Under the pieces are notes generated by a model. That model did no database searches and was not told the DNA's origin. It saw nothing but the letters and a program-made list of their open reading frames with translations. The position numbers and the translations under genes were made by a program. From Agrobacterium tumefaciens (GTDB lineage: Bacteria; Pseudomonadota; Alphaproteobacteria; Rhizobiales; Rhizobiaceae), in NCBI RefSeq assembly GCF_013318015.2, contig NZ_CP115842.1, forward strand, positions 1,096,001-1,160,000: a stretch of 64,000 nt of DNA. Direction: 5' to 3'. This document shows, piece by piece, positions 1 through 64,000 of the stretch (positions are counted from its first letter, which is position 1; every line of letters starts with the position of its first letter).

Positions 1-630
1 CGCCTGATAGGCGACGTTTGCATCCTGGTTGGTCGCCTGGCGGCCGACGAGCTTCATTTCCGGATAAGTGCGCCCCATGTAATCGATGAGTGCGGTGACG
101 CGCAGATCATGGTTGCTTTGGCCCGGATTTTCGAGAACGGCATATTCGCCCTTCTTGCCCAGCTTCTTGACGATCTCGTCAGCCGCAAATTTCGCCTCGG
201 CAACATTGTCCGAGGTGATGTAGGCGGTGCGTTTTGACTTCGGCGAATCTGCCGCAAAAGTCGTCACCGAAACACCGGAGTCGATCGCCTTGTTGATCGG
301 TTCGATAAAGGGATCGGCCTGCATCGGATGCAGCAATATACCCTTCGGCTTCTTCACCAGTTCCTGCTCGAAGGACGCGATCTGCTTGGTGATGTCGTAT
401 TCGGGCGTACCGGTGAAAACGGCCTCGCAGCCCAAGGCCTTCGCGGCCTGCTTGAAACCTTCAAACACCGGCACCCAATAGGGGTGGCTGGAAACCATGA
501 CGTTCATCACATAGGTCTCGCCCGGTTCACAGGCGAATTTGCCCGCAGCAGCGGCCTGAGAGCCGGCGCCTGCGGAAATCGCCACGGCTAAAACACCCGC
601 GGCAACGGTCGATTTCAGAAAAGCCAACAT
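1..630 (-). CDS. ABC transporter sugar-type periplasmic binding protein (partial, C-terminus outside window)
   Basis: The reading frame runs on the minus strand from ATG at 630 past the window edge, giving about 210 residues. A good ribosome site (GGGAGG) lies 7-8 bases upstream of the ATG. The protein starts with a signal peptide of about 28 residues ending in an Ala-rich stretch. It continues with features of the ribose/galactose-type periplasmic binding family (Peripla_BP_4): an MVSSHPYW strand, then HPMQADPF and the hinge region AYITSDN. The rest of the transporter would lie left of the window. The substrate cannot be told from this fragment. A repeated palindrome just upstream (660-767) suggests local repressor control. 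Confidence 0.85.
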   Translation of the reverse strand, partial: MLAFLKSTVAAGVLAVAISAGAGSQAAAAGKFACEPGETYVMNVMVSSHPYWVPVFEGFKQAAKALGCEAVFTGTPEYDITKQIASFEQELVKKPKGILLHPMQADPFIEPINKAIDSGVSVTTFAADSPKSKRTAYITSDNVAEAKFAADEIVKKLGKKGEYAVLENPGQSNHDLRVTALIDYMGRTYPEMKLVGRQATNQDANVAYQA

Positions 631-659
631 ATTCCCCTCCCAAGGACAATGACCAATCC

Positions 660-767
660 GCAATAAATTTTAAGTCGTGTAATTTATTGCATGACGTTTG
701 AGATATCGGGAAACCGGGCAAGCGTCAATCCGGTTTGCATTTTATTATTTTGAGTGAAATTTATTGC
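660..767. promoter_or_regulatory. Operator-like repeats: GCAATAAATT inverted pair plus a third copy
   Basis: GCAATAAATT at 660-669 faces its exact reverse complement AATTTATTGC at 681-690, with 11 bases between. AATTTATTGC occurs again at 758-767. The sites lie 30-137 bases upstream of the binding-protein start codon. The A/T-rich arms ending in GC resemble operators of ROK-type sugar regulators, but the regulator is not in the window, so that assignment is inference. Confidence 0.5.
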
Positions 768-1135
768 GGAGCGCGTGGATAGTTTGGAGGCTGCCTACAG
801 GATAGCCCGTCGCTCGAGCGAACTCCGCGGATCGAATAGGCAGTCAATCAGCTTGCCTATACCAATCAGCTGGCGGCAGTCGGATGTCTTAAGAACAAGG
901 GACGGCAAGGCGCGATGCACTCAGGACGCCAAATGGCGGGCAGCGCGTAAACGCTTCGGTTCATCACGCCCTCCTCCATGTCCATGCCGCATGGAAGGCC
1001 GCAAAGTCCTCCTGCCGATCCTCTTTGCCCTAGTTGGAGTGGTATTTATGACGGTGTCGCAGCGGGTTCCTGTGATGGGACCGTTGACGCGTACTCCATA
1101 GGGGACAGGTTCAATTGACACTGAGGCCACTATGC
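768..1135. other. Non-coding stretch, no gene supported
   Basis: Only short open frames with no recognisable protein, no good ribosome site and no family signature are present here. I see no RNA gene or repeat. Confidence 0.5.
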
Positions 1136-1166
1136 AAAAAGGCCCTGCGATTTCTCGCAAGGCCTT
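1136..1166 (-). terminator. Rho-independent terminator after tRNA-Val
   Basis: A 12-base stem with one mismatch (AAGGCCCTGCGA at 1139-1150 against TCGCAAGGCCTT at 1155-1166, TTTC loop) is followed on the minus strand by a run of five T (1140-1136). It lies about 20 bases beyond the tRNA 3' end. Confidence 0.75.
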
Positions 1167-1184
1167 GATATTTAAGAATTCGGA

Positions 1185-1259
<75 letters not shown>

Positions 1260-1340
1260 TCCGTGGCGGCGGATAGACCACAAAACCGGTTCATGCGTCA
1301 ACTGCTTTTTTTCGGTTTTGTGAAGGTTTTTTGAGACCCC

Positions 1341-1706
1341 TTACGCCACAAGGAGTTTGTTGACCTCATCCACCAGATCGCGAAGATGGAACGGCTTGGA
1401 AAGCACCTTGGCATCCTTTGGAGCCTTCGAATCGGCGTTCAGCGCGACGGCCGCAAAGCCGGTGATGAACATGACTTTCAGGTCGGGGTCGAGTTCAGTC
1501 GCGCGCCGGGCCAACTCGATGCCATCCATTTCGGGCATGACGATATCTGTCAGCAACAGCGAGAAAGGCTCTTCGCGAAGCCGGTCGTAAGCGCTTGCGC
1601 CATTGTCGAAGGAAGAAACCTTGTAACCGGCTTTTTCCAGCGCCTTGACGAGAAAGCGGCGCATATCGTTATCATCTTCAGCGAGAAGAATTTTCTGATT
1701 CATCAT
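1341..1706 (-). CDS. cpdR: CpdR, single-domain response regulator of ClpXP proteolysis
   Basis: This 121-residue protein is a lone receiver domain with no output domain. The acidic pocket LAEDDND is near residues 8-14, the phospho-acceptor is Asp54 (LLTDIVMPEMDG), with Thr82 (FITG) and Lys104 (LSKPF) at the conserved switch positions. The ending KPFHLRDLV and the FITGFAAVALN segment are typical of alphaproteobacterial CpdR. In Caulobacter and rhizobia, CpdR in its unphosphorylated form helps ClpXP localise and degrade cell-cycle proteins, with phosphate supplied through CckA-ChpT. Two adjacent ATG codons (1706 and 1703) could both serve as start, and the ribosome site is weak. It stands alone beside tRNA-Val. 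Confidence 0.93.
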   Translation of the reverse strand: MMNQKILLAEDDNDMRRFLVKALEKAGYKVSSFDNGASAYDRLREEPFSLLLTDIVMPEMDGIELARRATELDPDLKVMFITGFAAVALNADSKAPKDAKVLSKPFHLRDLVDEVNKLLVA

Positions 1707-1884
1707 AAGTGACCGTAACTGCTCAATGTTTGAGATACCCTAGCCCGATTATAGGATTTTCACGGTAAATATCATGTGAACACAAGAATCGGTATAGCGC
1801 TGCATGGTCGATAGTATGGACTTGCCGCACCGTAACTGGCAACATGAACATCCTGATAGTTTACGACATGGTAAATGGCACTGA

Positions 1885-2769
1885 ATGGACTGGATAACGG
1901 GTGAATACGAGCTGTTCGAAGTAACGGAACCTGCCGTTCAAACCCTGCCATTCGTCTATAATTCACCCCATAGCGGTCGCTGTTACCCCATCTCCTTTCT
2001 GGAATCGGCACGGCTTGATTCGCACGAGATCCGGCGCTCGGAAGATCATTTCGTTGACGAGCTGTTCGCCGCTGCGCCCGACATCGGTGCGCCGCTGCTG
2101 AAAGCCAATTTTCCCCGCGCGTATCTCGACGTCAATCGCGAGCCCTACGAGCTTGATCCGCGCATGTTCGAAGGCACTCTGCCTCCCTACGCCAATATCG
2201 GCTCCATGCGGGTTGCCGGCGGCCTGGGAACGGTACCCCGTATCGTCGCCGAGAATATGGACATCTATGCCCACCGCCTGCCGGTGGACGAGGCGCTGTC
2301 ACGGATCGAGACGATTTACAAACCCTACCACGCCTGCCTGCGCCGGCTGCTGTCACGCACCCACGCCAATTTCGGCATGGCGGTACTGATCGATTGCCAT
2401 TCGATGCCGGGCAATATCCGCGTTGCCGGCTCGAACCTGCGGCCGGATGTCATTATAGGCGATCGCTACGGCACCAGTGCTTCCCAGGAGGTCTCCCGCG
2501 CCGCTCTGCATTTTCTTGAAGAACTGGGTTTCGTTGCGGTCTGCAACAAGCCCTATGCCGGCGGCTTCATCACGGAACATTACGGCCGACCGATCCGCTC
2601 TCTTCACGCGCTCCAGATCGAGGTCAATCGGGCGCTGTACGTCGATGAAAAAACGCTTTCGAAGAAAGCAGATTTTCCCGCCATTCAGGCATCGCTTGAA
2701 ATATTCATGCGCCAGCTCGGCGCTTTTGTTTCGGAATACGCGATCGAAACCTCGCTCGCCGCCGAATAA
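1885..2769 (+). CDS. N-formylglutamate amidohydrolase family protein (not part of the hut cluster)
   Basis: The 294-residue product belongs to the N-formylglutamate amidohydrolase family (FGase, PF05013). It has the N-terminal NSPHSGR motif, the metal-site region RRSEDHFVDELF, AYLDVNREPYELD, the IDCHSMPG core and GGFITEHYG near the C-terminus. Such enzymes hydrolyse N-formyl amino acids to formate and the free amino acid. A second member, HutG, sits in the histidine cluster at 58525-59343, so this copy probably has another N-formyl substrate. The start at 1885 has no strong ribosome site. The gene is single and is followed by the oppositely oriented suhB RNA. Confidence 0.85.
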   Translation: MDWITGEYELFEVTEPAVQTLPFVYNSPHSGRCYPISFLESARLDSHEIRRSEDHFVDELFAAAPDIGAPLLKANFPRAYLDVNREPYELDPRMFEGTLPPYANIGSMRVAGGLGTVPRIVAENMDIYAHRLPVDEALSRIETIYKPYHACLRRLLSRTHANFGMAVLIDCHSMPGNIRVAGSNLRPDVIIGDRYGTSASQEVSRAALHFLEELGFVAVCNKPYAGGFITEHYGRPIRSLHALQIEVNRALYVDEKTLSKKADFPAIQASLEIFMRQLGAFVSEYAIETSLAAE

Positions 2770-2827
2770 CACATCAAATTCCAGGATATTTCAGACCTCT
2801 GTTCCAGACAGCCTGGCCACGCGCCGG

Positions 2828-2913
2828 ACAAAAAAAACCGCGCCTTGGCGCGGTCAAGTCTAGGGAGGAAACACCCAAGGAGGGTATTTACAGTCAAAGA
2901 CTGCAGGGTCACG
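2828..2913 (-). ncRNA. mmgR: suhB/mmgR-family small RNA (alphaproteobacterial, about 85 nt)
   Basis: On the minus strand a perfect TATAAT (2925-2920) sits about 7 bases before a putative start near 2913. The transcript would contain a small hairpin ACCC-TCCTT-GGGT, a single-stranded TTTCCTCCCT anti-Shine-Dalgarno stretch, and a terminator CCGCGCC-AA-GGCGCGG (2853-2838) followed by eight T. This layout, length and CU-rich core match what I know of the suhB RNA (Rfam suhB; mmgR in Sinorhizobium, an Hfq-bound RNA linked to polyhydroxybutyrate control). The next gene rightwards is a SuhB/HisN-family phosphatase on the other strand, the context for which the RNA was named. Start position is approximate. 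Confidence 0.75.
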
Positions 2914-3089
2914 CTACGCATTATATGCACAATTGTCAATCATTTTATTTTATGCACTTTTTTTAGGCTTATGCTGAAAATTTGGAATCGGCCGTGCCTG
3001 CATCCGTACGTGTGGACGGCGGGTGCAATTCCGGTCTATGCATTTCGCCATACAATTCAGGCCCAATAATTCAGGCAATGAGGTTTCGC

Positions 3090-3866
3090 ATGCTGCCCGA
3101 CCGGGATTTCTTCTTCAAACTTGCCGAAGCCGCCAGCGCTGAAACGCTTCCCCGCTTCCGCACAGGCATTGCCGTCACCAACAAGGAGGACGGCGGCTAT
3201 GACCCGGTGACGGAAGGCGATCAGGCAGCAGAAAGCGCCATTCGCGCCCTCATCGAGGCACGTTTCCCGCAACACGGCATTCTTGGTGAAGAACACGGCA
3301 ATGTCGGTCTCGATCGCGAACATATCTGGGTTATCGATCCGATTGACGGCACACGCGCCTTCATTTCCGGCGTGCCGGTCTGGGGCACGCTGATCGGCTT
3401 CCAGTCGGCCGGCCGCGCTTCGATGGGCATCATGGACCAGCCCTTCACGAAAGAGCGTTATTTCGCCGACGGCGAGGCCGCATGGTATTTCGGGCCGGAT
3501 GGTGAGCGCAAGATCCGCACGCGCGAATGCGCTTCGCTGTCGGATGCTGTACTGTTCACCACGACACCCCATATCTTCACGGCGGAAGAAAAGCCCCTTT
3601 ACGACAAGGTGCAGGATCAGGTTCGCCTTTTCCGTTATGGCGTGGATTGTTACGCCTATTGCCTGCTTGCCGCCGGCCATGTCGATCTGGTGATCGAATC
3701 GGGCCTGAAGCCCTATGATGTCGGCGCGCTCATTCCGGTGATTGAACAGGCGGGTGGCATCATCACCACCTGGGATGGGGGTCGTCCGGAAAATGGCGGC
3801 CGCATTCTGGCAGCCGGTTCCAAAGCCGTGCACGAACAGGCGCTCGCCATTCTTTCAAAACTGTAG
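3090..3866 (+). CDS. hisN: Histidinol-phosphate phosphatase HisN / inositol-monophosphatase (SuhB) family
   Basis: The 258-residue protein carries the Mg-dependent inositol-monophosphatase signatures: GEEHG at 66-70, WVIDPIDGTRAF with DPIDGT at 83-88, and the C-terminal motif KPYDVGALIPVIEQAGG. The DQPFTKERY region is typical of the HisN branch, which removes phosphate from L-histidinol phosphate in histidine synthesis. Activity on inositol monophosphate or other sugar phosphates cannot be excluded. I chose ATG 3090 because GAGG lies 6 bases upstream; ATG 3078 is in frame but has a poorer site. It is monocistronic and convergent with the next gene across a long hairpin. Confidence 0.85.
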   Translation: MLPDRDFFFKLAEAASAETLPRFRTGIAVTNKEDGGYDPVTEGDQAAESAIRALIEARFPQHGILGEEHGNVGLDREHIWVIDPIDGTRAFISGVPVWGTLIGFQSAGRASMGIMDQPFTKERYFADGEAAWYFGPDGERKIRTRECASLSDAVLFTTTPHIFTAEEKPLYDKVQDQVRLFRYGVDCYAYCLLAAGHVDLVIESGLKPYDVGALIPVIEQAGGIITTWDGGRPENGGRILAAGSKAVHEQALAILSKL

Positions 3867-3877
3867 ATGGTGCGACT

Positions 3878-3910
3878 GACGGGGATGGCGCAAACCGCGC
3901 CATCCCCGTC
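3878..3910. terminator. Long perfect hairpin between convergent genes
   Basis: A 14-base perfect stem (GACGGGGATGGCGC at 3878-3891 against 3897-3910) with a 5-base loop lies between the stops of hisN and the hydrolase. There is no clear T run on either strand, so it may act as a bidirectional terminator or as a 3'-end protector. Confidence 0.55.
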
Positions 3911-3919
3911 ATCGCCGCG

Positions 3920-4861
3920 TCATTCCGGCGCGAAAAAGGCGTCGATGGCCGCCAGCGCCTGTTTGCGGAAAACGTCGCGCTCATGCAGCAATTCATGGCG
4001 CGCGCCGGTTATGGGAAGAAGCTGCGCCGCGCGAAAGTTGCGCGAGAGTTCCTCCTGCGCCTTATAGGGCGTGATCGTATCCAGCATCGGCGCAAGAATG
4101 AGGGTAGGAATGGTTATGTCCGTCAGATGGTCCTGACGGGTCACCCGACCCATCGTTTTCAGCGCTTCATAAACCCATCGCGCTGTCGGTGCGCCGATGA
4201 AGAGTTCCGGAAATTGCCGATGCAGCGCAAGATTTCTGGCAAAACGTCTGGCGTCAGAGGTCAGCGGGTTGCCATCGAAATCCCGTTCGCGCTGATCCCT
4301 GCCGAGCTGAAGCTTTCCAAGACCCAACAGGCTTAAAGCGGTCGCGACCAGCCGGATGACGGACGAAGGAACGGATTGCTGGCTGTCCAGCTCGATAAAG
4401 GGCGAACAAAGCGCCAGACGGTCGATCCTGTTCGACAGGCCGGGTGCTGCGGCCAGTGCTGCAAGTGCGCCGGTTGAATGCGCGATCATGAAGAATGGCA
4501 GCCGGGTATCCGGCAGCACCACCTGTTCGAGAAAAAAACTTATATCGCGCTTGTAGTCGGAAAAACGTCGTACATGCCCGGCGCCTGGCTTCTTCAGCAG
4601 CCGTTCGGAACCGCCCTGCCCGCGCGTATCGAAGGTCGCGACCCAGAATCCCATGGCCGTCAGATCGCTGACGGTCTCGAAATATTTCTCGATACATTCG
4701 TTGCGACCATGCAGCAGAACCACAGTTCCGCGCGCAATGTGTCGGCTGGCGCGGAAGATCGCGTATCGAAGCTGTTTGCCGCCGTGGCCGGTGAAATAAC
4801 CGACGGTATGGTTGCCGGGAACCGGGTTGTCTTCGCTCTCGCGCAATGTGGCTTCGATCAT
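3920..4861 (-). CDS. Alpha/beta hydrolase, lysophospholipase-like (COG2267 type)
   Basis: The 313-residue product is an alpha/beta hydrolase of the Hydrolase_4 (PldB-like) family. It shows VVLLHGRNE (oxyanion strand), DTRGQGGS, the nucleophile elbow AHSTG, the acid APMLDT, and the histidine in ARHELLHE. No signal peptide is evident, so it is probably cytoplasmic. ATG 4861 is used as start; the frame is also open to a TTG at 4918, but that Arg-rich extension has no matching ribosome site. It may act on lysophospholipids or monoacylglycerols. The physiological substrate is unknown. Confidence 0.8.
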   Translation of the reverse strand: MIEATLRESEDNPVPGNHTVGYFTGHGGKQLRYAIFRASRHIARGTVVLLHGRNECIEKYFETVSDLTAMGFWVATFDTRGQGGSERLLKKPGAGHVRRFSDYKRDISFFLEQVVLPDTRLPFFMIAHSTGALAALAAAPGLSNRIDRLALCSPFIELDSQQSVPSSVIRLVATALSLLGLGKLQLGRDQRERDFDGNPLTSDARRFARNLALHRQFPELFIGAPTARWVYEALKTMGRVTRQDHLTDITIPTLILAPMLDTITPYKAQEELSRNFRAAQLLPITGARHELLHERDVFRKQALAAIDAFFAPE

Positions 4862-5116
4862 CGGTCTTTTCCGGCTTCTCTGCCTTTTCGGGATAGGTCG
4901 GCGACGGCGGAAGGTCAAAGAAAAAATTGCCGGAACCGTCGGTTAAAGCAGTCGCGGTTCCGGCGAATAGGACAGAAGAAGAAGGGACGTTATTGCTTCT
5001 GCCACGGAGCATGTCTCCGATGACGGATATTTATGGCTCTCAAACTGAACGTTGCTGGAACCGGATGTTCAGCGATGGTTCATCTTGTTGTCGCCCTTTC
5101 CGCTTTAAAGCGCCCC

Positions 5117-5146
5117 CTTGACGGAGCGCCAAGCCATTCCCATCTC
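5117..5146 (+). promoter_or_regulatory. Sigma-32 (RpoH)-type heat-shock promoter
   Basis: CTTGACG at 5117-5123 is separated by 15 bases from CCCATCTC at 5139-5146. This is close to the heat-shock consensus CTTGAAA..CCCCATNT and sits about 100 bases before the small heat-shock gene, giving a start near 5153. Confidence 0.65.
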
Positions 5147-5152
5147 ATTCAT

Positions 5153-5246
5153 GCGGCCGCCAGAACGGGGCCGCGCCATATGTCCGGCCGTCGCCAGAAC
5201 GGGACGCCGGATCAACCGCAAACAGTCGCTTCATAAGGAGGACACC
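5153..5246 (+). promoter_or_regulatory. Candidate ROSE-type RNA thermometer in the hsp20 5' leader
   Basis: The leader has two neighbouring hairpins, GCGGCC..GGCCGC (5153-5174) and CCGGC-C-GTC..GAC-GCCGG (about 5182-5210), each with GCCAGAACGG in the loop region. It ends in TCGCT-TCAT-AAGGAGGA, in which the pyrimidine-GCT element can pair with the ribosome site AAGGAGG. ROSE thermometers of rhizobial small heat-shock genes have just this end structure: paired when cool, open when hot. Folding was judged by eye. Confidence 0.6.
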
Positions 5247-5729
5247 ATGCGTCACGTCGATTTTTCCCCCCTCTATCGCTCCACCGTCGGTTTCGACCGT
5301 CTTTTTTCGATGCTCGACGGCCTCGGCCAGCCCGAACAGGCCCAGTCCTATCCGCCCTATAACATCGAGCGGACGGGTGAAAACGCCTATCGTATAACCA
5401 TGGCGGTTGCCGGTTTCGATGAAACGGAACTAAGCATAGAATCCCGTGCCAATACGCTGACGGTGAAAGCCGAGAAGGCTGCAGATGAGAAGTCGTCTGA
5501 AGGCGAGTTCCTGTATCGCGGCATTGCCACGCGCGCTTTCGAACGCCGCTTCCAGATGGCTGATCATGTCGAAGTCCAGACCGCTTCCCTGAAGAATGGC
5601 CTGCTTCACATCGATCTCGTCCGCAATATTCCGGAAGCCATGAAACCGCGCCGTATCGCGATCTCCTCCGACAGCGCAGATGCGCCGAAGACGATCGAAG
5701 CACAGGTCACGCCGGCCCAGGTCAACTAA
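5247..5729 (+). CDS. Small heat-shock protein, Hsp20/alpha-crystallin family (IbpA type)
   Basis: The 160-residue protein starts at ATG 5247 behind a strong AAGGAGG. It begins MRHVDFSPLYRSTVGFDRLF, as do class A rhizobial small heat-shock proteins. It has an alpha-crystallin domain at about residues 38-135 with the conserved ELSIESRANTLTV strand and the A-x-x-x-G-L element in SLKNGLLHIDL. It would form ATP-independent oligomers that hold unfolding proteins. The sigma-32-like promoter and ROSE-like leader imply heat induction at both transcription and translation. By family and replicon it could be HspL of A. tumefaciens, but I cannot confirm that. A terminator follows. Confidence 0.93.
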   Translation: MRHVDFSPLYRSTVGFDRLFSMLDGLGQPEQAQSYPPYNIERTGENAYRITMAVAGFDETELSIESRANTLTVKAEKAADEKSSEGEFLYRGIATRAFERRFQMADHVEVQTASLKNGLLHIDLVRNIPEAMKPRRIAISSDSADAPKTIEAQVTPAQVN

Positions 5730-5749
5730 GCCGATCCGGATGTCAAACG

Positions 5750-5775
5750 AACGGCCCCGTTAAGGGGCCGTTTTT
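5750..5775 (+). terminator. Rho-independent terminator of hsp20
   Basis: The stem AACGGCCCC (5750-5758) pairs with GGGGCCGTT (5764-5772) around a GTTAA loop and is followed by a T run. It also separates hsp20 from the convergent transporter gene. Confidence 0.88.
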
Positions 5776-5795
5776 GTTTGCCTAAAATTCAGCCC

Positions 5796-6833
5796 TCAGC
5801 GGGTGGATACTGCCGCGCCTTCCGCAGCGACAGTTTCCGTTATCGCTGCTTTTTCATGGGCCTTGCGGGCATAACGCTGGGCCAGCACTGCGCAGACCAT
5901 CAGCTGAACCTGATGGAAGAGCATGATTGGCAATACGATTGCGCCGATGCTCTGGCCGGCGAAGATCGCTCCTGCCATGGGCACGCCGCTGGCAAGGCTC
6001 TTCTTCGACCCGCAGAAGGTGATGGTGATTTCATCCGCCTTGTCGAAACCAAGCGCCCGGCTGCCGAACATCGTCACGCAGAGAACAAGCGCCAGAAGAA
6101 CGATATTGATGCCGATGACAACGCCGATATCGCGCACGGAAAACGTCTGCCATATGCCTTCGATAACTGCTTCGGAGAAGGCAAGATAGACCACCATCAG
6201 GATGGAACCGCGATCGACCGGCGACAGCAATTTCTTGCGTGCCCTGATCCAGTCACCGATCCACGGCTGCAGCACCTGGCCGGCGATGAAGGGCAAGAGC
6301 AGTTGCAGGAAGATTTGCAGGAACGCATCCAGCGAAAATCCACCACCATGGCCACCGACCGTGAACAGCAGCCCGACCAGCAGCGGTGTCAGCACCATGC
6401 CGAAAATATTCGAGGCGGAGGCTGAACAGATCGCGGCAGGCACGTTTCCGCCTGCCATGGATGTGAAGGCGATGGACGATTGCACCGTCGACGGCAGGAC
6501 GCAGAGAAACAGCACACCCATATAAAGCGGTGCCGGCAGAATGCTCTCGGGAATGAAACCGATCGCCACGCCCAGCAACGGGAAAAGGCCGAAGGTGACG
6601 AGAAGGATCGCCATGTGCAGGCGCCAGTGCAAGATACCCGCAATCACCACATCCCGCGACAGCCGCGCGCCGTGGAGAAAAAACAGCAATGCGATTGCCA
6701 GTTTCGTGGCAAGCCCGAAATACACCGCCGGCTGTCCGCTGATCGGCAAAAGGGAAGCCAGGATCACGGTGGCCACCAGCATCATGGTGAAACGGTCAGG
6801 CAGGAAGCGGGTCATGGGAGGTCTTTCCGACAT
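5796..6833 (-). CDS. Bile acid:sodium symporter family transporter (YfeH/SBF-like)
   Basis: This 345-residue integral membrane protein has about nine or ten hydrophobic segments. It carries SBF-like family features: ARLSRDVVIAG near the second segment, LPSTVQSSIAFTSMAGGN in the middle and FCGSKKSLASGVPMAG near the C-terminus. These match the YfeH-type branch of the bile acid:Na symporter superfamily (PF13593). The substrate is probably a small organic anion and is not known. It is divergent from a LysR regulator, which is a common sign of control by that regulator. The start is ATG 6833, with ATG 6815 as an alternative. Confidence 0.85.
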   Translation of the reverse strand: MSERPPMTRFLPDRFTMMLVATVILASLLPISGQPAVYFGLATKLAIALLFFLHGARLSRDVVIAGILHWRLHMAILLVTFGLFPLLGVAIGFIPESILPAPLYMGVLFLCVLPSTVQSSIAFTSMAGGNVPAAICSASASNIFGMVLTPLLVGLLFTVGGHGGGFSLDAFLQIFLQLLLPFIAGQVLQPWIGDWIRARKKLLSPVDRGSILMVVYLAFSEAVIEGIWQTFSVRDIGVVIGINIVLLALVLCVTMFGSRALGFDKADEITITFCGSKKSLASGVPMAGAIFAGQSIGAIVLPIMLFHQVQLMVCAVLAQRYARKAHEKAAITETVAAEGAAVSTR

Positions 6834-6895
6834 CGGTTTTGCTTGAAATATCCCATACTATCGCTCATCATGAATTCGGATGCAAAGACTAACAG

Positions 6896-6914
6896 TTATC
6901 ACGATATGAGATAA
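6896..6914. promoter_or_regulatory. Inverted repeat in the divergent LysR/transporter intergenic region
   Basis: TTATC at 6896-6900 and GATAA at 6910-6914 form an inverted repeat with a 9-base spacer, directly before the lysR start in an 81-base divergent region. It could be the LysR binding site, though the spacing is only loosely LysR-like. Confidence 0.35.
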
Positions 6915-7775
6915 ATGCTGAACCTTCAACATCTTGCCAGCTTCGTGATGCTTCAGCAAACCGGCAGCTTCACGCTGGCTGCCGAGCGGCTGGGCATCGG
7001 CCAATCCACCGTCAGCCAGCATATTCAGCGGCTTGAGGCGGCACTTGGCCGTCGGTTGATTGCGCGCAGCACCCATCAGGTGAAGCTGACGGGCGAAGGC
7101 GAGGCGCTGCTCGGTTATGCCCGCAATATGCTGGAGATCGACAGCAGAGTTTCATCGCTATTCAGCGAAAACCGCCTGCGCGGGCGCTTAAGGCTTGGCG
7201 TTTCCGAGGATTTCGTCGCTAGCCGGCTCACCGCCATTCTGGAAGAATTCATCCGCCTCTATCCCTTGGTCGATCTGGAGCTGACGGTGTCGCTGAGCGG
7301 CGTGCTTTACCAGATGCAGGATAATGGCGAGTTGGACGTCGTGCTCGCGAAACGTCGACTCGGTGATAAGCTCGGCCACTTCCTGTACCGCGAACCTCTG
7401 GTATGGCTCGCGCGTGACCCGGAGCGAATGCTGAGCCAACCGGACGCCCTGCCGTTGATCGCCTTTCCGCCGCCAAGCATTACTCGAAAGGCGGCACAGG
7501 AAGCGCTGGATCGGGCAGGTCTCGCGTGGCGGATCGTCTGCACCTGTGGCAGCCTTAGCGGACTGACCGCTGCCGCAAGGGCGGGCATGGGCATCCTCGT
7601 GCAACCGCGCAGCATGGCGCCAGCCGGCCTCAGGGAGATTGCGGCTGATGTCCTGCCGGCGCTCGAAGACGTGGAATTCGTGCTTCAGCCAAGTAAGGGC
7701 GCGGACACAAAACTGGTGCGCGCCCTTTCCGATCTGGTATCCAGCAAGAGCATCGCACCGGGCAGTTTTGCGTAA
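6915..7775 (+). CDS. LysR-family transcriptional regulator
   Basis: The 286-residue protein has an N-terminal winged helix-turn-helix at about residues 3-62 (HLASFVMLQQTGSFTLAAER followed by IGQSTVSQHIQRLE) and a LysR substrate-binding domain from about residue 90. The start is ATG 6915. It is divergent from the SBF-type transporter, which is its most likely target. Its stop lies only 18 bases from the convergent glpK stop, with no obvious terminator. The effector is unknown. Confidence 0.93.
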   Translation: MLNLQHLASFVMLQQTGSFTLAAERLGIGQSTVSQHIQRLEAALGRRLIARSTHQVKLTGEGEALLGYARNMLEIDSRVSSLFSENRLRGRLRLGVSEDFVASRLTAILEEFIRLYPLVDLELTVSLSGVLYQMQDNGELDVVLAKRRLGDKLGHFLYREPLVWLARDPERMLSQPDALPLIAFPPPSITRKAAQEALDRAGLAWRIVCTCGSLSGLTAAARAGMGILVQPRSMAPAGLREIAADVLPALEDVEFVLQPSKGADTKLVRALSDLVSSKSIAPGSFA

Positions 7776-7793
7776 AAAAGACGCTTGCTCGAG

Positions 7794-9293
7794 TCAATCT
7801 TCCCGTTTCGAGAGGCAGCGGCCAACACTATCACGCCACCCCGCGATGGCGCTCTTACGCTCCGTCTCATCCATATCTGGCAGAAAACGGCGATCCCGTT
7901 TCCAATGGGCGGCAAAGGCCTCCCGGTCCGGCCAGATGCCGGCGCGCGATGCTGCGAGCCATGCCGCACCGAGAATGGTGGTTTCCAGGAATACCGGCCG
8001 GTCGACCGGTGCAGCGAGAATGTCCGCCAGCCGCTGCATGGTCCAATCCGAGGCAACCATGCCGCCATCGACCCGGAGCACCGTCTTGCCATTGTCGCCC
8101 GCCCAGTCGTTGCGCATGGCATCCAGAAGATCGAAAGTCTGATAGGCGACGCTTTCGAGTGCCGCGCGGGCGAACTCCGCAGGGCCGGTGCCACGCGTCA
8201 GGCCGAAAATCGCGCCCCGCGCTTCGGCATCCCAATAGGGCGCGCCAAGGCCGGTGAAGGCCGGCACGAGGTAAACCCGCTGCTTGGGATCAGCCTTTTC
8301 GGCAAGCGCGCTGACTTCAGACGCGACCGATATGAAACCGAGCTCGTCACGCAGCCATTGCACGGCGGCGCCGGCAATGAAGATCGAGCCTTCGAGCGCA
8401 TAGGTCGTCACGCCATCGAGGCGATAGGCAATGGTCGTCAGCAACCGGTTTGTCGAGGCGACCCGGTCGGTGCCGGTATTGAGAAGCGCAAAGCAGCCGG
8501 TGCCATAGGTCGATTTCATCATGCCGGGTTCGAAGCAGGCGTTACCGATAACGGCAGCCTGCTGATCACCGGCGACGCCGAGGATCGGAATTTCCGCACC
8601 CAGAAGCGCCTTGTCCGTTACGCCGAAATCGGCCGCGCAATCAAGCACCTCCGGCAGCATGGCGCGGGGAATGTCGAGGATGGACAGCAATTCGTCATCC
8701 CAGGCATTGTCCTCGATATTGTAGATCAGCGTTCGCGAGGCATTGGTAGCGTCGGTCACATGGCGGCGACCGCCGGTGAGGCGATAGATCAGGAAACTGT
8801 CGACCGTGCCGAAGCAGATTTCGCCCTTCACGGCTTTTTCGCGAAGGCCGCTGACGCTGTCGAGAAGCCATTTCAGCTTCGTGCCGGAAAAGTAGGGGTC
8901 GAGCAGCAGACCGGTCTTTTTCGAAAAGAGCGGCTCCAGCCCCCTTCGTTTCAGATCCTCGCAAATTGGTGCAGCACGGCGATCCTGCCAGACAACGGCC
9001 CGATGCACGGCCTCGCCCGTATTACGGTCCCACAGCACAGTCGTTTCGCGCTGGTTGGTGATGCCGATCGCCTCGATATCGGAAGCGGAGATACCGGCAT
9101 CGGCAAGCGCCAGCCGGATTGTTTCAAGCACGCTTTTCCAGATATCCTCGGCATCGTGTTCGACCCAGCCAGAGGCCGGGAAATGCTGCGGAAATTCTCG
9201 CTGGCCGACACCGATGACCCGCATGTCGCGATCAAAGACCATCGACCTTGTCGATGTCGTCCCCTGATCGATCGCCAGAATATAACCGCCCAT
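7794..9293 (-). CDS. glpK: Glycerol kinase
   Basis: The 499-residue product is a FGGY-family kinase close to the usual GlpK length. It phosphorylates glycerol to sn-glycerol 3-phosphate with ATP. It shows the phosphate-1 motif DQGTTSTR at residues 9-16, [33 protein letters not shown], the YGTGCF loop and [11 protein letters not shown] chose ATG 9293 ([10 protein letters not shown]) because GGGAG lies about 8 bases upstream; the frame extends eight codons further without a better site. It is the last gene of the glycerol operon, separated from glpV by a perfect hairpin. Confidence 0.96.
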
Positions 9294-9321
9294 TATGTCA
9301 CTCCCTTTCAAACGCAATGAC

Positions 9322-9340
9322 GGGGCGGCAAAGCCGCCCC
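9322..9340 (-). repeat. Intercistronic hairpin between glpV and glpK
   Basis: GGGGCGGC (9322-9329), loop AAA, and GCCGCCCC (9333-9340) form a perfect 8-base stem with no T run. Such hairpins after binding-protein genes often protect the upstream mRNA or cause partial termination. Confidence 0.65.
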
Positions 9341-9362
9341 GGTTTAAGATTTCACGCAGACA

Positions 9363-11084
9363 TTACTTCTGCCAGCTTTTGACCAGCTCGTCGTAATTGA
9401 CGGTGACCGGCTTTTCCTTTTCGTTGGCAATCTTCAGCTGCGGTGCCAGATTGCCCTTCGAAACGGCGTCCTTGTTCCAGTAGTCGATATCGTGTTCTTC
9501 CGCCAGTTTTGGGCCGATATCGCCCTGCACACCGGCGCGCTCGATACGGGCCATGACTTTTTCCTGCTCGGCGCAGAGCGAGTCCATTGCGGCTTGAGCG
9601 GTTTTGGCACCCGAAGATGCATCGCCAATTGCCTGCCACCAGAGCTGCGCCAGCTTCGGATAGTCAGGCACGTTGGTGCCGGTTGGCGACCATTGCACGC
9701 GAGCGGGCGAGCGATAGAACTCGATCAGACCACCAAGCTTGGCGGCCCGGTCCGTGAAGCTCTTGTGATGGATGGTGGTATCGCGAATGAAGGTCAGACC
9801 AACATGGCTCTTCTTCACATCCACGGTCTTGGAAGTTACGAACTGCGCATAAAGCCATGCGGCCTTGGCGCGATCGTCAGGGGTGGATTTCATCAGCGTC
9901 CACGAACCCACGTCCTGATAACCGAGCTTCATGCCGTCCTTCCAGTAGACGCCATGCGGGGAAGGTGCGACGCGCCATTTCGGCGAACCGTCCTCGTTCA
10001 CGACAGGCAGGCCGGGCTTGGCCATATCGGCAGTGAAGGCCGTGTACCAGAAGATCTGCTGGGCAATGTTACCCTGCGCCGGCACCGGACCGGATTCGGA
10101 GAAGGTCATGCCCTGCGCTTCTGGCGGCGCAAATTTCTTCAGCCATTCGAGATATTTCTCGATGGAATAGACCGACGCCGGACCGTTAGTATCGCCGCCG
10201 CGTGCCACGCACGAGCCGACCGGCTGCGACTTGTCGTTGACCTTGATGCCCCATTCATCGACAGGCAGGCCGTTTGGCAGGCCCTTGTCGCCGTTGCCGG
10301 CCATGGAAAGCCAGGCATCGGTGAAGCGCCAGCCAAGCGACGGGTCCTTCTTGCCATAGTCCATATGGCCGAAGACCTTCTTGCCGCCGACATCACGGCC
10401 GGTGAAGAATTCGGCAATATCCTCATAAGCCGACCAGTTTACGGGCACACCAAGGTCGTAGCCGTATTTGGCCTTGAAATCCGCCTTGTTCTTGTCGTCG
10501 TTGAACCAGTCGTAGCGGAACCAGTACAGGTTCGCGAATTGCTGGTCAGGAAGCTGGTAGAGCTTCTTGTCCGGTGCCGTCGTAAAGGCGCTGCCGATGA
10601 AATCCTTGAGATCTAGGCCAGGATTGGTGACGTCCTTGCCCTCATTTGCCATGAAATCCGTGAGGTTGCGCACCTGCTGGTAACGCCAATGCGTGCCGAT
10701 GAGGTCGCTGTCATTCACCCAGCCGTCATAGAGGTTCTGGCCGGTCTGCATCTGGGTCTGAATCTTTTCGACGACGTCACCTTCCTGGATGATGTCGTGC
10801 GTGACCTTGATGCCAGTAATAGCGGTAAACGCCGGTGCCAGGACCTTCGATTCATATTCATGTGTTGTCAGGGATTCGGAAACGACCTTGATGTCCATGC
10901 CAGCAAAAGGTTTGGCGGCATCGATAAACCATTGCAGTTCCTTTTCCTGATCTGCACGCGAAAGCGACGACATATCGCCGATTTCCTTGTCCAGAAATTG
11001 CTTTGCCTCCTCCATTCCGGCGAAAGCGGAACCTGTCATTGCCAGCAGCATGGCTGCCGTCGTCGTCATCAGATGCCGTCGCAT
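9363..11084 (-). CDS. glpV: Glycerol ABC transporter periplasmic binding protein GlpV
   Basis: The 573-residue protein has an N-terminal signal peptide (MRRHLMTTTAAMLLAMTGSA, cut near AFA) and is an extracellular solute-binding protein of the unusually long type (about 570 residues) found with GlpSTPQU in rhizobia. The start is ATG 11084 with GGGAGG upstream; the frame stays open further without a better start. It should capture glycerol in the periplasm and deliver it to GlpP/GlpQ. The operon order glpD-S-T-P-Q-U-V-K is the one described for the glycerol operon of Rhizobium leguminosarum. Confidence 0.92.
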   Translation of the reverse strand: MRRHLMTTTAAMLLAMTGSAFAGMEEAKQFLDKEIGDMSSLSRADQEKELQWFIDAAKPFAGMDIKVVSESLTTHEYESKVLAPAFTAITGIKVTHDIIQEGDVVEKIQTQMQTGQNLYDGWVNDSDLIGTHWRYQQVRNLTDFMANEGKDVTNPGLDLKDFIGSAFTTAPDKKLYQLPDQQFANLYWFRYDWFNDDKNKADFKAKYGYDLGVPVNWSAYEDIAEFFTGRDVGGKKVFGHMDYGKKDPSLGWRFTDAWLSMAGNGDKGLPNGLPVDEWGIKVNDKSQPVGSCVARGGDTNGPASVYSIEKYLEWLKKFAPPEAQGMTFSESGPVPAQGNIAQQIFWYTAFTADMAKPGLPVVNEDGSPKWRVAPSPHGVYWKDGMKLGYQDVGSWTLMKSTPDDRAKAAWLYAQFVTSKTVDVKKSHVGLTFIRDTTIHHKSFTDRAAKLGGLIEFYRSPARVQWSPTGTNVPDYPKLAQLWWQAIGDASSGAKTAQAAMDSLCAEQEKVMARIERAGVQGDIGPKLAEEHDIDYWNKDAVSKGNLAPQLKIANEKEKPVTVNYDELVKSWQK

Positions 11085-11124
11085 ATCAGTCCTCCCAAGG
11101 GTTGCGATTGCACGAAGTCTGCCG

Positions 11125-11148
11125 GGTGCGGTTTTCCTCCGCCGCACC
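11125..11148 (-). repeat. Intercistronic hairpin between glpU and glpV
   Basis: GGTGCGG (11125-11131) pairs with CCGCACC (11142-11148) around a 10-base loop just before the glpV ribosome site. There is no T run. Confidence 0.45.
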
Positions 11149-11160
11149 GTTCTTCCTGCT

Positions 11161-11454
11161 CTAGACGAAACGGAAAACGCCAATTGCGTAAACCGCCGAC
11201 AGAGCGAGAGCCCACCACAGGTTCGGGCCGATCAGCCCGAGCCATGCAAGATGAATGAAAGCGCTGCCGAGCAGCGAAATGAACAACCTGTCGCCACGCG
11301 TTGTCTCGAAACGCAGCAGGCCGAAGCGGGGGTTGCCGCCGGGCGAGAGCTGTTCCCAGAACCACATCCCAACCAGCAACACGGCGATGGCACCGAAAAA
11401 CGCGGCCGTCTGCCAGGTCCATGCCATCCAGGTGAAATCGGGCATCTTCGTCAT
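11161..11454 (-). CDS. glpU: Small membrane protein GlpU (DUF2160 family) of the glycerol transporter
   Basis: The 97-residue protein has about three hydrophobic segments: near residues 14-32 (FFGAIAVLLVGMWFWEQL), 55-72 and 76-94. It contains the NPRFGLLRFETTRGDRLFIS loop of the DUF2160 family. Its biochemical role is unknown, but it is always found within glycerol ABC operons. The start ATG 11454 follows GGGAGGG at good spacing and lies 2 bases after glpQ, indicating translational coupling. Confidence 0.9.
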   Translation of the reverse strand: MTKMPDFTWMAWTWQTAAFFGAIAVLLVGMWFWEQLSPGGNPRFGLLRFETTRGDRLFISLLGSAFIHLAWLGLIGPNLWWALALSAVYAIGVFRFV

Positions 11455-11455
11455 G

Positions 11456-12379
11456 TCAAACCCTCCCCAGCGCAAAGCCCTTGGCGATGTAATTGCGAAC
11501 AAACCAGATCACCAGCGCACCGGGTATGAGTGTCAGCACGCCGGCGGCGGCAAGCAGGCCCCAGTCCATGCCGGCGGCGGAAACGGTTCTCGTCATGGTC
11601 GCGGCAATCGGCTTGGCGTCGGTCGTCGTCAGCGTGCGGGCGATCAGAAGCTCGACCCACGAGAACATGAAGCTGAAGAAACAGGCGACACCGATGCCGG
11701 AGGCAATGAGCGGCATGAAAATCTTCACGAAGAATTTCGGGAAGGAATAGCCGTCAATATAGGCGGTCTCGTCGATTTCCTTCGGTACACCCGACATGAA
11801 ACCTTCGAGAATCCACACCGCCAGCGGCACGTTGAACAGGCAATGCGCCAGCGCCACGGCAATATGCGTGTCGATCAGCCCGAAAGCGGAATAGAGCTGG
11901 AAGAAGGGCAGCGCGAAGACGGCAGGTGGCGCCATGCGGTTGGTCAAAAGCCAGAAGAACAGGTGCTTGTCGCCCAGGAAGCGGTAACGGGAGAAGGCAT
12001 AGGCCGCCGGGAGTGCCGCCGAGACCGAGATCACCATGTTCATGACGACGTAGATGATCGAGTTGATGTAACCCGAATACCAGGATGAATCCGTGAAGAT
12101 CGTCCGATAATTCTGCAACGTCGGCTGGTGCGGATAAAGCGTCATCGACGAGACGATTTCTGTGTTCGTCTTGAAGCTCATATTGATAAGCCAGTAGATC
12201 GGCACGAGCAGCAGGATGATGTAGATCGTCGGCACCAGCCAGGAAAAGCGCGATGGCCCATGGCGGCGGCGCGATCGTGAATTCGCAGCAAGGCCTGATA
12301 TTCTTGCCGAACTGGCTCTTACCGGTGGATTGCCGATACCGTTGAGTTCCACGCTTGTGGTGACATCAGAGGCGCTCAT
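11456..12379 (-). CDS. glpQ: Glycerol ABC transporter permease GlpQ
   Basis: The 307-residue protein has about six membrane segments after a 45-residue Arg-rich cytoplasmic start. It carries the EAA loop for contact with the ATPase (MSGVPKEIDETAYIDGYSFPKFF). The pattern is the MalG-like second permease of carbohydrate transporters. It starts 3 bases after the glpP stop and would pair with GlpP to form the channel. Confidence 0.93.
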   Translation of the reverse strand: MSASDVTTSVELNGIGNPPVRASSARISGLAANSRSRRRHGPSRFSWLVPTIYIILLLVPIYWLINMSFKTNTEIVSSMTLYPHQPTLQNYRTIFTDSSWYSGYINSIIYVVMNMVISVSAALPAAYAFSRYRFLGDKHLFFWLLTNRMAPPAVFALPFFQLYSAFGLIDTHIAVALAHCLFNVPLAVWILEGFMSGVPKEIDETAYIDGYSFPKFFVKIFMPLIASGIGVACFFSFMFSWVELLIARTLTTTDAKPIAATMTRTVSAAGMDWGLLAAAGVLTLIPGALVIWFVRNYIAKGFALGRV

Positions 12380-12382
12380 GTC

Positions 12383-13249
<867 letters not shown>

Positions 13250-13251
13250 GG

Positions 13252-14322
13252 TCAGGCCCCCATCTTCACACGCCAGGAATCGGCAAAGACACCGATAGCG
13301 GCCGGATCGAAGCGAACACCCGCTTCTGCCGGAATGTCCTCCTCCTCCGGAACGACAATCGCAAGCTTTTGGCCGGCGAACCGGGCGCGAACGATTTTTT
13401 GCCGACCGATATCCTCGACCTTGTCGACGGTGATGGGCATGCCACCCCGCTCCAGCCGAACGAATTCCGGGCGGATGCCGATTTCGATCCGCTTCGATCC
13501 ATCCACCACCGGCACGCCGGCAAGCGGAACGCCAAGGCCGCCGACAACCGCCGTTGCGCCATCAATGCTGGCAGGCATCACATTCATGCCGGGCGAACCG
13601 ATGAAATAACCGACGAACGTATGTCCCGGGCGTTCGAAAAGCTCGGCGGGTGTGCCGATCTGGACGATCTGTCCGTCATACATGACCACCACCTTGTCGG
13701 CGAAAGTCAGCGCTTCGGTCTGGTCGTGCGTGACGTAGACCATGGTGAAACCGGACTGGCGGTGGAGGCGCTTCAACTGTGAGCGCAGCACCCATTTCAT
13801 ATGCGGATCGATCACCGTCAGCGGCTCGTCGAAGAGGATGGCATTGACGTCGGATCGCACCAACCCGCGCGCCAGCGAAATTTTCTGCTTCTGGTCCGCC
13901 GTAAGTCCGCGCGCGTGGCGTTTGGCCATGCCGGAAAGATCGGTCATCTCGAGAATTTCCCGCACACGGCGGTCGACTTCGGCTTCCGGCACTTGCCGGT
14001 TGCGCAGCGGAAAAGCCAGATTGGCATAGACTGTCATCGTGTCGTAAACGACCGGGAACTGGAATACCTGGGCGATGTTGCGATCTTCGGTGGAAAGATC
14101 GGTGACATCCGTTCCGTCAAAGGCGATGCGACCTTCCGAGGGGCGCAGCAAGCCGGAAATGATGTTAAGCAACGTGGTCTTGCCGCAGCCGGAAGGGCCA
14201 AGCAGCGCATAGGCACCGCCATCCTCCCATTCGTGATGAACTTCCTTCAGGGCATAATCACCTGCCGCCTGCGCCTTGGCGTTGTAAGCGTGGCGAATAT
14301 GATCGAGCGTGATGCGTGCCAT
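13252..14322 (-). CDS. glpT: Glycerol ABC transporter ATPase GlpT (degenerate signature motif)
   Basis: The 356-residue ATPase has an N-terminal nucleotide-binding domain and a C-terminal TOBE-type domain. Walker A (GPSGCGKTT, 42-50), Q loop (VFQFP), Walker B (ILFDE, 162-166) and the switch histidine (VTHD, His199) are intact. The ABC signature is LTADQKQ (140-146) rather than LSGGQ. GlpS shows the reverse pattern, so the pair would form one canonical and one degenerate ATP site. It is an ATP-binding subunit of a glycerol importer and is unrelated to the E. coli antiporter also called GlpT. It starts 13 bases after glpS. Confidence 0.93.
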   Translation of the reverse strand: MARITLDHIRHAYNAKAQAAGDYALKEVHHEWEDGGAYALLGPSGCGKTTLLNIISGLLRPSEGRIAFDGTDVTDLSTEDRNIAQVFQFPVVYDTMTVYANLAFPLRNRQVPEAEVDRRVREILEMTDLSGMAKRHARGLTADQKQKISLARGLVRSDVNAILFDEPLTVIDPHMKWVLRSQLKRLHRQSGFTMVYVTHDQTEALTFADKVVVMYDGQIVQIGTPAELFERPGHTFVGYFIGSPGMNVMPASIDGATAVVGGLGVPLAGVPVVDGSKRIEIGIRPEFVRLERGGMPITVDKVEDIGRQKIVRARFAGQKLAIVVPEEEDIPAEAGVRFDPAAIGVFADSWRVKMGA

Positions 14323-14335
14323 GATCGATCTCCCC

Positions 14336-15406
14336 TTAAGCCGCTTCGCCGATGGCGTGGCCGTGCGTATCGAAAGCCATCAGGTGCCGCGTATCGAGAA
14401 ACAGTTCGATCTCCGTGTCCGGCTCGATGTCGTGAATGCCCTGCGCCAGCATCACCCAACGCTGGCCTGAAAATTCCACATGTACGAAGCTTTCCGATCC
14501 GGCGATCTCCGAGATCAGTGTCCGCGCCCGGATGGATTGCGCCGCCTGCCCCTTTTGCTGTGGGAAAAGATGATGTGGCTGGAAGGCAATGGTCACTGGA
14601 CCGTCAGGCATGGCAGCAAGATGCGCCGGCACCGGCACAACCGCATGGTCGGCGCGCGTGAAGGCGCCGCCCGTCTTGATGACCTCGATGGTGTTCAGTG
14701 GCGGATCGGCAAATATTTTAGCGGTTACGATATCCACCGGACGCCTGTAAACTTCGATCGTGCGGCTGAATTGCGTTACCTTGCCCTCGTTCAGCGTCGC
14801 GGTATTGCCACCAAGCAGCAGAGCTTCGGAGGGTTCCGTCGTGGCGTAAACAAAGATCGCACCGGATTCGGCAAAGATGCGCGGCAATTCCTCACGCAAC
14901 TCCTCACGCAGCTTGTAATCGAGATTTGCGAGAGGCTCGTCGAGGAGCACCAGATTGGCGTTTTTGACGATGGCGCGGGCAAGTGCCGTGCGTTGTTGCT
15001 GGCCACCGGAGAGGTTGAGAGGCGTACGATCGAGATAGGGCGTCAGCCTCAGAAGCTCGGCGGCCTTCCTCACCTCCCTGTCGATCGTTGCCTTGTCCTT
15101 GCCGGCAACGCGCATCGGCGAGGCGATGTTTTCATAAACGCTGAGCGCCGGATAATTGATGAACTGCTGATAGACCATGGCGACGTTGCGCTTCTGAACC
15201 GGCCAGCCCGTCACGTCCTCCCCATTGAAGAGAATCGTACCGCCACTTGGCTTGTCCAGCCCGGCCATCAGCCGCATGAGTGTCGTCTTGCCCGAAAGTG
15301 TCGGTCCAAGCAGGACGTTCAGGCTTCCGCGCTGCAACGTCAGATCGGTCGGGTGAATATGATATTCACCGCCGGCCATCTTCGAGACGTTTCGCAATTC
15401 AAGCAT
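14336..15406 (-). CDS. glpS: Glycerol ABC transporter ATPase GlpS (switch histidine missing)
   Basis: The 356-residue ATPase has Walker A GPTLSGKTT (34-42), a canonical signature LSGGQQQR (132-139) and Walker B LVLLDEP (152-158). The switch region reads YATTEPSEA, so the expected histidine is Thr190 and the following Asp is Glu191. A C-terminal TOBE-like domain follows. The partner GlpT has the histidine but a degenerate signature. This is the first transporter gene of the operon, 37 bases after glpD. Confidence 0.93.
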   Translation of the reverse strand: MLELRNVSKMAGGEYHIHPTDLTLQRGSLNVLLGPTLSGKTTLMRLMAGLDKPSGGTILFNGEDVTGWPVQKRNVAMVYQQFINYPALSVYENIASPMRVAGKDKATIDREVRKAAELLRLTPYLDRTPLNLSGGQQQRTALARAIVKNANLVLLDEPLANLDYKLREELREELPRIFAESGAIFVYATTEPSEALLLGGNTATLNEGKVTQFSRTIEVYRRPVDIVTAKIFADPPLNTIEVIKTGGAFTRADHAVVPVPAHLAAMPDGPVTIAFQPHHLFPQQKGQAAQSIRARTLISEIAGSESFVHVEFSGQRWVMLAQGIHDIEPDTEIELFLDTRHLMAFDTHGHAIGEAA

Positions 15407-15443
15407 GGTGATCCAAAGCCTCCTCCGCTTTTTGATCGGATCG

Positions 15444-16967
15444 TCAGATTGCCTTCAAGCGTCCACCTGCAATGTCATCGATATAATCCTCCAGCCCGCG
15501 CACCTCTTCTTGGGTAAAGAAAAGCCCCTGCTTGGTGCGGCGCCACAGAATATCCTCCGCCGTCAGCGCCCATTCCCGGGCCATCAGCCAGCGCACCTCG
15601 GCCTCATAAAGCGTGCCGCCGAAATGCCGTCCTAGCCCTGCCATGTCCCCGGCATTGCCAATAATCGACGCAGCGTCCGTTCCGTAGCAGCGGATGAGCC
15701 GCTTCGCATGCCGCTCATCGAGGAAAGGATAACGCGACCGCAGGGCCGTGACCTCTCCCGCATAAGCCTCGGCACCGAAATTTCCGCCCGGCAAATGTGA
15801 ACCTGCCGTCCACGGCGAGCCCTTTTCACCCAGCGCATCACCGATTTTTTCAAGAGCATGTTCGGCAAGCCGTCGATAGGTGGTGAGCTTGCCACCGAAG
15901 ATATTGAGAAGCGGCGCTTCGCCTTCAGCTCCTTCGGTTTTCAGCACATAATCGCGGGTTGCCTCCTGCGCTTTCGATGCGCCGTCGTCAAACAGCGGCC
16001 GCACGCCGGAATAGGTCCAGACGATATCGGCCGACGTCACCGGTTCAGCGAAATATTCGCTCGCCGCGTTGCAAAGATAGCTGATCTCCTCGTCGCTGAT
16101 CTTAACAGCCCGGGGGTCGGCGGTATAGTCGCGATCCGTCGTGCCGATCAGGGTAAAATCCTGCTCATAAGGGATGGCGAAGATGATGCGCCCGTCCGGG
16201 TTCTGGAAAAAATAGGCGCGCGGATCGGAAAACTTCTTGCGCACGATGATGTGGCTGCCCTGCACGAGGCGGACATTGTGGACATTGTTTTTACCGAATG
16301 TCGCAGCCAGAACCTTGTCTACCCAGGGGCCGGCCGCATTTACAAGCATGCGCGCCCGGTAGGTCGCGGTTTCTCCGGCACCATTTTTCGTTTCGACCCG
16401 CCAGAAGGCGCCTTCGCGGCGTGCCGAAACGACCTGCGTGCGGTTGAGGATCAAGGCGCCGCGATCGGCGGCATCGCGGGCGTTCAGCACCACAAGACGG
16501 GCATCGTCCACCCAGCCGTCAGAATATTCGAAAGCCCGGGCAAAAATCGGCTTCAGCGGTTTCCCTGCGGGATCACGGCGCAGATCGAGCGAGCGGGTGG
16601 CGGGCAAAAGCTTGCGGCCGCCGAGATGGTCATAAAGAAAAAGCCCGAGACGCACGAGCCAGGCCGGGCGCACGCCGCCCTTCTGGAATGGCAGAACAAA
16701 GCGCATGGGCCAGATGATGTGCGGCGCCATGGCCCACAACACCTCGCGCTCCATCAGCGCTTCTCGCACCAGACGAAATTCGTAATGTTCGAGATAACGC
16801 AAACCGCCATGAATGAGCTTTGTGGCGGCCGAAGAGGTGCCGGAGGCAAAATCGTTCATTTCCGCAAGCGCAACGGAATAACCCCTGCCGACAGCGTCAC
16901 GCGCGATGCCGCAGCCGTTGATGCCGCCGCCGATCACGAAAACATCGTGGATTGCCTCGTCAGACAT
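15444..16967 (-). CDS. glpD: Aerobic glycerol-3-phosphate dehydrogenase
   Basis: The 507-residue flavoprotein oxidises sn-glycerol 3-phosphate to dihydroxyacetone phosphate and passes electrons to quinone at the inner membrane face. It shows the FAD motif VIGGGINGCG at 11-20, the family segment FASGTSSAATKLIHGGLRYLE, IGTTDRDY and the C-terminal region WRRTKQGLFFTQEE. The start ATG 16967 follows GGGAGGG. It is the first structural gene after glpR and depends on the 108-base intergenic region with DeoR-like repeats. Confidence 0.96.
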   Translation of the reverse strand: MSDEAIHDVFVIGGGINGCGIARDAVGRGYSVALAEMNDFASGTSSAATKLIHGGLRYLEHYEFRLVREALMEREVLWAMAPHIIWPMRFVLPFQKGGVRPAWLVRLGLFLYDHLGGRKLLPATRSLDLRRDPAGKPLKPIFARAFEYSDGWVDDARLVVLNARDAADRGALILNRTQVVSARREGAFWRVETKNGAGETATYRARMLVNAAGPWVDKVLAATFGKNNVHNVRLVQGSHIIVRKKFSDPRAYFFQNPDGRIIFAIPYEQDFTLIGTTDRDYTADPRAVKISDEEISYLCNAASEYFAEPVTSADIVWTYSGVRPLFDDGASKAQEATRDYVLKTEGAEGEAPLLNIFGGKLTTYRRLAEHALEKIGDALGEKGSPWTAGSHLPGGNFGAEAYAGEVTALRSRYPFLDERHAKRLIRCYGTDAASIIGNAGDMAGLGRHFGGTLYEAEVRWLMAREWALTAEDILWRRTKQGLFFTQEEVRGLEDYIDDIAGGRLKAI

Positions 16968-17039
16968 GGACCCTCCCGCGCTTTCATCGACGCTCTCCTC
17001 ATCGATATATTGAAAGCACGGACATCTAATTTGAAGACA

Positions 17040-17057
17040 AAACGAATGTCAAACGAA
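17040..17057. promoter_or_regulatory. Candidate GlpR operator before glpD (direct repeat AAACGAA, 11-base period)
   Basis: AAACGAA occurs at 17040-17046 and again at 17051-17057, one helical turn apart (TTTCGTTT-like on the transcribed strand). Direct repeats of TTTCG-type units are typical of DeoR/GlpR operators. A related element lies upstream of glpR. Confidence 0.5.
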
Positions 17058-17075
17058 ATTCCGGGACGGTTCGGA

Positions 17076-17849
17076 TCAAGGCTCCCCAACCTCGGTTTCA
17101 ATCAACCTGACGTCATGATCGGCACAGATGGATCGGATCGAATCGACCGGACAATGATCGGTAATGAAGGTGTGCACCTGTGAAAGATGGCCGATGCGCA
17201 CCGGCGCCGTCCGCTCGAATTTCAGTGAATCCGATACAAGAATGACGTGGCGAGCGTTGGACATGATCGCCTGGGCAACCTTGACCTCGCGAAAGTCGAA
17301 ATCCAGCAAAGCGCCGTCTTCATCGATTGCAGAAACGCCGATGACGGCGAAATCGACCTTGAACTGGCGGATAAAATCCACTGCGGCCTCCCCGACGATG
17401 CCGCCATCGGAACCGCGCACGACGCCGCCAGCGATCACCACCTCAATGCCCGGAAAAACCCGTAACCTGTTGGCAACATTAATATTGTTGGTGATGACCA
17501 TCAACTCGTGATGATCCGCCAGCGCTTCGCCCACCGCCTCGGTCGTCGTACCTATATTGATGAAAAGCGAGGAATTGTTGGGGATGAGGGCAGCGGCAGC
17601 GGCGCCGATCGCCTGCTTTTCGGAGGAGGCGATCGCACGGCGTGCCTCGTATTTGACGTTTTCGTTGCCGCTCGGAAAAAGTGCGCCGCCATGGATGCGC
17701 GTCAGCACCCGCGTATCGCAGAGATCGTTGAGGTCCTTGCGGATCGTCTGTGGCGTTACCGAAAACCGCGTGGCCAGCTCGTCCACCAGCACACGCCCGC
17801 TTGCTTTCGCCAGCGCAACGATTTCATCCTGACGCGGTGTGAGCATCAT
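17076..17849 (-). CDS. glpR: Glycerol regulon repressor GlpR (DeoR family)
   Basis: The 257-residue protein has a DeoR winged helix at about residues 4-58 (RQDEIVALAKASGRVLVDEL and SVTPQTIRKDLNDL) and a sugar-phosphate sensor domain with INIGTTTEAVGEAL and ITNNINVA. It presumably represses the glycerol operon and is released by glycerol 3-phosphate. The start is ATG 17849 or 17846 behind GGAGGGAGGG. It is the promoter-proximal gene of the glp cluster, 108 bases ahead of glpD. Confidence 0.93.
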   Translation of the reverse strand: MMLTPRQDEIVALAKASGRVLVDELATRFSVTPQTIRKDLNDLCDTRVLTRIHGGALFPSGNENVKYEARRAIASSEKQAIGAAAAALIPNNSSLFINIGTTTEAVGEALADHHELMVITNNINVANRLRVFPGIEVVIAGGVVRGSDGGIVGEAAVDFIRQFKVDFAVIGVSAIDEDGALLDFDFREVKVAQAIMSNARHVILVSDSLKFERTAPVRIGHLSQVHTFITDHCPVDSIRSICADHDVRLIETEVGEP

Positions 17850-17874
17850 TTCACCCTCCCTCCTCTTTCAATTT

Positions 17875-17901
17875 TTTCGTTTTATTGAAGAGCGAACGAA
17901 A
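17875..17901. promoter_or_regulatory. Candidate GlpR operator upstream of glpR
   Basis: TTTCGTTT at 17875-17882 faces AACGAAA at 17895-17901. The same TTTCG core forms the direct repeat before glpD, so autoregulation is likely. Confidence 0.4.
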
Positions 17902-17990
17902 AACCAATGTCAAGGGACGGTTTTGTGGCGCCGATCAGGTCCACTTGCGGAGGTATGCGAAAAACGTATCCGCACGGACCAGCAAGATTA

Positions 17991-19469
17991 TTAGCCGGCT
18001 TTCTGACTTGACATCGGGACCGGCTCCGGCAGGCCTATCTCGGAAAACGCAGAGATTGCAGCACCAAACGCATCACCGATGCCGATCAATATAGGCTCGT
18101 TCACGCCCATTCGCTCAACCGCCGCAGCCAGTTGCACGAGCGAACCGCACCAGCGCTGCTCATTTTCGCGGCTGACGGAAATCATGATGGCGACGGGCGT
18201 CGAGGCCGGCATGCCATGCGCCAGAAGGGCTTCCTCGATGCTGGCAGCGGTTCGCCCGCCCATGTAAAAAACCGTGGTCACGGAAGGGTTCGACAGGGAC
18301 TGCCAGTCTATATTCTCCGGCAGCTTGCCCTGTCTGGAGTGCCCGGTGACGAAGCGGACCGACTGGGCGTGATCGCGGTGGGTGAGGGAAACGCCGAGCC
18401 GCGAAGCCATGGCGCTTGCCGCGGTGATGCCGGGTACGATTTCGACCGGGATGTTTTCAGCCTCCAGCGCTGCGATCTCCTCGCCGGCGCGTCCGAAAAT
18501 CATCGGATCGCCGGATTTCAGCCGCACTACCCTTTTGCCGGCCTTGGCAAGGCGGATCATCATGTCGTTAATATCTTCCTGCTTGCAGCTTTCCCGGCCG
18601 CCGCGTTTGCCAACAAGCATACGCTTCGCCTCCCGCCGCGCCAGTTCCAGCACCTCGGATGAAACGAGATCGTCGAACAGAATGACATCCGCCGCCTGCA
18701 AGGCGCGTACCGCTTTCAGCGTCAGCAGCTCGGCATCGCCCGGTCCGGCACCGACCAGCGTCACAAGGCCGCGTGCCGATCCTTTCCGACCTGCCTGCGT
18801 GCCGATGTCTGTCAGCAGCCTTTCTTCGCTGCCCTCATCCAGCCTTTCGGTAAACGCCCGGTCGACAAATTTCTCCCAGAATGAACGCCGCGCCGGGCCG
18901 GGCGCGAGGCGTATATTGACCCGCTCTCGGATGGTCTGGGCAAGCGCGCCCCAATCCTTGAGAGCGAGCGGCAGCAAAGTCTCGATGCGCCGGCGAATGG
19001 CCTGCGCCAGAATGGGTGCGGCGCCATCGGTGGAGATCGACACCACCACCGGCGAACGATTGACGATGGAGCCAAACTGGAACTGGCAGAATTCTGGCTT
19101 GTCGATGACATTGACAGGCACGCCGGCTGAGCGCGCGGCATTGTAAAATCTTCCCGCCTCTTCGTCGGTTTCACAATCCGCCAGCGCCAGTTCCGCGCCT
19201 TTGAAACTATCCGGACCCCAGGAACGGTCATGCCATGTCAGCATCTGGCTTGTCGAGACGAGCGCCGCAAAGCAATCCGAAAGCTCGCTTTCCTCGCAAT
19301 AGAGGTGAAGTTCCGCCCCGCAGGCAAGCAGCAGTTCCGCTTTCCATGCGGCCCCATCCGATCCGCCCGCCAGCACCACGCGCTTGCCCTCAAGCCCCCA
19401 GAAGACCGGCAACTTGGCGAGCTTCTCCATGCGGTTCGGTTCATTCCGCTGCGGTTTTAAGGCATCCAT
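17991..19469 (-). CDS. cysG: Siroheme synthase CysG (trifunctional)
   Basis: The 492-residue protein fuses two parts. The N-terminal half (residues about 20-220) is a precorrin-2 dehydrogenase/sirohydrochlorin ferrochelatase with a nucleotide-binding motif VVLAGGSDGA and the CQFQFGSIVNRSPVVVSIST region. The C-terminal half (from about 235) is a uroporphyrinogen-III methyltransferase with VTLVGAGPGDAELLT, LKSGDPMIFGRAGEE and PGITAASA. It makes the siroheme needed by NirB. ATG 19469 is chosen because AGGGGG lies 8 bases upstream; it overlaps the nasA end by 29 bases, so the two are probably coupled. ATG 19430 is an alternative. It is the last gene of the nitrate operon. Confidence 0.93.
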   Translation of the reverse strand: MDALKPQRNEPNRMEKLAKLPVFWGLEGKRVVLAGGSDGAAWKAELLLACGAELHLYCEESELSDCFAALVSTSQMLTWHDRSWGPDSFKGAELALADCETDEEAGRFYNAARSAGVPVNVIDKPEFCQFQFGSIVNRSPVVVSISTDGAAPILAQAIRRRIETLLPLALKDWGALAQTIRERVNIRLAPGPARRSFWEKFVDRAFTERLDEGSEERLLTDIGTQAGRKGSARGLVTLVGAGPGDAELLTLKAVRALQAADVILFDDLVSSEVLELARREAKRMLVGKRGGRESCKQEDINDMMIRLAKAGKRVVRLKSGDPMIFGRAGEEIAALEAENIPVEIVPGITAASAMASRLGVSLTHRDHAQSVRFVTGHSRQGKLPENIDWQSLSNPSVTTVFYMGGRTAASIEEALLAHGMPASTPVAIMISVSRENEQRWCGSLVQLAAAVERMGVNEPILIGIGDAFGAAISAFSEIGLPEPVPMSSQKAG

Positions 19470-22089
19470 CGATGATCCCCCTGATCTCGGCGCGGCAGGA
19501 GCCGCAATTGGTTCCGGCATTCAACGCAGCACCTATGGCTTCGACGCTGTGGCAGCCATTGCGGATGGCGGCCGTGATCTGGTTGACCCCGACATTGAAG
19601 CAGGAGCAGACCGTCGCCCCCGGATCGGCGCGGCCGGCGCCGGGACGCCCGGCGACCAGGGCAAAACGCATGCGCAAATCCTCATGGCGTTCGTTCAGCT
19701 GTGAAATCGCCCAGTTGCGGGCAACGGCCACCGGCTCTCTGGCGACGAACAGCGCTGCCAGCAAGGTACCACCGTCGAAGAAAGCAAGCCGCAGATCGCC
19801 CGTCTGCCGGTCACTGTAACCCAGAGGCTCAACCCTGATATCGACTCCGAAAACCCGTCGCGCCCAGAGCGTCCAGTCCTGCGGCTGTTCCTCGAAGGCA
19901 AGCTCCATGCGGTAGCCGCCATCCGCCTTCGCAACTGCCCAATAGGCGCAGCCCGGCGCATCAGGCCGGGTGCGGGAGATCGCAAATCCATAGGCTTTCG
20001 CCACAAAACGTCGTGCACTCACGCCGACATTCTTCGAAGCGGGCTGGCCGGAATGCGGGTCCGTGACCGCTGGCACGAGCATATCGATGCGGGCCTGCGA
20101 GGCGAACTGGTCGTTCCAGTGCATCGGCGCAAACACAGCTCCCCGTGCCTGCCTCTCGCTGACCAGAGCCCGCAGCAGGACCTTGCCGTGCGGGCTTTCA
20201 ATCTCCACCAGATCGGCGCTGTCGATGCCCAGCAACTGTGCATCGCGCGGGTGAAGTTCGGCAAAGGGTTCGGCGATATGGGCGGTAAGCCGCGCGCTTT
20301 TGCCGGTGCGGGTCATGGTGTGCCATTGGTCGCGGATACGGCCAGTATTCAGCGTCAGCGGGTAGTCCGCCGATGTCCTGCCGGTCTCCGGCAGTGCCGT
20401 GGCGATGAAGCGGGCCTTGCCATCCGCATGGAAAAAGCGGCCATCCGCGAAAAAGCGGGTATTGGCGGCTTCACCGCGTCCGGCTTTTGGCCATTGAAAC
20501 GGTTTCATCGTACCGTAGGAATCACGGTCGATCCCGCCGATATCGAAATCGCGGCCTCCGGCGTTCTCGAAGCCGGAGAGAGCGGCATGCTCGGCGAAAA
20601 CCTCAGAAGGTTGCCGGAAGCCGAAGGCGGCGTCAAAACCCATGCGCCGTCCAACTTCGGCGAATTGCCACCAGTCGGCCTTTGCTTCGCCGGGCGCGTC
20701 AAGAAAACCGCGCTGGCGGGAAATACGTCGTTCGGAATTGGTGACCGTGCCGTCTTTTTCACCCCAGCCGAGCGATGGCAACAGCACATGGGCGTGGCGG
20801 GCGGTATCGGTATTGGCGATGAGATCGGACACCACGACAAAGGGACAGGCCTTGATCGCCGCCTCGACGGCACCGGCATCCGGCATGGAAACGACGGGGT
20901 TGGTGGCCATGATCCACAGCGCCTTGATGCGGCCATCGGCAACCGCCCGGAACATATCCACGGCCTTGAGGCCAGGCTTCTGCGCAATCGCCGGCGAGGC
21001 CCAGAAGCGCTGCACGCGGTCGCGGTCTTCAGCGCTCTCGATGGCCATATGGGCCGCCAGCATATTGGCAAGCCCGCCCACCTCGCGTCCGCCCATGGCG
21101 TTGGGCTGACCGGTCAGCGAAAACGGCCCCATGCCCGGCCGGCCGATGCGGCCTGTGGCGAGGTGGCAATTGATGATGGCGTTGACCTTGTCGGTGCCGC
21201 TTTGCGACTGGTTGACGCCCTGACTGTAGCAGGTGACGGTTTTTTGCGTGCGTTCGAACAATTCGTAAAAGGAAATCAGTTCCGCGATTGTCAGACCGGT
21301 CTTGTCGGCAATCTCCGGCAGGCTGTGCCCGGTCGCTGCCTGCATCGCGGCATCGAGGCCGACAGTGTGGTTTCCAACATAAGCATTATCGAACGCGGAA
21401 CTGCCGGAAAGATGGGCCAGAAGACCAGTAAACAGCGCCACATCTCCATCCGGGCGGATGGCGAGGTGCATATCGGCAATATCTGCGCTCATCGTCCGGC
21501 GCGGATCGATGACCACCACCTTCATGTCCGGCCGCGCCGCCTTTGCGGCAGCAAGCCGTTGATAGAGGACGGGATGACACCAGGCGAGATTGGATCCGGT
21601 GAGGATTACCAGATCGGCAAGCTCCATATCCTCATAGGTGCCGGGCACCGTATCGGCCCCGAAGGCGCGGCGATGGCCGGCGACCGAAGACGACATGCAA
21701 AGCCGTGAATTCGTATCGATATTGGCCGATCCGATGAAACCCTTCATCAGCTTGTTGGCGAGGTAATAATCCTCCGTCAGCAATTGGCCGGAAACGTAAA
21801 AGGCAACCGAATCCGGGCCGTGCTCGGAGATGGCCTCGGAGAATCTTGAAGCAACGAGTTGAAGCGCTTCGTCCCATGCCACCCGCTTTCCGTGGATTTC
21901 GGGATGGAGCAGCCGTCCGTCGAGGTCGATGGTTTCGGCCAGAGCCGAACCCTTGGAACACAGCCGGCCGAAATTGGCGGGGTGGTCCGGATCGCCTTTG
22001 ACGGAAACGATGCCGTCATCGGCAACGGTGGCGATGACGCCGCAGCCGACACCGCAATAGGGACAGGTGGTTTTCGTTTCAACGGGCAT
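19441..22089 (-). CDS. nasA: Assimilatory nitrate reductase catalytic subunit
   Basis: The 882-residue molybdoenzyme reduces nitrate to nitrite in the cytoplasm. Its N-terminal [4Fe-4S] motif uses Cys9, Cys12, Cys16 (CPYCGVGCG) and Cys44. Molybdopterin oxidoreductase domains follow with SRLCMSS and GTNLAW-like segments, then a dinucleotide-binding domain. The C-terminus is a BFD-like [2Fe-2S] domain (CSCFNVGV..GTNCGSCRAE), so it receives electrons directly without a separate NasB domain. ATG 22089 has GAGGG upstream. There is a 214-base gap after nirD that is mostly filled by a palindromic repeat. Confidence 0.96.
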   Translation of the reverse strand: MPVETKTTCPYCGVGCGVIATVADDGIVSVKGDPDHPANFGRLCSKGSALAETIDLDGRLLHPEIHGKRVAWDEALQLVASRFSEAISEHGPDSVAFYVSGQLLTEDYYLANKLMKGFIGSANIDTNSRLCMSSSVAGHRRAFGADTVPGTYEDMELADLVILTGSNLAWCHPVLYQRLAAAKAARPDMKVVVIDPRRTMSADIADMHLAIRPDGDVALFTGLLAHLSGSSAFDNAYVGNHTVGLDAAMQAATGHSLPEIADKTGLTIAELISFYELFERTQKTVTCYSQGVNQSQSGTDKVNAIINCHLATGRIGRPGMGPFSLTGQPNAMGGREVGGLANMLAAHMAIESAEDRDRVQRFWASPAIAQKPGLKAVDMFRAVADGRIKALWIMATNPVVSMPDAGAVEAAIKACPFVVVSDLIANTDTARHAHVLLPSLGWGEKDGTVTNSERRISRQRGFLDAPGEAKADWWQFAEVGRRMGFDAAFGFRQPSEVFAEHAALSGFENAGGRDFDIGGIDRDSYGTMKPFQWPKAGRGEAANTRFFADGRFFHADGKARFIATALPETGRTSADYPLTLNTGRIRDQWHTMTRTGKSARLTAHIAEPFAELHPRDAQLLGIDSADLVEIESPHGKVLLRALVSERQARGAVFAPMHWNDQFASQARIDMLVPAVTDPHSGQPASKNVGVSARRFVAKAYGFAISRTRPDAPGCAYWAVAKADGGYRMELAFEEQPQDWTLWARRVFGVDIRVEPLGYSDRQTGDLRLAFFDGGTLLAALFVAREPVAVARNWAISQLNERHEDLRMRFALVAGRPGAGRADPGATVCSCFNVGVNQITAAIRNGCHSVEAIGAALNAGTNCGSCRAEIRGIIDGCLKTAAE

Positions 22090-22120
22090 TGGTTTGCCCT
22101 CTTGGTGCGTGGCGTTTACC

Positions 22121-22280
22121 CCCCTCTGCCCTGCCGGACATCTGCCCCTCAAAGGGGTAGATCAATTGTGGCACCGGCTCTATTTTACAGCTTGCGTCTC
22201 CGACAACAGAGATGAAGCGAGAAGCGTGCCACTTGTCGATCTTGCCCCTCGAGGGGGAGATGTCCGGCAGGGCAGAGGGG
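22121..22280. repeat. Rhizobiaceae intergenic palindromic repeat (RIME-like), 160 bp
   Basis: The left arm 22121-22173 and right arm 22227-22280 are imperfect reverse complements, with the outer 23 bases identical (beginning CCCCTCTGCCCTGCCGGACA). Each arm holds a smaller palindrome of CCCCTC/GAGGGG type. This matches the mosaic intergenic elements widespread in Rhizobium and Agrobacterium. It sits inside the operon between nirD and nasA. Confidence 0.8.
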
Positions 22281-22303
22281 AGTATCGTCGCCAACATCTG
22301 ATA

Positions 22304-22639
22304 TCACTCCGCCGCAATCATCAAAGTTTCGAGCGCAATCGAAAGCCGCCCGTCGAGATTGCGGAGAGGAATGGTCCTCACCTCACCCTCATCCGCCCCC
22401 AACGCCTTGCCGGTCTCCAGCGAAATGACCCAATTGTGCAAAGGACATGTCACCGAAGCCCCGTGCACGATGCCCTGAGACAGCGGGCCGCCTTTGTGCG
22501 GGCAATGATCCTCGATGGCGAAGACCTGATTTTCAGCCGTGCGAAACACGGCGATCTTGCCCATAGGCGTTTTCACGCAGCGCGCGCCGCGCAGCGGAAT
22601 GTCGGAAATGTCGCCAATATCGATCCAGTTGCTGTCCAT
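22304..22639 (-). CDS. nirD: Nitrite reductase small subunit NirD (Rieske type)
   Basis: The 111-residue protein is a Rieske [2Fe-2S] domain with ligands C-x-H at Cys46/His48 (DHCPHKGGP) and C-x2-H at Cys65/His68 (CPLHNW). It partners NirB in reducing nitrite to ammonium. ATG 22639 is preferred because GGAG lies 8 bases before it; a GTG at 22648 would overlap the nirB stop. Confidence 0.94.
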   Translation of the reverse strand: MDSNWIDIGDISDIPLRGARCVKTPMGKIAVFRTAENQVFAIEDHCPHKGGPLSQGIVHGASVTCPLHNWVISLETGKALGADEGEVRTIPLRNLDGRLSIALETLMIAAE

Positions 22640-22644
22640 CGTTC

Positions 22645-25092
22645 TCACTCCGCTGCCTCGTTGAAACCGATTGCCGCCATCGGCCTGAATTCGTGCTTGT
22701 CGTGGCCGGACACACGTTCCGACCAGGGATCGACCTGCGCGAATTTCTGGCTGAAGACGAAGCGGTCAAAATAGGCCCGGCGCTTGTCGGCATCGTCCAT
22801 GATCTGGCGGCGGACTTCGTCGTAACCGATGCGCTTGGCCCATTTATAGATGCGCTCGAGGTAGCGCGCCTGCTCGCGGTACATCTGGGTCAACGCCACG
22901 ATATGCTCCAGCGCCTCATCCTCGGTATGGACGAGGCCCAGCACTTCCGTACCCTTGATATCGAGACCAGCGGCACCGGCGAAGTGGATTTCGAAACCGG
23001 AATCGACGCAGATGACGCCGATATCCTTGCATGTCGCCTCAGCGCAGTTTCGCGGACAGCCGGAAACGGCAAGCTTCAGCTTGGCGGGCGTCCATGAGCC
23101 CCACATGAATTTTTCGATGCGGATGCCGAGGCCGGTGGAATCCTGCGTGCCGAAGCGGCACCATTGTTCTCCAACGCAGGTCTTCACGGTGCGAAGCCCC
23201 TTGGCATAGGCCTGGCCGGAAATGAAACCGGCCTTGCCGAGATCGGCCCAGACCGCCGGCAAATCCTCCTTCTCGATGCCGAGAAGATCGATGCGTTGCC
23301 CGCCTGTCACCTTCACCATCGGGATTTCGAACTTGTCGACCACATCCGCAATCGCCCGCAGTTCGGAGGAAGATGTGACGCCGCCCCACATGCGTGGAAC
23401 GACGGAATAGGTGCCGTCCTTCTGGATATTGGCATGGACGCGCTCATTGATATAACGCGACTGGTAGTCGTCGGCATATTCGTCGGGAAAATCGCAGACG
23501 AGATAGTAGTTGAGCGCAGGTCTGCACTTGGCGCAGCCGCAGGATGTCTTCCATTCCAGTTCCTGCATCACGGCGGGAATGGTCTTCAGGCCCTTGGCCT
23601 TGATGAGACGGCGCACATCATCGTGGCCGAGATCGGTGCATTTGCACATGGGCTGCACGGCAGCGGGATTGTAGCTGTCGCCAAGCGTCAGCGTCATCAG
23701 TTTCTCGACAAGGCCGGTGCAATTGCCGCAGGAGGCGGATGCCTTGGTATGGGCGCGCACATCATCCAGCGAGGTCAGCCCCTTCGAGGTGATGACCGAG
23801 GTGATCTTGCCCTTGCAGACGCCGTTGCAGCCGCAGATTTCCGCATCATCCGGCAAGGCTGCAACGGCCGCCATAGGGTCCAGCGGGGACCCTCCCTGAT
23901 AGGCCTGGCCGAAGATCAGGGTTTCGCGCATGGCGGAAATGTCGGTCGATTTCTTCATCAGGTCGAAGAACCACGAACCATCCGCTGTCTCGCCGTAAAG
24001 AACCGCGCCGATGATGCGATTTTCCTTGAGGATCAGGCGCTTGTAGACACCGGCGGTGGCATCGCGCAGCACGATTTCCTCGCGGTCGTCGCCCTCGGCA
24101 AAATCGCCGGCGGAAAACAGGTTGATGCCGGTGACCTTCAGTTTGGTATTGGTGACCGAACCGTGATACTCGGCTGAACCGCCGCAAAGCCGGTCCGCCA
24201 GCACCCGCGCAGATTCATAAAGCGGCGCGACCAGCCCGTAGCACATGCCGCGATGCTCGGCGCATTCGCCAAGCGCATATATCGAGGCATCCGACGTCAT
24301 CATGCCATCATCCACGACGATGCCGCGATTGACGGCGATGCCGGCTTCCTTGGCGAGACCCGAGGCGGGACGTATGCCGACCGCCATCACCACCATGTCG
24401 CCTTTAATGACGCGACCGTCTTCCAACTCGATGCCTTCGACCTTCTCCGCGCCGAGAATGCATTTGGTATTGGCCTTGGTGATGATGTCGATGCCGCGCT
24501 CGTTCAGCGCCTTTTCCAGAAGATAGGCCGCTGCCGGATCGAGCTGCCGCTCCATGATCGTCGGCATCAGATGGATGACGGTAACATCCATGCCCTGGCG
24601 CTTCAGCCCGTAAGCTGCTTCCAGACCCAGAAGGCCGGCGCCGATGACGATGGCGCGGCCCTTGCCCTCGGCGATCTCAAGCATCTTCGTGACATCGTCG
24701 AGATCGCGATAGGCGAGAACGCCCGGCAATTGATGGCCAGGGACGGGAATGATGAAGGGCAAGGAACCGGTGGCGATCACCAGCCTGTCGTAGGAAACGG
24801 TGATGCCGTTTTCGCTGGTTACGGTCTTGTTGTCGCGGTCGATGCCGGTGACCTTGGCGCCCTTGTGCAGCGTCACATTGTTGGCCGCGTACCATTCGTC
24901 ATTGTGGATGATGATATCTTCATAGCTCTTTTCGCCTGAGAGTACTGGCGAGAGCATGATGCGGTCGTAATTGACGCGCGGCTCGGCGTTGAAAATGGTG
25001 ACGTCGTAGAGGCCGGGGGCGGTTTCGAAAAGGTTTTCCAGCATGCGCCCCGGCGCCATGCCATTGCCGATGATGACGAGTTTTTGCGCCAT
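22645..25092 (-). CDS. nirB: NAD(P)H-dependent assimilatory nitrite reductase large subunit
   Basis: The 815-residue protein is cytoplasmic. In order it has an FAD/NAD-binding oxidoreductase part (VIIGNGMAPGR; ALGECAEHRGMCYGL near residue 290), two BFD-like [2Fe-2S] segments (CGCNGVCKGKI; CGNCTGLVEKL), a sulfite/nitrite reductase half domain (TCVGEQWCRFGTQDS) and the siroheme-[4Fe-4S] cysteines in GCPRNCAEATCKDIG. It reduces nitrite to ammonium with NirD. ATG 25092 follows GGAG and lies 5 bases after nrtC. Confidence 0.96.
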   Translation of the reverse strand: MAQKLVIIGNGMAPGRMLENLFETAPGLYDVTIFNAEPRVNYDRIMLSPVLSGEKSYEDIIIHNDEWYAANNVTLHKGAKVTGIDRDNKTVTSENGITVSYDRLVIATGSLPFIIPVPGHQLPGVLAYRDLDDVTKMLEIAEGKGRAIVIGAGLLGLEAAYGLKRQGMDVTVIHLMPTIMERQLDPAAAYLLEKALNERGIDIITKANTKCILGAEKVEGIELEDGRVIKGDMVVMAVGIRPASGLAKEAGIAVNRGIVVDDGMMTSDASIYALGECAEHRGMCYGLVAPLYESARVLADRLCGGSAEYHGSVTNTKLKVTGINLFSAGDFAEGDDREEIVLRDATAGVYKRLILKENRIIGAVLYGETADGSWFFDLMKKSTDISAMRETLIFGQAYQGGSPLDPMAAVAALPDDAEICGCNGVCKGKITSVITSKGLTSLDDVRAHTKASASCGNCTGLVEKLMTLTLGDSYNPAAVQPMCKCTDLGHDDVRRLIKAKGLKTIPAVMQELEWKTSCGCAKCRPALNYYLVCDFPDEYADDYQSRYINERVHANIQKDGTYSVVPRMWGGVTSSSELRAIADVVDKFEIPMVKVTGGQRIDLLGIEKEDLPAVWADLGKAGFISGQAYAKGLRTVKTCVGEQWCRFGTQDSTGLGIRIEKFMWGSWTPAKLKLAVSGCPRNCAEATCKDIGVICVDSGFEIHFAGAAGLDIKGTEVLGLVHTEDEALEHIVALTQMYREQARYLERIYKWAKRIGYDEVRRQIMDDADKRRAYFDRFVFSQKFAQVDPWSERVSGHDKHEFRPMAAIGFNEAAE

Positions 25093-25097
25093 GGTGG

Positions 25098-25895
25098 TTA
25101 CTCCGCAGCTTCGACGAAGCGGTGACGTTCGTAAAGGAACTTCAGCACGGCCTCGCGGCATTTGAGGTAGGTCTTGTCGGATGCAAGCTCGATGCGGTTG
25201 CGCGGGCGCGGCAGCGGCACGTCAAGCACTTCGCCGATATGGGCGGCGGGACCGTTGGTCATCATTACGATACGGTCGGACAGCAGCACCGCCTCATCCA
25301 CATCGTGGGTGATCATGACCATGGTGTTGCCAAGCCGGGCGTGGATTTCCATCACGGCGTCCTGAAGGTGGGCGCGAGTCAGCGCATCCAGTGCGCCGAA
25401 AGGCTCGTCCAGCAGCAGGATTTTCGGCTCCATGGCGAGCGCCCGGGCAATGCCGACGCGCTGTTTCATGCCACCGGAAATTTCAGACGGTTTCTTGTCC
25501 TTGGCATGGGCCATCTGCACGAGATCCAGATTGCGCATAACCCAGTCGTGGCGTTCCGCTTTGGTCTTGGTACTGCTGAAGACCTTCGCGACGGCCAGGT
25601 TGACGTTTTCATAAACCGAAAGCCAGGGGAGCAGGCTGTGGTTCTGGAAGACGACGGCGCGTTCCGGGCCAGGTTCGTTGACCTCGCGGTTTTCCAGAAG
25701 CACGACGCCTGCTGAGACTTTGGTCAGCCCGGCGATGAGGTTGAGCATGGTGGACTTGCCGCAGCCGGAATGCCCGATGACTGAGACGAATTCGCCCTTG
25801 CCGATGGTCAGGTTGATGCCTTTCAGCACCTCGGCGCGCGAACCGCCCTTGTCGAAATATTTGTCGATATGATCGAGTTTCAGATAAGCGTTCAT
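25098..25895 (-). CDS. nrtC: Nitrate ABC transporter ATPase
   Basis: The 265-residue ATPase has canonical motifs: Walker A GHSGCGKST, signature ISGGMKQRVGIARAL, Walker B LLLDEPFGALD and MITHDVDEA. It belongs to the nitrate/sulfonate/taurine group (NrtD/SsuB-like) and lacks the C-terminal NrtA-like domain of cyanobacterial NrtC. It starts 13 bases after nrtB. Confidence 0.93.
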   Translation of the reverse strand: MNAYLKLDHIDKYFDKGGSRAEVLKGINLTIGKGEFVSVIGHSGCGKSTMLNLIAGLTKVSAGVVLLENREVNEPGPERAVVFQNHSLLPWLSVYENVNLAVAKVFSSTKTKAERHDWVMRNLDLVQMAHAKDKKPSEISGGMKQRVGIARALAMEPKILLLDEPFGALDALTRAHLQDAVMEIHARLGNTMVMITHDVDEAVLLSDRIVMMTNGPAAHIGEVLDVPLPRPRNRIELASDKTYLKCREAVLKFLYERHRFVEAAE

Positions 25896-25908
25896 GATGG
25901 TCGCCCTT

Positions 25909-26802
25909 TTAGTTGGCCGCAGCGCCGCGGGTGATGACCTTGCCGAGCGCCGCTACCAGCTTGTCGAGCATGAAGCCGACAACGCCGATGTAAGCGAGCG
26001 CCACGATGATGTCGGGCAGGCGCGAGGAGTTCCACGCATCCCAGATGAAGAAGCCGATACCGACGCCGCCGGTCAGCATTTCCGCCGCCACGATGGCGAG
26101 CCAGGAGAGGCCGATGCCTATGCGCAGACCGGTGAAGATGTAGGGGGCGGCCGACGGCAGCATGATCTTGAAGAAGAATTCGATCTGGTTGAGCCGCAGC
26201 ACCTTCGCAACGTTGCGATAATCCTGCGGAATGTTGCGCACGCCGACCGCCGTATTGATGATGACGGGCCAGATGGAGGTGATGAAGATCACGAAAATGG
26301 CCGACGGATTGCTGTCCTGAAAGGCGGCAAGTGAAAGCGGCAGCCAGGCAAGCGGCGGCACGGTGCGCAGGACCTGAAAAATCGGGTCGAGGCCGCGCAT
26401 GGCCCAGACCGACTGGCCGATGACCGCACCGAGAATGATGCCGGCGATGGCCGCAAGGCCGAAACCGTATGCCACGCGCTCCAACGAGACCAGCACGCGC
26501 AAGCCGAGGCCGATATCCTGCGAACCATTATGGAAGAACGGCGATACGATGAGATCGTAGCTTTCTTCGAATACCTGGCTTGGCGGCGGCAGGGACGAGC
26601 CGGGGGCGGAACAGAGCACCTGCCAGACGCCCAGCAGAACGGCGAGGACGACAAATGGCGGTATGATATTGCGGGCCGCCGCAGCACCCAGTTTACGCAG
26701 ATTGAACCGCGAGGGATGTTTGGGCGGAAGGGTCACGACGTTTGCCTTTTGTACCACCGGTTGCTGCGGCTGTTCCTTGAAATTTCGAGCCAATGCGGAC
26801 AT
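25909..26802 (-). CDS. nrtB: Nitrate ABC transporter permease
   Basis: The 297-residue protein has a 35-residue cytoplasmic start, then about six membrane segments in the BPD_transp_1 fold. FVIFITSIWPVIINTAVGVRNIPQDY and the EAA-like VAKVLRLNQIEFFFKIMLPSAAPYIFTGL segment identify the NrtB family. Its start (AAGGAAA upstream) is 112 bases after nrtA, a gap that contains hairpins. Confidence 0.94.
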   Translation of the reverse strand: MSALARNFKEQPQQPVVQKANVVTLPPKHPSRFNLRKLGAAAARNIIPPFVVLAVLLGVWQVLCSAPGSSLPPPSQVFEESYDLIVSPFFHNGSQDIGLGLRVLVSLERVAYGFGLAAIAGIILGAVIGQSVWAMRGLDPIFQVLRTVPPLAWLPLSLAAFQDSNPSAIFVIFITSIWPVIINTAVGVRNIPQDYRNVAKVLRLNQIEFFFKIMLPSAAPYIFTGLRIGIGLSWLAIVAAEMLTGGVGIGFFIWDAWNSSRLPDIIVALAYIGVVGFMLDKLVAALGKVITRGAAAN

Positions 26803-26837
26803 GGCGTTTCCTTTGGATTTCGGTTGCGGTCAGGGTC

Positions 26838-26898
26838 TCGCCCCTCATCCGGCCTTTGGTGTCCATCTTTAAATGGCAACCCGGCGGAGGAGGGGCGA
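26838..26898. repeat. Inverted repeat between nrtA and nrtB
   Basis: TCGCCCCTC (26838-26846) pairs with GAGGGGCGA (26890-26898), with further partial pairing inside. A second palindrome, CCTCCTCAGGAGG at 26910-26922, overlaps the nrtA stop. Their position suggests mRNA stabilisation or partial termination after the binding-protein gene. Confidence 0.5.
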
Positions 26899-26914
26899 CA
26901 CCCGTGTCTCCTCC

Positions 26915-28207
26915 TCAGGAGGCTGCCTTGATGGAAAGACTTTCGAGATAGGCCGACGGGTTTTCCGGGTCGAAGACCTTGCCGTCGAAGAAGGTTTCCT
27001 TGCCGCGCGACGTGGAGGCGGGAATATCGGCAACACCGAGATCCTTTGCAGCGTCGCGCCAGATGTCCTCGCGGTTGACCTTGGCAACCAGCGCCTTCAC
27101 GTCCGTATCGGGTGCAAATTTACCCCAGCGGATGTTTTCCGTGATGAACCAGCTGTCGTGGCTGCGGAAGGGATAGGACGCGTGATCCTGCCAGAACTTC
27201 ATCTGCAGACCGGTATTTTCCAGCACGCGGCCGTTGCCGTAATTGATATTGCCCTTGAGGCGGCCAAGAACGTCCTTCGGTGGCACGTTGAACCATTGGC
27301 GCTTGCCGAGGATCGTGGACATCTCCTCCTTGTTCGCCATCTCATCGCACCATTGCTGGGCCTCCATCACGGCCATCAGCAATGCCTTGGTGGCGTTGGG
27401 GTTCTTTTCCACCCAGTCGGCGCGCATGCCGAGCGCCTTCTCGGGATGCCCTTTCCAGAGTTCCCCGGTGGTACAGGCAGTGAAGCCGATGCCCTGATTG
27501 ACGAGTTGCTCGTTCCAGGGTTCGCCCACACAGAAGACGTCCATATTGCCGACCTTCATGTTGGCGACCATCTGCGGCGGCGGAACGACGATGGTGGAGA
27601 CGTCCTTGTCCGGGTCGATGCCGCCGGCGGCCAGCCAATAGCGGATCCACAGATCATGCGTGCCGCCGGGAAATGTCATGGCAGCCTTGATTTCCTTGCC
27701 TTCTGCCTTCTTCTTCTCGAAAGCTGCCTTCAGCTTGGACGCGTCGAGCTGAACGCCGGTTTCAGCATATTCCTTGGCGACGGAAATACCCTGGCTGTCG
27801 AGATTGAGGCGGGCGATAAGCGCCATCGGCACAGGCACGTTGTTCTGCGTCACCTTGCCGGTATGCATGAGATAGGGCATCGGGGTCAGGATATGCGCGC
27901 CATCAATGCCGTTCGATGCGCCGCCGAGCACGAGATTGTCACGTGTCGCACCCCAGGATGCCTGTTTGAGAACCTCGACATCCGGCATGCCATGCTTGGC
28001 GAACAGTCCCTTTTCCGCCGCGATGATAAGCGGGGCGGCGTCGGTCAGCGCGATGAAGCCGATTTTCGCGCCCTTCACTTCCGGCTCAGCCGTGGCTGCG
28101 AAAGCGCCTGACGGAAAAGCGGTGCGCACGGCGGTAACAAGGGCTGCGGCGGCTGTCGTCTTCAGTATGGTGCGGCGGCTGACATCGCCCGAGAATATCT
28201 TTTTCAT
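26915..28207 (-). CDS. nrtA: Nitrate ABC transporter periplasmic binding protein (Tat-exported)
   Basis: The 430-residue protein carries a twin-arginine signal (SRRTILKTTAAAALVTA) in its first 40 residues. Its NrtA/CmpA-type domain includes IGFIALTDAAPLIIAAEKGLF, GASNGIDGAHILTPMPY and CVGEPWNEQLVNQGIG. It binds nitrate in the periplasm for NrtBC. ATG 28207 is favoured because AAGGGG lies about 9 bases upstream. It heads the structural operon nrtABC-nirBD-nasA-cysG, preceded by a long leader with a sigma-54 promoter. Confidence 0.94.
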   Translation of the reverse strand: MKKIFSGDVSRRTILKTTAAAALVTAVRTAFPSGAFAATAEPEVKGAKIGFIALTDAAPLIIAAEKGLFAKHGMPDVEVLKQASWGATRDNLVLGGASNGIDGAHILTPMPYLMHTGKVTQNNVPVPMALIARLNLDSQGISVAKEYAETGVQLDASKLKAAFEKKKAEGKEIKAAMTFPGGTHDLWIRYWLAAGGIDPDKDVSTIVVPPPQMVANMKVGNMDVFCVGEPWNEQLVNQGIGFTACTTGELWKGHPEKALGMRADWVEKNPNATKALLMAVMEAQQWCDEMANKEEMSTILGKRQWFNVPPKDVLGRLKGNINYGNGRVLENTGLQMKFWQDHASYPFRSHDSWFITENIRWGKFAPDTDVKALVAKVNREDIWRDAAKDLGVADIPASTSRGKETFFDGKVFDPENPSAYLESLSIKAAS

Positions 28208-28272
28208 TCGCATCTTCCCCTTATTGGACCACCGCATGGGTGGCGCGTTCGCTTGCGAAAAAACCTGAAAAT

Positions 28273-28324
28273 AAAAAAAACGCCGCTCGGAGTTTGCGCC
28301 TTCGGAACGGGAAATGTTCCGGGC
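28273..28324 (-). promoter_or_regulatory. Candidate NasT-controlled attenuator in the nrtA leader
   Basis: Reading the minus strand, GCC-CGGAAC..GTTCCG-AA-GGC (28324-28298) can form one hairpin. CCGTTC (28310-28305) can instead pair with GAGCGG (28288-28283) just before a run of eight T (28280-28273). The two structures share CCGTTC and exclude each other, as expected for antiterminator and terminator. NasT-type ANTAR proteins act on such leaders. Pairings were found by eye. Confidence 0.45.
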
Positions 28325-28414
28325 AGCAAAACCTTGCGACGTCTATGTCTGTGAAAGCGCTTATGCCGCGCCCTGCTCGCCCCGATCGCCGTTGACCAGT
28401 GCAAAGACGAAGAC

Positions 28415-28429
28415 GCAAGAGGCGTGCCA
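28415..28429 (-). promoter_or_regulatory. Sigma-54 (RpoN) promoter of the nitrate operon
   Basis: The minus strand reads TGGCACGCCTCTTGC, an exact -24/-12 element (TGGCACG-N4-TTGC). The start would be near 28403, giving a leader of about 195 bases before nrtA. A TTTGCGCAAA palindrome at 28525-28534, about 120 bases upstream, is where an enhancer-binding protein such as NtrC could sit. I see nothing else in the rest of this 377-base gap. Confidence 0.85.
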
Positions 28430-28584
28430 GTTTTACTTATGGAAGCTATCGCCTTGGAAACAAACGGAATTTCCGAGATTGAATCGGACGATTAAATTTT
28501 AATCAGTAGGAATTTTGTCTATGGTTTGCGCAAATGGATAAATTCCGCGCTTGAAATTTGCGCAGCTTGCCCGGCCGACGGCTG

Positions 28585-29871
28585 TCAGGCCTCGCCTTGG
28601 GAGATGGAAAACGGGGCAGAACTGCGCACGGAAAAGCCATTCACATATCCAGCAATGTCTGCGGGATCGAAAACAAAACCGTCCACGAACCGGTCACCCG
28701 CCTCCTGCCCTTCGACTCGAATATCGGCATCATCGGGCGCATTGGCATCGCCCAGTGCCGCCCGATAAATATCTGGACGGTAAGCGGACAGGGTGGCCTC
28801 CACACCACCTTGCGAAAACTCCGTCTGCCCCCAGCGGATCATCTGGCTGTAAATCCACAGTGCCTGGCTCTGGCGCGGATAATTGGCATGGCCGCCGTGG
28901 AAGAGGAAATATTTGTCGATGACCCGGCGGTTGCCCTGGCTGTCGATGTTGAATTCACCGGCAAGCACATGGCGGATGATGCTTTGCGGCGCACCGATAT
29001 AACGCGGATCGGCAAGTGTCCTGCTCAGATCATCGTGATTTTCCGCAAGGTCGCACCAACGTGCGGCGGCATCGAGCGCCGTCAGCAGCCGGCTGACCGT
29101 TTCCTGCTGGCTTTCGGCCCATTCAGGCCGCATCCCGATCACTTTTTCCGGCGCAGACGGCCACAAATCCTGCTTGGCAGCGACGATCCTGCCCACACCG
29201 CGCTCGGCAGCAACGATGTTCCACGGTGCACCGACACAGAAACCATCTATGGCGCCCGCCGCCAATGCATCCGACGTCAATGGCGGTGGTACGACCACCA
29301 GTTTGACGTCGTGATCGGGATGAATGCCACCAGCGGCGAGCCAATAGCGAAATTCGTAATTGTGAGAGGAAAACGGGTAGGTCATGCCGAGCGTCGGTGT
29401 AGCTTCGCCCCGCGCTCGCATGTCATCCAGCACCTGCTTTAAGGCCTTCGCATTTTCCAGCGCCCCCGCCGTTTCGGAAAGCCCCGTCAACGCCTTCATC
29501 CGGGCAAAAAGCCGCGTCGAAAGCGTTATAGCATTGCCGCCGCGCCCAAGTGAAAACGGCGTGATCGTCGGCGAAGGGTTCGAGCCGAGTCCGAGCATGG
29601 AGGCAACCGGCATCGGCGACAGCATATGGGCAATGTCGAATTGCCGGAATGCCAGCCGGTCGCGCACATTCGCCCAGGACACATCCTTGACGAGATCGAG
29701 CGTCAGGCCTTCGCGCTCGGCAAAGCCGAATTCCGCCGCAGCAATGAGGACGGACGCATCGACAAGAGGAATAAAACCTGCCCGCAGGATTTTTTGCCGG
29801 TCGCTGCCAACAATTGCCGGCGCGCCCGCTTTTGAACCGGCCGATTTTTCCTGTCCCGCCATATCATACAC
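28585..29871 (-). CDS. nasS: Nitrate sensor NasS (cytoplasmic NrtA-like protein)
   Basis: The 428-residue protein is a homologue of NrtA (shared GFIPLVDASVLIAAAEFGFAE, FDIAHMLSPMPVA and FCVGAPWNIVAAERG segments) but has no signal peptide, so it stays in the cytoplasm. In Azotobacter, Paracoccus and Bradyrhizobium, NasS binds NasT and releases it when nitrate is present. It follows nasT by 27 bases in the same transcript direction and lies just upstream of the operon it should control. Confidence 0.9.
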   Translation of the reverse strand: MYDMAGQEKSAGSKAGAPAIVGSDRQKILRAGFIPLVDASVLIAAAEFGFAEREGLTLDLVKDVSWANVRDRLAFRQFDIAHMLSPMPVASMLGLGSNPSPTITPFSLGRGGNAITLSTRLFARMKALTGLSETAGALENAKALKQVLDDMRARGEATPTLGMTYPFSSHNYEFRYWLAAGGIHPDHDVKLVVVPPPLTSDALAAGAIDGFCVGAPWNIVAAERGVGRIVAAKQDLWPSAPEKVIGMRPEWAESQQETVSRLLTALDAAARWCDLAENHDDLSRTLADPRYIGAPQSIIRHVLAGEFNIDSQGNRRVIDKYFLFHGGHANYPRQSQALWIYSQMIRWGQTEFSQGGVEATLSAYRPDIYRAALGDANAPDDADIRVEGQEAGDRFVDGFVFDPADIAGYVNGFSVRSSAPFSISQGEA

Positions 29872-29898
29872 TCCTCGACTGTCCCGCCGGCGGGTTCG

Positions 29899-30486
29899 TT
29901 ACATCAACAGACCGGCCGCGGTGACCACGCTTTGCGCGATCTCGGATATTTTCTTTTTCTCGTTCATCGCCGTTTGCCGCAGAAGCGCAAAAGCCTCCTC
30001 TTCGGACAGGCCACGCATTTTCATCAAAATGCCTTTGGCGCGCTCGATGACCTTGCGCTCCTCAAGCGCCGATTTTGCTTCGGCAAGTTCCTGTCGCAGA
30101 CGGCTGAAAGCGTTGAAGCGGCTGACCGCCATATCGAGGATGGGTTTGACGCGTTCTTTCTTCAGCCCGTCAACGACATAGGCGGAAACACCGGCCTCAA
30201 CGGCCGCCTCGATGGACGCGGTATCGGAGCGGTCGACAAACATGGCGATCGGCCGGCCGACCGTGCGTGTCAACTGAAACAGATGCTCCATCATGTCGCG
30301 GTTGGGATTTTCAAGGTCGATGAAGATGACATCGGGCTGCAGCGTCTCGATGGTCCGCGCCACGCCGTGCACCTCATGGATGACCGTCACGCGATTATAC
30401 CCGGCCTCGCGCAGCCCCTCCTCGATGATCGAGGCGCGGATCGCGTTTTCGTCTATAACGAGAATGGTGAGGTCGCGAAGCGTCAT
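29899..30486 (-). CDS. nasT: Antiterminator NasT (receiver-like domain plus ANTAR RNA-binding domain)
   Basis: The 195-residue protein has an N-terminal pseudo-receiver domain (LTILVIDEN; VIFIDLENPNRD) and a C-terminal ANTAR domain (residues about 125-190) with ALEERKVIERAKGILMKMRG and LSEEEAFALLRQTAM. It should bind leader RNA of the nitrate operon and prevent termination when not held by NasS. ATG 30486 is used; a TTG at 30522 is also in frame. Confidence 0.93.
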   Translation of the reverse strand: MTLRDLTILVIDENAIRASIIEEGLREAGYNRVTVIHEVHGVARTIETLQPDVIFIDLENPNRDMMEHLFQLTRTVGRPIAMFVDRSDTASIEAAVEAGVSAYVVDGLKKERVKPILDMAVSRFNAFSRLRQELAEAKSALEERKVIERAKGILMKMRGLSEEEAFALLRQTAMNEKKKISEIAQSVVTAAGLLM

Positions 30487-30535
30487 GTCGGCATTGATGA
30501 CGCACCGCAACAAACTTGGCAATCAGGCGCCGATA

Positions 30536-30578
30536 TAAAAATGGAGCGGACGTGAAAGGGACGTTTTCATCCCGCTCC
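30536..30578 (-). terminator. Terminator-like hairpin upstream of nasT and downstream side of the gntR-nasT gap
   Basis: GGAGCGG (30543-30549) pairs with CCGCTCC (30572-30578) and the minus strand continues ATTTTTAT. It follows the gntR stop at 30589, so it probably ends that transcript before nasT. Confidence 0.7.
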
Positions 30579-30588
30579 GCCTGATTTC

Positions 30589-31242
30589 TCAGGACGCCCG
30601 CTCGAGCGCCTTCAAAACCGTCCGCTCGGAAAGATTGAGATAGATTTCCATCTCGTCACCGGCCTCAGCCGCCTTGCCCTCTTCCATCAGCGACAGGATC
30701 TTGCTGTTCATGTCCACAAAGGGGGAATGGAGCTGCTCCGGGTCTTTCAGCAGGCCGAAACAAAGCCTGAGCTCAGCGGCAATGCGCTCGTAAAAATCGC
30801 TGAGACGAGCGCTGTCGAGAAGGTCGACCACGGCGGCGTGGAACTTCATGTTGGCGCTGCCCACGCCTAACCAGTCTGCCTGGTCGCGCTTTATCCTGGC
30901 ATCATCGACCGCCGTGCGCATTGTCCGGATGGCCGGGTGCTTGTGCCAGGCCTGACGCAGCGCCCCGCATTCCACCATGCGCCGCACCCTGTAAATATCA
31001 ATCACCGAAGCCAGGGTGGGAACGGCGACAAAAACGCCGCGATTGGCCTCGTGACGCAGCAGACCATCCTTGGTCAGGAGACGAAAGGCTTCACGCAGCG
31101 AATTGCGGGAGACCTCGAAACGTTCACTGAAGGCTGCTTCCGAAAGACGCTGGCCCGGCATCAGTTCACCGGAGATCAGCAGGGTGCGAATACCCTTTGC
31201 CAATCGATCCGCAAGCGGCAGACCCTCTATCGTTTCCGTCAT
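30589..31242 (-). CDS. GntR-family (FadR/FCD subfamily) regulator of the oxoprolinase-like operon
   Basis: The 217-residue protein has a GntR winged helix (residues about 10-75: LISGELMPGQRLSEAAFSERF, VSRNSLREAFRLLTKDGLL) and an FCD ligand-binding domain (DIYRVRRMVECGALR; NMKFHAAVVDLLDS). ATG 31242 follows AAGGAAAG. It is divergent from the NRAMP-like/PxpA operon, and a site matching the FadR-group consensus lies between them. Its position parallels KipR in the Bacillus ycsF-kip operon, although that regulator is of another family. Confidence 0.93.
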   Translation of the reverse strand: MTETIEGLPLADRLAKGIRTLLISGELMPGQRLSEAAFSERFEVSRNSLREAFRLLTKDGLLRHEANRGVFVAVPTLASVIDIYRVRRMVECGALRQAWHKHPAIRTMRTAVDDARIKRDQADWLGVGSANMKFHAAVVDLLDSARLSDFYERIAAELRLCFGLLKDPEQLHSPFVDMNSKILSLMEEGKAAEAGDEMEIYLNLSERTVLKALERAS

Positions 31243-31410
31243 GGCGCTTTCCTTAAGAGCAATGCAACGTTGGGAATTCCGTGACAGGCATGTTCGGACA
31301 CGGCATGATTGCCCATAGCACAAAGCTTCAGCAAAGCGCCAAAAAAACGTGATGAATTCATACTCATAACGTCCAACAAATAGACAAAATAAAAGAACGA
31401 TTATCATTTA

Positions 31411-31429
31411 TTGTTGAACAATATTGACA
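31411..31429 (+). promoter_or_regulatory. GntR/FadR-type operator overlapping a -35 element
   Basis: TTGTTGAACAA (31411-31421) is a perfect palindrome around G and matches TNGTNNNACNA, the FadR-subfamily consensus. TTGACA follows at 31424-31429 as a possible -35 box, 77 bases before the NRAMP-like start codon. Confidence 0.6.
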
Positions 31430-31505
31430 ATCTCACGGAACAAGACAAGATCGGTGGCATAAAGCATCCGCGAGGGGCGGATTGCGACAGGAGCGGAGAA
31501 AATCC

Positions 31506-32747
31506 ATGGAGCAGAAAAAGCTCACCCCGACTGCCGATCTCAAAATGTCAAAACGTGCATCTCTTCTGGGAGCAATCTTCCTGATGGCAACATCTGCCAT
31601 CGGTCCCGGCTTCATCACGCAGACGGCGACATTCACCATGCAGCTTGGTGCCGCATTCGCCTTCGGCATTCTTGCTTCCATCCTCATAGACTTCGTCGTT
31701 CAGCTCAACATCTGGCGCATCGTAACGCTGACGCGCATGCGTGCGTCCGACATCGCCAATGCTGCCATTCCGGGTTCCGGCTATCTTCTCGCCATTCTCG
31801 TCATCATCGGCGGCCTTTTCTTTAATATCGGCAATATTGGCGGCACCGGCCTCGGCCTGAACGCCATCTTCGGGCTCGATCCGAAAATCGGCGGCGCCAT
31901 CAGCGCAATCTTTTCCATCGCCATCTTCGTTTCCAAACGGGCTGGCCTCGCCGTCGACCGGTTCATCATTTTCGCCGGTATCCTGATGATCGTGCTGACG
32001 CTCTACGTTGCATTCGTATCCGCGCCGCCGGTCGGTGATGCCTTCCGCCAGACTTTCCTGCCGGACACAATCAATTTCGCGACCATCACCACCATCGTCG
32101 GCGGCACCGTCGGCGGCTACATCACCTATTCCGGCGCGCACCGCCTGCTGGACCGGGGAATGGTCGGCATTGAAAACCTGCCCGCCGTCAACCGCGCCGC
32201 TCTGACCGGCATCGCTGTCACCGGCATCATGCGTTACGTGCTGTTCCTCGCCATTCTCGGCGTTGTCGCCAGCGGCGTCGTCATCGATACATCGGGCCAG
32301 GCCGCCAATCCCGCCGCACAGGCTTTCCGGTCGGCCGCGGGCGATCTCGGCTTCCGTCTATTCGGCATCATCTTCTGGGCTGCGGCCATCACAAGCGTCA
32401 TCGGCGCGGCGTATACCTCCGTCTCGTTCCTGCCCGTGTTCAAGCAGGATATGACGGAACGCGCCCGCAACATGGCGACGGTCATCTTCATCGCTGTCTC
32501 GCTCGTCTGCTACCTGCTCATCACGACGCCGCCCGCCGCCATGCTGGTCTTCGTTGGCGGCCTGAACGGTCTTATCCTGCCCATCGGCCTCAGCATCTTC
32601 CTGTTTGCCGCATGGAAGCGCGAAGACCTGATGGGCGGCCACCGCTACTCGCGCATTCTGCTCGGGCTTGGCGTTCTGACATGCGCATTGACGTGGTACA
32701 TGGGCTACAAGTCCGCCGGCACCATTTTCGGCCTGCTCGGCCTGTAA
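31506..32747 (+). CDS. NRAMP-superfamily transporter (YcsG-like) without metal-site motifs
   Basis: The 413-residue protein has about eleven hydrophobic segments and the NRAMP-like start GAIFLMATSAIGPGFITQTA. The DPGN motif expected in segment 1 and the MPH motif expected in segment 6 (here VGGTVGGYITYSGAHR) are absent, so transition-metal transport is doubtful. The family branch is that of B. subtilis YcsG, encoded beside oxoprolinase genes. Import of an organic acid or lactam such as 5-oxoproline is a reasonable inference. ATG 31506 has GGAG about 8 bases upstream. It is the first gene of the operon. Confidence 0.85.
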   Translation: MEQKKLTPTADLKMSKRASLLGAIFLMATSAIGPGFITQTATFTMQLGAAFAFGILASILIDFVVQLNIWRIVTLTRMRASDIANAAIPGSGYLLAILVIIGGLFFNIGNIGGTGLGLNAIFGLDPKIGGAISAIFSIAIFVSKRAGLAVDRFIIFAGILMIVLTLYVAFVSAPPVGDAFRQTFLPDTINFATITTIVGGTVGGYITYSGAHRLLDRGMVGIENLPAVNRAALTGIAVTGIMRYVLFLAILGVVASGVVIDTSGQAANPAAQAFRSAAGDLGFRLFGIIFWAAAITSVIGAAYTSVSFLPVFKQDMTERARNMATVIFIAVSLVCYLLITTPPAAMLVFVGGLNGLILPIGLSIFLFAAWKREDLMGGHRYSRILLGLGVLTCALTWYMGYKSAGTIFGLLGL

Positions 32748-32751
32748 AAAC

Positions 32752-32856
32752 TAGAGCGTTTCCGCATTTCGGAGAAAAACGGAAACGCTCTATATATTTG
32801 TTATTACGCATTTTCCCGACGCAAAACCGCTACGCACTTTTGCTGGAAATGCTCTA
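32752..32856. repeat. Rhizobiaceae palindromic intergenic repeat, two hairpins
   Basis: TAGAGCGTTTCCG (32752-32764) pairs perfectly with CGGAAACGCTCTA (32780-32792). A second hairpin has GCATTTTCC..GGAAATGC outside and GCAAAA..TTTTGC inside (about 32808-32852). This sequence type is a common short repeat of Agrobacterium and Rhizobium genomes. It lies between the carrier gene and pxpA and ends just before the pxpA ribosome site. Confidence 0.75.
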
Positions 32857-32868
32857 AAGGGAGGCAAC

Positions 32869-33636
32869 ATGGCCGCTATCGATCTCAACAGCGATCTTGG
32901 CGAAAGTTACGGCGCGTGGCGCATGGGAGATGACGAGGCGATGCTTGCCATCGTTTCCAGCGCTAACATCGCCTGCGGATTTCACGCAGGTGACCCGGCC
33001 GGCATCTACCGGACCGTTAAGGCCGCTGCCGAAAAAGGCGTGGTCGTCGGCGCCCATGTTTCCTACCCGGACCGCGTCGGCTTTGGCCGCCGCGATCTGG
33101 ATGTGACCTCCGAAGAGCTGATCGCCGATGTCATCTACCAGATCGGTGCACTAAAGGGTGTCGCCGCCGCAGCCGGAACCACGGTGCGTTACGTGAAGCC
33201 GCATGGCGCGCTTTACAACCGCATCGCCAATGACGCGAAACAGGGACAAGCGGTCATCGACGGTATAAAGGCCGTCGATGCCTCGCTGGTGCTGATGGGC
33301 CTTGCCAATGCGCCCATCCTCGATCTCGCCCGCAAGGCAGGCCTTGCCGTCGTCGCGGAAGCCTTCGCTGACCGTGCCTATACGCCCGAAGGCCAACTCG
33401 TCTCGCGCCGCGAGGCGGGCGCCGTACTGCACGACGCTGCCAAAATCGCCAACCGGATGGTGCAGCTTGCCCGCGAAGGAACACTCGAAGCCATCGACGG
33501 CAGCAGCATCAAGATCGAAGCACAATCCATCTGCGTGCATGGCGACAGCCCCGGCGCGGTGGCGATCGCCCAGGAAATCCGCCGCCGTTTCGAAGCCGAG
33601 GGCATCGAAATCCGCTCTTTTGCATCCATTCTCTAA
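32869..33636 (+). CDS. pxpA: 5-oxoprolinase subunit A (LamB/YcsF family)
   Basis: The 255-residue protein is a LamB/YcsF family member with [13 protein letters not shown] at the N-terminus, [28 protein letters not shown], and [10 protein letters not shown]. In the known PxpABC enzyme, ATP-dependent opening of 5-oxoproline to glutamate requires PxpA with PxpB and PxpC. ATG 32869 follows AAGGGAGG. PxpB and PxpC are encoded two genes downstream as one fused protein. Confidence 0.92.
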
Positions 33637-33647
33637 AAGGGCGACCA

Positions 33648-34457
33648 ATGACGATACCCTTATCCTTTCTGAGCCACACCAATGCGGATGCCGCCCGGAC
33701 GGCCCGCGCCGATTATCGTGGCGGCCTCGTTGCACCGACCTCCGGCATCGCTCCCGGTTTCACGCAGGCCAACATGATCGTGCTGCCGCGCGACTGGGCC
33801 TTCGATTTCCTCCTCTATGCGCAGCGTAATCCCAAGCCCTGCCCGGTGCTCGATGTTTCAGATCCCGGCTCACCAACCACGCTTCTTGCCCCCGGTGCCG
33901 ATCTCAGGACCGACCTACCGCTTTACCGTATCTGGCGGGACGGCAAACTTGCCGAGGAAACGGCGGATGCGACCGCCGCATGGGCAGAGCGTGACGATCT
34001 CGTCGCTTTCCTGATCGGTTGCAGCTTTACCTTTGAAACGCCGATGGTCGAAGCGGGTATCGAAATCCGTCACATGACCGACAAAAGCAACGTTCCGATG
34101 TATCTGACCAACCGCCCCTGCCGGCCGGCCGGCCGGTTTAAGGGCAACATGGTCGTTTCCATGCGACCGATCCCGGCTTCGCGCGTGGCCGATGCCGCGA
34201 CAATTTCAGGACGTTTTCCGGCGGTTCACGGTGCGCCCGTGCATGTCGGCGCGCCGGAAGAAATCGGCATATCGGATCTCGCGAAGCCGGATTTCGGTGA
34301 TGCGGTGCGGATCGAACCCGGCGAGGTTCCAGTTTTCTGGGCCTGCGGCGTGACGCCTCAGGCTGCAGTCATGGCGTCCGGCGTGCCGTTCGCGATTACC
34401 CATGCGCCCGGGCACATGTTCATCACCGACATTCCCGATTCTGCCTATCACGCGTGA
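33648..34457 (+). CDS. DUF1445 protein (YcsI-like; putative hydro-lyase / D-glutamate cyclase family)
   Basis: The 269-residue protein belongs to the YcsI/DUF1445 family: [21 protein letters not shown] near the start, [36 protein letters not shown], and [11 protein letters not shown] with [10 protein letters not shown] near the end. Mammalian D-glutamate cyclase, which interconverts D-glutamate and 5-oxo-D-proline, contains this domain, which fits the neighbouring oxoprolinase genes. Bacterial members are usually labelled putative hydro-lyases, so the exact reaction is open. It starts 11 bases after pxpA. Confidence 0.87.
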
Positions 34458-34464
34458 GGATATG

Positions 34465-36063
34465 ATGCGTTTTCTCCCCGTCAGCCTCACCACCATTCTC
34501 GTCGAACTTGCCGATCTCGATGAAACGCTGGCGCTGTTCGCCTCGCTTCAGAACGATCCGATCGAGGGCATCGACGAAACAGTTCCGGCTGCCCGCACCC
34601 TGATGATCCGTTTCCGCCCCGAAAAGATTGGCGCAGAGGCGCTGGTTGCACGGCTTTCCAGCCGCGATCTCTCCGCAAAAATCGCGCCCTCGGACAATCT
34701 GGTGGAAATCCCCGTCCATTATAACGGCGAAGATCTGGCCGACGTTGCCGAACTGACCGGCATGAGCGTCGACGAAGTCATCCGCCGCCATACCGAAAGC
34801 GAATTCACCGTGGCCTTCTGCGGTTTCGCGCCCGGCTTCGGTTATCTGGTTGGCGGCGATACGGCTCTTCACGTGCCGCGCCGGCAAAGCCCGCGTACCC
34901 GCATTCCGGCGGGTTCGGTGGCGCTGGCTGGCGCCTTCAGCGGCGTCTATCCGCAAAACAGCCCCGGCGGCTGGCAGATCATCGGCACCACACCGGTGAA
35001 GATGTGGGATATAGACCGTGATCCCGGCGCGCTTTTCCAGCCGGGTTATCGCGTGCGTTTCTTCGATATGGACAAGGCCGGAAGAACGGTTGATGTTCCC
35101 ACCTCAGCGCCGCGCACCGCCCGCCCTGAGATGACAAGAGAAGGCCCGCATTTCGAGGTGCTCGCGGCCCCCATGCCCGCCATTTTTCAGGATCTCGGCC
35201 GCTTCGGCCAAACCGGACAGGGCGTCTCCGCCTCCGGCGCACTGGATCGTGGCGCGTTTAACGCCGCCAACCGTATCGTCGGCAATCCCGTCAACTCGCC
35301 GTGTCTCGAGCTGACGCTCGGCGGCTTTTCCTTCAAAAGCACGAGCCGCGCCGTTATCGGCATTGCGGGCGCGCCCTGCCCCATCACCGTCAAGACCGCA
35401 GATCGCAGTTTCGCCGCACAACCCCATGTTCCCGTGTCTCTCGAACCCGGCGATATCGTAACCTTGGGTCAGCCGCCGAAGGGCATGCGCTGTTATCTTG
35501 CTGTGCGTGGCGGGTTCGATGTCGAGCCCGTGCTGGGCAGCTATGCGACGGATACGCTCGCCGTAGTGGGTCCAGAAAGCGTGACTGCGGGCACTACTCT
35601 GCCGCTGAAGGGCGAAAAGACAGGACTTTCCAGCGTGTCTGTCGACGAGGCTCCGGCCTTCGATCCGCCGGCAACCGGCGATATTGTGACGCTCGACGTG
35701 GTTCTCGGACCGCGTACCGACTGGTTCACGCAAAAGGGCCTCGATACGCTGACCGGCCAGCTCTGGCAGGTCACGCCGCAATCGAACCGCGTCGGCATCC
35801 GCCTTGCCGGCGAAGTGCCGATGGAGCGCAGGGACAGTGCCGAATTGCCGAGCGAAGGCACGGCCACCGGAGCAATCCAGATTCCCCATAGCGGCCAGCC
35901 CGTTCTTTTCCTTGCCGACCACCCGTTGACCGGCGGCTATCCCGTCATCGGCGCGGTCGCGGAATACCATCTCGATCTTGCGGGGCAAATCCCCGTCAAT
36001 GCCAAAATCAAGTTCCGCCCGATCGGCCCTTTTGCCGAAATCGCGGCGGCTAAAAGTCTGTAG
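34465..36063 (+). CDS. PxpB-PxpC (KipI-KipA) fusion, carboxyltransferase-like
   Basis: The 532-residue protein fuses a KipI/PxpB domain (CT_C_D, residues about 1-210, with [15 protein letters not shown] and GWQIIGTT) to a KipA/PxpC domain (CT_A_B, about 225-530, with [19 protein letters not shown] and [19 protein letters not shown]). In E. coli these are separate 5-oxoprolinase subunits. The same two domains form the carboxyltransferase part of urea carboxylase. A biotin carboxylase-BCCP gene follows 11 bases downstream, so a biotin-dependent reaction is possible. ATG 34465 is preferred over 34462 by spacing from GAGGA. Confidence 0.9.
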
Positions 36064-36074
36064 GGAGAATAGCG

Positions 36075-37805
36075 ATGAAAAAAGTGCTGATTGCCAATCG
36101 CGGCGAGATCGCGGTGCGGATCATCCGCGCATGCCGTGATTACGGCCTGCAATCGGTTGCCGTTTATGCCGATCCCGATCAGAATGCGCTATTCGTTCGG
36201 TTGGCGGATGAGGCCTATGCGCTGGAAGGCGTCCGCCCCGCCGAAACCTATCTCGATATCGCCAAGCTGATCGCGATTGCCAAACGCGCCGGCGCGGATG
36301 CCGTGCATCCCGGTTACGGCTTTTTGTCCGAACGCGCCGAATTTGCGCAGGCGGTTATCGATGCCGGCCTTAGCTGGATCGGCCCCGACCCACATGTCAT
36401 TGAAGCGCTGGGCGACAAGGTGGAAGCGCGGCGCATCGCCACCGGCGTCGGCGCACCGCTGGTGGCCGGCAGTGACGGCCCCGTCTCTACCGCCGCCGAA
36501 GTCACCGCTTTTGCCGAAGAATACGGCCTGCCCGTCGCCATCAAGGCAGCGCATGGCGGTGGTGGGCGCGGCCTGAAGGTCGCATGGAAGATGGAAGAGA
36601 TCGCCGATCTCTACGAATCCGCCGTTCGCGAAGCGACCGCCGCTTTCGGTCGCGGCGAGTGCTTTCTCGAACGCTTCCTAGACCGGCCCCGCCATATCGA
36701 GGCGCAGGTTTTGGCCGACAAGCACGGCAATGTGCTGGTGCTGGGCACCCGCGATTGCTCGCTGCAACGTCGGAACCAGAAGCTGATAGAGGAGGCTCCG
36801 GCCCCGTTCCTGTCTGCCGAACAGCGACAAAAAATCCACGACGCGGCAAAGGCGATCTGTGCCGCCGCGGGCTATTCCGGTGCCGGCACCGTCGAATTCC
36901 TGCTCGGCGTTGATGGCACGATTTCTTTCCTGGAGGTCAATACGCGCCTGCAGGTGGAACATCCCGTTACCGAGGAAACCACCAGTATCGATCTCGTCAT
37001 CGAGCAGTTCCGCATCGCCGAGGGCCACACCCTGCGGGTGGTTGAAACGCCGGAACCGCGCGGCCACTCTATGGAATTCCGCATCAATGCCGAAGATCCC
37101 GGCCGAGGATTCCTGCCAACACCCGGCACGATCTCGATTTTCGATGCTCCTTCCGGCCCCGGCATCCGTATGGATAGCGGCGTCGTCAGCGGCTCCAGCG
37201 TGCCTGGCGTATTCGACTCGCTGATGGCGAAGCTCATCGTTACGGGTACCGACCGCGATCAGGTTCTGCGCCGCGCGCGCCGCGCGCTGAAAGAATTCCG
37301 TATCGAAGGCATTGCCACGGTTCTGCCGTTCCATCGCGCCGCAATCGAGACGGACGACTTCATCGGCACCGACGGTTTCAAGGTTCATACCCGCTGGATC
37401 GAGACCGATTTCGCCGCCATGCCTGACGCCATGGAACGTCCTGCACCGGCTGAAGACCCTTCCATCACGCGCACCTTTCTGGAAATCGACGGCAAGCGTG
37501 TTTCTGTCGGCCTGCCGAACCTGCTGCTCTCCGGCCTCGGCGCTGTCAGCGGCGGCAATGCCGCTGCCCCCGGCGCGTCGGTCAAGGAGAAGGAAGGTGA
37601 AATTATCGCTCCCGTTTCCGGCACCTTGCAATCGTTCAAGGTGACCGATGGCGAAACTGTTTCCAAAGGCGATCTTCTGGCCGTCATGGAAGCCATGAAA
37701 ATGGAAACGCAAATCGTGGCGACGAAGGCCGGCAAGGTCCGCCTGATCGTCAAGGAAGGCGACTATCTTCAGGCGGGCGCGGCACTTCTCGAAATTGCGG
37801 AATAA
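36075..37805 (+). CDS. Biotin carboxylase with fused biotin carboxyl carrier domain
   Basis: The 576-residue protein starts with a biotin carboxylase domain ([35 protein letters not shown]-grasp loop [25 protein letters not shown]) through about residue 450. It ends with a biotinyl domain whose acceptor is Lys542 in EAMKMET. No carboxyltransferase domain is present in the chain. It resembles the alpha subunit of acyl-CoA or urea-type carboxylases. Its partner is probably the KipI-KipA fusion encoded immediately upstream, which supplies the missing domain type. It is the last gene of the operon. Confidence 0.92.
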
Positions 37806-37937
37806 CGCATAGACCAGGCCACCGGACCCATCAGGGAAGGTGGTCCCCTCACAATCGAAGTTTGGTCAATACGGTGGCGGAACCCTTTCGCCGCCGGGCC
37901 GTTTATGGCGCGACCTGCTAACCATCATGAGGGAAAT

Positions 37938-39425
37938 ATGGCCGGACGCACCTTGCTTCAATTCTTCCATTGGTACTATCCGGACGGAGGGAAATTATGG
38001 AGCGAGGTGGCCGAAAAGGCGGAAAGCCTTGCCCGAATGGGTATTACCGACGTCTGGCTACCGCCGGCCTACAAGGGTTCTGCGGGCGGTTTTTCGGTAG
38101 GTTACGATACCTATGATCTCTTCGACCTTGGCGAATTCGACCAGAAGGGAACAGTCGCGACCAAATACGGTGATCGCGCTGCCCTCGAACAGGCTGGTCG
38201 GACGCTGAAGGAAAACGGCATCCGCGTCATTCACGACGTGGTTCTCAATCACAAGATGGGCGCGGATGAAAGGGAGAAGGTGCGGGTTCGCCGCGTCAAT
38301 CCCGATGACCGCACCGATATAGAGGACGAGGATTTCGAGGCGCACGCCTATACGCGCTTCACCTTTCCCGGCCGAAACGGCACGCATTCCAAATTCATCT
38401 GGGACCTGAAGTGCTTCAGCGGCGTCGACCACATCGAAGAGCCTGATGAGGACGGCATTTTCCGTCTCGTCAACGAATATGGCGACGGCGAATGGAATGA
38501 GGAGGTCGACGAGGAAAACGGCAACTTCGATTATCTCATGGGCGCGGATGTCGAATTCCGAAACAGGGCTGTCTACGAGGAACTGAAATATTGGGGCCGG
38601 TGGCTTGCCGAACAAGTGCAGGTGGATGGTTTCCGCCTGGATGCCGCCAAACATATTCCGGCATGGTTCTTCCGCGACTGGGTAGGCCATATGCGCGACA
38701 CGATTAATCCCGACCTCTTCGTTGTGGCGGAATACTGGCACCCCGATATAGACGCGCTGAAAAGCTATCTCGATCTGGTCGACAAGCAGCTGATGCTCTT
38801 CGATGTCGCCCTTCACCACCGCTTCCATGACGCTTCCAAGCAGGGCGGCGATTTCGACATGCGCACTATCTTTGATGGCTCGCTGCTTTCCGCTGTTCCA
38901 GATCACGCCGTCACGCTTGTCGACAACCACGACACGCAGCCGCTGCAATCTCTGGAAGCGCCCGTTGAACCCTGGTTCAAGCCTCTGGCCTATGCGATCA
39001 TTCTGCTGCGCGAAGAAGGTGTGCCCTGCGTCTTTTATCCCGATCTTTTCGGTACGACGTATATAGACACCGGCAATGACGGCAACGACCATGAGATCGT
39101 CATGCCGGCTATCGAATGCCTTCCGAAGCTTATCGAGGCACGCAGCCGCTTTTCCAACGGTGCCCAGACGGATATTTTCGACGACCCGAGCTGCATTGCG
39201 TTTATTCGCCACGGTACCGCCGACGAGCCGGGCTGCGTTGTGGTGATGTCGAACGGCGAGGCGGCGGAAAAACAGATAGATCTCGGCCCTGAGCAGGCGG
39301 GAGCTGTATGGCGCGATTTCCTTGGTCACCGTCACGAACAGATCACCCTTGACGAGCATGGCAAGGGTCTGTTTTCCACCAATGGCGGCAGCGTCAGTGT
39401 CTGGGTTCCGGCCGACGTCGAGTAG
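37938..39425 (+). CDS. Cytoplasmic alpha-amylase (GH13)
   Basis: The 495-residue protein has no signal peptide and is of the cytoplasmic AmyA-like GH13 group. The start [15 protein letters not shown] is followed by the conserved regions [18 protein letters not shown] with nucleophile Asp235, VVAEYW with acid/base Glu265, and VDNHDT with Asp332. It would hydrolyse internal alpha-1,4 bonds of glycogen or maltodextrins. ATG 37938 follows GAGGGAA; a longer frame from 37905 lacks support. It is monocistronic and convergent with soxR. Confidence 0.92.
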
Positions 39426-39463
39426 GAACAATTGCTTTTAAAGCGGCCAGCCGGAAACCTTGC

Positions 39464-39919
39464 TCATTTGACGGATACGAGACGGCGCGGGCCCGCGCCG
39501 GCATCGGCCAGAACATCGTTTGGATTGCGTAAGGGACAATCATCGAGTGAGAGGCAACCGCAACCGATACAGCCGGTAAGCTGGTCGCGCAGCATAATCA
39601 GGCTGTTGATACGAAGCTGCAGCATTTCCCGCCAGGACTGCGAGAACACGCGCCAGTCAGCCGTCGTCGCCACCCTGTCCTGCGGCAAATCCGCCAAGGC
39701 GTCTCTGATGATGCTGAGCTGGATACCTGCTCGCTGCGCAATGCGGATAATGGCAATGCGCCGCAAGACCGCGCGATGATAACGACGCTGGTTCCCGCTG
39801 GTGCGCCAGCCTTCGATCAATCCCTTCGCCTCGTAAAAATGGATGGTGGAAACGGCGACGCCACTACGACGCGCAACCTCCCCAACCGTCAGGCTGTGTT
39901 TAAAGATGGTATTTTCCAT
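39464..39919 (-). CDS. soxR: Redox-sensitive transcriptional activator SoxR
   Basis: The 151-residue MerR-family protein has an N-terminal helix-turn-helix (LTVGEVARRSGVAVSTIHFYEAKGL, residues 10-34), a coiled-coil dimerisation helix and the [2Fe-2S] cluster motif C-x2-C-x-C-x5-C at Cys117, Cys120, Cys122 and Cys128. It responds to redox-active compounds. A SoxR-type palindrome lies in its own promoter, so it is autoregulated. No soxS or other obvious target is adjacent. ATG 39919 begins MENTIFKHSL. Confidence 0.96.
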   Translation of the reverse strand: MENTIFKHSLTVGEVARRSGVAVSTIHFYEAKGLIEGWRTSGNQRRYHRAVLRRIAIIRIAQRAGIQLSIIRDALADLPQDRVATTADWRVFSQSWREMLQLRINSLIMLRDQLTGCIGCGCLSLDDCPLRNPNDVLADAGAGPRRLVSVK

Positions 39920-39982
39920 GCCGGCTCCGTTTTCTGAACGGCCTCCGCTCTGAAAAACGCGGAAACACACTAGAGAGCAGCC

Positions 39983-40013
39983 GGTATAATTCCTCAACCT
40001 TAGTTGAGGTCAA
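39983..40013 (-). promoter_or_regulatory. SoxR-regulated promoter with 19-bp spacer
   Basis: On the minus strand TTGACC (40013-40008) and TATACC (39988-39983) are 19 bases apart, the over-long spacing of MerR-type promoters. The spacer region holds the palindrome CCTCAACCTTAGTTGAGG (39992-40009), close to the SoxR box consensus. Confidence 0.85.
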
Positions 40014-40025
40014 TAGGATGGATGG

Positions 40026-40053
40026 CAAAAAGAGGCGCCCATCGGGCGCCTCT
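40026..40053 (-). terminator. Terminator of the TonB-dependent receptor gene
   Basis: AGAGGCGCCC (40031-40040) pairs perfectly with GGGCGCCTCT (40044-40053) around a 3-base loop. The minus strand continues with four to five T. It is 21 bases beyond the receptor stop. Confidence 0.88.
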
Positions 40054-40073
40054 GAATTCACAAATATCGCGGA

Positions 40074-42179
40074 TCAGAATTTGGCGGTCATGCTGATCCA
40101 GAAGCGGCGGCCTTCCATGACCGTGTTGAAATCGTCAGCGCCGACTTCCTTGTCGAATACATTGTAAACCACCGCGTTGAGATCGACATTTTCGGCCACC
40201 GCATATTTCGCCCCGATGTCGAGGGTGGTGTAAGCGTCATATTTACGCCCGGCCTTGCCGTTGATCGTAACCGGTTTGCCGTTCGTACCGATGCGCGGAC
40301 CCGCATTGATTTCCGATCCGTGATAATTCACCGAGGCCCAGGCTTCCAGCCCGTCCACCGGGGTGACCCATTCGCCTCTCAGATTGGCCATGTGCTCGGG
40401 TGTCCGCGCCAGCGGAAAACCCTCGTAATCACCCGTCTTCTGTTCGGAATGCATATAGGTATAGTTGCCGCGCAATGTCAGTTCCGGCGTCGCATACCAT
40501 GCTGCCGTCAGTTCTATGCCCTGAATGACCGCATCGTCGATATTATAATTGTACCAGAGGCGATAATTGCTATCTTCGCTCCAGCGGGCAGGCGTTCCAT
40601 CCGGATTGAGCACCAGCGCGTTGGAAATCTTGTCCTTGAAATCTGTGTAGAAATAGGTGGCACCGAGGGCAACATCACCATTGTCCCAGAGTGCTGCCAA
40701 TTCATAACTCGTGCTTTTTTCCGCCTCCAGACCCGGATCGCCGATGATCACGCCGCAGGTACCGTTCGAGGCATAGGTGCACCCACCGCCGCCAGTCGTA
40801 TAGGCGTAACCCGGTGCGATCTGGCGGATTTCCGGTGCGCGGAAACCTGTTGAAATGCCGCCCTTGATCGTAAGATCGTCGGTTGCGCTCCAGACGCCGT
40901 AAAGGCGCGGGCTGAAATGATTGCCATATTTTTCATGGTTATCCAGACGAAGGCCGCCCGTCAGCGCAAAGCTATCGACGATGCGCCATTCATCCTCGAC
41001 GAAGAGCGCCCATTGCGTCGCCGAGAAAGTTTCGTCGCGACCGGTACGGCGTCCCGGATTCTGGTCCTTCAGCTGTGCCTCGAAATATTGACCGCCGGTG
41101 ACGAGCGTATGGTTGCCGAACAGTTCGAACGGCGTGGTGAACTTGCCGTCGAGAACGCTATTGCGAACCTCCGGCGAGCGCGGATTTTCAGTGACGCGTC
41201 CCGTGCGAAAGTTTCTGGTGAAGTTGGTGCGCTCGGCCCATTCCTGCTGGAAGGAGAATTCAGACGTGGTCGGTCCCCACCGGCCGGTATGCGACAATGA
41301 CCAATGGTCGCGCGTATTGGTGTTGTAGGTGCCGTCTGCATTGGCTGCCAGCGTCTCGCCGGACTCGGCATCGCGGCGCAGCCGTGCTTTGCCAGCCTCG
41401 AGATAGATGTCGTGATCCTCATTCGGCGTGAAGGTCAAACGTCCATTGAAATCATATTCCTTCGCGCCCGTCGTACCATTCAATATGCGGTCTTCGCCGC
41501 GCGTGAAGCCCCTGCCCCAGATCTGCAGCCCCAGCCGGTCCTTCAGGATCGGCCCATTGGCATACCAGGACACCTGACCGCTATTGCCGAATTTTGAATG
41601 TTGCTGAACCGTACCCTCGCTGGTGACGGAACCAGACCAGACATCGCCAACCTTGCGGGTGATGATGTTGATGACGCCGCCCATGGCATCGGAACCGTAA
41701 AGAGAGGACATCGGGCCGCGCACGACCTCGATGCGTTCGATCGCCGAAACCGGCGGTACGAAACTCTGTTCGAAGCCGGAATTACCATTGGTACGGGCAT
41801 CGCGCGTGCTCTGCCTCTTACCGTCAACCAGGATCAACGTGTAAGCGCCGGGCAATCCGCGAATGAAAATATCCTTCTCATTGGCAATGCCGGTGACAGA
41901 CACGCCCTGAACTTCGCGCAAGGCGTCTGTCAGATCGCGGTAAGACCCCTTTTCCAGATCTTCTCGCGTCACAACCGTGATGCTGGCCGGAGCATCCTTT
42001 ACATTCTGCTCGAAGCCGGACGCGGTCACCACGATCTGCTGAAGAACGGTGGTTCCGTCGGTCGCCTGCTGCGCGACAGCAGGCAAGGCAACGCTGAGCG
42101 CCGTTCCCGCCATAGCGACGGAAATGCCAGCCTTTATTATCGTCGCGGCCATATCCTGCCCGCCGTACTTCAATTCCAT
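40074..42179 (-). CDS. TonB-dependent outer-membrane receptor (FepA/CirA-like siderophore receptor)
   Basis: The product of about 701 residues has a signal peptide (cut near VAQQATD), a TonB-box-like QQIVVTAS, a plug domain (DAPASITVVTREDLEKGS; IFIRGLPGAYTLILVDGKR; RIEVVRGPMSSLYGSDAMGGVINI) and a 22-strand barrel ending in aromatic Phe (ISMTAKF). The plug is like that of catecholate siderophore and colicin receptors (FepA, CirA). It would import an iron chelate with TonB-ExbBD energy. No iron ABC transporter is adjacent. ATG 42179 follows GGGGGCG. Confidence 0.9.
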   Translation of the reverse strand: MELKYGGQDMAATIIKAGISVAMAGTALSVALPAVAQQATDGTTVLQQIVVTASGFEQNVKDAPASITVVTREDLEKGSYRDLTDALREVQGVSVTGIANEKDIFIRGLPGAYTLILVDGKRQSTRDARTNGNSGFEQSFVPPVSAIERIEVVRGPMSSLYGSDAMGGVINIITRKVGDVWSGSVTSEGTVQQHSKFGNSGQVSWYANGPILKDRLGLQIWGRGFTRGEDRILNGTTGAKEYDFNGRLTFTPNEDHDIYLEAGKARLRRDAESGETLAANADGTYNTNTRDHWSLSHTGRWGPTTSEFSFQQEWAERTNFTRNFRTGRVTENPRSPEVRNSVLDGKFTTPFELFGNHTLVTGGQYFEAQLKDQNPGRRTGRDETFSATQWALFVEDEWRIVDSFALTGGLRLDNHEKYGNHFSPRLYGVWSATDDLTIKGGISTGFRAPEIRQIAPGYAYTTGGGGCTYASNGTCGVIIGDPGLEAEKSTSYELAALWDNGDVALGATYFYTDFKDKISNALVLNPDGTPARWSEDSNYRLWYNYNIDDAVIQGIELTAAWYATPELTLRGNYTYMHSEQKTGDYEGFPLARTPEHMANLRGEWVTPVDGLEAWASVNYHGSEINAGPRIGTNGKPVTINGKAGRKYDAYTTLDIGAKYAVAENVDLNAVVYNVFDKEVGADDFNTVMEGRRFWISMTAKF

Positions 42180-42326
42180 GTTACGCCCCCGCATTTAACT
42201 TGAGAATTTACCCCCACTTATTTAGGAGGGAGGTCTGGCGCAACGCGTTTGTTTTCGAACAGTTCTAAATTCCAGAAATTGCAAAAAGGCCCCCTCTAAT
42301 CGGGGGCGGGGTAAAAAAACAGCAAG

Positions 42327-43796
42327 ATGACAACCGGCAAGAGAAAAGAAGAACCAGCTTCCCCGACAAAGCCCGACAGGCTTGGTCAGCTGAAACTACT
42401 TGTCGCGTTCGATGCGTTGTTGCGGGAAGGAAGCGTCAGCCGCGCAGCGGCAGGCATGGGACTGCCGACATCATCGATGAGCCGGATATTACAGCAGCTA
42501 CGCGAGAAATACAGCGACCAGCTGTTCTTACGCACCGGCCAGGGTTTGCGACCCACCCCCTTTGCCGAGACCATGCGGCTGCGCATTCGTTCGCTGGCGG
42601 CGGAGGCGGAAAACCTGATCGATTATTCACAGGAAAAAGCGGCAGCTCCCGCCGCCGCCAATGTTAGCGGCTGGGAACGGCCGGTGCTGATGAAGGCGCC
42701 GCCTCTTTCGCTGCGCCCCAGCGTTCTTCTGGAAGGTCAGCCGACACCGGAAAATATAGCGGACCGCCTTGCCCGCATCGGCCACAATGCCGATCCGCAG
42801 CACAGGCTCGCCAAATATATAGCGACCTCGGCGATGGGCATCGGCAACAGCCGCCCGCTCAGCCAGCAAGAGGCGATGGACGCGCTTTCGATCATTCTCG
42901 AAGGCGATGCAGATCCCATACAGATAGGAGCGCTGCTTGCGACCATGCAATATCGCGGTGTGACCGCGGCAGAGCTTGCCGGTTTTATCGAAGCCATGTG
43001 GGGCCATATAAAAAGAGACCAGCAAGCGCCCGCATCGGTCGATCTCGACTGGCCGGCCTATATGTCGCCCAAACATCGCGATGCACCCTGGTTCCTGCAT
43101 TCCGCGCGTCTCGTTTCCATGGCGGGATATAGCGTCTTGTTACACGGCCATGTGGGCCAGGGAGAAAATGGCGGTAAGCTCGAACTCGCCGCTGAAGCCT
43201 GCGGCATACCGCTCTGCCATTCACTTTCGCAGGCGGCCAAGGCCACTGCCTCGCAAGGGATCGCCTATCTGCCGATCGGTGGACTATCGTTACAGTTTCA
43301 GAGCCTGCTTGGCCTGCACGGCATTCTGGAAATGCGCCTGCCGCTCAATACGGTCGTGCATCTTCTCAATCCGCTTCGCGCCAGAAGCACCATTATCGGC
43401 GTCGCCCGCCCCTCCTATCAGGAGCTTCATCGCGATACGGCGCGGCTGCTTTCCGTCGAGAGCCTTGCCATTCTCGGCAATACGCGGGATTTCGCGCAAT
43501 TTACTCCCTTCCGCAGCACCCGGATCTTCGGTCTTTCCAGGGGCGAAGATGTCGAGTTCGTCATTCCGGCCCGCGAAACCCCACCGGCCGAAATGCCGAC
43601 CATGTTCACCACCTTCGAATATTGGCGCGCCGTCTGGACGGGGGCGGCCAGAGACGAGAGAGCGGAAACCATCATCGTCTCCACCGCTGCCATCGCCCTG
43701 ATGCTGGTCAATGATATGGTGCTGCCTTTCGATGAGGCCTATGCCCGCAGCCTGAGGCTATGGAACGACAGGGCACGCAATTTCGCCACTGCCTAG
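42327..43796 (+). CDS. LysR-type HTH fused to a TrpD2/YbiB-like (glycosyltransferase family 3) domain
   Basis: The 489-residue protein begins with a clear LysR winged helix (residues about 20-80: LLVAFDALLREGSVSRAAAG, SSMSRILQQLREKYSDQLFLRTGQGLRPTP). It has no LysR sensor domain. From about residue 140 it has an anthranilate-phosphoribosyltransferase-like fold (Glycos_trans_3N helices LAKYIATSAMGIGNSRPLSQQEAMDAL, then the main domain with LHGHVGQGENGGK). E. coli YbiB (TrpD2) is a DNA-binding, probably non-biosynthetic member. The glycine-rich PRPP loop GTGGD of TrpD is not conserved. The ribosome site is weak. Its stop overlaps the convergent ltrA stop in CTAG. Confidence 0.82.
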   Translation: MTTGKRKEEPASPTKPDRLGQLKLLVAFDALLREGSVSRAAAGMGLPTSSMSRILQQLREKYSDQLFLRTGQGLRPTPFAETMRLRIRSLAAEAENLIDYSQEKAAAPAAANVSGWERPVLMKAPPLSLRPSVLLEGQPTPENIADRLARIGHNADPQHRLAKYIATSAMGIGNSRPLSQQEAMDALSIILEGDADPIQIGALLATMQYRGVTAAELAGFIEAMWGHIKRDQQAPASVDLDWPAYMSPKHRDAPWFLHSARLVSMAGYSVLLHGHVGQGENGGKLELAAEACGIPLCHSLSQAAKATASQGIAYLPIGGLSLQFQSLLGLHGILEMRLPLNTVVHLLNPLRARSTIIGVARPSYQELHRDTARLLSVESLAILGNTRDFAQFTPFRSTRIFGLSRGEDVEFVIPARETPPAEMPTMFTTFEYWRAVWTGAARDERAETIIVSTAAIALMLVNDMVLPFDEAYARSLRLWNDRARNFATA

Positions 43797-44992
43797 GCGT
43801 TGGCGACTGATTTTTTCAGCGCCAGATATTCCCACAGCGCCACCAGCAGCAAAATCCCCGTGCTTGCCAGTTGCAGCGCAAAAAGCGGCACGCCCGGCAC
43901 CGGCAGAAGCAGGCAGAGCGCCGCTACTCCGGCAAAATGCGAGATCGGCCGCTGATAGGTGGCAGCAATCTTGACGCCGATATTACCGGCTAGAAACAGG
44001 ATCGGGCCGCCAAGAATGGCGAGTGACTCCCTCATCGTCGTCCCTTCATGGGCATGGGACAGGCTGAAATCCTCTCCAACTGCCGTAAGGATGATGCCGG
44101 CCACGATAGGCAGATGGCCATAGTTGAAAAGATTTTGGGCGATCTTCGCTTTCTCGTCGGCATGTTCGGCCTTTCTGGAGGCCTCTTCCTGCCCGTGATG
44201 GAAATAGATCCACCACATTGTGACGGTGCTGACGAAGGCCGAACAAAAGACGATGAATGTGAGGCCGGAATTCATATATTCCGTGGCCGTGCGGCCGGTG
44301 GTTAGGATCGTTTCCCCGAGACAGATGATGACGAAAAGCGCACAGCGCTCCGCAAGGTGCTCGCCGGAAAGATGCAGCTTATCCGCATCGCTTGCTTTCA
44401 ATCCCGGGACGACATAACGACAAGCGGGTCCGGCATATTCTATCGCGAGCGCTATACCCCACAGGATGATTCGATCCGTCAGATCGACAAGCCCACCAGC
44501 CAGCCAGAACAGGCTCGATACGACTAGCCAGATCGTCACGCGCACAAAAACCAGAAAAGACTGCCTGTCCTCTCCCTTGAAGGCATAAAGTGCAAACAGG
44601 CTCCGTCCCACCTGCATGGCACTGTAGATAAGGGCAAACACGAAACCCTGTTCCGCAAAAGCCTCCGGCAGCGCGATGGCCAAAAGAACCCCGCCGAACA
44701 TCAGGACGAAAAGCAGAATCCGGACAGGCTCCTTTTCGGTATTCAGCAGGTTGGTGATCCAGGTAGTGTGTATCCACAACCACCAAAGTGACAATATCAG
44801 TATGCCCGCCTCAAGCGCCGCTGTCGGTCCGAAGTCCTTTGCTAGCGCATGGGAAAGCTGAATGAGCGCGAAAACGAAAACCAGATCGAAGAACAGTTCA
44901 GGAAAGGTCGCCTTTTCTGCTTCGTGCCCGTCCTGTTTGATCCAGGTTTGCGCATCCGGTTTCTGCCCGGACGTTTCGCTTTCGGTTCCCAT
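43793..44992 (-). CDS. Low temperature requirement protein A (LtrA) family membrane protein
   Basis: The 399-residue protein has about ten or eleven hydrophobic segments. It carries the LtrA family start EKATFPELFFDLVFVFALIQLSHAL and the LAERCALFVIICLGETIL motif in the middle. The family was named from Listeria mutants unable to grow in the cold; the transported or sensed compound is unknown. ATG 44992 has AGGGGC upstream. Its stop overlaps that of the convergent TrpD2-like gene by four bases. Confidence 0.87.
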   Translation of the reverse strand: MGTESETSGQKPDAQTWIKQDGHEAEKATFPELFFDLVFVFALIQLSHALAKDFGPTAALEAGILILSLWWLWIHTTWITNLLNTEKEPVRILLFVLMFGGVLLAIALPEAFAEQGFVFALIYSAMQVGRSLFALYAFKGEDRQSFLVFVRVTIWLVVSSLFWLAGGLVDLTDRIILWGIALAIEYAGPACRYVVPGLKASDADKLHLSGEHLAERCALFVIICLGETILTTGRTATEYMNSGLTFIVFCSAFVSTVTMWWIYFHHGQEEASRKAEHADEKAKIAQNLFNYGHLPIVAGIILTAVGEDFSLSHAHEGTTMRESLAILGGPILFLAGNIGVKIAATYQRPISHFAGVAALCLLLPVPGVPLFALQLASTGILLLVALWEYLALKKSVANA

Positions 44993-45030
44993 TCTGCCCC
45001 TGTTCGTCAATATGAAATATTGCGATCGCG

Positions 45031-45303
45031 TTAGCGTTGCGCTTCAGCCGAAGAATTAACATTCGAGTCCCGGCCGGGAAACTGCAGCGCCCGCGCATTG
45101 TCGGGATAAAAACGCGGTCCTACCAGACGCACTGTCTTGCCGGAGACATCGGTAATATAATTCGATGCGGTCGCCCCAGGCGAGAATTCGGCGCTACGGG
45201 TCTTGGTCGGTTCCAATATGCTGACCTCTAGAGGCTGAGCAAATATCGGGTGGCTCGTCGCGGAGATGACAATTGTCGCGATAAAGAGGGACTTGGAGAA
45301 CAT
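45031..45303 (-). CDS. Small exported hypothetical protein
   Basis: The 90-residue product has a clear signal peptide (MFSKSLFIATIVISATSHPIFA) and a mature part of about 68 residues containing SGKTVRLVGPRFYPDNARA, which recalls short alphaproteobacterial periplasmic proteins. An AGGA site precedes ATG 45303. I do not recognise the family. Confidence 0.6.
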   Translation of the reverse strand: MFSKSLFIATIVISATSHPIFAQPLEVSILEPTKTRSAEFSPGATASNYITDVSGKTVRLVGPRFYPDNARALQFPGRDSNVNSSAEAQR

Positions 45304-45369
45304 CGGCACATCCTGTCACAATTGACTGCGCCATAAACAGCCCTCGCCCGGTTTGGTTCCAGCCGTCTT

Positions 45370-45582
45370 TCAGCTGTCCTCGTCCAGATAGGTGCGATAT
45401 TGCACATAGTCTGAACTTGGTTGCCCGTCGATAATTTCCGGCGGCCGCCCCTCACCTCCGGTTAAATAACCGGCATCTTCAAGTCCCGCCTTCAAGAGCT
45501 TTTCGATGGCGGTATGTCGAGGCAAGGCAATGTCCGCCATGTAAACAGCGACAGCCAGCTCCATATCGTCTGGAAAAACCAT
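45370..45582 (-). CDS. Small hypothetical protein
   Basis: The 70-residue product (MVFPDDMELAVAVYMADIAL..., acidic C-terminus YLDEDS) has a plausible GGTGAG site before ATG 45582. ATG 45606 would add eight residues. Codon use looks like its neighbours. No family is recognised. The gene is possibly real. Confidence 0.45.
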   Translation of the reverse strand: MVFPDDMELAVAVYMADIALPRHTAIEKLLKAGLEDAGYLTGGEGRPPEIIDGQPSSDYVQYRTYLDEDS

Positions 45583-45981
45583 AGGCTCACCGCCCCCTTC
45601 CCACATAGGTAGGGAAACGCACGATCTTAAGGAAGGTTCAGTTCCAACATAGTGCCATATCGAAATCTCGGCATTACCCCGGTCTAGTCACGCAAGAAAC
45701 GCATAAAAATCACGCTTTTCCTGCCCGTATCATCGCACTACCGCTAAAAGATACCCGGACTCAAGCGATTGAAACCAATCATGGAATAACTCAAACGAAA
45801 GTCAATCAAGGCTTAACTTTCATTACTTTGCATTAACCATAGGGACCCCTGCCAGCGCAGTCTGTTTGTAAACACTGGCAGCCTCACAGCGAATCTTCGG
45901 AGTCTTGCAGAAACAGCGTCAATGTAGCTGCAGACTGGGAATTCGGCAAGCCGGCGCCATTTTCTGTCCGTCCTCAAGAAC
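45583..45981. other. Non-coding region downstream of repC
   Basis: This A/T-richer stretch holds CTGCCAG (45849-45855) facing CTGGCAG (45875-45881), with TGTTTGTAAACA nested inside. No T run follows, so it is not a clear terminator. It may belong to the replication control region, but nothing more can be supported. Confidence 0.4.
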
Positions 45982-47259
45982 TCATACAGCCATGCTTCTC
46001 TCTATCCCGTCAGTTCGACCCCGCAGTTGCGCCAGAAGCATGGCCTGGAGATCAAACCCGCCCTCGTGGGCCTTACGGGTGAGATTGCGCAGATATCCGC
46101 CCAGTGAGCTGATTTGGTCCGCCTTTTGCAGCAGGCAGGCAAGAATCGCCGCTGTTCCCTGTCGACCGAAAGTGGTGAGGGCGTCCTGGTAGGCCGATTG
46201 GCTAACGTTGAACATGGTTTTGATGACTGATGTCGCCACTTCCAGATCACGCCATCCAGTCACTGCTCCTCCGGGTGCATAGAGGGAAATGTCCGGGCAA
46301 GCCTTCACAACCAAAACAATATCAGGAACAAAAAATTGCTTATGAAGAACAGGCTTTGGCTGTTGCGATGACGGCTTTGCACTGACGGGTACGGCGTATT
46401 CTGGCTGTACGACTGTCGTGTAGGCAGGTGCGACGATTACCGGTTCACGCAAATTTTGCGGTTTAGATATAGATTCGGATTCTGAATTCTTTATGAGGCG
46501 CTCATTTTGGCAGTCATTGCCGCCCGATTTCTCCGAATTTTCAATATTTTCCAGATAGTTGGTCACTTCTGCACGCAGGGAGACCAAAAATCCGGCGATT
46601 TCCTTGAGTTCGACAGGCTTTGAATTACGGCCGAGAGACCGGGCAATGGCATTGTAGCGCGCCTGGAATCCTTCTGACGTTACGACTTCACCGCTGGCGG
46701 CTATCATTTCGCAAAGCTTCTGGATATCGCGGCGGCACAGGCTGATGTTTTCACGAAGCCGCTGAAGGTCGAGCCGCTCGCGAACGATGCGTTCGGCGAG
46801 TTCCTCGATTTCCGATTTGCGGGCGAGAAGCGGTGCCAGCGAAAAACCATAGGCTTCGCTGATTTCCCCGCCCCTGTGCTTACGGGCGTAGCGTTTTCCG
46901 TTCGGACTATCCTTGCGGATGATGAGACCGGCCTCGACGAGAGCCGAGAGATGGCGGCGCAATGTCTGTTCTGCCATTCCATGTGCTCGCAATGACAATT
47001 GCGTATTCGACGGAAAGACGACCAAACCGGCTTCGCTGGAGAGTTCATTTTTCGGATAAAAACTCAGAAGGGCGTTCAAGACCGCGAGAGAACGATCGGT
47101 CACGCCGAGCAATGGTCTGGCTTCACAGACCGAACGGTAGAGTTTCCATTTATCGACCGCCTCGGTCTTTTTGTTTTTCTGCGCGGCAAACTGAGTTGCG
47201 AGGACGCCAAACGACATCGCTCGCCGCCCAAAGGGCGTCGTTACACATGTGCTGTCCAT
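45982..47259 (-). CDS. repC: Replication initiator RepC
   Basis: The 425-residue protein is the RepC initiator of alphaproteobacterial repABC replicons. The N-terminal half holds MSFGVLATQFAAQK and the winged-helix part with SLRAHGMAEQTLRRHLSALVEAGLIIRKDSPNGKRY. The C-terminal domain starts near residue 285 and includes CPDISLYAPGG and AILACLLQKADQISSLGGYLRNL. The origin of these replicons usually lies within repC. ATG 47259 has AAGGTG upstream; GTG 47268 is an alternative. It is separated from repB by a 185-base region with an antisense RNA. Confidence 0.94.
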   Translation of the reverse strand: MDSTCVTTPFGRRAMSFGVLATQFAAQKNKKTEAVDKWKLYRSVCEARPLLGVTDRSLAVLNALLSFYPKNELSSEAGLVVFPSNTQLSLRAHGMAEQTLRRHLSALVEAGLIIRKDSPNGKRYARKHRGGEISEAYGFSLAPLLARKSEIEELAERIVRERLDLQRLRENISLCRRDIQKLCEMIAASGEVVTSEGFQARYNAIARSLGRNSKPVELKEIAGFLVSLRAEVTNYLENIENSEKSGGNDCQNERLIKNSESESISKPQNLREPVIVAPAYTTVVQPEYAVPVSAKPSSQQPKPVLHKQFFVPDIVLVVKACPDISLYAPGGAVTGWRDLEVATSVIKTMFNVSQSAYQDALTTFGRQGTAAILACLLQKADQISSLGGYLRNLTRKAHEGGFDLQAMLLAQLRGRTDGIERSMAV

Positions 47260-47320
47260 GTCTTTCACCTTTCACAAGGCAAAAGAAAATCGCTCACCGA
47301 AAAATTCGATGCCAAGACTC

Positions 47321-47349
47321 TTGACTATGATTCGCGGAAATGAGATTCT
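47321..47349 (+). promoter_or_regulatory. Promoter of the repABC antisense RNA
   Basis: TTGACT at 47321-47326 is followed 17 bases later by a weak -10 GATTCT (47344-47349) on the plus strand, opposite to repABC transcription. Confidence 0.55.
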
Positions 47350-47355
47350 TTGGTT

Positions 47356-47408
47356 GCTTAGATCAAAGAAAGGCTTCCGTGCGGCAACGTTCGGGGGCTT
47401 TTTTCTTT
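47356..47408 (+). ncRNA. Antisense counter-transcribed RNA (incA) between repB and repC
   Basis: A short plus-strand transcript of about 50 bases is predicted between the promoter at 47321-47349 and the terminator stem GCTTCCG (47373-47379) / CGGGGGC (47392-47398), followed by TTTTTTCTTTT. All repABC replicons studied have such an RNA opposite the repB-repC leader. It limits RepC synthesis and sets copy number and incompatibility. The start site is approximate. Confidence 0.72.
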
Positions 47409-47444
47409 TGTAATGCGTCTCCTGTTAGTCGTTGGTATTAACAA

Positions 47445-48455
47445 TCACTGCTTGGACCGGTATTCGGCAAACAGCGCCTGAAGATGTTCCAGAACGAAAT
47501 CGGCAAATTCCGGCGCCTCGTTCTTGTCGATGGATATATCCAGCTTGCGGTCGCTTTCGACCACCTTTGCCAGTCTGCTGCCAGTTTCCGAAGACCAGAC
47601 ACCGGCTTTCTTTGCCTGTGCCTTGGGTTTTAGAAAATCCAGAAGCGACTTGAAGCGTTCTTCCGACGGAAGAGCGGCAACTGAAGGTTCCCTGACATAA
47701 GCGCGCGCAGCTTCCTTGACCTGTGACGAGGAGAGCTGATCTGCGAGATCCATCCAGTTACGGCGACCGACGGTGGGTGCCGGACCAATAAGATCGACCA
47801 GATCCTCGGGAATGCGACCGACAACCGATAGCATGTTGGAAAGATCGCCCTTGTGCAGGGACATCGCCGCCATGATCGTATCACGCGGAAACCGCATCTG
47901 CAGTTTCTGGGCGAAGCGCGCCTTTTCGATATAGGTTAGGTCACGGCGCTCGTTGTTCTCCTGTCCCTGGGCGACAACCAGCTGTTCGTCGCTGAGATCG
48001 CGAACCACGGCCTTGACCGGAATACCCAGGTTGGAAACGGCGCGCAGACGGCGATGGCCAAATGCGACCTGATAACGTCCGGGAAATTCGGGATGAGGGC
48101 GCACCAGAATGGGAACCTGCTGGCCCTGCTCGCGAATAGCCTCCACCAGGCCTGCATCCGCCTCTTCTGAGGCTGGCATGCGGTCGGGTATGAAAGACGG
48201 ATCGATATCAGCAGGATTGAGCGAAACGATCGTAAGGCCCTCTGCGAGCCGTTTTTCGATCTCTTCAGCACGCTTGGAGCGTTCCGACACTTCGTTCAGA
48301 GACTGGCCGATCATGCCGACTGGCGAGTTCAACACATCCGTCACCAGTTCGGGAGAACCGAGGATGGGTCTGACACGCGGACGGGACCGCTCGGGAGTGG
48401 TATCGTTGTCTGTGCCTGGCGTGCCAAGATTGGCGAAAATCTGTTTTCTGCTCAT
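47445..48455 (-). CDS. repB: Partition protein RepB (ParB family)
   Basis: The 336-residue ParB-family protein has the ParB/Srx domain (VPILVRPHPEFPGRYQVAFGHRRLRA) and the VAQGQENNERRDLTYIEKARFAQKL segment, followed by a helix-turn-helix that should recognise parS. It forms segregation complexes with RepA. ATG 48455 overlaps the repA stop by four bases (ATGA), so the genes are translationally coupled. Confidence 0.95.
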   Translation of the reverse strand: MSRKQIFANLGTPGTDNDTTPERSRPRVRPILGSPELVTDVLNSPVGMIGQSLNEVSERSKRAEEIEKRLAEGLTIVSLNPADIDPSFIPDRMPASEEADAGLVEAIREQGQQVPILVRPHPEFPGRYQVAFGHRRLRAVSNLGIPVKAVVRDLSDEQLVVAQGQENNERRDLTYIEKARFAQKLQMRFPRDTIMAAMSLHKGDLSNMLSVVGRIPEDLVDLIGPAPTVGRRNWMDLADQLSSSQVKEAARAYVREPSVAALPSEERFKSLLDFLKPKAQAKKAGVWSSETGSRLAKVVESDRKLDISIDKNEAPEFADFVLEHLQALFAEYRSKQ

Positions 48456-49666
48456 GCTGCCCTACCCCACGCTTTTTTAATCAATCCCTCGATTTCAGCG
48501 TTCACGTTGTTCATGGCTTCCAGTGCGCGGTCATAGGTGGAGCGCGTGAACTGGGTTCTTTCCACCTCGAAAAGCGTCTGGTTGGTCAATCCGGCATCCG
48601 AAACGGCCGTGCTCTTCAGCATCGGGTGAATGAGGACGTTTTCACCGAAGATCGAGCGCAGGAAAGCCACCATCTGGTTCTGCGGCCCATCGCTCGGTTC
48701 GAAACGCGTGATGAGGTAACGCATCCAGTTATAATCGGAGCGTGCGCCGGCCCTGCCGATTTCAGCGAGAAGATCGCCAGTCATGGCAAGGAACTGGTTC
48801 ATGGACATGACATCAAGCATTTGCGGATGAACTGTCACGAGAACCGATGTTGCTGCCGTCAGCGCCGAAAGCGTCAGGTAACCGAGTTGCGGTGGGCAAT
48901 CGATGACCACGACGTCGTAGAAATTCTGGGCCTGGGCGATCGCCTGGCCGATGCGAGCGAAGAACAGCGTGTCGCCCGGTGCGCGACGCATCAGTGCGCG
49001 CGGGGTATCATGCTCGAACTCCATAAGCTCCAGATTGCCCGGAACGATATGAAGGTTGGGAATATAGGTGCCGCGAACGATCTCGGCGATCGGCCGGCGT
49101 TCGTCGTCGTAGCGGATCGCGCCGTAGAGCGTTTCATTCGGGCCGACATCCATTTCGGGCTGGTGACCGAAGAGAGCGGAGAGACTGGCCTGCGGATCAA
49201 GATCGATAGCCAGAACCCGGTAACCGCGCAGTGCCAGATATTGCGCCAGATGCGCGGATGTCGTGGTCTTACCCGAACCGCCTTTGAAATTCATCACGGC
49301 GATGACCTGCAATTCCTCGCCGTCGCGACGGTGGGGCAGATAGCGACGCGTGCCGCGCGCGCCCTGATCGAGAAACTTTCTGATCTCGTCCATATCCTCT
49401 ACCGAATAGGAACGACGACCGGATGCCTGCGCTGCATCGAGCTCCGGACGCTCAGCGGCGATCTGACGAAGATAGGCTTCACCGATGCCAATCAGCCGGG
49501 CGGTTTCCGCCGGCGAAAAATGGCGCATACTCTTTTCGGTATGCGGCGAAAACGTATTCGCATTATGCGCCTGCAATTGGGCTGACAATGCAGCCGAATG
49601 CTGTTGTATAAGGCTCGTGAGGTCGGGTGCCCCTGCAGCAAATCTTGAGTCGGCACTCTGTGTCAT
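48452..49666 (-). CDS. repA: Partition protein RepA (ParA family ATPase)
   Basis: The 404-residue ParA-type ATPase has an N-terminal helix-turn-helix (about residues 50-80, HFSPAETARLIGIGEAYLRQI), a deviant Walker A KGGSGKTTT at 128-136, and the later motifs DLDPQASLS and VVIDCPPQLGYLT. It drives replicon segregation and represses the repABC promoter with RepB. ATG 49666 is used; a TTG at 49729 would lengthen it. It is the first gene of the cassette; parS-like sites lie 177-280 bases upstream. Confidence 0.95.
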   Translation of the reverse strand: MTQSADSRFAAGAPDLTSLIQQHSAALSAQLQAHNANTFSPHTEKSMRHFSPAETARLIGIGEAYLRQIAAERPELDAAQASGRRSYSVEDMDEIRKFLDQGARGTRRYLPHRRDGEELQVIAVMNFKGGSGKTTTSAHLAQYLALRGYRVLAIDLDPQASLSALFGHQPEMDVGPNETLYGAIRYDDERRPIAEIVRGTYIPNLHIVPGNLELMEFEHDTPRALMRRAPGDTLFFARIGQAIAQAQNFYDVVVIDCPPQLGYLTLSALTAATSVLVTVHPQMLDVMSMNQFLAMTGDLLAEIGRAGARSDYNWMRYLITRFEPSDGPQNQMVAFLRSIFGENVLIHPMLKSTAVSDAGLTNQTLFEVERTQFTRSTYDRALEAMNNVNAEIEGLIKKAWGRAA

Positions 49667-49842
49667 GGATCTACTTTCGCTCGATATTGCAGTTGCGGTT
49701 TTTTTCGAAAAAGACGGTTTTTTCCGCAACTGAGATATAAGCGCCGATTCTCTTTTTGGCGCAATAGGCTTTTTTCCCGGATGCAGAAGTACCGCTAAGG
49801 CATTGTGGAAGAATCAGTTTTGCTTTTTGTGACAGTTTTTCG

Positions 49843-49858
49843 GTTAGCCGCGGCTAAC
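49843..49858. other. parS: parS site 1 (RepB-binding palindrome)
   Basis: GTTAGCCGCGGCTAAC is a perfect 16-base palindrome of the GTTNNNNGCNNNNAAC class that serves as the centromere of repABC replicons. Confidence 0.9.
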
Positions 49859-49930
49859 TTCATCTTCGTTCTGGCTGAGACGCGGTTTTTCGACTTCCTT
49901 CAAAACTGACAAGGAGCGATCAGAGCGAAA

Positions 49931-49946
49931 GTTTGCCGCGGCTAAC
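49931..49946. other. parS: parS site 2
   Basis: GTTTGCCGCGGCTAAC differs from site 1 at one base and lies 72 bases further from repA. Confidence 0.85.
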
Positions 49947-50106
49947 TTTGACAATCCTGCGCACCAAATGTGCAATGAGCGATCCCGCCGACGGAAAGTG
50001 AAGGGTAGACATTGGCAGGTGTTTAATCTCTACTCATCGACTAGAGTATCAACGGGTCCGGCGCCCACCGCCTGACCTTTCGTGCTGTCGCAGGTTGGAG
50101 GAATAA

Positions 50107-51492
50107 ATGTCCTATGATGTCGCTATCGTCGGTTCGGGTTTCTCGGCCATCTGTACCGCCGCTCATCTCTTATCATCCCTGCCCGGGGACGCGTCGATCG
50201 CCATTGTCGGCGACGAGTCGGATTTCGGGCGCGGTACGGCCTATCGTACCGAGTTGCCCTATCACCGGCTCAATGTGCCGGCAGGGCGGATGAGCGTATT
50301 CCCCGACAGGCCGGATGACTTTCTCGATTGGCTGACGGAGAACGGGCTCGGCAATGATCCATTGGCTTTTGCCTCACGTGGCGATTACGGCCTCTATCTC
50401 AGGGACAGGCTCGCCAGCCTGCTGAGAAGCCGGGATCAGCGGGCAAGGGTGGACTTCATTCGTGCCAAGGCTTCAGCCTGTCGCCCGGATGGCAATGGCG
50501 GTTTCTCTTTTGCACTGGAGAATGGTGAGAAGCTACGGGCGAAAAATGTTGTCTTATGTCTTGGTGTCGGCGCGGCAAGTTTGCCGGTGCAAACTCTGAC
50601 GAAAGATGACGACGCGCCGCATCGCATCATCGGGCATTGCTGGCAGTCCGGATGGCTTTCGAGAGTAAAGGCGGGGGACCGCATCTGTATTCTGGGTTCT
50701 GGCCTGACGATGATAGATCAGGTCCTGACGCTTCGAGGAAAGGGACATCGTGGCCCAATCCACGTATTGTCCCGCCGCGGACTTGTGCCGCATCCACATA
50801 TCAGCCCGCCACTGTCTCCAGCTGATCCGCGCTTACCAGAAGGTTCGACCGAGATCAGCCGGTTAGTGCAGGCTCTGCGTAAGCAGGTGAAAGATGGTGC
50901 GCCGTGGCGTACTGTCATGGACGGTCTACGGCCGAAGACCCAGCTGCTTTGGCAGAGCCTGACATCTGATCAGCGAAGCCGGTTTCTTCGCCATGCTTTG
51001 CCTTGGTGGAACATTCACCGGCACCGAATCGCGCCCGAAGTGCATAAGGCTTTTGAAAAGCTATTATCTGACGGCGTTCTAGAGATTCACGCCGGTTATC
51101 TCCGCTCTCTCGACGAGCAGGACGAGGGGATCGCCGTACTCTATCGCCGTCGGCATACGGAGACGCTTAGAGAGTTTCAGGTCGATTGGGTCGTTAATTG
51201 TACCGGAATGGAGAGGGCGGGGATCGGTCATTCACGGCTTTTGGAAACCATGCGGGACGATGGCGTGCTTTTGCTCGACGCCTTTGGTCTTGGGGTCGAG
51301 GTCGATGGCCAGTCGCGCTTGTCAAGCGCGGACGGGCAGGTCTGGCCTGGCCTGTTTGCCGCCGGGGCGCTGACGGCGGGCCGCTTTTGGGAGATAACCG
51401 CCGTGCCGGATATCCGCGTGCAGGCGCAAAAGATCGCGCAAGCTGTTACGGACAGAGTGGTATCGGACCGGCGGGTATCGGCACACGGTTGA
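50107..51492 (+). CDS. FAD/NAD(P)-binding oxidoreductase (HpyO-like)
   Basis: The 461-residue flavoprotein has an N-terminal dinucleotide fold (YDVAIVGSGFSAICTAAHL) and FGRGTAYRTELPYHRLNVPAGRMSVF, typical of the FAD-NAD(P)-binding family PF13454. A second glycine motif is ICILGSGLTMIDQ. VNCTGMERAG and LFAAGALTAGRFWEITAVPDIR close the FAD site. The substrate is unknown. It is divergent from repA and lies between parS sites 2 and 3, and ATG 50107 follows GGAGG. The link to the replicon is positional only. Confidence 0.85.
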   Translation: MSYDVAIVGSGFSAICTAAHLLSSLPGDASIAIVGDESDFGRGTAYRTELPYHRLNVPAGRMSVFPDRPDDFLDWLTENGLGNDPLAFASRGDYGLYLRDRLASLLRSRDQRARVDFIRAKASACRPDGNGGFSFALENGEKLRAKNVVLCLGVGAASLPVQTLTKDDDAPHRIIGHCWQSGWLSRVKAGDRICILGSGLTMIDQVLTLRGKGHRGPIHVLSRRGLVPHPHISPPLSPADPRLPEGSTEISRLVQALRKQVKDGAPWRTVMDGLRPKTQLLWQSLTSDQRSRFLRHALPWWNIHRHRIAPEVHKAFEKLLSDGVLEIHAGYLRSLDEQDEGIAVLYRRRHTETLREFQVDWVVNCTGMERAGIGHSRLLETMRDDGVLLLDAFGLGVEVDGQSRLSSADGQVWPGLFAAGALTAGRFWEITAVPDIRVQAQKIAQAVTDRVVSDRRVSAHG

Positions 51493-51575
51493 TGTGGCGG
51501 AAAGAACACTCGCACAGTGCCAGGTCTTAAAGAGTTTGCGCTTGAGACTGTTCCTCTAACTTTTCAGATACTGAG

Positions 51576-51591
51576 GTTTGCCGCGGCTAAC
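51576..51591. other. parS: parS site 3
   Basis: GTTTGCCGCGGCTAAC, identical to site 2, lies 84 bases after the flavoprotein stop and about 1.7 kb from the other two. Confidence 0.85.
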
Positions 51592-51909
51592 CTCTCTATT
51601 TCTCTCATCAGGCGGCCATCCGAATGTACCGGGCTTTCCTCATTACGCGATAGAGCTAAGGGTTAGTAAGAGCCTTCGCTCAGCCAATAGCCGCTTCCAT
51701 AGATCGCGACAGACAATGGGTTTTGAGCCTCATTATTCGGTTCGACAACGTGCGGCGATACGAATAGCTCACCGTGACGTCCATCCGTCCGCGAGTTGAT
51801 GATTTACACAATTGCTAAATTATTTACATCACTTATGGAATATTGATGCAAAACGAGCTATTAAACCCTAAAAAATACGATTTCCATGAAAATTATTTGC
51901 GAGGCATCT
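51592..51909. other. Non-coding stretch between parS 3 and the RidA gene
   Basis: A short open frame of about 70 codons here has no family signature or good ribosome site. The right end is A/T-rich and presumably holds the promoter of the next operon. Confidence 0.5.
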
Positions 51910-52335
51910 ATGGAAAAGCAGAAACTGGTACGATTCGAGACGGCTGACGCTCAGGCTGGCGGACAGCGCAGGCCTTTTGCGAAGGCCGTGCGGGCCGGTG
52001 ATTTCGTCTATGTGTCTGGACAGGTGCCCGCGGTCGATGGTGAAGTAGTAACTGGCGGCATTGTGGCTCAGACCGAGCAGGTTGTGGCCAATATCATGGA
52101 TGTTCTGGCGCTTGCGGATTGTACACTTGCCGATGTCGTCAAGGTCAATGTCTGGCTGGATGATGCTCGGGATTTTTCGAGCTTCAACGCGGTCTTCCAG
52201 AAATATTTCATCGATCATCCACCGGCACGTTCAACCGTGCAGTCGCCTCTGATGGTCGATGCGAAGGTTGAAATGGATGTTATAGCCTATAAGCCACTGG
52301 TTTTATTGCCAATTTCCGATTCTGAGAGCGTTTGA
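51910..52335 (+). CDS. RidA/YjgF-family enamine/imine deaminase
   Basis: The 141-residue protein shows the RidA fold signatures RPFAKAVRAGDFVYVSGQVP, VVKVNVWLDDARDFSSFNAVF and the catalytic arginine in PPARSTVQ. RidA proteins hydrolyse reactive 2-aminoacrylate and related imines released by PLP enzymes. A PLP dehydratase/aldolase-like gene follows 2 bases downstream, which fits. ATG 51910 has GAGG upstream; ATG 51886 is in frame but has a poorer site. Confidence 0.9.
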   Translation: MEKQKLVRFETADAQAGGQRRPFAKAVRAGDFVYVSGQVPAVDGEVVTGGIVAQTEQVVANIMDVLALADCTLADVVKVNVWLDDARDFSSFNAVFQKYFIDHPPARSTVQSPLMVDAKVEMDVIAYKPLVLLPISDSESV

Positions 52336-52337
52336 CG

Positions 52338-53426
52338 ATGACCTACCCCTGGCCTGACGAAGGCACCCCACTCGATGCGATCTCGACGCCGATGCCCGTG
52401 ATTGACGAGGACCGACTTGCCGCCAATATTGCGCGGGCGCAGTCCTATCTTGATAGACATGGCATGGCTTTTCGCCCCCATATCAAGACCCATAAGATAC
52501 CAGCCATTGCGAAGCAGCAGCTTCAGGCGGGCGCCATCGGCATCAATTGTCAGAAGGTCAGCGAGGCGGAAGTTTTCGCGGATGCCGGTTTCGACGACAT
52601 CCTCATTACCTACAATATCCTCGGCGTGGCGAAACTCTCGCGGCTGAGGGCATTGAATGCGCGTATAGGGCAACTGAGCGTCGTCGCCGACAGCGCCGTG
52701 ACGATTGCCGGCCTTGCCGGCACATTCGATGCGGAAAGACCGCTTTCCGTTCTTGTCGAATGCGATACCGGCGGAAAACGCTGCGGTGTGCAGACCCCTG
52801 AAGCCGTGTTGCAGCTTGCAGAAAAGATCGTCGCGGCACCGGGCCTCAATTTCAAGGGCATTTTGACCTATCCGGCACCCGGTGGCGCTGAAAAGGTGGA
52901 GAACTTCATTCGGGAAACCATGGCGTTGCTTGCGGAAAAGGGCATCGACTGCCCGGTTCGCTCCAGTGGCGGCTCACCGGATTTTTTCTCTGCTCACCTC
53001 GTTCCCTCCGCAACCGAATATCGGGCGGGCACCTATGTATATAATGATCGTTCGATGCTGCGTGCCGGACATTGCACCGCTGGCGACCTGGCAATGCATG
53101 TTCTTGCCACCGTGGTGTCGCGACCGACAGCTGATCGCGCTGTGCTCGATTGTGGCTCCAAGGCTTTGACCTCCGATCTCCTTGGGTTCAGCGATTACGG
53201 GCTGATTGAAGGGTATGAAGGCGCGAAAATCATGTCGCTTTCGGAAGAACATGCGGTGGTCGATTTGTCGGGCTGCACATCGGGCCGGCCGGAAATCGGT
53301 GAGCTGGTCAAGGTCGTGCCGAACCACACCTGCGTCATCACTAATCTTTTCGACAGGATGGTTTTCCATCGAAACGGTATCGTGACGCGGGTGGAAGACG
53401 TGGCAGCACGCGGCACCGTCTGGTAA
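52338..53426 (+). CDS. Fold-type III PLP enzyme, D-threonine aldolase / D-serine dehydratase (DSD1) family
   Basis: The 362-residue protein has an alanine-racemase-like N-terminal barrel with the PLP lysine Lys50 in RPHIKTHK and a C-terminal D-ser_dehydrat domain. The zinc motif H-x-C is in VPNHTCVIT. VRSSGGSPDFF and GTYVYNDRSML are family segments. It should split or dehydrate a D-beta-hydroxy amino acid. The exact substrate is unknown. ATG 52338 directly follows the RidA stop. Confidence 0.88.
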   Translation: MTYPWPDEGTPLDAISTPMPVIDEDRLAANIARAQSYLDRHGMAFRPHIKTHKIPAIAKQQLQAGAIGINCQKVSEAEVFADAGFDDILITYNILGVAKLSRLRALNARIGQLSVVADSAVTIAGLAGTFDAERPLSVLVECDTGGKRCGVQTPEAVLQLAEKIVAAPGLNFKGILTYPAPGGAEKVENFIRETMALLAEKGIDCPVRSSGGSPDFFSAHLVPSATEYRAGTYVYNDRSMLRAGHCTAGDLAMHVLATVVSRPTADRAVLDCGSKALTSDLLGFSDYGLIEGYEGAKIMSLSEEHAVVDLSGCTSGRPEIGELVKVVPNHTCVITNLFDRMVFHRNGIVTRVEDVAARGTVW

Positions 53427-53497
53427 CATTACCCGGCTAATTAAATTGCAAAAAAGATGCTGCCGAAATGCGGGCATCGGCAACGAGAATGACAGTC

Positions 53498-54976
53498 ATG
53501 CGCATATTCACGGCATCGCTTGCCACCGAAACCAACACGTTTTCACCCGTCCCGACGGACATGGACGCCTTTCGCGCGGCTTTTTACGCTGGGCCCGGCG
53601 AACATCCGGAAACGCCGACACTGTGCTCCTCACCGGTACCAATTCTGCGCCGGCGCGGCAAAGCGGAAGGGTTTACGGTAATCGAGGGTACCTCCTGCTG
53701 GGCGGAACCGGCGGGGCTGATACAGCGCCAGACCTATGAAACGCTGCGCGATACGATTCTTGCCGAGCTTGCCGCCGCCCTGCCAGTCGATACGGTAATT
53801 CTTGGTCTACATGGCGCCATGGTCGCGCAGGGTTATGACGATCCGGAAGGCGATTTCCTGTCACATGTCCGCACGCTTGTTGGTCCCGACGTACTGATCG
53901 CGGCGGAATTCGATCCCCACAGCCATTTGACCCCTTTAAGGGTCCAAAATCTCGATATCATGGCGACGTTTCTCGAATTCCCGCATACGGATTTTGAGGA
54001 ACGTGGTGAGCACGTCGTTGAACTGGCACTTCGCACCCTGCGCGGAGAAATCAGGCCGGTTATTTCCACTTTCGATTGCCGCATGATCACCATTTACCCC
54101 ACCAGCCGCGAACCGATGCGTTCTTATGTTGACCGTTTGAAGGCTTTGGAGGGCAAGGACGGCGTGCTGTCTATTTCCGTCATTCACGGTTTCATGGCAG
54201 GCGATGTACCAGAAATGGGCACGCGTATCGTCGTCGTGACAGATAATGACAGGGCAAAAGGTGACGCACTGGCCGAAAAACTCGGCCATGAGCTTTATGC
54301 CATGCGCAAGTTGACTGCCATGCCGATGCTCGACACGGAATCGGGTCTCGACAGGGCTCTCGCCATTCGTAGTGAGCATCCGGATATGCCGGTCGTGGTG
54401 TCGGATATATGGGATAATCCCGGTGGCGGCGTTGCGGGTGATGCCACCCATATTCTGCGGCGCATGGTGGAGCGCGGCATGGACAATATTGGTGTGGCAA
54501 CGATCTGGGATCCGATTGCTGTGTCTTTCTGTCACGCGGCAGGCGAGGGGGCGGAGATTGATCTGCGTATTGGCGGCAAATCCAGTCCCGAAGGTGGCGA
54601 GCCGCTCGATTTCCGGATCAGGGTCATGCGCACTGCAGAAGCAGGGTGGCAGAGTTTCCGAAACAGCCGCGTCACGCTCGGCCGCGCCGCCGTCGTTCGA
54701 CCGGTCGGAACGGAAATCGATATCATTCTCATTACCAGCCGCACGCAAACTTATGAGCCGGATATCTTTTCCAATCTCGGCATTGATTTTGCCAGGAAAG
54801 ACGTGCTGCTGGTGAAGTCCACCAACCACTTCCATGCGGGTTTTGCGCCGGTCGCTTCCGAGATCGTTTATATCGCCGCGCCCACTTCCTATCCGACCGA
54901 TCCGGCCACAACCGCCTATCGCAAGGCAAGCCTCCAGCTATGGCCACGGGTGGCCGATCCGCTGGGGTTGGACTGA
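53498..54976 (+). CDS. M81 family metallopeptidase (MlrC-like)
   Basis: The 492-residue protein has the MlrC N-terminal domain (IFTASLATETNTFSP; VILGLHGAMVAQGYDDPEGD; AAEFDPHSHLT) and MlrC C-terminal domain (SDIWDNPGGGVAGDATHILR). The zinc ligands probably include the Asp and His of FDPHSH. MlrC of Sphingomonas degrades linearised microcystin, but most members act on unknown small peptides or amidated amino acids. It ends the RidA-DSD1 operon, 71 bases after it, and is convergent with hutD. Confidence 0.88.
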   Translation: MRIFTASLATETNTFSPVPTDMDAFRAAFYAGPGEHPETPTLCSSPVPILRRRGKAEGFTVIEGTSCWAEPAGLIQRQTYETLRDTILAELAAALPVDTVILGLHGAMVAQGYDDPEGDFLSHVRTLVGPDVLIAAEFDPHSHLTPLRVQNLDIMATFLEFPHTDFEERGEHVVELALRTLRGEIRPVISTFDCRMITIYPTSREPMRSYVDRLKALEGKDGVLSISVIHGFMAGDVPEMGTRIVVVTDNDRAKGDALAEKLGHELYAMRKLTAMPMLDTESGLDRALAIRSEHPDMPVVVSDIWDNPGGGVAGDATHILRRMVERGMDNIGVATIWDPIAVSFCHAAGEGAEIDLRIGGKSSPEGGEPLDFRIRVMRTAEAGWQSFRNSRVTLGRAAVVRPVGTEIDIILITSRTQTYEPDIFSNLGIDFARKDVLLVKSTNHFHAGFAPVASEIVYIAAPTSYPTDPATTAYRKASLQLWPRVADPLGLD

Positions 54977-54988
54977 GGCTGCGGCGCT

Positions 54989-55558
54989 TCAGATATCTTG
55001 TAGCGTGATCAGAAAGAATATGCCTTCACCATGATCTGCATCGATGGTGAACGGCACGCTTTCCGTGATGAAAACGCTATCCAGCTTCTTCAGCCGGGCT
55101 GTGTCGTTGTTGACGGCGACCGTCAGAGGATCGAGCGCGAGGATCAGCCTTGTTACCGTTGCCGGTTGCATCGAACAGCTGCCGGATAGTCTTTGCACGC
55201 TGTGGGCGAAGGACGAGCGGCGGGTCATGACGTTCAGGTCGACGATCGCGCCGTCCATCAGGGTCGCATCCACGGGAACATCGGCGGCAAAGGGCAGGGG
55301 GGTACTCTCCGTCGTCAGCGCCACCGGCTCATGACCCGAAATAGCGAGTGCAAGGCCGTTTCCCTCGATAATCGCAAGCGTGCGGTCTATGCCGGGGAAG
55401 CTGGAAAATGGTCCGTCCTGAGCAACGGTCGCCATGCTGACGCGCCAGTCGAATGCATCCACGGAAGCACCCGGCGGATGGATGGCGATTTCCACCGTAA
55501 CGCCCCCGCCATTTTTCCACGGCATGGTTTTGTATTCGGAAGCGCGTAATATTCTCAT
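54989..55558 (-). CDS. hutD: HutD/Ves family protein
   Basis: The 189-residue cupin-like protein has the HutD signature MPWKNGGGVTVEIAIHP and FDWRVSMATVAQDGPFSSFPG. HutD proteins accompany histidine utilisation genes and may bind formylglutamate to limit the pathway. It is on the same strand as hutU-G-H-I but separated from them by the secreted hydrolase gene. Confidence 0.9.
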   Translation of the reverse strand: MRILRASEYKTMPWKNGGGVTVEIAIHPPGASVDAFDWRVSMATVAQDGPFSSFPGIDRTLAIIEGNGLALAISGHEPVALTTESTPLPFAADVPVDATLMDGAIVDLNVMTRRSSFAHSVQRLSGSCSMQPATVTRLILALDPLTVAVNNDTARLKKLDSVFITESVPFTIDADHGEGIFFLITLQDI

Positions 55559-55601
55559 GTGATGTCCAGAATCGGGTCGTTAAGGGGGCGGGGGCGAAAG
55601 T

Positions 55602-56633
55602 TTACGATCCGCGATCATTCTCGATGCGTCGCTCAATCGTTTTTTGGACTGCCTTTAAATCGGATGGCCGGCCGGCAACCTTTTCGATCGCGGCAATGGC
55701 AAGGTCACTGGCCACATAGTCAGATTTATGCCCGAGATTGTGCACGACGATCAAAGTGGAGCCGCGAATATCTCTGGCGAGATGACGGGAATGCACCTCT
55801 GGCGAGACGATCGTGTCCGTATCACCGGTTATGATGACGGTTGGTGCCGTGATGCGCCGATACTTCGAGGAAGCTCCGCGCGCCCATTCATTGAGAGCCG
55901 CGACCTCCTGCGCATTGTGCCGAAAGGCCCTGGGCCGCAGGGCCGCCACGGAATGCGTTGCTTCCACATAACCGGCGGGTCTGGAATTGGGTGCAAAAAC
56001 ACCGCGCGTTGCCTGATCCAATGCCAGGAGGCCGGCGGGCGGAGCAATGAAGGTGCTAAACAGCGGACCGGTAAAGGGCGCATTTGCCGCTGTGTAATAC
56101 CAGGCGATGCCGCCCTCCCATGGATAGACAGCGGGAGAAAGGAATACGAGGCCCGCGACCATCTCCGGATGACGGACCGCAAGCGATGCCGCGATGGCGC
56201 CGCCAAAGGAATGTCCGACGATAATCGCTCTCGGGACGCCTCGCTTTTTCATAAGCTGGGCAATGGCGTCCGCCTGTCCATCCGGGAGAATATTTGCCTT
56301 GCCGCCGATATCCGAATTGCCGTGCCCTGGCCTGTCGACAAATAGCAGTTTTGCACGGCCTCTCAGCTTTTCGAGAAACGAAAACATCGGATCATAGAGA
56401 CTGGCGCTTGCCCCGTGAATGAAGAGGATCGGCGGAAGCTCGGCGCTTTTTCTCGGCTCGACCAAGATGCTGTTCAGCTTGTAGCCGCCCACATCGATCC
56501 GCACGGGAACATTTTGCTGCTTTTCGGACGCCACGGCATTCGTAGCGGAAACCGGAAGAAGTGCCCCGAGCAGGAGGGTAAATGCAAGCGGAAGGAACCT
56601 GTACGCCATTCTTTGATCTACCATGTCCTTCAT
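55602..56633 (-). CDS. Secreted alpha/beta hydrolase
   Basis: The protein of about 343 residues has a hydrophobic signal sequence (YRFLPLAFTLLLGALLPVSA) and alpha/beta hydrolase motifs: ILFIHGASASLYDP, FVDRPGHGNSD, nucleophile GHSFGG, acid GDTDTIV and histidine NLGHKSD. The substrate is unknown. It sits between hutD and hutU on the same strand but after a terminator-like hairpin, so it is probably not part of the hut pathway. Several in-frame ATG codons (56633, 56624, 56609) leave the start uncertain. Confidence 0.85.
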   Translation of the reverse strand: MKDMVDQRMAYRFLPLAFTLLLGALLPVSATNAVASEKQQNVPVRIDVGGYKLNSILVEPRKSAELPPILFIHGASASLYDPMFSFLEKLRGRAKLLFVDRPGHGNSDIGGKANILPDGQADAIAQLMKKRGVPRAIIVGHSFGGAIAASLAVRHPEMVAGLVFLSPAVYPWEGGIAWYYTAANAPFTGPLFSTFIAPPAGLLALDQATRGVFAPNSRPAGYVEATHSVAALRPRAFRHNAQEVAALNEWARGASSKYRRITAPTVIITGDTDTIVSPEVHSRHLARDIRGSTLIVVHNLGHKSDYVASDLAIAAIEKVAGRPSDLKAVQKTIERRIENDRGS

Positions 56634-56820
56634 GCCTGCCTAACGGTTAGCGCGGCTTTCAAACGAGCATACAGTCGGTCGGTTAAAAACAGCAACGTAA
56701 GAAAGCCGCAGACAGACCAGAAGTTCCACCGGCCGCCGACAGCGGCGTCGAAACTGATGCGGCACCGCTGTCGGCACTGTACGATGGGTGGATCGCGGCT
56801 CTCTTCCCCGATCAGATAAA

Positions 56821-56844
56821 CGGCGCAGCCTGAAGACTGCGCCG
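56821..56844. terminator. Terminator-like hairpin after hutU
   Basis: CGGCGCAG (56821-56828) pairs with CTGCGCCG (56837-56844) around an 8-base loop. A strong T run lies on the plus-strand side and a short one (TTT) on the minus side. It is 11 bases beyond the hutU stop. Confidence 0.65.
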
Positions 56845-56854
56845 AGTTTTTTCT

Positions 56855-58528
56855 TTAGTTACCGAGAATGCCGGGCAGTCGCAGGCCCTGCTCTTTTGCG
56901 CATTCCACGGCGATTTCGTAACCGGCATCGGCATGGCGCATGACGCCGGTTGCCGGGTCGTTCCACAGCACGCGCTCTATGCGGCGGGCCGCGTCATCGG
57001 TGCCGTCGCAGCAGATGACCATGCCGGAATGCTGGGAAAAGCCCATGCCGACACCGCCGCCGTGGTGCAGGGAAACCCATGTCGCGCCGGATGCGGTATT
57101 GAGCAGCGCGTTCAGCAGCGGCCAGTCGGATACGGCATCCGAACCGTCCTGCATGGCTTCGGTCTCGCGGTTCGGCGAGGCGACGGAGCCGCTGTCGAGG
57201 TGGTCGCGGCCGATGACGATCGGAGCGCTGAGCTCGCCGTTCTTGACCATTTCGTTGAAAGCAAGACCGAGACGATGGCGATCACCGAGGCCAACCCAGC
57301 AGATACGCGCCGGCAGGCCCTGGAAGGCGATGCGCTCGGCGGCCATATCAAGCCAATTGTGCAGGTGCTTGTTGTCGGGCAGCAGTTCCTTCACCTTGGC
57401 GTCGGTCTTGCGGATGTCTTCCGGATCACCCGATAGTGCCGCCCAGCGGAACGGGCCGACGCCGCGGCAAAACAGCGGGCGGATATAGGCCGGAACGAAG
57501 CCCGGGAAGGCGAAAGCGTTTTCCAGCCCTTCTTCTTTTGCCACCTGGCGGATGTTGTTGCCGTAGTCGAAAGTCGGAATGCCCATGTCCTGGAAGGCAA
57601 TCATCGCTTCGACATGTTCGCGCATTGAGGCACGGGCAGCTTTTTCGACGGCTTTCGGGTCGCTCTCGCGCTTTTCCTTCCACTTGGCCATCGTCCAGCC
57701 CTTCGGCAGATAGCCGTTGATCGGGTCGTGCGCCGAGGTCTGGTCGGTTACCATGTCTGGACGGATGCCGCGGCGGACCATTTCCGGCAGGATTTCAGCG
57801 GTGTTGCCGAGCAGGCCGACGGACTTTGCCTCGCCGGCGGCGGTCCAGCGCTCAATCATCTCCATCGCCTCATCAAGAGTTTCGGCGCGGGCATCGACGT
57901 AGCGGGTGCGCAGACGGAAATCGATCGAATCGGGATTGCATTCAATGGCAAGGCAGCAGGCACCGGCCATCACGGCGGCAAGTGGCTGGGCGCCGCCCAT
58001 GCCGCCAAGGCCGCCGGTCAGAACCCATTTGCCTGTGAGATCGCCATTATAGTGCTGACGACCGGCCTCGACGAAGGTTTCGTAGGTGCCCTGCACGATG
58101 CCCTGGCTGCCGATATAGATCCACGAACCGGCGGTCATCTGGCCGTACATGGCAAGACCCTTTTTATCCAGCTCGTTGAAATGATCCCATGTCGCCCAGT
58201 GCGGCACGAGGTTGGAGTTGGCAATCAGCACGCGCGGCGCATCCTTGTGGGTGCGGAACACGCCAACCGGTTTGCCGGACTGGACCATCAGCGTTTCGTC
58301 TTCGTTGAGATCGCGCAGGGTCGCGACGATCTTGTCGAAATCCGCCCAGGTGCGGGCGGCACGGCCGATGCCACCATAAACCACCAGTTCGTGCGGGTTC
58401 TCGGCCACTTCAGGATCGAGATTGTTCATCAGCATGCGCAGCGGCGCTTCTGTCATCCACGATTTCGCGGTCAGCTCGGTTCCACGCGCAGCGCGGACGT
58501 CGCGAATATTGTGACGAGGATTAGTCAT
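56855..58528 (-). CDS. hutU: Urocanate hydratase
   Basis: The 557-residue enzyme converts urocanate to 4-imidazolone-5-propionate with tightly bound NAD. Full-length urocanase features are present: [20 protein letters not shown] at the start, [19 protein letters not shown] for the NAD fold, [14 protein letters not shown] and [18 protein letters not shown]. Its start overlaps the hutG stop by four bases. It is the last gene of the hutI-H-G-U operon. Confidence 0.97.
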
Positions 58529-59343
58529 TTGGTTCCCCTTTTGGTGTGTGCGAGTGTCAGCGCAGTCGTTTCGATGCGCGTGAGAATGTCTTTCAGGTGT
58601 ATGCGAAGCTTGGTGGCCTTGGCGTCGTCATAGGCAAACGGCGGTGCCTCTGTCGTTAGATGGGTGGATTGCGCCAGTTCCATCTGGATGGCATGCACGC
58701 CGGTTTCGGGCTTTCCGTAGTGGCGTGTGGTCCAGCCACCCTTGAAGCGACCGTTGAGAATGCTGGTGTAACCTTCTGCCGCAGCGGTCGATTCGACCGC
58801 CATTGTCTCGATGGCTGGGTCGCAGGTCCTGCCCATATCCGTACCGATGTTGAAATCCGGCAGCTTGCCTTCGAACAGGAACGGGATATGCGAGCGGATC
58901 GAATGGCAATCATAGAGAATGGCGATGCCGTGAATGGCCTTAACCCGCTCGATTTCCGCGGCAAGGGCCGCGTGATAGGGCGCATGAAACGTTTCCAGCC
59001 GAGAGACTATGTCGTCCTGATTCGGTTCCTGCCCCTCATTCCAGATCGATTTGCCGTCGAAATCGGTTTCCGGAACAAGGCCTGTGGTGTTTTGTCCTGG
59101 ATAGAGGCTAACGCCTTCAGGATCGCGGTTGGCATCGATCACATAACGATGAAAGGTAGCGCGAACCGTCGTCGCGTCGGGGAGCAGATCCGCGTAGAGA
59201 TCATGAATATGCCAGTCGGTATCGGCAAGCATCTTGCCGTTGTCGTTCAAGCGTTGCCAAATCGCTGCCGGAACATCGGTGCCGGTGTGGGGCAGGCCGA
59301 GAATGACGGGCGATGTGCCTTCTCTAATATCGAAGACGCGCAT
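58525..59343 (-). CDS. hutG: N-formylglutamate amidohydrolase
   Basis: The 272-residue FGase-family enzyme hydrolyses N-formylglutamate to glutamate and formate, the last step of the HutF-type pathway. It has [52 protein letters not shown] and [11 protein letters not shown]. It starts 1 base after the hutH stop and overlaps hutU. Confidence 0.94.
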
Positions 59344-59344
59344 C

Positions 59345-60880
59345 TTACGCCTCCAGCTTCGGAAGAATGCCGTCGGAAATCACGGACACAAGAGCGCCGG
59401 TCGCAATAAGGTCGGATGCCGCCTTCAGATCCGGCGCCATATAACGGTCCTCTTCCAGTGAAGGGATCGCCTGACGCAGCACGGCGATTGCCTTTTGCAG
59501 CTCCGGGCTGGTTTTCAATGGCCCACGCAGCTCAACGCCCTGAACCGCCGAAAGCGCCTCGATGCCGAGGATGGCGAAAAGGTTCTCCGTCATCGGTAGC
59601 AGGCGGCGCGCGCCGTGGCAGGCCATGGAGACATGGTCTTCCTGATTGGCTGAGGTTGGCGTCGAATCGACTGAAGCCGGATGAGCCATCTGCTTGTTCT
59701 CGCTCATCAGCGCAGCGGAGGTGACTTCGGCAATCATCAGGCCGGAATTCAGCCCCGGTTTTTTCGATAAAAATGCCGGAAGGCCATAGGATAGAGCCGG
59801 ATCGACAAGCAGCGCCACGCGGCGCTGCGCGATCGCGCCGATTTCGCAGATGGCAAGCGCCGTCTGGTCGGCGGCAAATGCCACCGGTTCAGCGTGGAAG
59901 TTGCCCCCGGATACGACGGAATTGTCGGAAAGCACCAGCGGATTGTCCGTCACGGCATTGGCTTCGATTTCAAGCGTGCGGGCTACCTGCCGCAGAAGAT
60001 CGAGGCAGGCGCCGTCCACCTGCGGCTGGCAGCGGATGCAATAGGGATCCTGAACGCGCTCGTCGCCTTCGATATGGCTGACACGGATTTCGGATCCTTC
60101 CAGCAGGTTGCGCAGTGCAGCCCCCGCATCGATCTGGCCCTTGTGGCCGCGCAATGTGTGAATATCGGGATGGAAGGGAGCCGAAGAACCCATGGCGGCA
60201 TCGGTGGAAAGCGCACCTGTTATCAGCGCTGCCTGTGCCGCGCGGTGAGCGCGGAAAAGACCGGCAAGCGCCAGCGCCGTCGAGGTTTGCGTGCCGTTGA
60301 TCAGCGCCAACCCTTCCTTGGCGGCGAGCACGACCGGGGTCAGCCCGGCTCTAGTGAGAGCTTCGCCGGCGGGCAGAAGCGTACCTTCATAGAAAGCCTC
60401 GCCTTCGCCCATCATCACGGCGGCCATATGGGCAAGCGGTGCGAGATCGCCCGACGCTCCGACCGAACCCTTTTCCGGAATGGAAGGGATGACACCCTTT
60501 TCCAGCATGTCCTCAATCAGCCGCACCAGTTCCAGCCGCACGCCGGAGGCGCCGCGACCAAGCGAAATCAGCTTCAGCGCCATGATCAGGCGCACGACAT
60601 TTTCCGGAAGCGCCGCACCGACGCCGCAGCAATGTGACAGGATGAGGTTACGCTGCAGCGTCGCCACATCGGCTGCGTCGATCTTGATCGAGGCGAGTTT
60701 GCCGAAACCGGTATTGATGCCATAGACCGGCGCATTGCCGGCGGCAATCTCGGCGATGCGGCCCGCTGCTTTTTTTATACCGGCATCGAACGAACGGTCG
60801 AGTTTCGCTCTGCCGTTATCCCAGTAGATTGCGGCAAGTTCAGCAAGGGTCACATTGCCGGGGTGAAGCGTGATAGTCAT
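59345..60880 (-). CDS. hutH: Histidine ammonia-lyase
   Basis: The 511-residue enzyme deaminates histidine to urocanate. The Ala142-Ser143-Gly144 triad that forms the MIO cofactor is in [14 protein letters not shown], at the canonical position. [12 protein letters not shown] and [14 protein letters not shown] are further family marks. It overlaps hutI by four bases (ATGA). Confidence 0.97.
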
Positions 60881-62136
60881 GGAGAAACCTTCTGTCCCTT
60901 GAAAATGCGGGCGTGGAGCGGGTTGAAGCCGATGCGGTAGACAAGTTCAGCCGGGCGTTCGATATCCCAGATGGTGAAATCAGCGGATTTTCCCGCTTCC
61001 AGCGTGCCGGTTTCCGCAAGCAGGCCGAGCGCCTTTGCGGCATTGCGCGTGGTCGCCGTCAGGCATTCTTCCACTGTCATGCGAAAAAGCGTGGCACCCA
61101 TGTTCATGGTCAGCAACAGGGAAGTCAGTGGTGAGGTGCCAGGATTGCAATCGGTAGCCAGCGCGATGTCAGCGCCTGCATCGCGCAGGGCCTGAACCGG
61201 GGGCAGCTGTTTTTCCCGGAGCGCGTAAAAGGCCCCGGGCAGAAGCACGGCCACCGTTCCCGCTTTAGCCAGTGCTTTTGCACCGGCCTCATCAAGATAT
61301 TCCAGATGATCGGCGGAAAGCGCACCGTAGGATGCGGCAAGCTCCGTACCGCCGAGGTTGGAAAGCTGTTCGGCATGCAGCTTGACGGGGAGACCGTACT
61401 GTTTTGCCGCCTCGAAAACCCGGGTCATTTCCTCAACGGAAAAGGCGATGCCTTCGCAAAAACCGTCAACCGCATCCGCCAGTCCTTCCGCATTGGCTTT
61501 TTCCAGCCCCGGCAGAACCACGTCCATAATGTAGTCGGCGTTACGGCCCTTATATTCGGCCGGTGTCGCATGCGCGGCCAGGTAGCTGGTGACGATTCTA
61601 ACGGGCCGTAGCGTCTCAAGTTTGCGGGCGACGCGCAGCATTTTCAGTTCGGTTTCGATATCAAGACCGTAGCCGGATTTTATTTCGAGGGTCGAGACAC
61701 CCTCCGCCAGAAGCGTATCCAGACGGGGCAATGCCTGTGCCACCAAAGCCTCTTCCGAGAGGGCGCGCGTGTCGCGTACCGAAGAAACGATACCACCGCC
61801 CGCTTTGGCGATCTCCTCATATGTCGCGCCATTAAGGCGCATTTCGAATTCCATGGCGCGGTTGCCGCCGAAGACCAGATGTGTGTGGCAGTCTATCAGA
61901 GCCGGGGTGATCCAGCGTCCCTCACAATCGGTTATCTCGTCGGCCGTTGCCAGGTCGGCGGGCAGATCGCTTTCAGCGCCGGCAAAGACGATGCGGTCGT
62001 TGCGTATGGCAATGGCTGCATTTTCGATAGCGCCGATGCCTTCCATGGTAGGATCAAACGTCGCCAGCCGGGCATTGCGCCACAATGCGGTAGTGTCACC
62101 CGTCGCCATTCCCTTTGTATATTTGTTCCCTGGCAT
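60877..62136 (-). CDS. hutI: Imidazolonepropionase
   Basis: The 419-residue amidohydrolase opens imidazolonepropionate to formiminoglutamate. The metal site is formed by [17 protein letters not shown] and [27 protein letters not shown] is characteristic. The sequence is very close to the A. tumefaciens enzyme I remember, with scattered substitutions. It is the first gene of the minus-strand hut operon and divergent from hutF across a HutC-type palindrome. ATG 62136 (MPGN) is used; ATG 62109 is possible. Confidence 0.96.
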
Positions 62137-62165
62137 TTGCTTTTCGCCTTTCTTTTATGTGTCAA

Positions 62166-62177
62166 ATGTATATACAT
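62166..62177. promoter_or_regulatory. HutC-type operator in the hutI-hutF divergent region
   Basis: ATGTATATACAT is a perfect 12-base palindrome of the TGTA-TATACA kind bound by GntR/HutC repressors. It lies midway between the divergent hutI and hutF starts (115-base gap). Confidence 0.75.
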
Positions 62178-62251
62178 AATAATCACGTTGGCAAGCCGCA
62201 ATTTCGTATGCGACGTCGGCTTGTCAGAAGAGATCAAGAGGAGAGGGTGGC

Positions 62252-63598
62252 ATGACGGTAATTCACGCGGGCGCAGCACTTCTGGCCGATGGGTGGGTGC
62301 AAGATGTTCGCATCCACTGCATGGGCGGTGCTGCTTCATCCGTCGAAACCGGTGTTTCTCCGCAGCCGCAGGATGAACGGCACGCCGTTATCGTGCCGGC
62401 CATGCCCAATCTCCACAGCCATGCCTTTCAGCGGGCCATGGCAGGGCTTGCGGAAATTCGCGGGCCTGCCGACGACAGCTTCTGGAGCTGGCGCACGGTC
62501 ATGTACAAGTTCGCGCTGTCGATGACACCGGATCATGTCGAGGCGGTTGCTGCCCAGCTTTATATGGAAATGCTGGAAGCCGGTTTTGGACGGGTCGGTG
62601 AATTTCATTACCTGCATAACGATATGGATGGTTCGCATTACGGCAATATCGCCGAAATGGCCGAGCGTATCGGTGCCGCTGCCTCGCAAACGGGGATCGG
62701 CCTGACTTTGCTGCCGGTATTTTATGCGCATTCCGGTTTCGGCGGTCAGCTGCCGATCGACGGTCAGAAACGTTTCATCCATTCGCTTGACAGTTACGAA
62801 AGGCTCATGCAGGGCGCCCAAGCCGTGGTGAATGGGCTTCCCGGTGCAACGCTCGGCATCGCGCCACACAGTCTCCGTGCCGTAACTGGTGAAGAACTGG
62901 CGGCGATCGAACCGCTGGCGAAAGGCGGCCCGATCCACATTCATGTGGCGGAGCAGGTCAAGGAAATCGAGGATTCGCTCGCCTTTTCAGGTGCGCGGCC
63001 GGTGGAGTGGCTTTTGCAGAATGCGCCGGTCGATGATCGCTGGTGCCTTATCCATGCGACGCATATGACAGAAGCCGAAACCCGCCGCATGGCAAAAAGC
63101 GGTGCCGTTGCCGGCCTTTGCCCCATCACCGAGGCCAATCTTGGCGACGGCATCTTCCCCGCTCCCGGTTTCATCGCGGAAGGCGGCCATTACGGTGTCG
63201 GTTCGGATTCCAACATTTTGATCTCCGTGCCGGAAGAATTGCGGATGCTCGAATATTCGCAGCGCCTGTCGCTTCGGGCGCGCAATGTCATCGCCGATGC
63301 CGGCCGTTCCACTGGCGAGAAACTGTTCCAGCAGGCGCTTAAAGGCGGTGGCAGGGCGCTGGATTCAAAAAATCAGATAGAAGCGGGAAAAAGCGCTGAT
63401 TTTGTCGCGCTTGATTGCTCGGCCGTTCCCCATCTTCCGGCATCCCAGATTCTCGACCAATGGATGTTCGCGAGTAGCGTCCATGTCGATACCGTCTGGG
63501 TGCGCGGTAAAAAACTGGTGCAAGCGGGCCGGCACGTCCATCGCCATGAAATATCGGATCGCTTCAACAAGGTCATGGCCGAACTTGTCGATAGCTGA
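62252..63598 (+). CDS. hutF: Formimidoylglutamate deiminase
   Basis: The 448-residue amidohydrolase converts N-formimino-L-glutamate to N-formyl-L-glutamate and ammonia, feeding HutG. It shows MPNLHSHAFQRAMAG, GRVGEFHYLHND, HIHVAEQVKEI, HATHMTEAE and GSDSNILISVPEELRMLEY. ATG 62252 follows GGAGAGGG. Its presence with HutG defines the five-step pathway. Confidence 0.95.
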   Translation: MTVIHAGAALLADGWVQDVRIHCMGGAASSVETGVSPQPQDERHAVIVPAMPNLHSHAFQRAMAGLAEIRGPADDSFWSWRTVMYKFALSMTPDHVEAVAAQLYMEMLEAGFGRVGEFHYLHNDMDGSHYGNIAEMAERIGAAASQTGIGLTLLPVFYAHSGFGGQLPIDGQKRFIHSLDSYERLMQGAQAVVNGLPGATLGIAPHSLRAVTGEELAAIEPLAKGGPIHIHVAEQVKEIEDSLAFSGARPVEWLLQNAPVDDRWCLIHATHMTEAETRRMAKSGAVAGLCPITEANLGDGIFPAPGFIAEGGHYGVGSDSNILISVPEELRMLEYSQRLSLRARNVIADAGRSTGEKLFQQALKGGGRALDSKNQIEAGKSADFVALDCSAVPHLPASQILDQWMFASSVHVDTVWVRGKKLVQAGRHVHRHEISDRFNKVMAELVDS

Positions 63599-63646
63599 TA
63601 TGCGCTCGATAGGAATGACATCGAGCCGTTGGAAGGCATTGCGGAC

Positions 63647-64000
63647 GTGACGAAAGCATCGGCCGGGCAAACCCTGCACCAGCGTATCCTCGGTGATATA
63701 GAGGGCCGGATCGTATCGGGCGAATGGCCGCCGGGTCACCGGTTGCCTTTCGAGGTTGATCTCGCCGCCCACTACGATTGCTCCCGCATGACTGTCAACA
63801 AGGTCATGGGCCAGCTTGTGAAGGCCGGCTTGATCGAGCGCCGCAAGAAATCCGGCAGTTTCGTTCGCCAGCCGCAGATTCAGTCCGCGGTTCTCGAAAT
63901 CCACGATATCAGGGCGGAAGTCGAATCCCTTGGCCTGGAATATGGCTTCAAGGTCCTTAAGCGCACACAGCGTGTCGCGAAGCGTGAGGATCGGACAAGT
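63647..64000 (+). CDS. hutC: Histidine utilisation repressor HutC (GntR/UTRA family, partial)
   Basis: The first 118 codons are in the window. A GntR winged helix (TLHQRILGDIEGRIVSGEWPP; CSRMTVNKVMGQLVKAGLIERRKKSGSFV) is followed by the start of a UTRA domain (LEIHDIRAEVESLG). The start is GTG 63647, with GGAAGG about 10 bases upstream; no ATG is available in frame. It follows hutF by 48 bases and should repress hut genes until urocanate binds. Confidence 0.9.
   Translation, partial: MTKASAGQTLHQRILGDIEGRIVSGEWPPGHRLPFEVDLAAHYDCSRMTVNKVMGQLVKAGLIERRKKSGSFVRQPQIQSAVLEIHDIRAEVESLGLEYGFKVLKRTQRVAKREDRTS

Follow-up and report, generated by a model that had tools for sequence, protein, structure and literature searches.

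What a biotin carboxylase gene does beside genes for opening 5-oxoproline is the question raised by an operon in the window, the 64,000-nucleotide stretch of Agrobacterium tumefaciens DNA that was analysed. Genes for an Nramp-like transporter, PxpA and a D-glutamate-cyclase-family protein lie upstream of two fusion genes (Table 1). An earlier note had described a CT_C_D-CT_A_B (KipI-KipA) fusion, here named PxpB-PxpC, placed 11 bases before a biotin carboxylase-biotinyl (BC-BCCP) fusion with an intact EAMKMET, and both Pfam and a recount bear this out: the stop codon of the first occupies 36061-36063 and the ATG of the second begins at 36075. Together the two chains contain, as the note had also read, every domain of urea carboxylase (biotin carboxylase, CT_A_B, CT_C_D and biotinyl). 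In the PxpB-PxpC fusion, CT_C_D spans residues 1-190 (E 2e-66) and CT_A_B residues 253-519 (E 2.4e-80). The complete set of six genes recurs in two plasmid copies. The GntR/FCD gene is a candidate for the local regulator, probably so from its domains, and among the loci compared L327 and L328 have a GntR gene at the equivalent site.

Table 1. Positions of the operon genes and of the divergent regulator gene in the window.
Feature	Coordinates	Strand	Basis and remarks
GntR/FCD regulator (candidate)	30589..31407	-	Pfam GntR + FCD; divergent from operon
Nramp-like transporter	31482..32747	+	Pfam PF01566, E 1.4e-20; below NCBIfam Nramp cut-off
PxpA, LamB/YcsF ring-opening hydrolase subunit	32869..33636	+	Pfam PF03746, E 3.8e-102
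D-glutamate cyclase family (DUF1445, D-Glu_cyclase) protein	33648..34457	+	PF07286, E 9.9e-69
PxpB-PxpC fusion (CT_C_D + CT_A_B), proposed carboxyltransferase	34465..36063	+	Pfam; carries DHPLTGGY
Biotin carboxylase-biotinyl (BC-BCCP) fusion	36075..37805	+	Pfam Biotin_carb_N, CPSase_L_D2, Biotin_carb_C, Biotin_lipoyl (510-574); EAMKMET

The operon fairly likely encodes a split urea-carboxylase-like biotin enzyme that acts with PxpA on 5-oxoproline or a close lactam by carboxylation. BC-BCCP would carboxylate its own biotin with ATP and bicarbonate, and the biotin arm would swing to the carboxyltransferase site of the PxpB-PxpC fusion, where carboxyl transfer to the ring amide of 5-oxoproline (or of the close lactam) would follow, most likely onto the nitrogen. 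PxpA would open the activated ring to N-carboxyglutamate, which would release CO2 and leave glutamate. Import of 5-oxoproline would fall to the Nramp-like protein, while the D-glutamate-cyclase-family protein may serve the D form or an interconversion. Sequence comparison supports well that the two fusions function together; we infer the N-carboxylation and the identity of the substrate, and likewise a physical complex in this organism, the carboxyl transfer and what the transporter and the cyclase-family protein do. The scheme predicts a need for an avidin-sensitive protein, for bicarbonate and for the BC-BCCP gene.

This reading draws on the pairing of the two fusion genes across genomes. 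Their adjacency, which the earlier note had named as a check, is kept. Among 115 CT_A_B loci in the same order (Rhizobiales), a biotin carboxylase lies within 6 kb at 41, and on the same strand at 40 of these 41. The 6.0 Mb genome holds six biotin carboxylase matches, so that by chance alone roughly 1% of genes (an estimate) should lie within 6 kb of one. Wherever PxpB and PxpC are fused in the order, BC-BCCP stands alongside (8/8). In a wider sample of named proteobacterial and actinobacterial loci, picked by similarity, BC-BCCP is alongside in 66/66 and 5/14, respectively. In the proteobacterial operons with their own BC-BCCP, here called type III, the genes overlap in 42 of 77 pairs, 30 of them by 4 bases (start codons chosen by a simple rule). 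At the actinobacterial locus L233, Pfam finds CT_A_B, biotin carboxylase and the biotinyl domain in one open frame, and the trees of the biotin carboxylases and the carboxyltransferases show largely matching clades. That the biotin carboxylase gene stays beside the pxp genes in distantly related bacteria suggests that some bacteria open 5-oxoproline by attaching biotin-borne CO2, as in urea breakdown, and not by phosphate alone. This genome has a second pxp locus, also with its own biotin carboxylase; biotin-linked pxp is wider than the earlier note had supposed. The viral contigs scanned contain no relative.

A solved structure also joins relatives of both window proteins. PDB entry 9yx5 (released 2025-11-26), 'Structure of the long chain acyl-CoA carboxylase complex from Mycobacterium smegmatis with MSMEG_0435-MSMEG_0436 bound', contains AccA3 and two chains named 'allophanate hydrolase'; these chains rank with the best hits when the two window proteins are compared with PDB sequences. 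As known here from its title and chain names, the entry has a KipI/KipA pair bound to the whole acyl-CoA carboxylase complex; the mycobacterial pair is two chains, whereas that of the window is one. No PxpA chain was found in the entry. AccA3 is described in an excerpt of the literature as a shared acyl-CoA carboxylase subunit (PMC11001197).

The biotin carboxylase has no other evident partner. All four PF01039 matches of the genome lie away from the locus, one pair next to biotin carboxylase matches on C2 and the other pair at different sites, in agreement with the earlier note, which had seen no other carboxyltransferase nearby. Thus no acyl-CoA carboxyltransferase is near the locus, nor is there the AccA3-type arrangement of a PF01039 gene alongside BC-BCCP. 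BC-BCCP itself matches over its full length 5mlk ('Acetyl-COA carboxylase') and the AccA3 chain of 30hu/9yx5 (E 1.1e-214 and 2.1e-209). It carries the biotin carboxylase motif [20 protein letters not shown] and AMKM. The motif E.N.R.Q.EH is present in 112/112 biotin carboxylases compared and the biotinyl lysine in 110/110 BCCP domains found. A regular expression finds the K238-type motif in 84/112 (79/79 type III and actinobacterial enzymes, 0/25 of clade II), but across all rows the column of this lysine keeps at least 97% identity.

The fold of the PxpB-PxpC fusion, the proposed carboxyltransferase, was also compared. Its AlphaFold model (mean pLDDT 90.7, pTM 0.88) finds TTHA0988, M. smegmatis Msmeg0435-0436, E. 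coli YbgJK and urea carboxylase in Foldseek. The best structural match of the whole fusion is TTHA0988 of Thermus thermophilus (3opf, 3ore, 3oep), a PxpB-PxpC fusion with the same domain order and 30% identity. The fusion scores below the PxpB equivalog TIGR00370 (138.1 vs 145.55) and the PxpC equivalog NF045499 (170.8 vs 500), and above the broader TIGR00724 for the 5-oxoprolinase/urea amidolyase family (242.5 vs 230.2). Its carboxyltransferase domains show no obvious loss at the positions conserved across the family. Residue signatures were rejected as proof of biotin use, being confounded by ancestry with few independent events. Arg342 occurs in 41/43 BC-linked rows of the order vs 8/72 unlinked ones (two rows with a slightly further biotin carboxylase counted as linked), yet the tree allows only four independent pairs (sign test p 1), so this residue is no evidence by itself. 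A W/V difference in PxpB was likewise set aside as a biotin marker: by eye it is absent from BC-free E. coli, and it therefore marks only the BC-free rows of the order.

A comparison with the known PxpABC systems brings out the main alternative. E. coli (pxpBCA), B. subtilis and C. glutamicum (pxpTABC) have the same PxpA, PxpB and PxpC domains as the window. In the latter two an Nramp-family transporter gene is also present, as in the window, and C. glutamicum PxpABC works, with an adjacent biotin carboxylase unmentioned in the available portion of the text (PMC13274462). The window, in contrast, has PxpB and PxpC in one chain, a dedicated BC-BCCP co-located with it, and the PxpC signature DHPLTGGY vs DAQTTGGY in E. 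coli. The 5-oxoproline ring could nevertheless be opened by biotin-free phosphorylation, with BC-BCCP an independent acyl-CoA carboxylase subunit or regulator that is co-transcribed by chance. Recombinant B. subtilis PxpA, PxpB and PxpC reportedly gave an ATP-dependent 5-oxoprolinase with no biotin carboxylase added. Neither E. coli pxpBCA nor the 69 BC-free rows of relatives in the order have a biotin carboxylase alongside, and 74 of the 115 loci, of which 63 include PxpA, lack one within 6 kb (at two of the 74 it lies slightly beyond). Furthermore, the partner in 9yx5 is an acyl-CoA carboxylase complex, and the NCBIfam hits of BC-BCCP are to general biotin carboxylase models, with no score above cut-off in the 25 listed. 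This alternative is unlikely all the same, given an adjacency kept across classes, the one-chain fusion of L233, the matching clades, the solved complex of relatives and the lack of an acyl-CoA carboxyltransferase near the locus.

What the earlier note had proposed, a biotin-dependent lactam opener distinct from both known enzymes, is partly supported. The biotin part of that proposal gains from the evidence that the fusions belong together, from the missing second partner, and from the retained biotin carboxylase motifs, biotinyl lysine and PxpA residues. The system may not be wholly distinct from known PxpABC, since PxpC relatives from Actinomycetes share its clade, and most of these have no biotin carboxylase next to them. 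The PxpC of E. coli belongs with clade IV, in which some members are BC-linked.

Biotin dependence with PxpA could also serve another lactam or cyclic amide, such as 5-oxo-D-proline. The cyclase-family gene adjoins (NF003969, 415.8 bits vs a cut-off of 324), and clades II and IV alter conserved PxpA residues, so substrates may vary in the family. The window PxpA scores 381 bits against a cut-off of 226 for the PxpA subfamily NF003814. Against another substrate, the residues that are invariant in E. coli and biotin-free PxpA are almost all retained in type III PxpA, the exceptions being P to V/I at position 67 in 72/72 and variation at a few others, e.g. 9, 129, 156 and 248. An Nramp-like gene is present in 33/69 and a cyclase-family gene in 36/69 named type III loci. 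In related Nramp-like proteins of these loci the Nramp metal-ligand motifs DPGN and MPH both occur in 0/36. The window protein is probably, by sequence, a 5-oxoproline importer of the YcsG/PxpT type without these motifs; use of 5-oxoproline requires PxpT and YcsG, according to an excerpt of PMC13274462. The window gene is of the same family as these transporters; on this and on the PxpA residues, a different substrate is improbable.

Least probable is that the operon encodes a urea carboxylase in split form with urea, guanidine or some other open-chain amide as substrate: every domain is present and split urea carboxylases seem to occur in Actinomycetes, but 26/26 single-chain urea carboxylases have DGPSLGGF vs DHPLTGGY in the window, the scores of the window proteins with TIGR02712 are far under the cut-off of this urea carboxylase model (148 and 508 bits vs 1303.85), and the two split urea carboxylases examined adjoin an allophanate hydrolase (nine were chosen by the DGPSLGGF signature, itself derived from the 26 single-chain rows), while Pfam finds no amidase among ten window proteins scanned. 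The likeness to urea carboxylase (EC 6.3.4.6) lies in the same four kinds of domain, in a carboxyltransferase fold that matches 3va7 and 5i8i, and in a proposed carboxylation followed by a separate hydrolase, as with allophanate hydrolase; the window differs by its two chains, by PxpA in place of the amidase and by its carboxyltransferase signature.

If carboxylation by the split biotin enzyme is correct, carboxyltransferases of the urea carboxylase type would have one more role, and a stable lactam would be opened by chemistry of a new kind. The salvage of 5-oxoproline, which arises spontaneously as a damage product, would then be linked to biotin and bicarbonate and, in Actinomycetes, perhaps also to a carboxylase subunit shared with lipid synthesis. 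Lombard and Moreira (2011), in the part of their text available, left open whether a wider urea-carboxylase-like carboxyltransferase family works with other biotin carboxylases (PMC3199775), a question on which a biotin-linked pxp locus bears directly. More tentatively, one family might use two activation chemistries: biotin carboxylation, in the type III operons of proteobacteria, which encode BC-BCCP themselves, and in many Actinomycetes that borrow an AccA3-like subunit shared with fatty-acid synthesis, and biotin-free phosphorylation. Much of the 5-oxoproline salvage there would then be a hidden biotin pathway. No description of a biotin-dependent 5-oxoprolinase was found in titles or abstract openings of the open-licence literature, among the matches listed.

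Other enzymes open lactams with ATP. The ATP-dependent caprolactamase and OPLAH-type 5-oxoprolinase share this with the system proposed here but, unlike it, use no biotin; an excerpt of PMC8453981 states that these proteins are not similar to PxpABC and counts a carboxy-activated lactim among the mechanisms considered for them. Finally, identity with the Meister-era 5-oxoprolinase of Pseudomonas putida was rejected on comparing published and type III masses and is kept as a lead only. An excerpt of PMC8453981 quotes 64 and 51 kDa for component A and 82 kDa for B, and masses of 75 and 63 kDa appear in one of PMC6061476; the chains of Pseudomonas type III are about 61 to 62 kDa for BC-BCCP, 56 to 60 kDa for PxpBC and 27 kDa for PxpA.

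The PxpB-PxpC fusion and the biotin carboxylase-biotinyl (BC-BCCP) fusion very probably act with PxpA as one biotin-dependent enzyme, and the simplest reading, modelled on urea carboxylase with its allophanate hydrolase, would be N-carboxylation of 5-oxoproline. The earlier note had proposed such a lactam-opening system, and its coordinates, the 11-base gap between the fusions and the EAMKMET motif were all correct on re-checking. It had also placed no other carboxyltransferase (CT) nearby, and none of the genome's four acyl-CoA carboxyltransferase matches lies near the locus: two adjoin BC matches on C2, and the two elsewhere are taken as AccA/AccD, judged by their shorter frames.

Features of the pxp operon, its surroundings and comparison loci (window positions unless a locus is named)
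Feature	Position	Strand or orientation
Gene resembling the NMT1-like gene by appearance	26915-28237	
NMT1-like (NMT1_2) substrate-binding-protein gene	28585-29871	
ANTAR response regulator gene	29899-30522	
GntR/FCD regulator	30589-31407	divergent from operon
Nramp-like gene	31482-32747	+
PxpA	32869-33636	+
D-glutamate-cyclase-family gene	33648-34457	+
PxpB-PxpC (CT_C_D + CT_A_B) fusion	34465-36063	+
BC-BCCP fusion	36075-37805	+
Second pxp locus: BCCP, BC, PxpB, PxpC, PxpA, then aminotransferase	L011:7342-13353	
CT_A_B + BC + biotinyl open frame, Microlunatus parietis	L233:7653-10493	
CT-only protein, L284	5942-7933	-

The genome holds six biotin carboxylase matches, two CT_A_B matches and two PxpA matches. 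One CT_A_B and one PxpA belong to the window operon; the other pair lies about 40 kb further downstream, on the same contig beyond the window, and the layout there means that both pxp loci possess their own biotin carboxylase. The three Hydantoinase_B matches suggest that an OPLAH-type enzyme may also be present.

The association extends across the order. CT_A_B occurs in 100 of 199 genomes surveyed, in 132 match rows: 16 with open frames of at least 1175 aa were taken as single-chain urea carboxylases and their flanks left out (12 later served as references), one partial row was dropped, two came from this genome, and the remaining 113 were retrieved together with about 7 kb of flank on either side, shorter at contig ends. 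Among the resulting 115 loci, 41 have a BC within 6 kb, in 40 cases on the same strand; 40 of the 41 also have PxpA within that distance. PxpA is present in 63 of the other 74, which include one locus with a BC just past the fetched stretch (L124) and one with a BC about 13 kb away (L065). All eight PxpB-PxpC fusions of the order adjoin a BC-BCCP fusion. The pairing, whose adjacency to pxpA the earlier note wanted surveyed, is conserved.

A wider sample came from searching named genomes with an alignment of PxpC and keeping the best 80 of 583 loci, picked by likeness to the window PxpC (clade or type III) and not by neighbours. Within these 80, the BC-BCCP fusion is present in all alpha- (20/20), beta- (20/20) and gammaproteobacterial (26/26) loci and in 5 of the 14 actinobacterial loci, and the PxpB-PxpC fusion in 65 of 66 proteobacterial loci, L203 being interrupted by a contig end. 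L216, an actinobacterial locus with the PxpB-PxpC fusion, shows no BC within the stretch read. In 42 of 77 type III pairs the PxpBC gene overlaps the BC gene, by 4 bases in 30. Of 69 named type III loci that carry both the PxpBC fusion and a BC, 68 have PxpA, 36 the cyclase-family gene and 33 the Nramp-like gene. In Microlunatus parietis a single frame joins CT_A_B, BC and biotinyl domains (Pfam) beside PxpA and PxpB; this is one genome, and an assembly error is possible in principle. All six genes occur together on two plasmids examined: a large one in a record named Roseateles sp. XES5 (L327), and a Klebsiella plasmid (L328), where mobI and an IS1 transposase gene lie nearby.

On the 127-row PxpC tree, 6 changes suffice to explain the BC-free label; shuffled labels averaged about 41, and none of 500 shuffles was as low. 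BC-linked loci comprise 25/25 rows of clade II, 8/8 of III, 5/8 of IV and 2/4 of V within 6 kb, plus L113; the 69 other rows lack one within that distance. The tree built from 79 biotin carboxylases gathers the clade III enzymes (28 proteobacterial, 5 actinobacterial) into a single clade (support 100) and the clade II enzymes with that of L057 into another (100; only 29 without it). Clade IV enzymes form a third (99), whose neighbour is this genome's AccC (93). L069 and L113 have BCs that group as sisters to the urea carboxylase ones (96), which splits clade V. From these groupings, the partnership between biotin carboxylases and PxpBC-type carboxyltransferases appears to have arisen on more than one occasion. 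The E.N.R.Q.EH motif is intact in 112/112 linked biotin carboxylases and the biotinyl lysine in 110/110 BCCP found; other patterns matched fewer rows, the shortfall lying mostly outside type III.

The predicted PxpB-PxpC model (mean pLDDT 90.7, pTM 0.88) matches TTHA0988 over the whole chain in Foldseek (TM 0.85 to 0.87 by target length), and also M. smegmatis Msmeg0435-0436 (3mml), E. coli YbgJK (5dud), K. lactis urea amidolyase and urea carboxylase (5i8i, 3va7) and 9yx5. The last, known here from entry title and chain names, is 'Structure of the long chain acyl-CoA carboxylase complex from Mycobacterium smegmatis with MSMEG_0435-MSMEG_0436 bound'. Chains of 3mml and 9yx5 are the best PDB sequence matches for both halves of the fusion, and AccA3, the BC-BCCP protein of 9yx5, is the second best for the window BC-BCCP, at full length. 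PxpA relatives found in the PDB do not include 9yx5. This mycobacterial assembly, released by a structure group, is already public, and the fusion pairing must be visible to any genome browser.

Several observations count against biotin dependence. B. subtilis PxpABC was reportedly reconstituted in one study without a biotin carboxylase. E. coli pxpBCA has no adjoining BC, yet its PxpC groups with clade IV (97), and L074, L075 and L134, in partly BC-linked clades, have no evident dedicated BC, judged by positions and frame lengths. A difference at Arg342 was rejected as evidence of biotin use, being confounded with ancestry. The literature consulted yielded no biochemical link between biotin and these proteins, and no biotin-dependent 5-oxoprolinase is described in the titles or abstract openings of the open-licence papers listed in searches. 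A 2025 paper describes Lactiplantibacillus pentosus with pxpB and pxpC but without pxpA, and discusses its extra BC and BCCP genes separately from pxpB/pxpC (PMC12427679).

For most PxpC loci fetched from Actinomycetes, the stretch read contains no BC. A FastTree of 287 rows (281 different) nevertheless places 71 actinobacterial rows (66 different), those without the urea carboxylase signature, in an exclusive clade with 74 proteobacterial type III rows (support 99); a 98-row tree under a better model recovers a clade of the same kinds (100), to which three BC-free rows are sister (94). DHPxTGGY occurs in 73/74 and 68/71 of the proteobacterial and actinobacterial rows, and other forms, most commonly D[RH]Q[TP]TGGY, are found in the order's 69 BC-free rows. 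Biotin carboxylase matches number 3 to 6 in each of ten actinobacterial genomes checked. In L276 and L284 a CT-only protein with the urea carboxylase signature adjoins allophanate hydrolase, with no BC in the 15 kb read; these apparent split urea carboxylases indicate that in Actinomycetes the absence of a neighbouring BC need not mean that a CT works without biotin.

As for the substrate of the proposed biotin-dependent enzyme, type III PxpA retains almost every residue that is invariant in the PxpA of E. coli and of BC-free loci. N120, R183 and G228 are changed in every clade II row and R172 in most, and K113 and E167 in 5 of 7 rows of clade IV, that of the second pxp locus. Type III is therefore the best candidate for 5-oxoproline as true substrate, and clades II and IV may act on other amides. 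The clade II PxpA-BCCP-BC-PxpB-PxpC operon, common in the order (e.g. L052, L056) and carrying these altered residues, is perhaps a biotin-dependent amidase for a different substrate. The Nramp metal motifs DPGN and MPH are absent from 36/36 relatives of the Nramp-like protein. C. glutamicum requires the Nramp-family PxpT to grow on 5-oxoproline, and B. subtilis requires YcsG to use it as a nitrogen source (PMC13274462). The genes at 26915-30522, beside the operon, are possibly nitrate-related.
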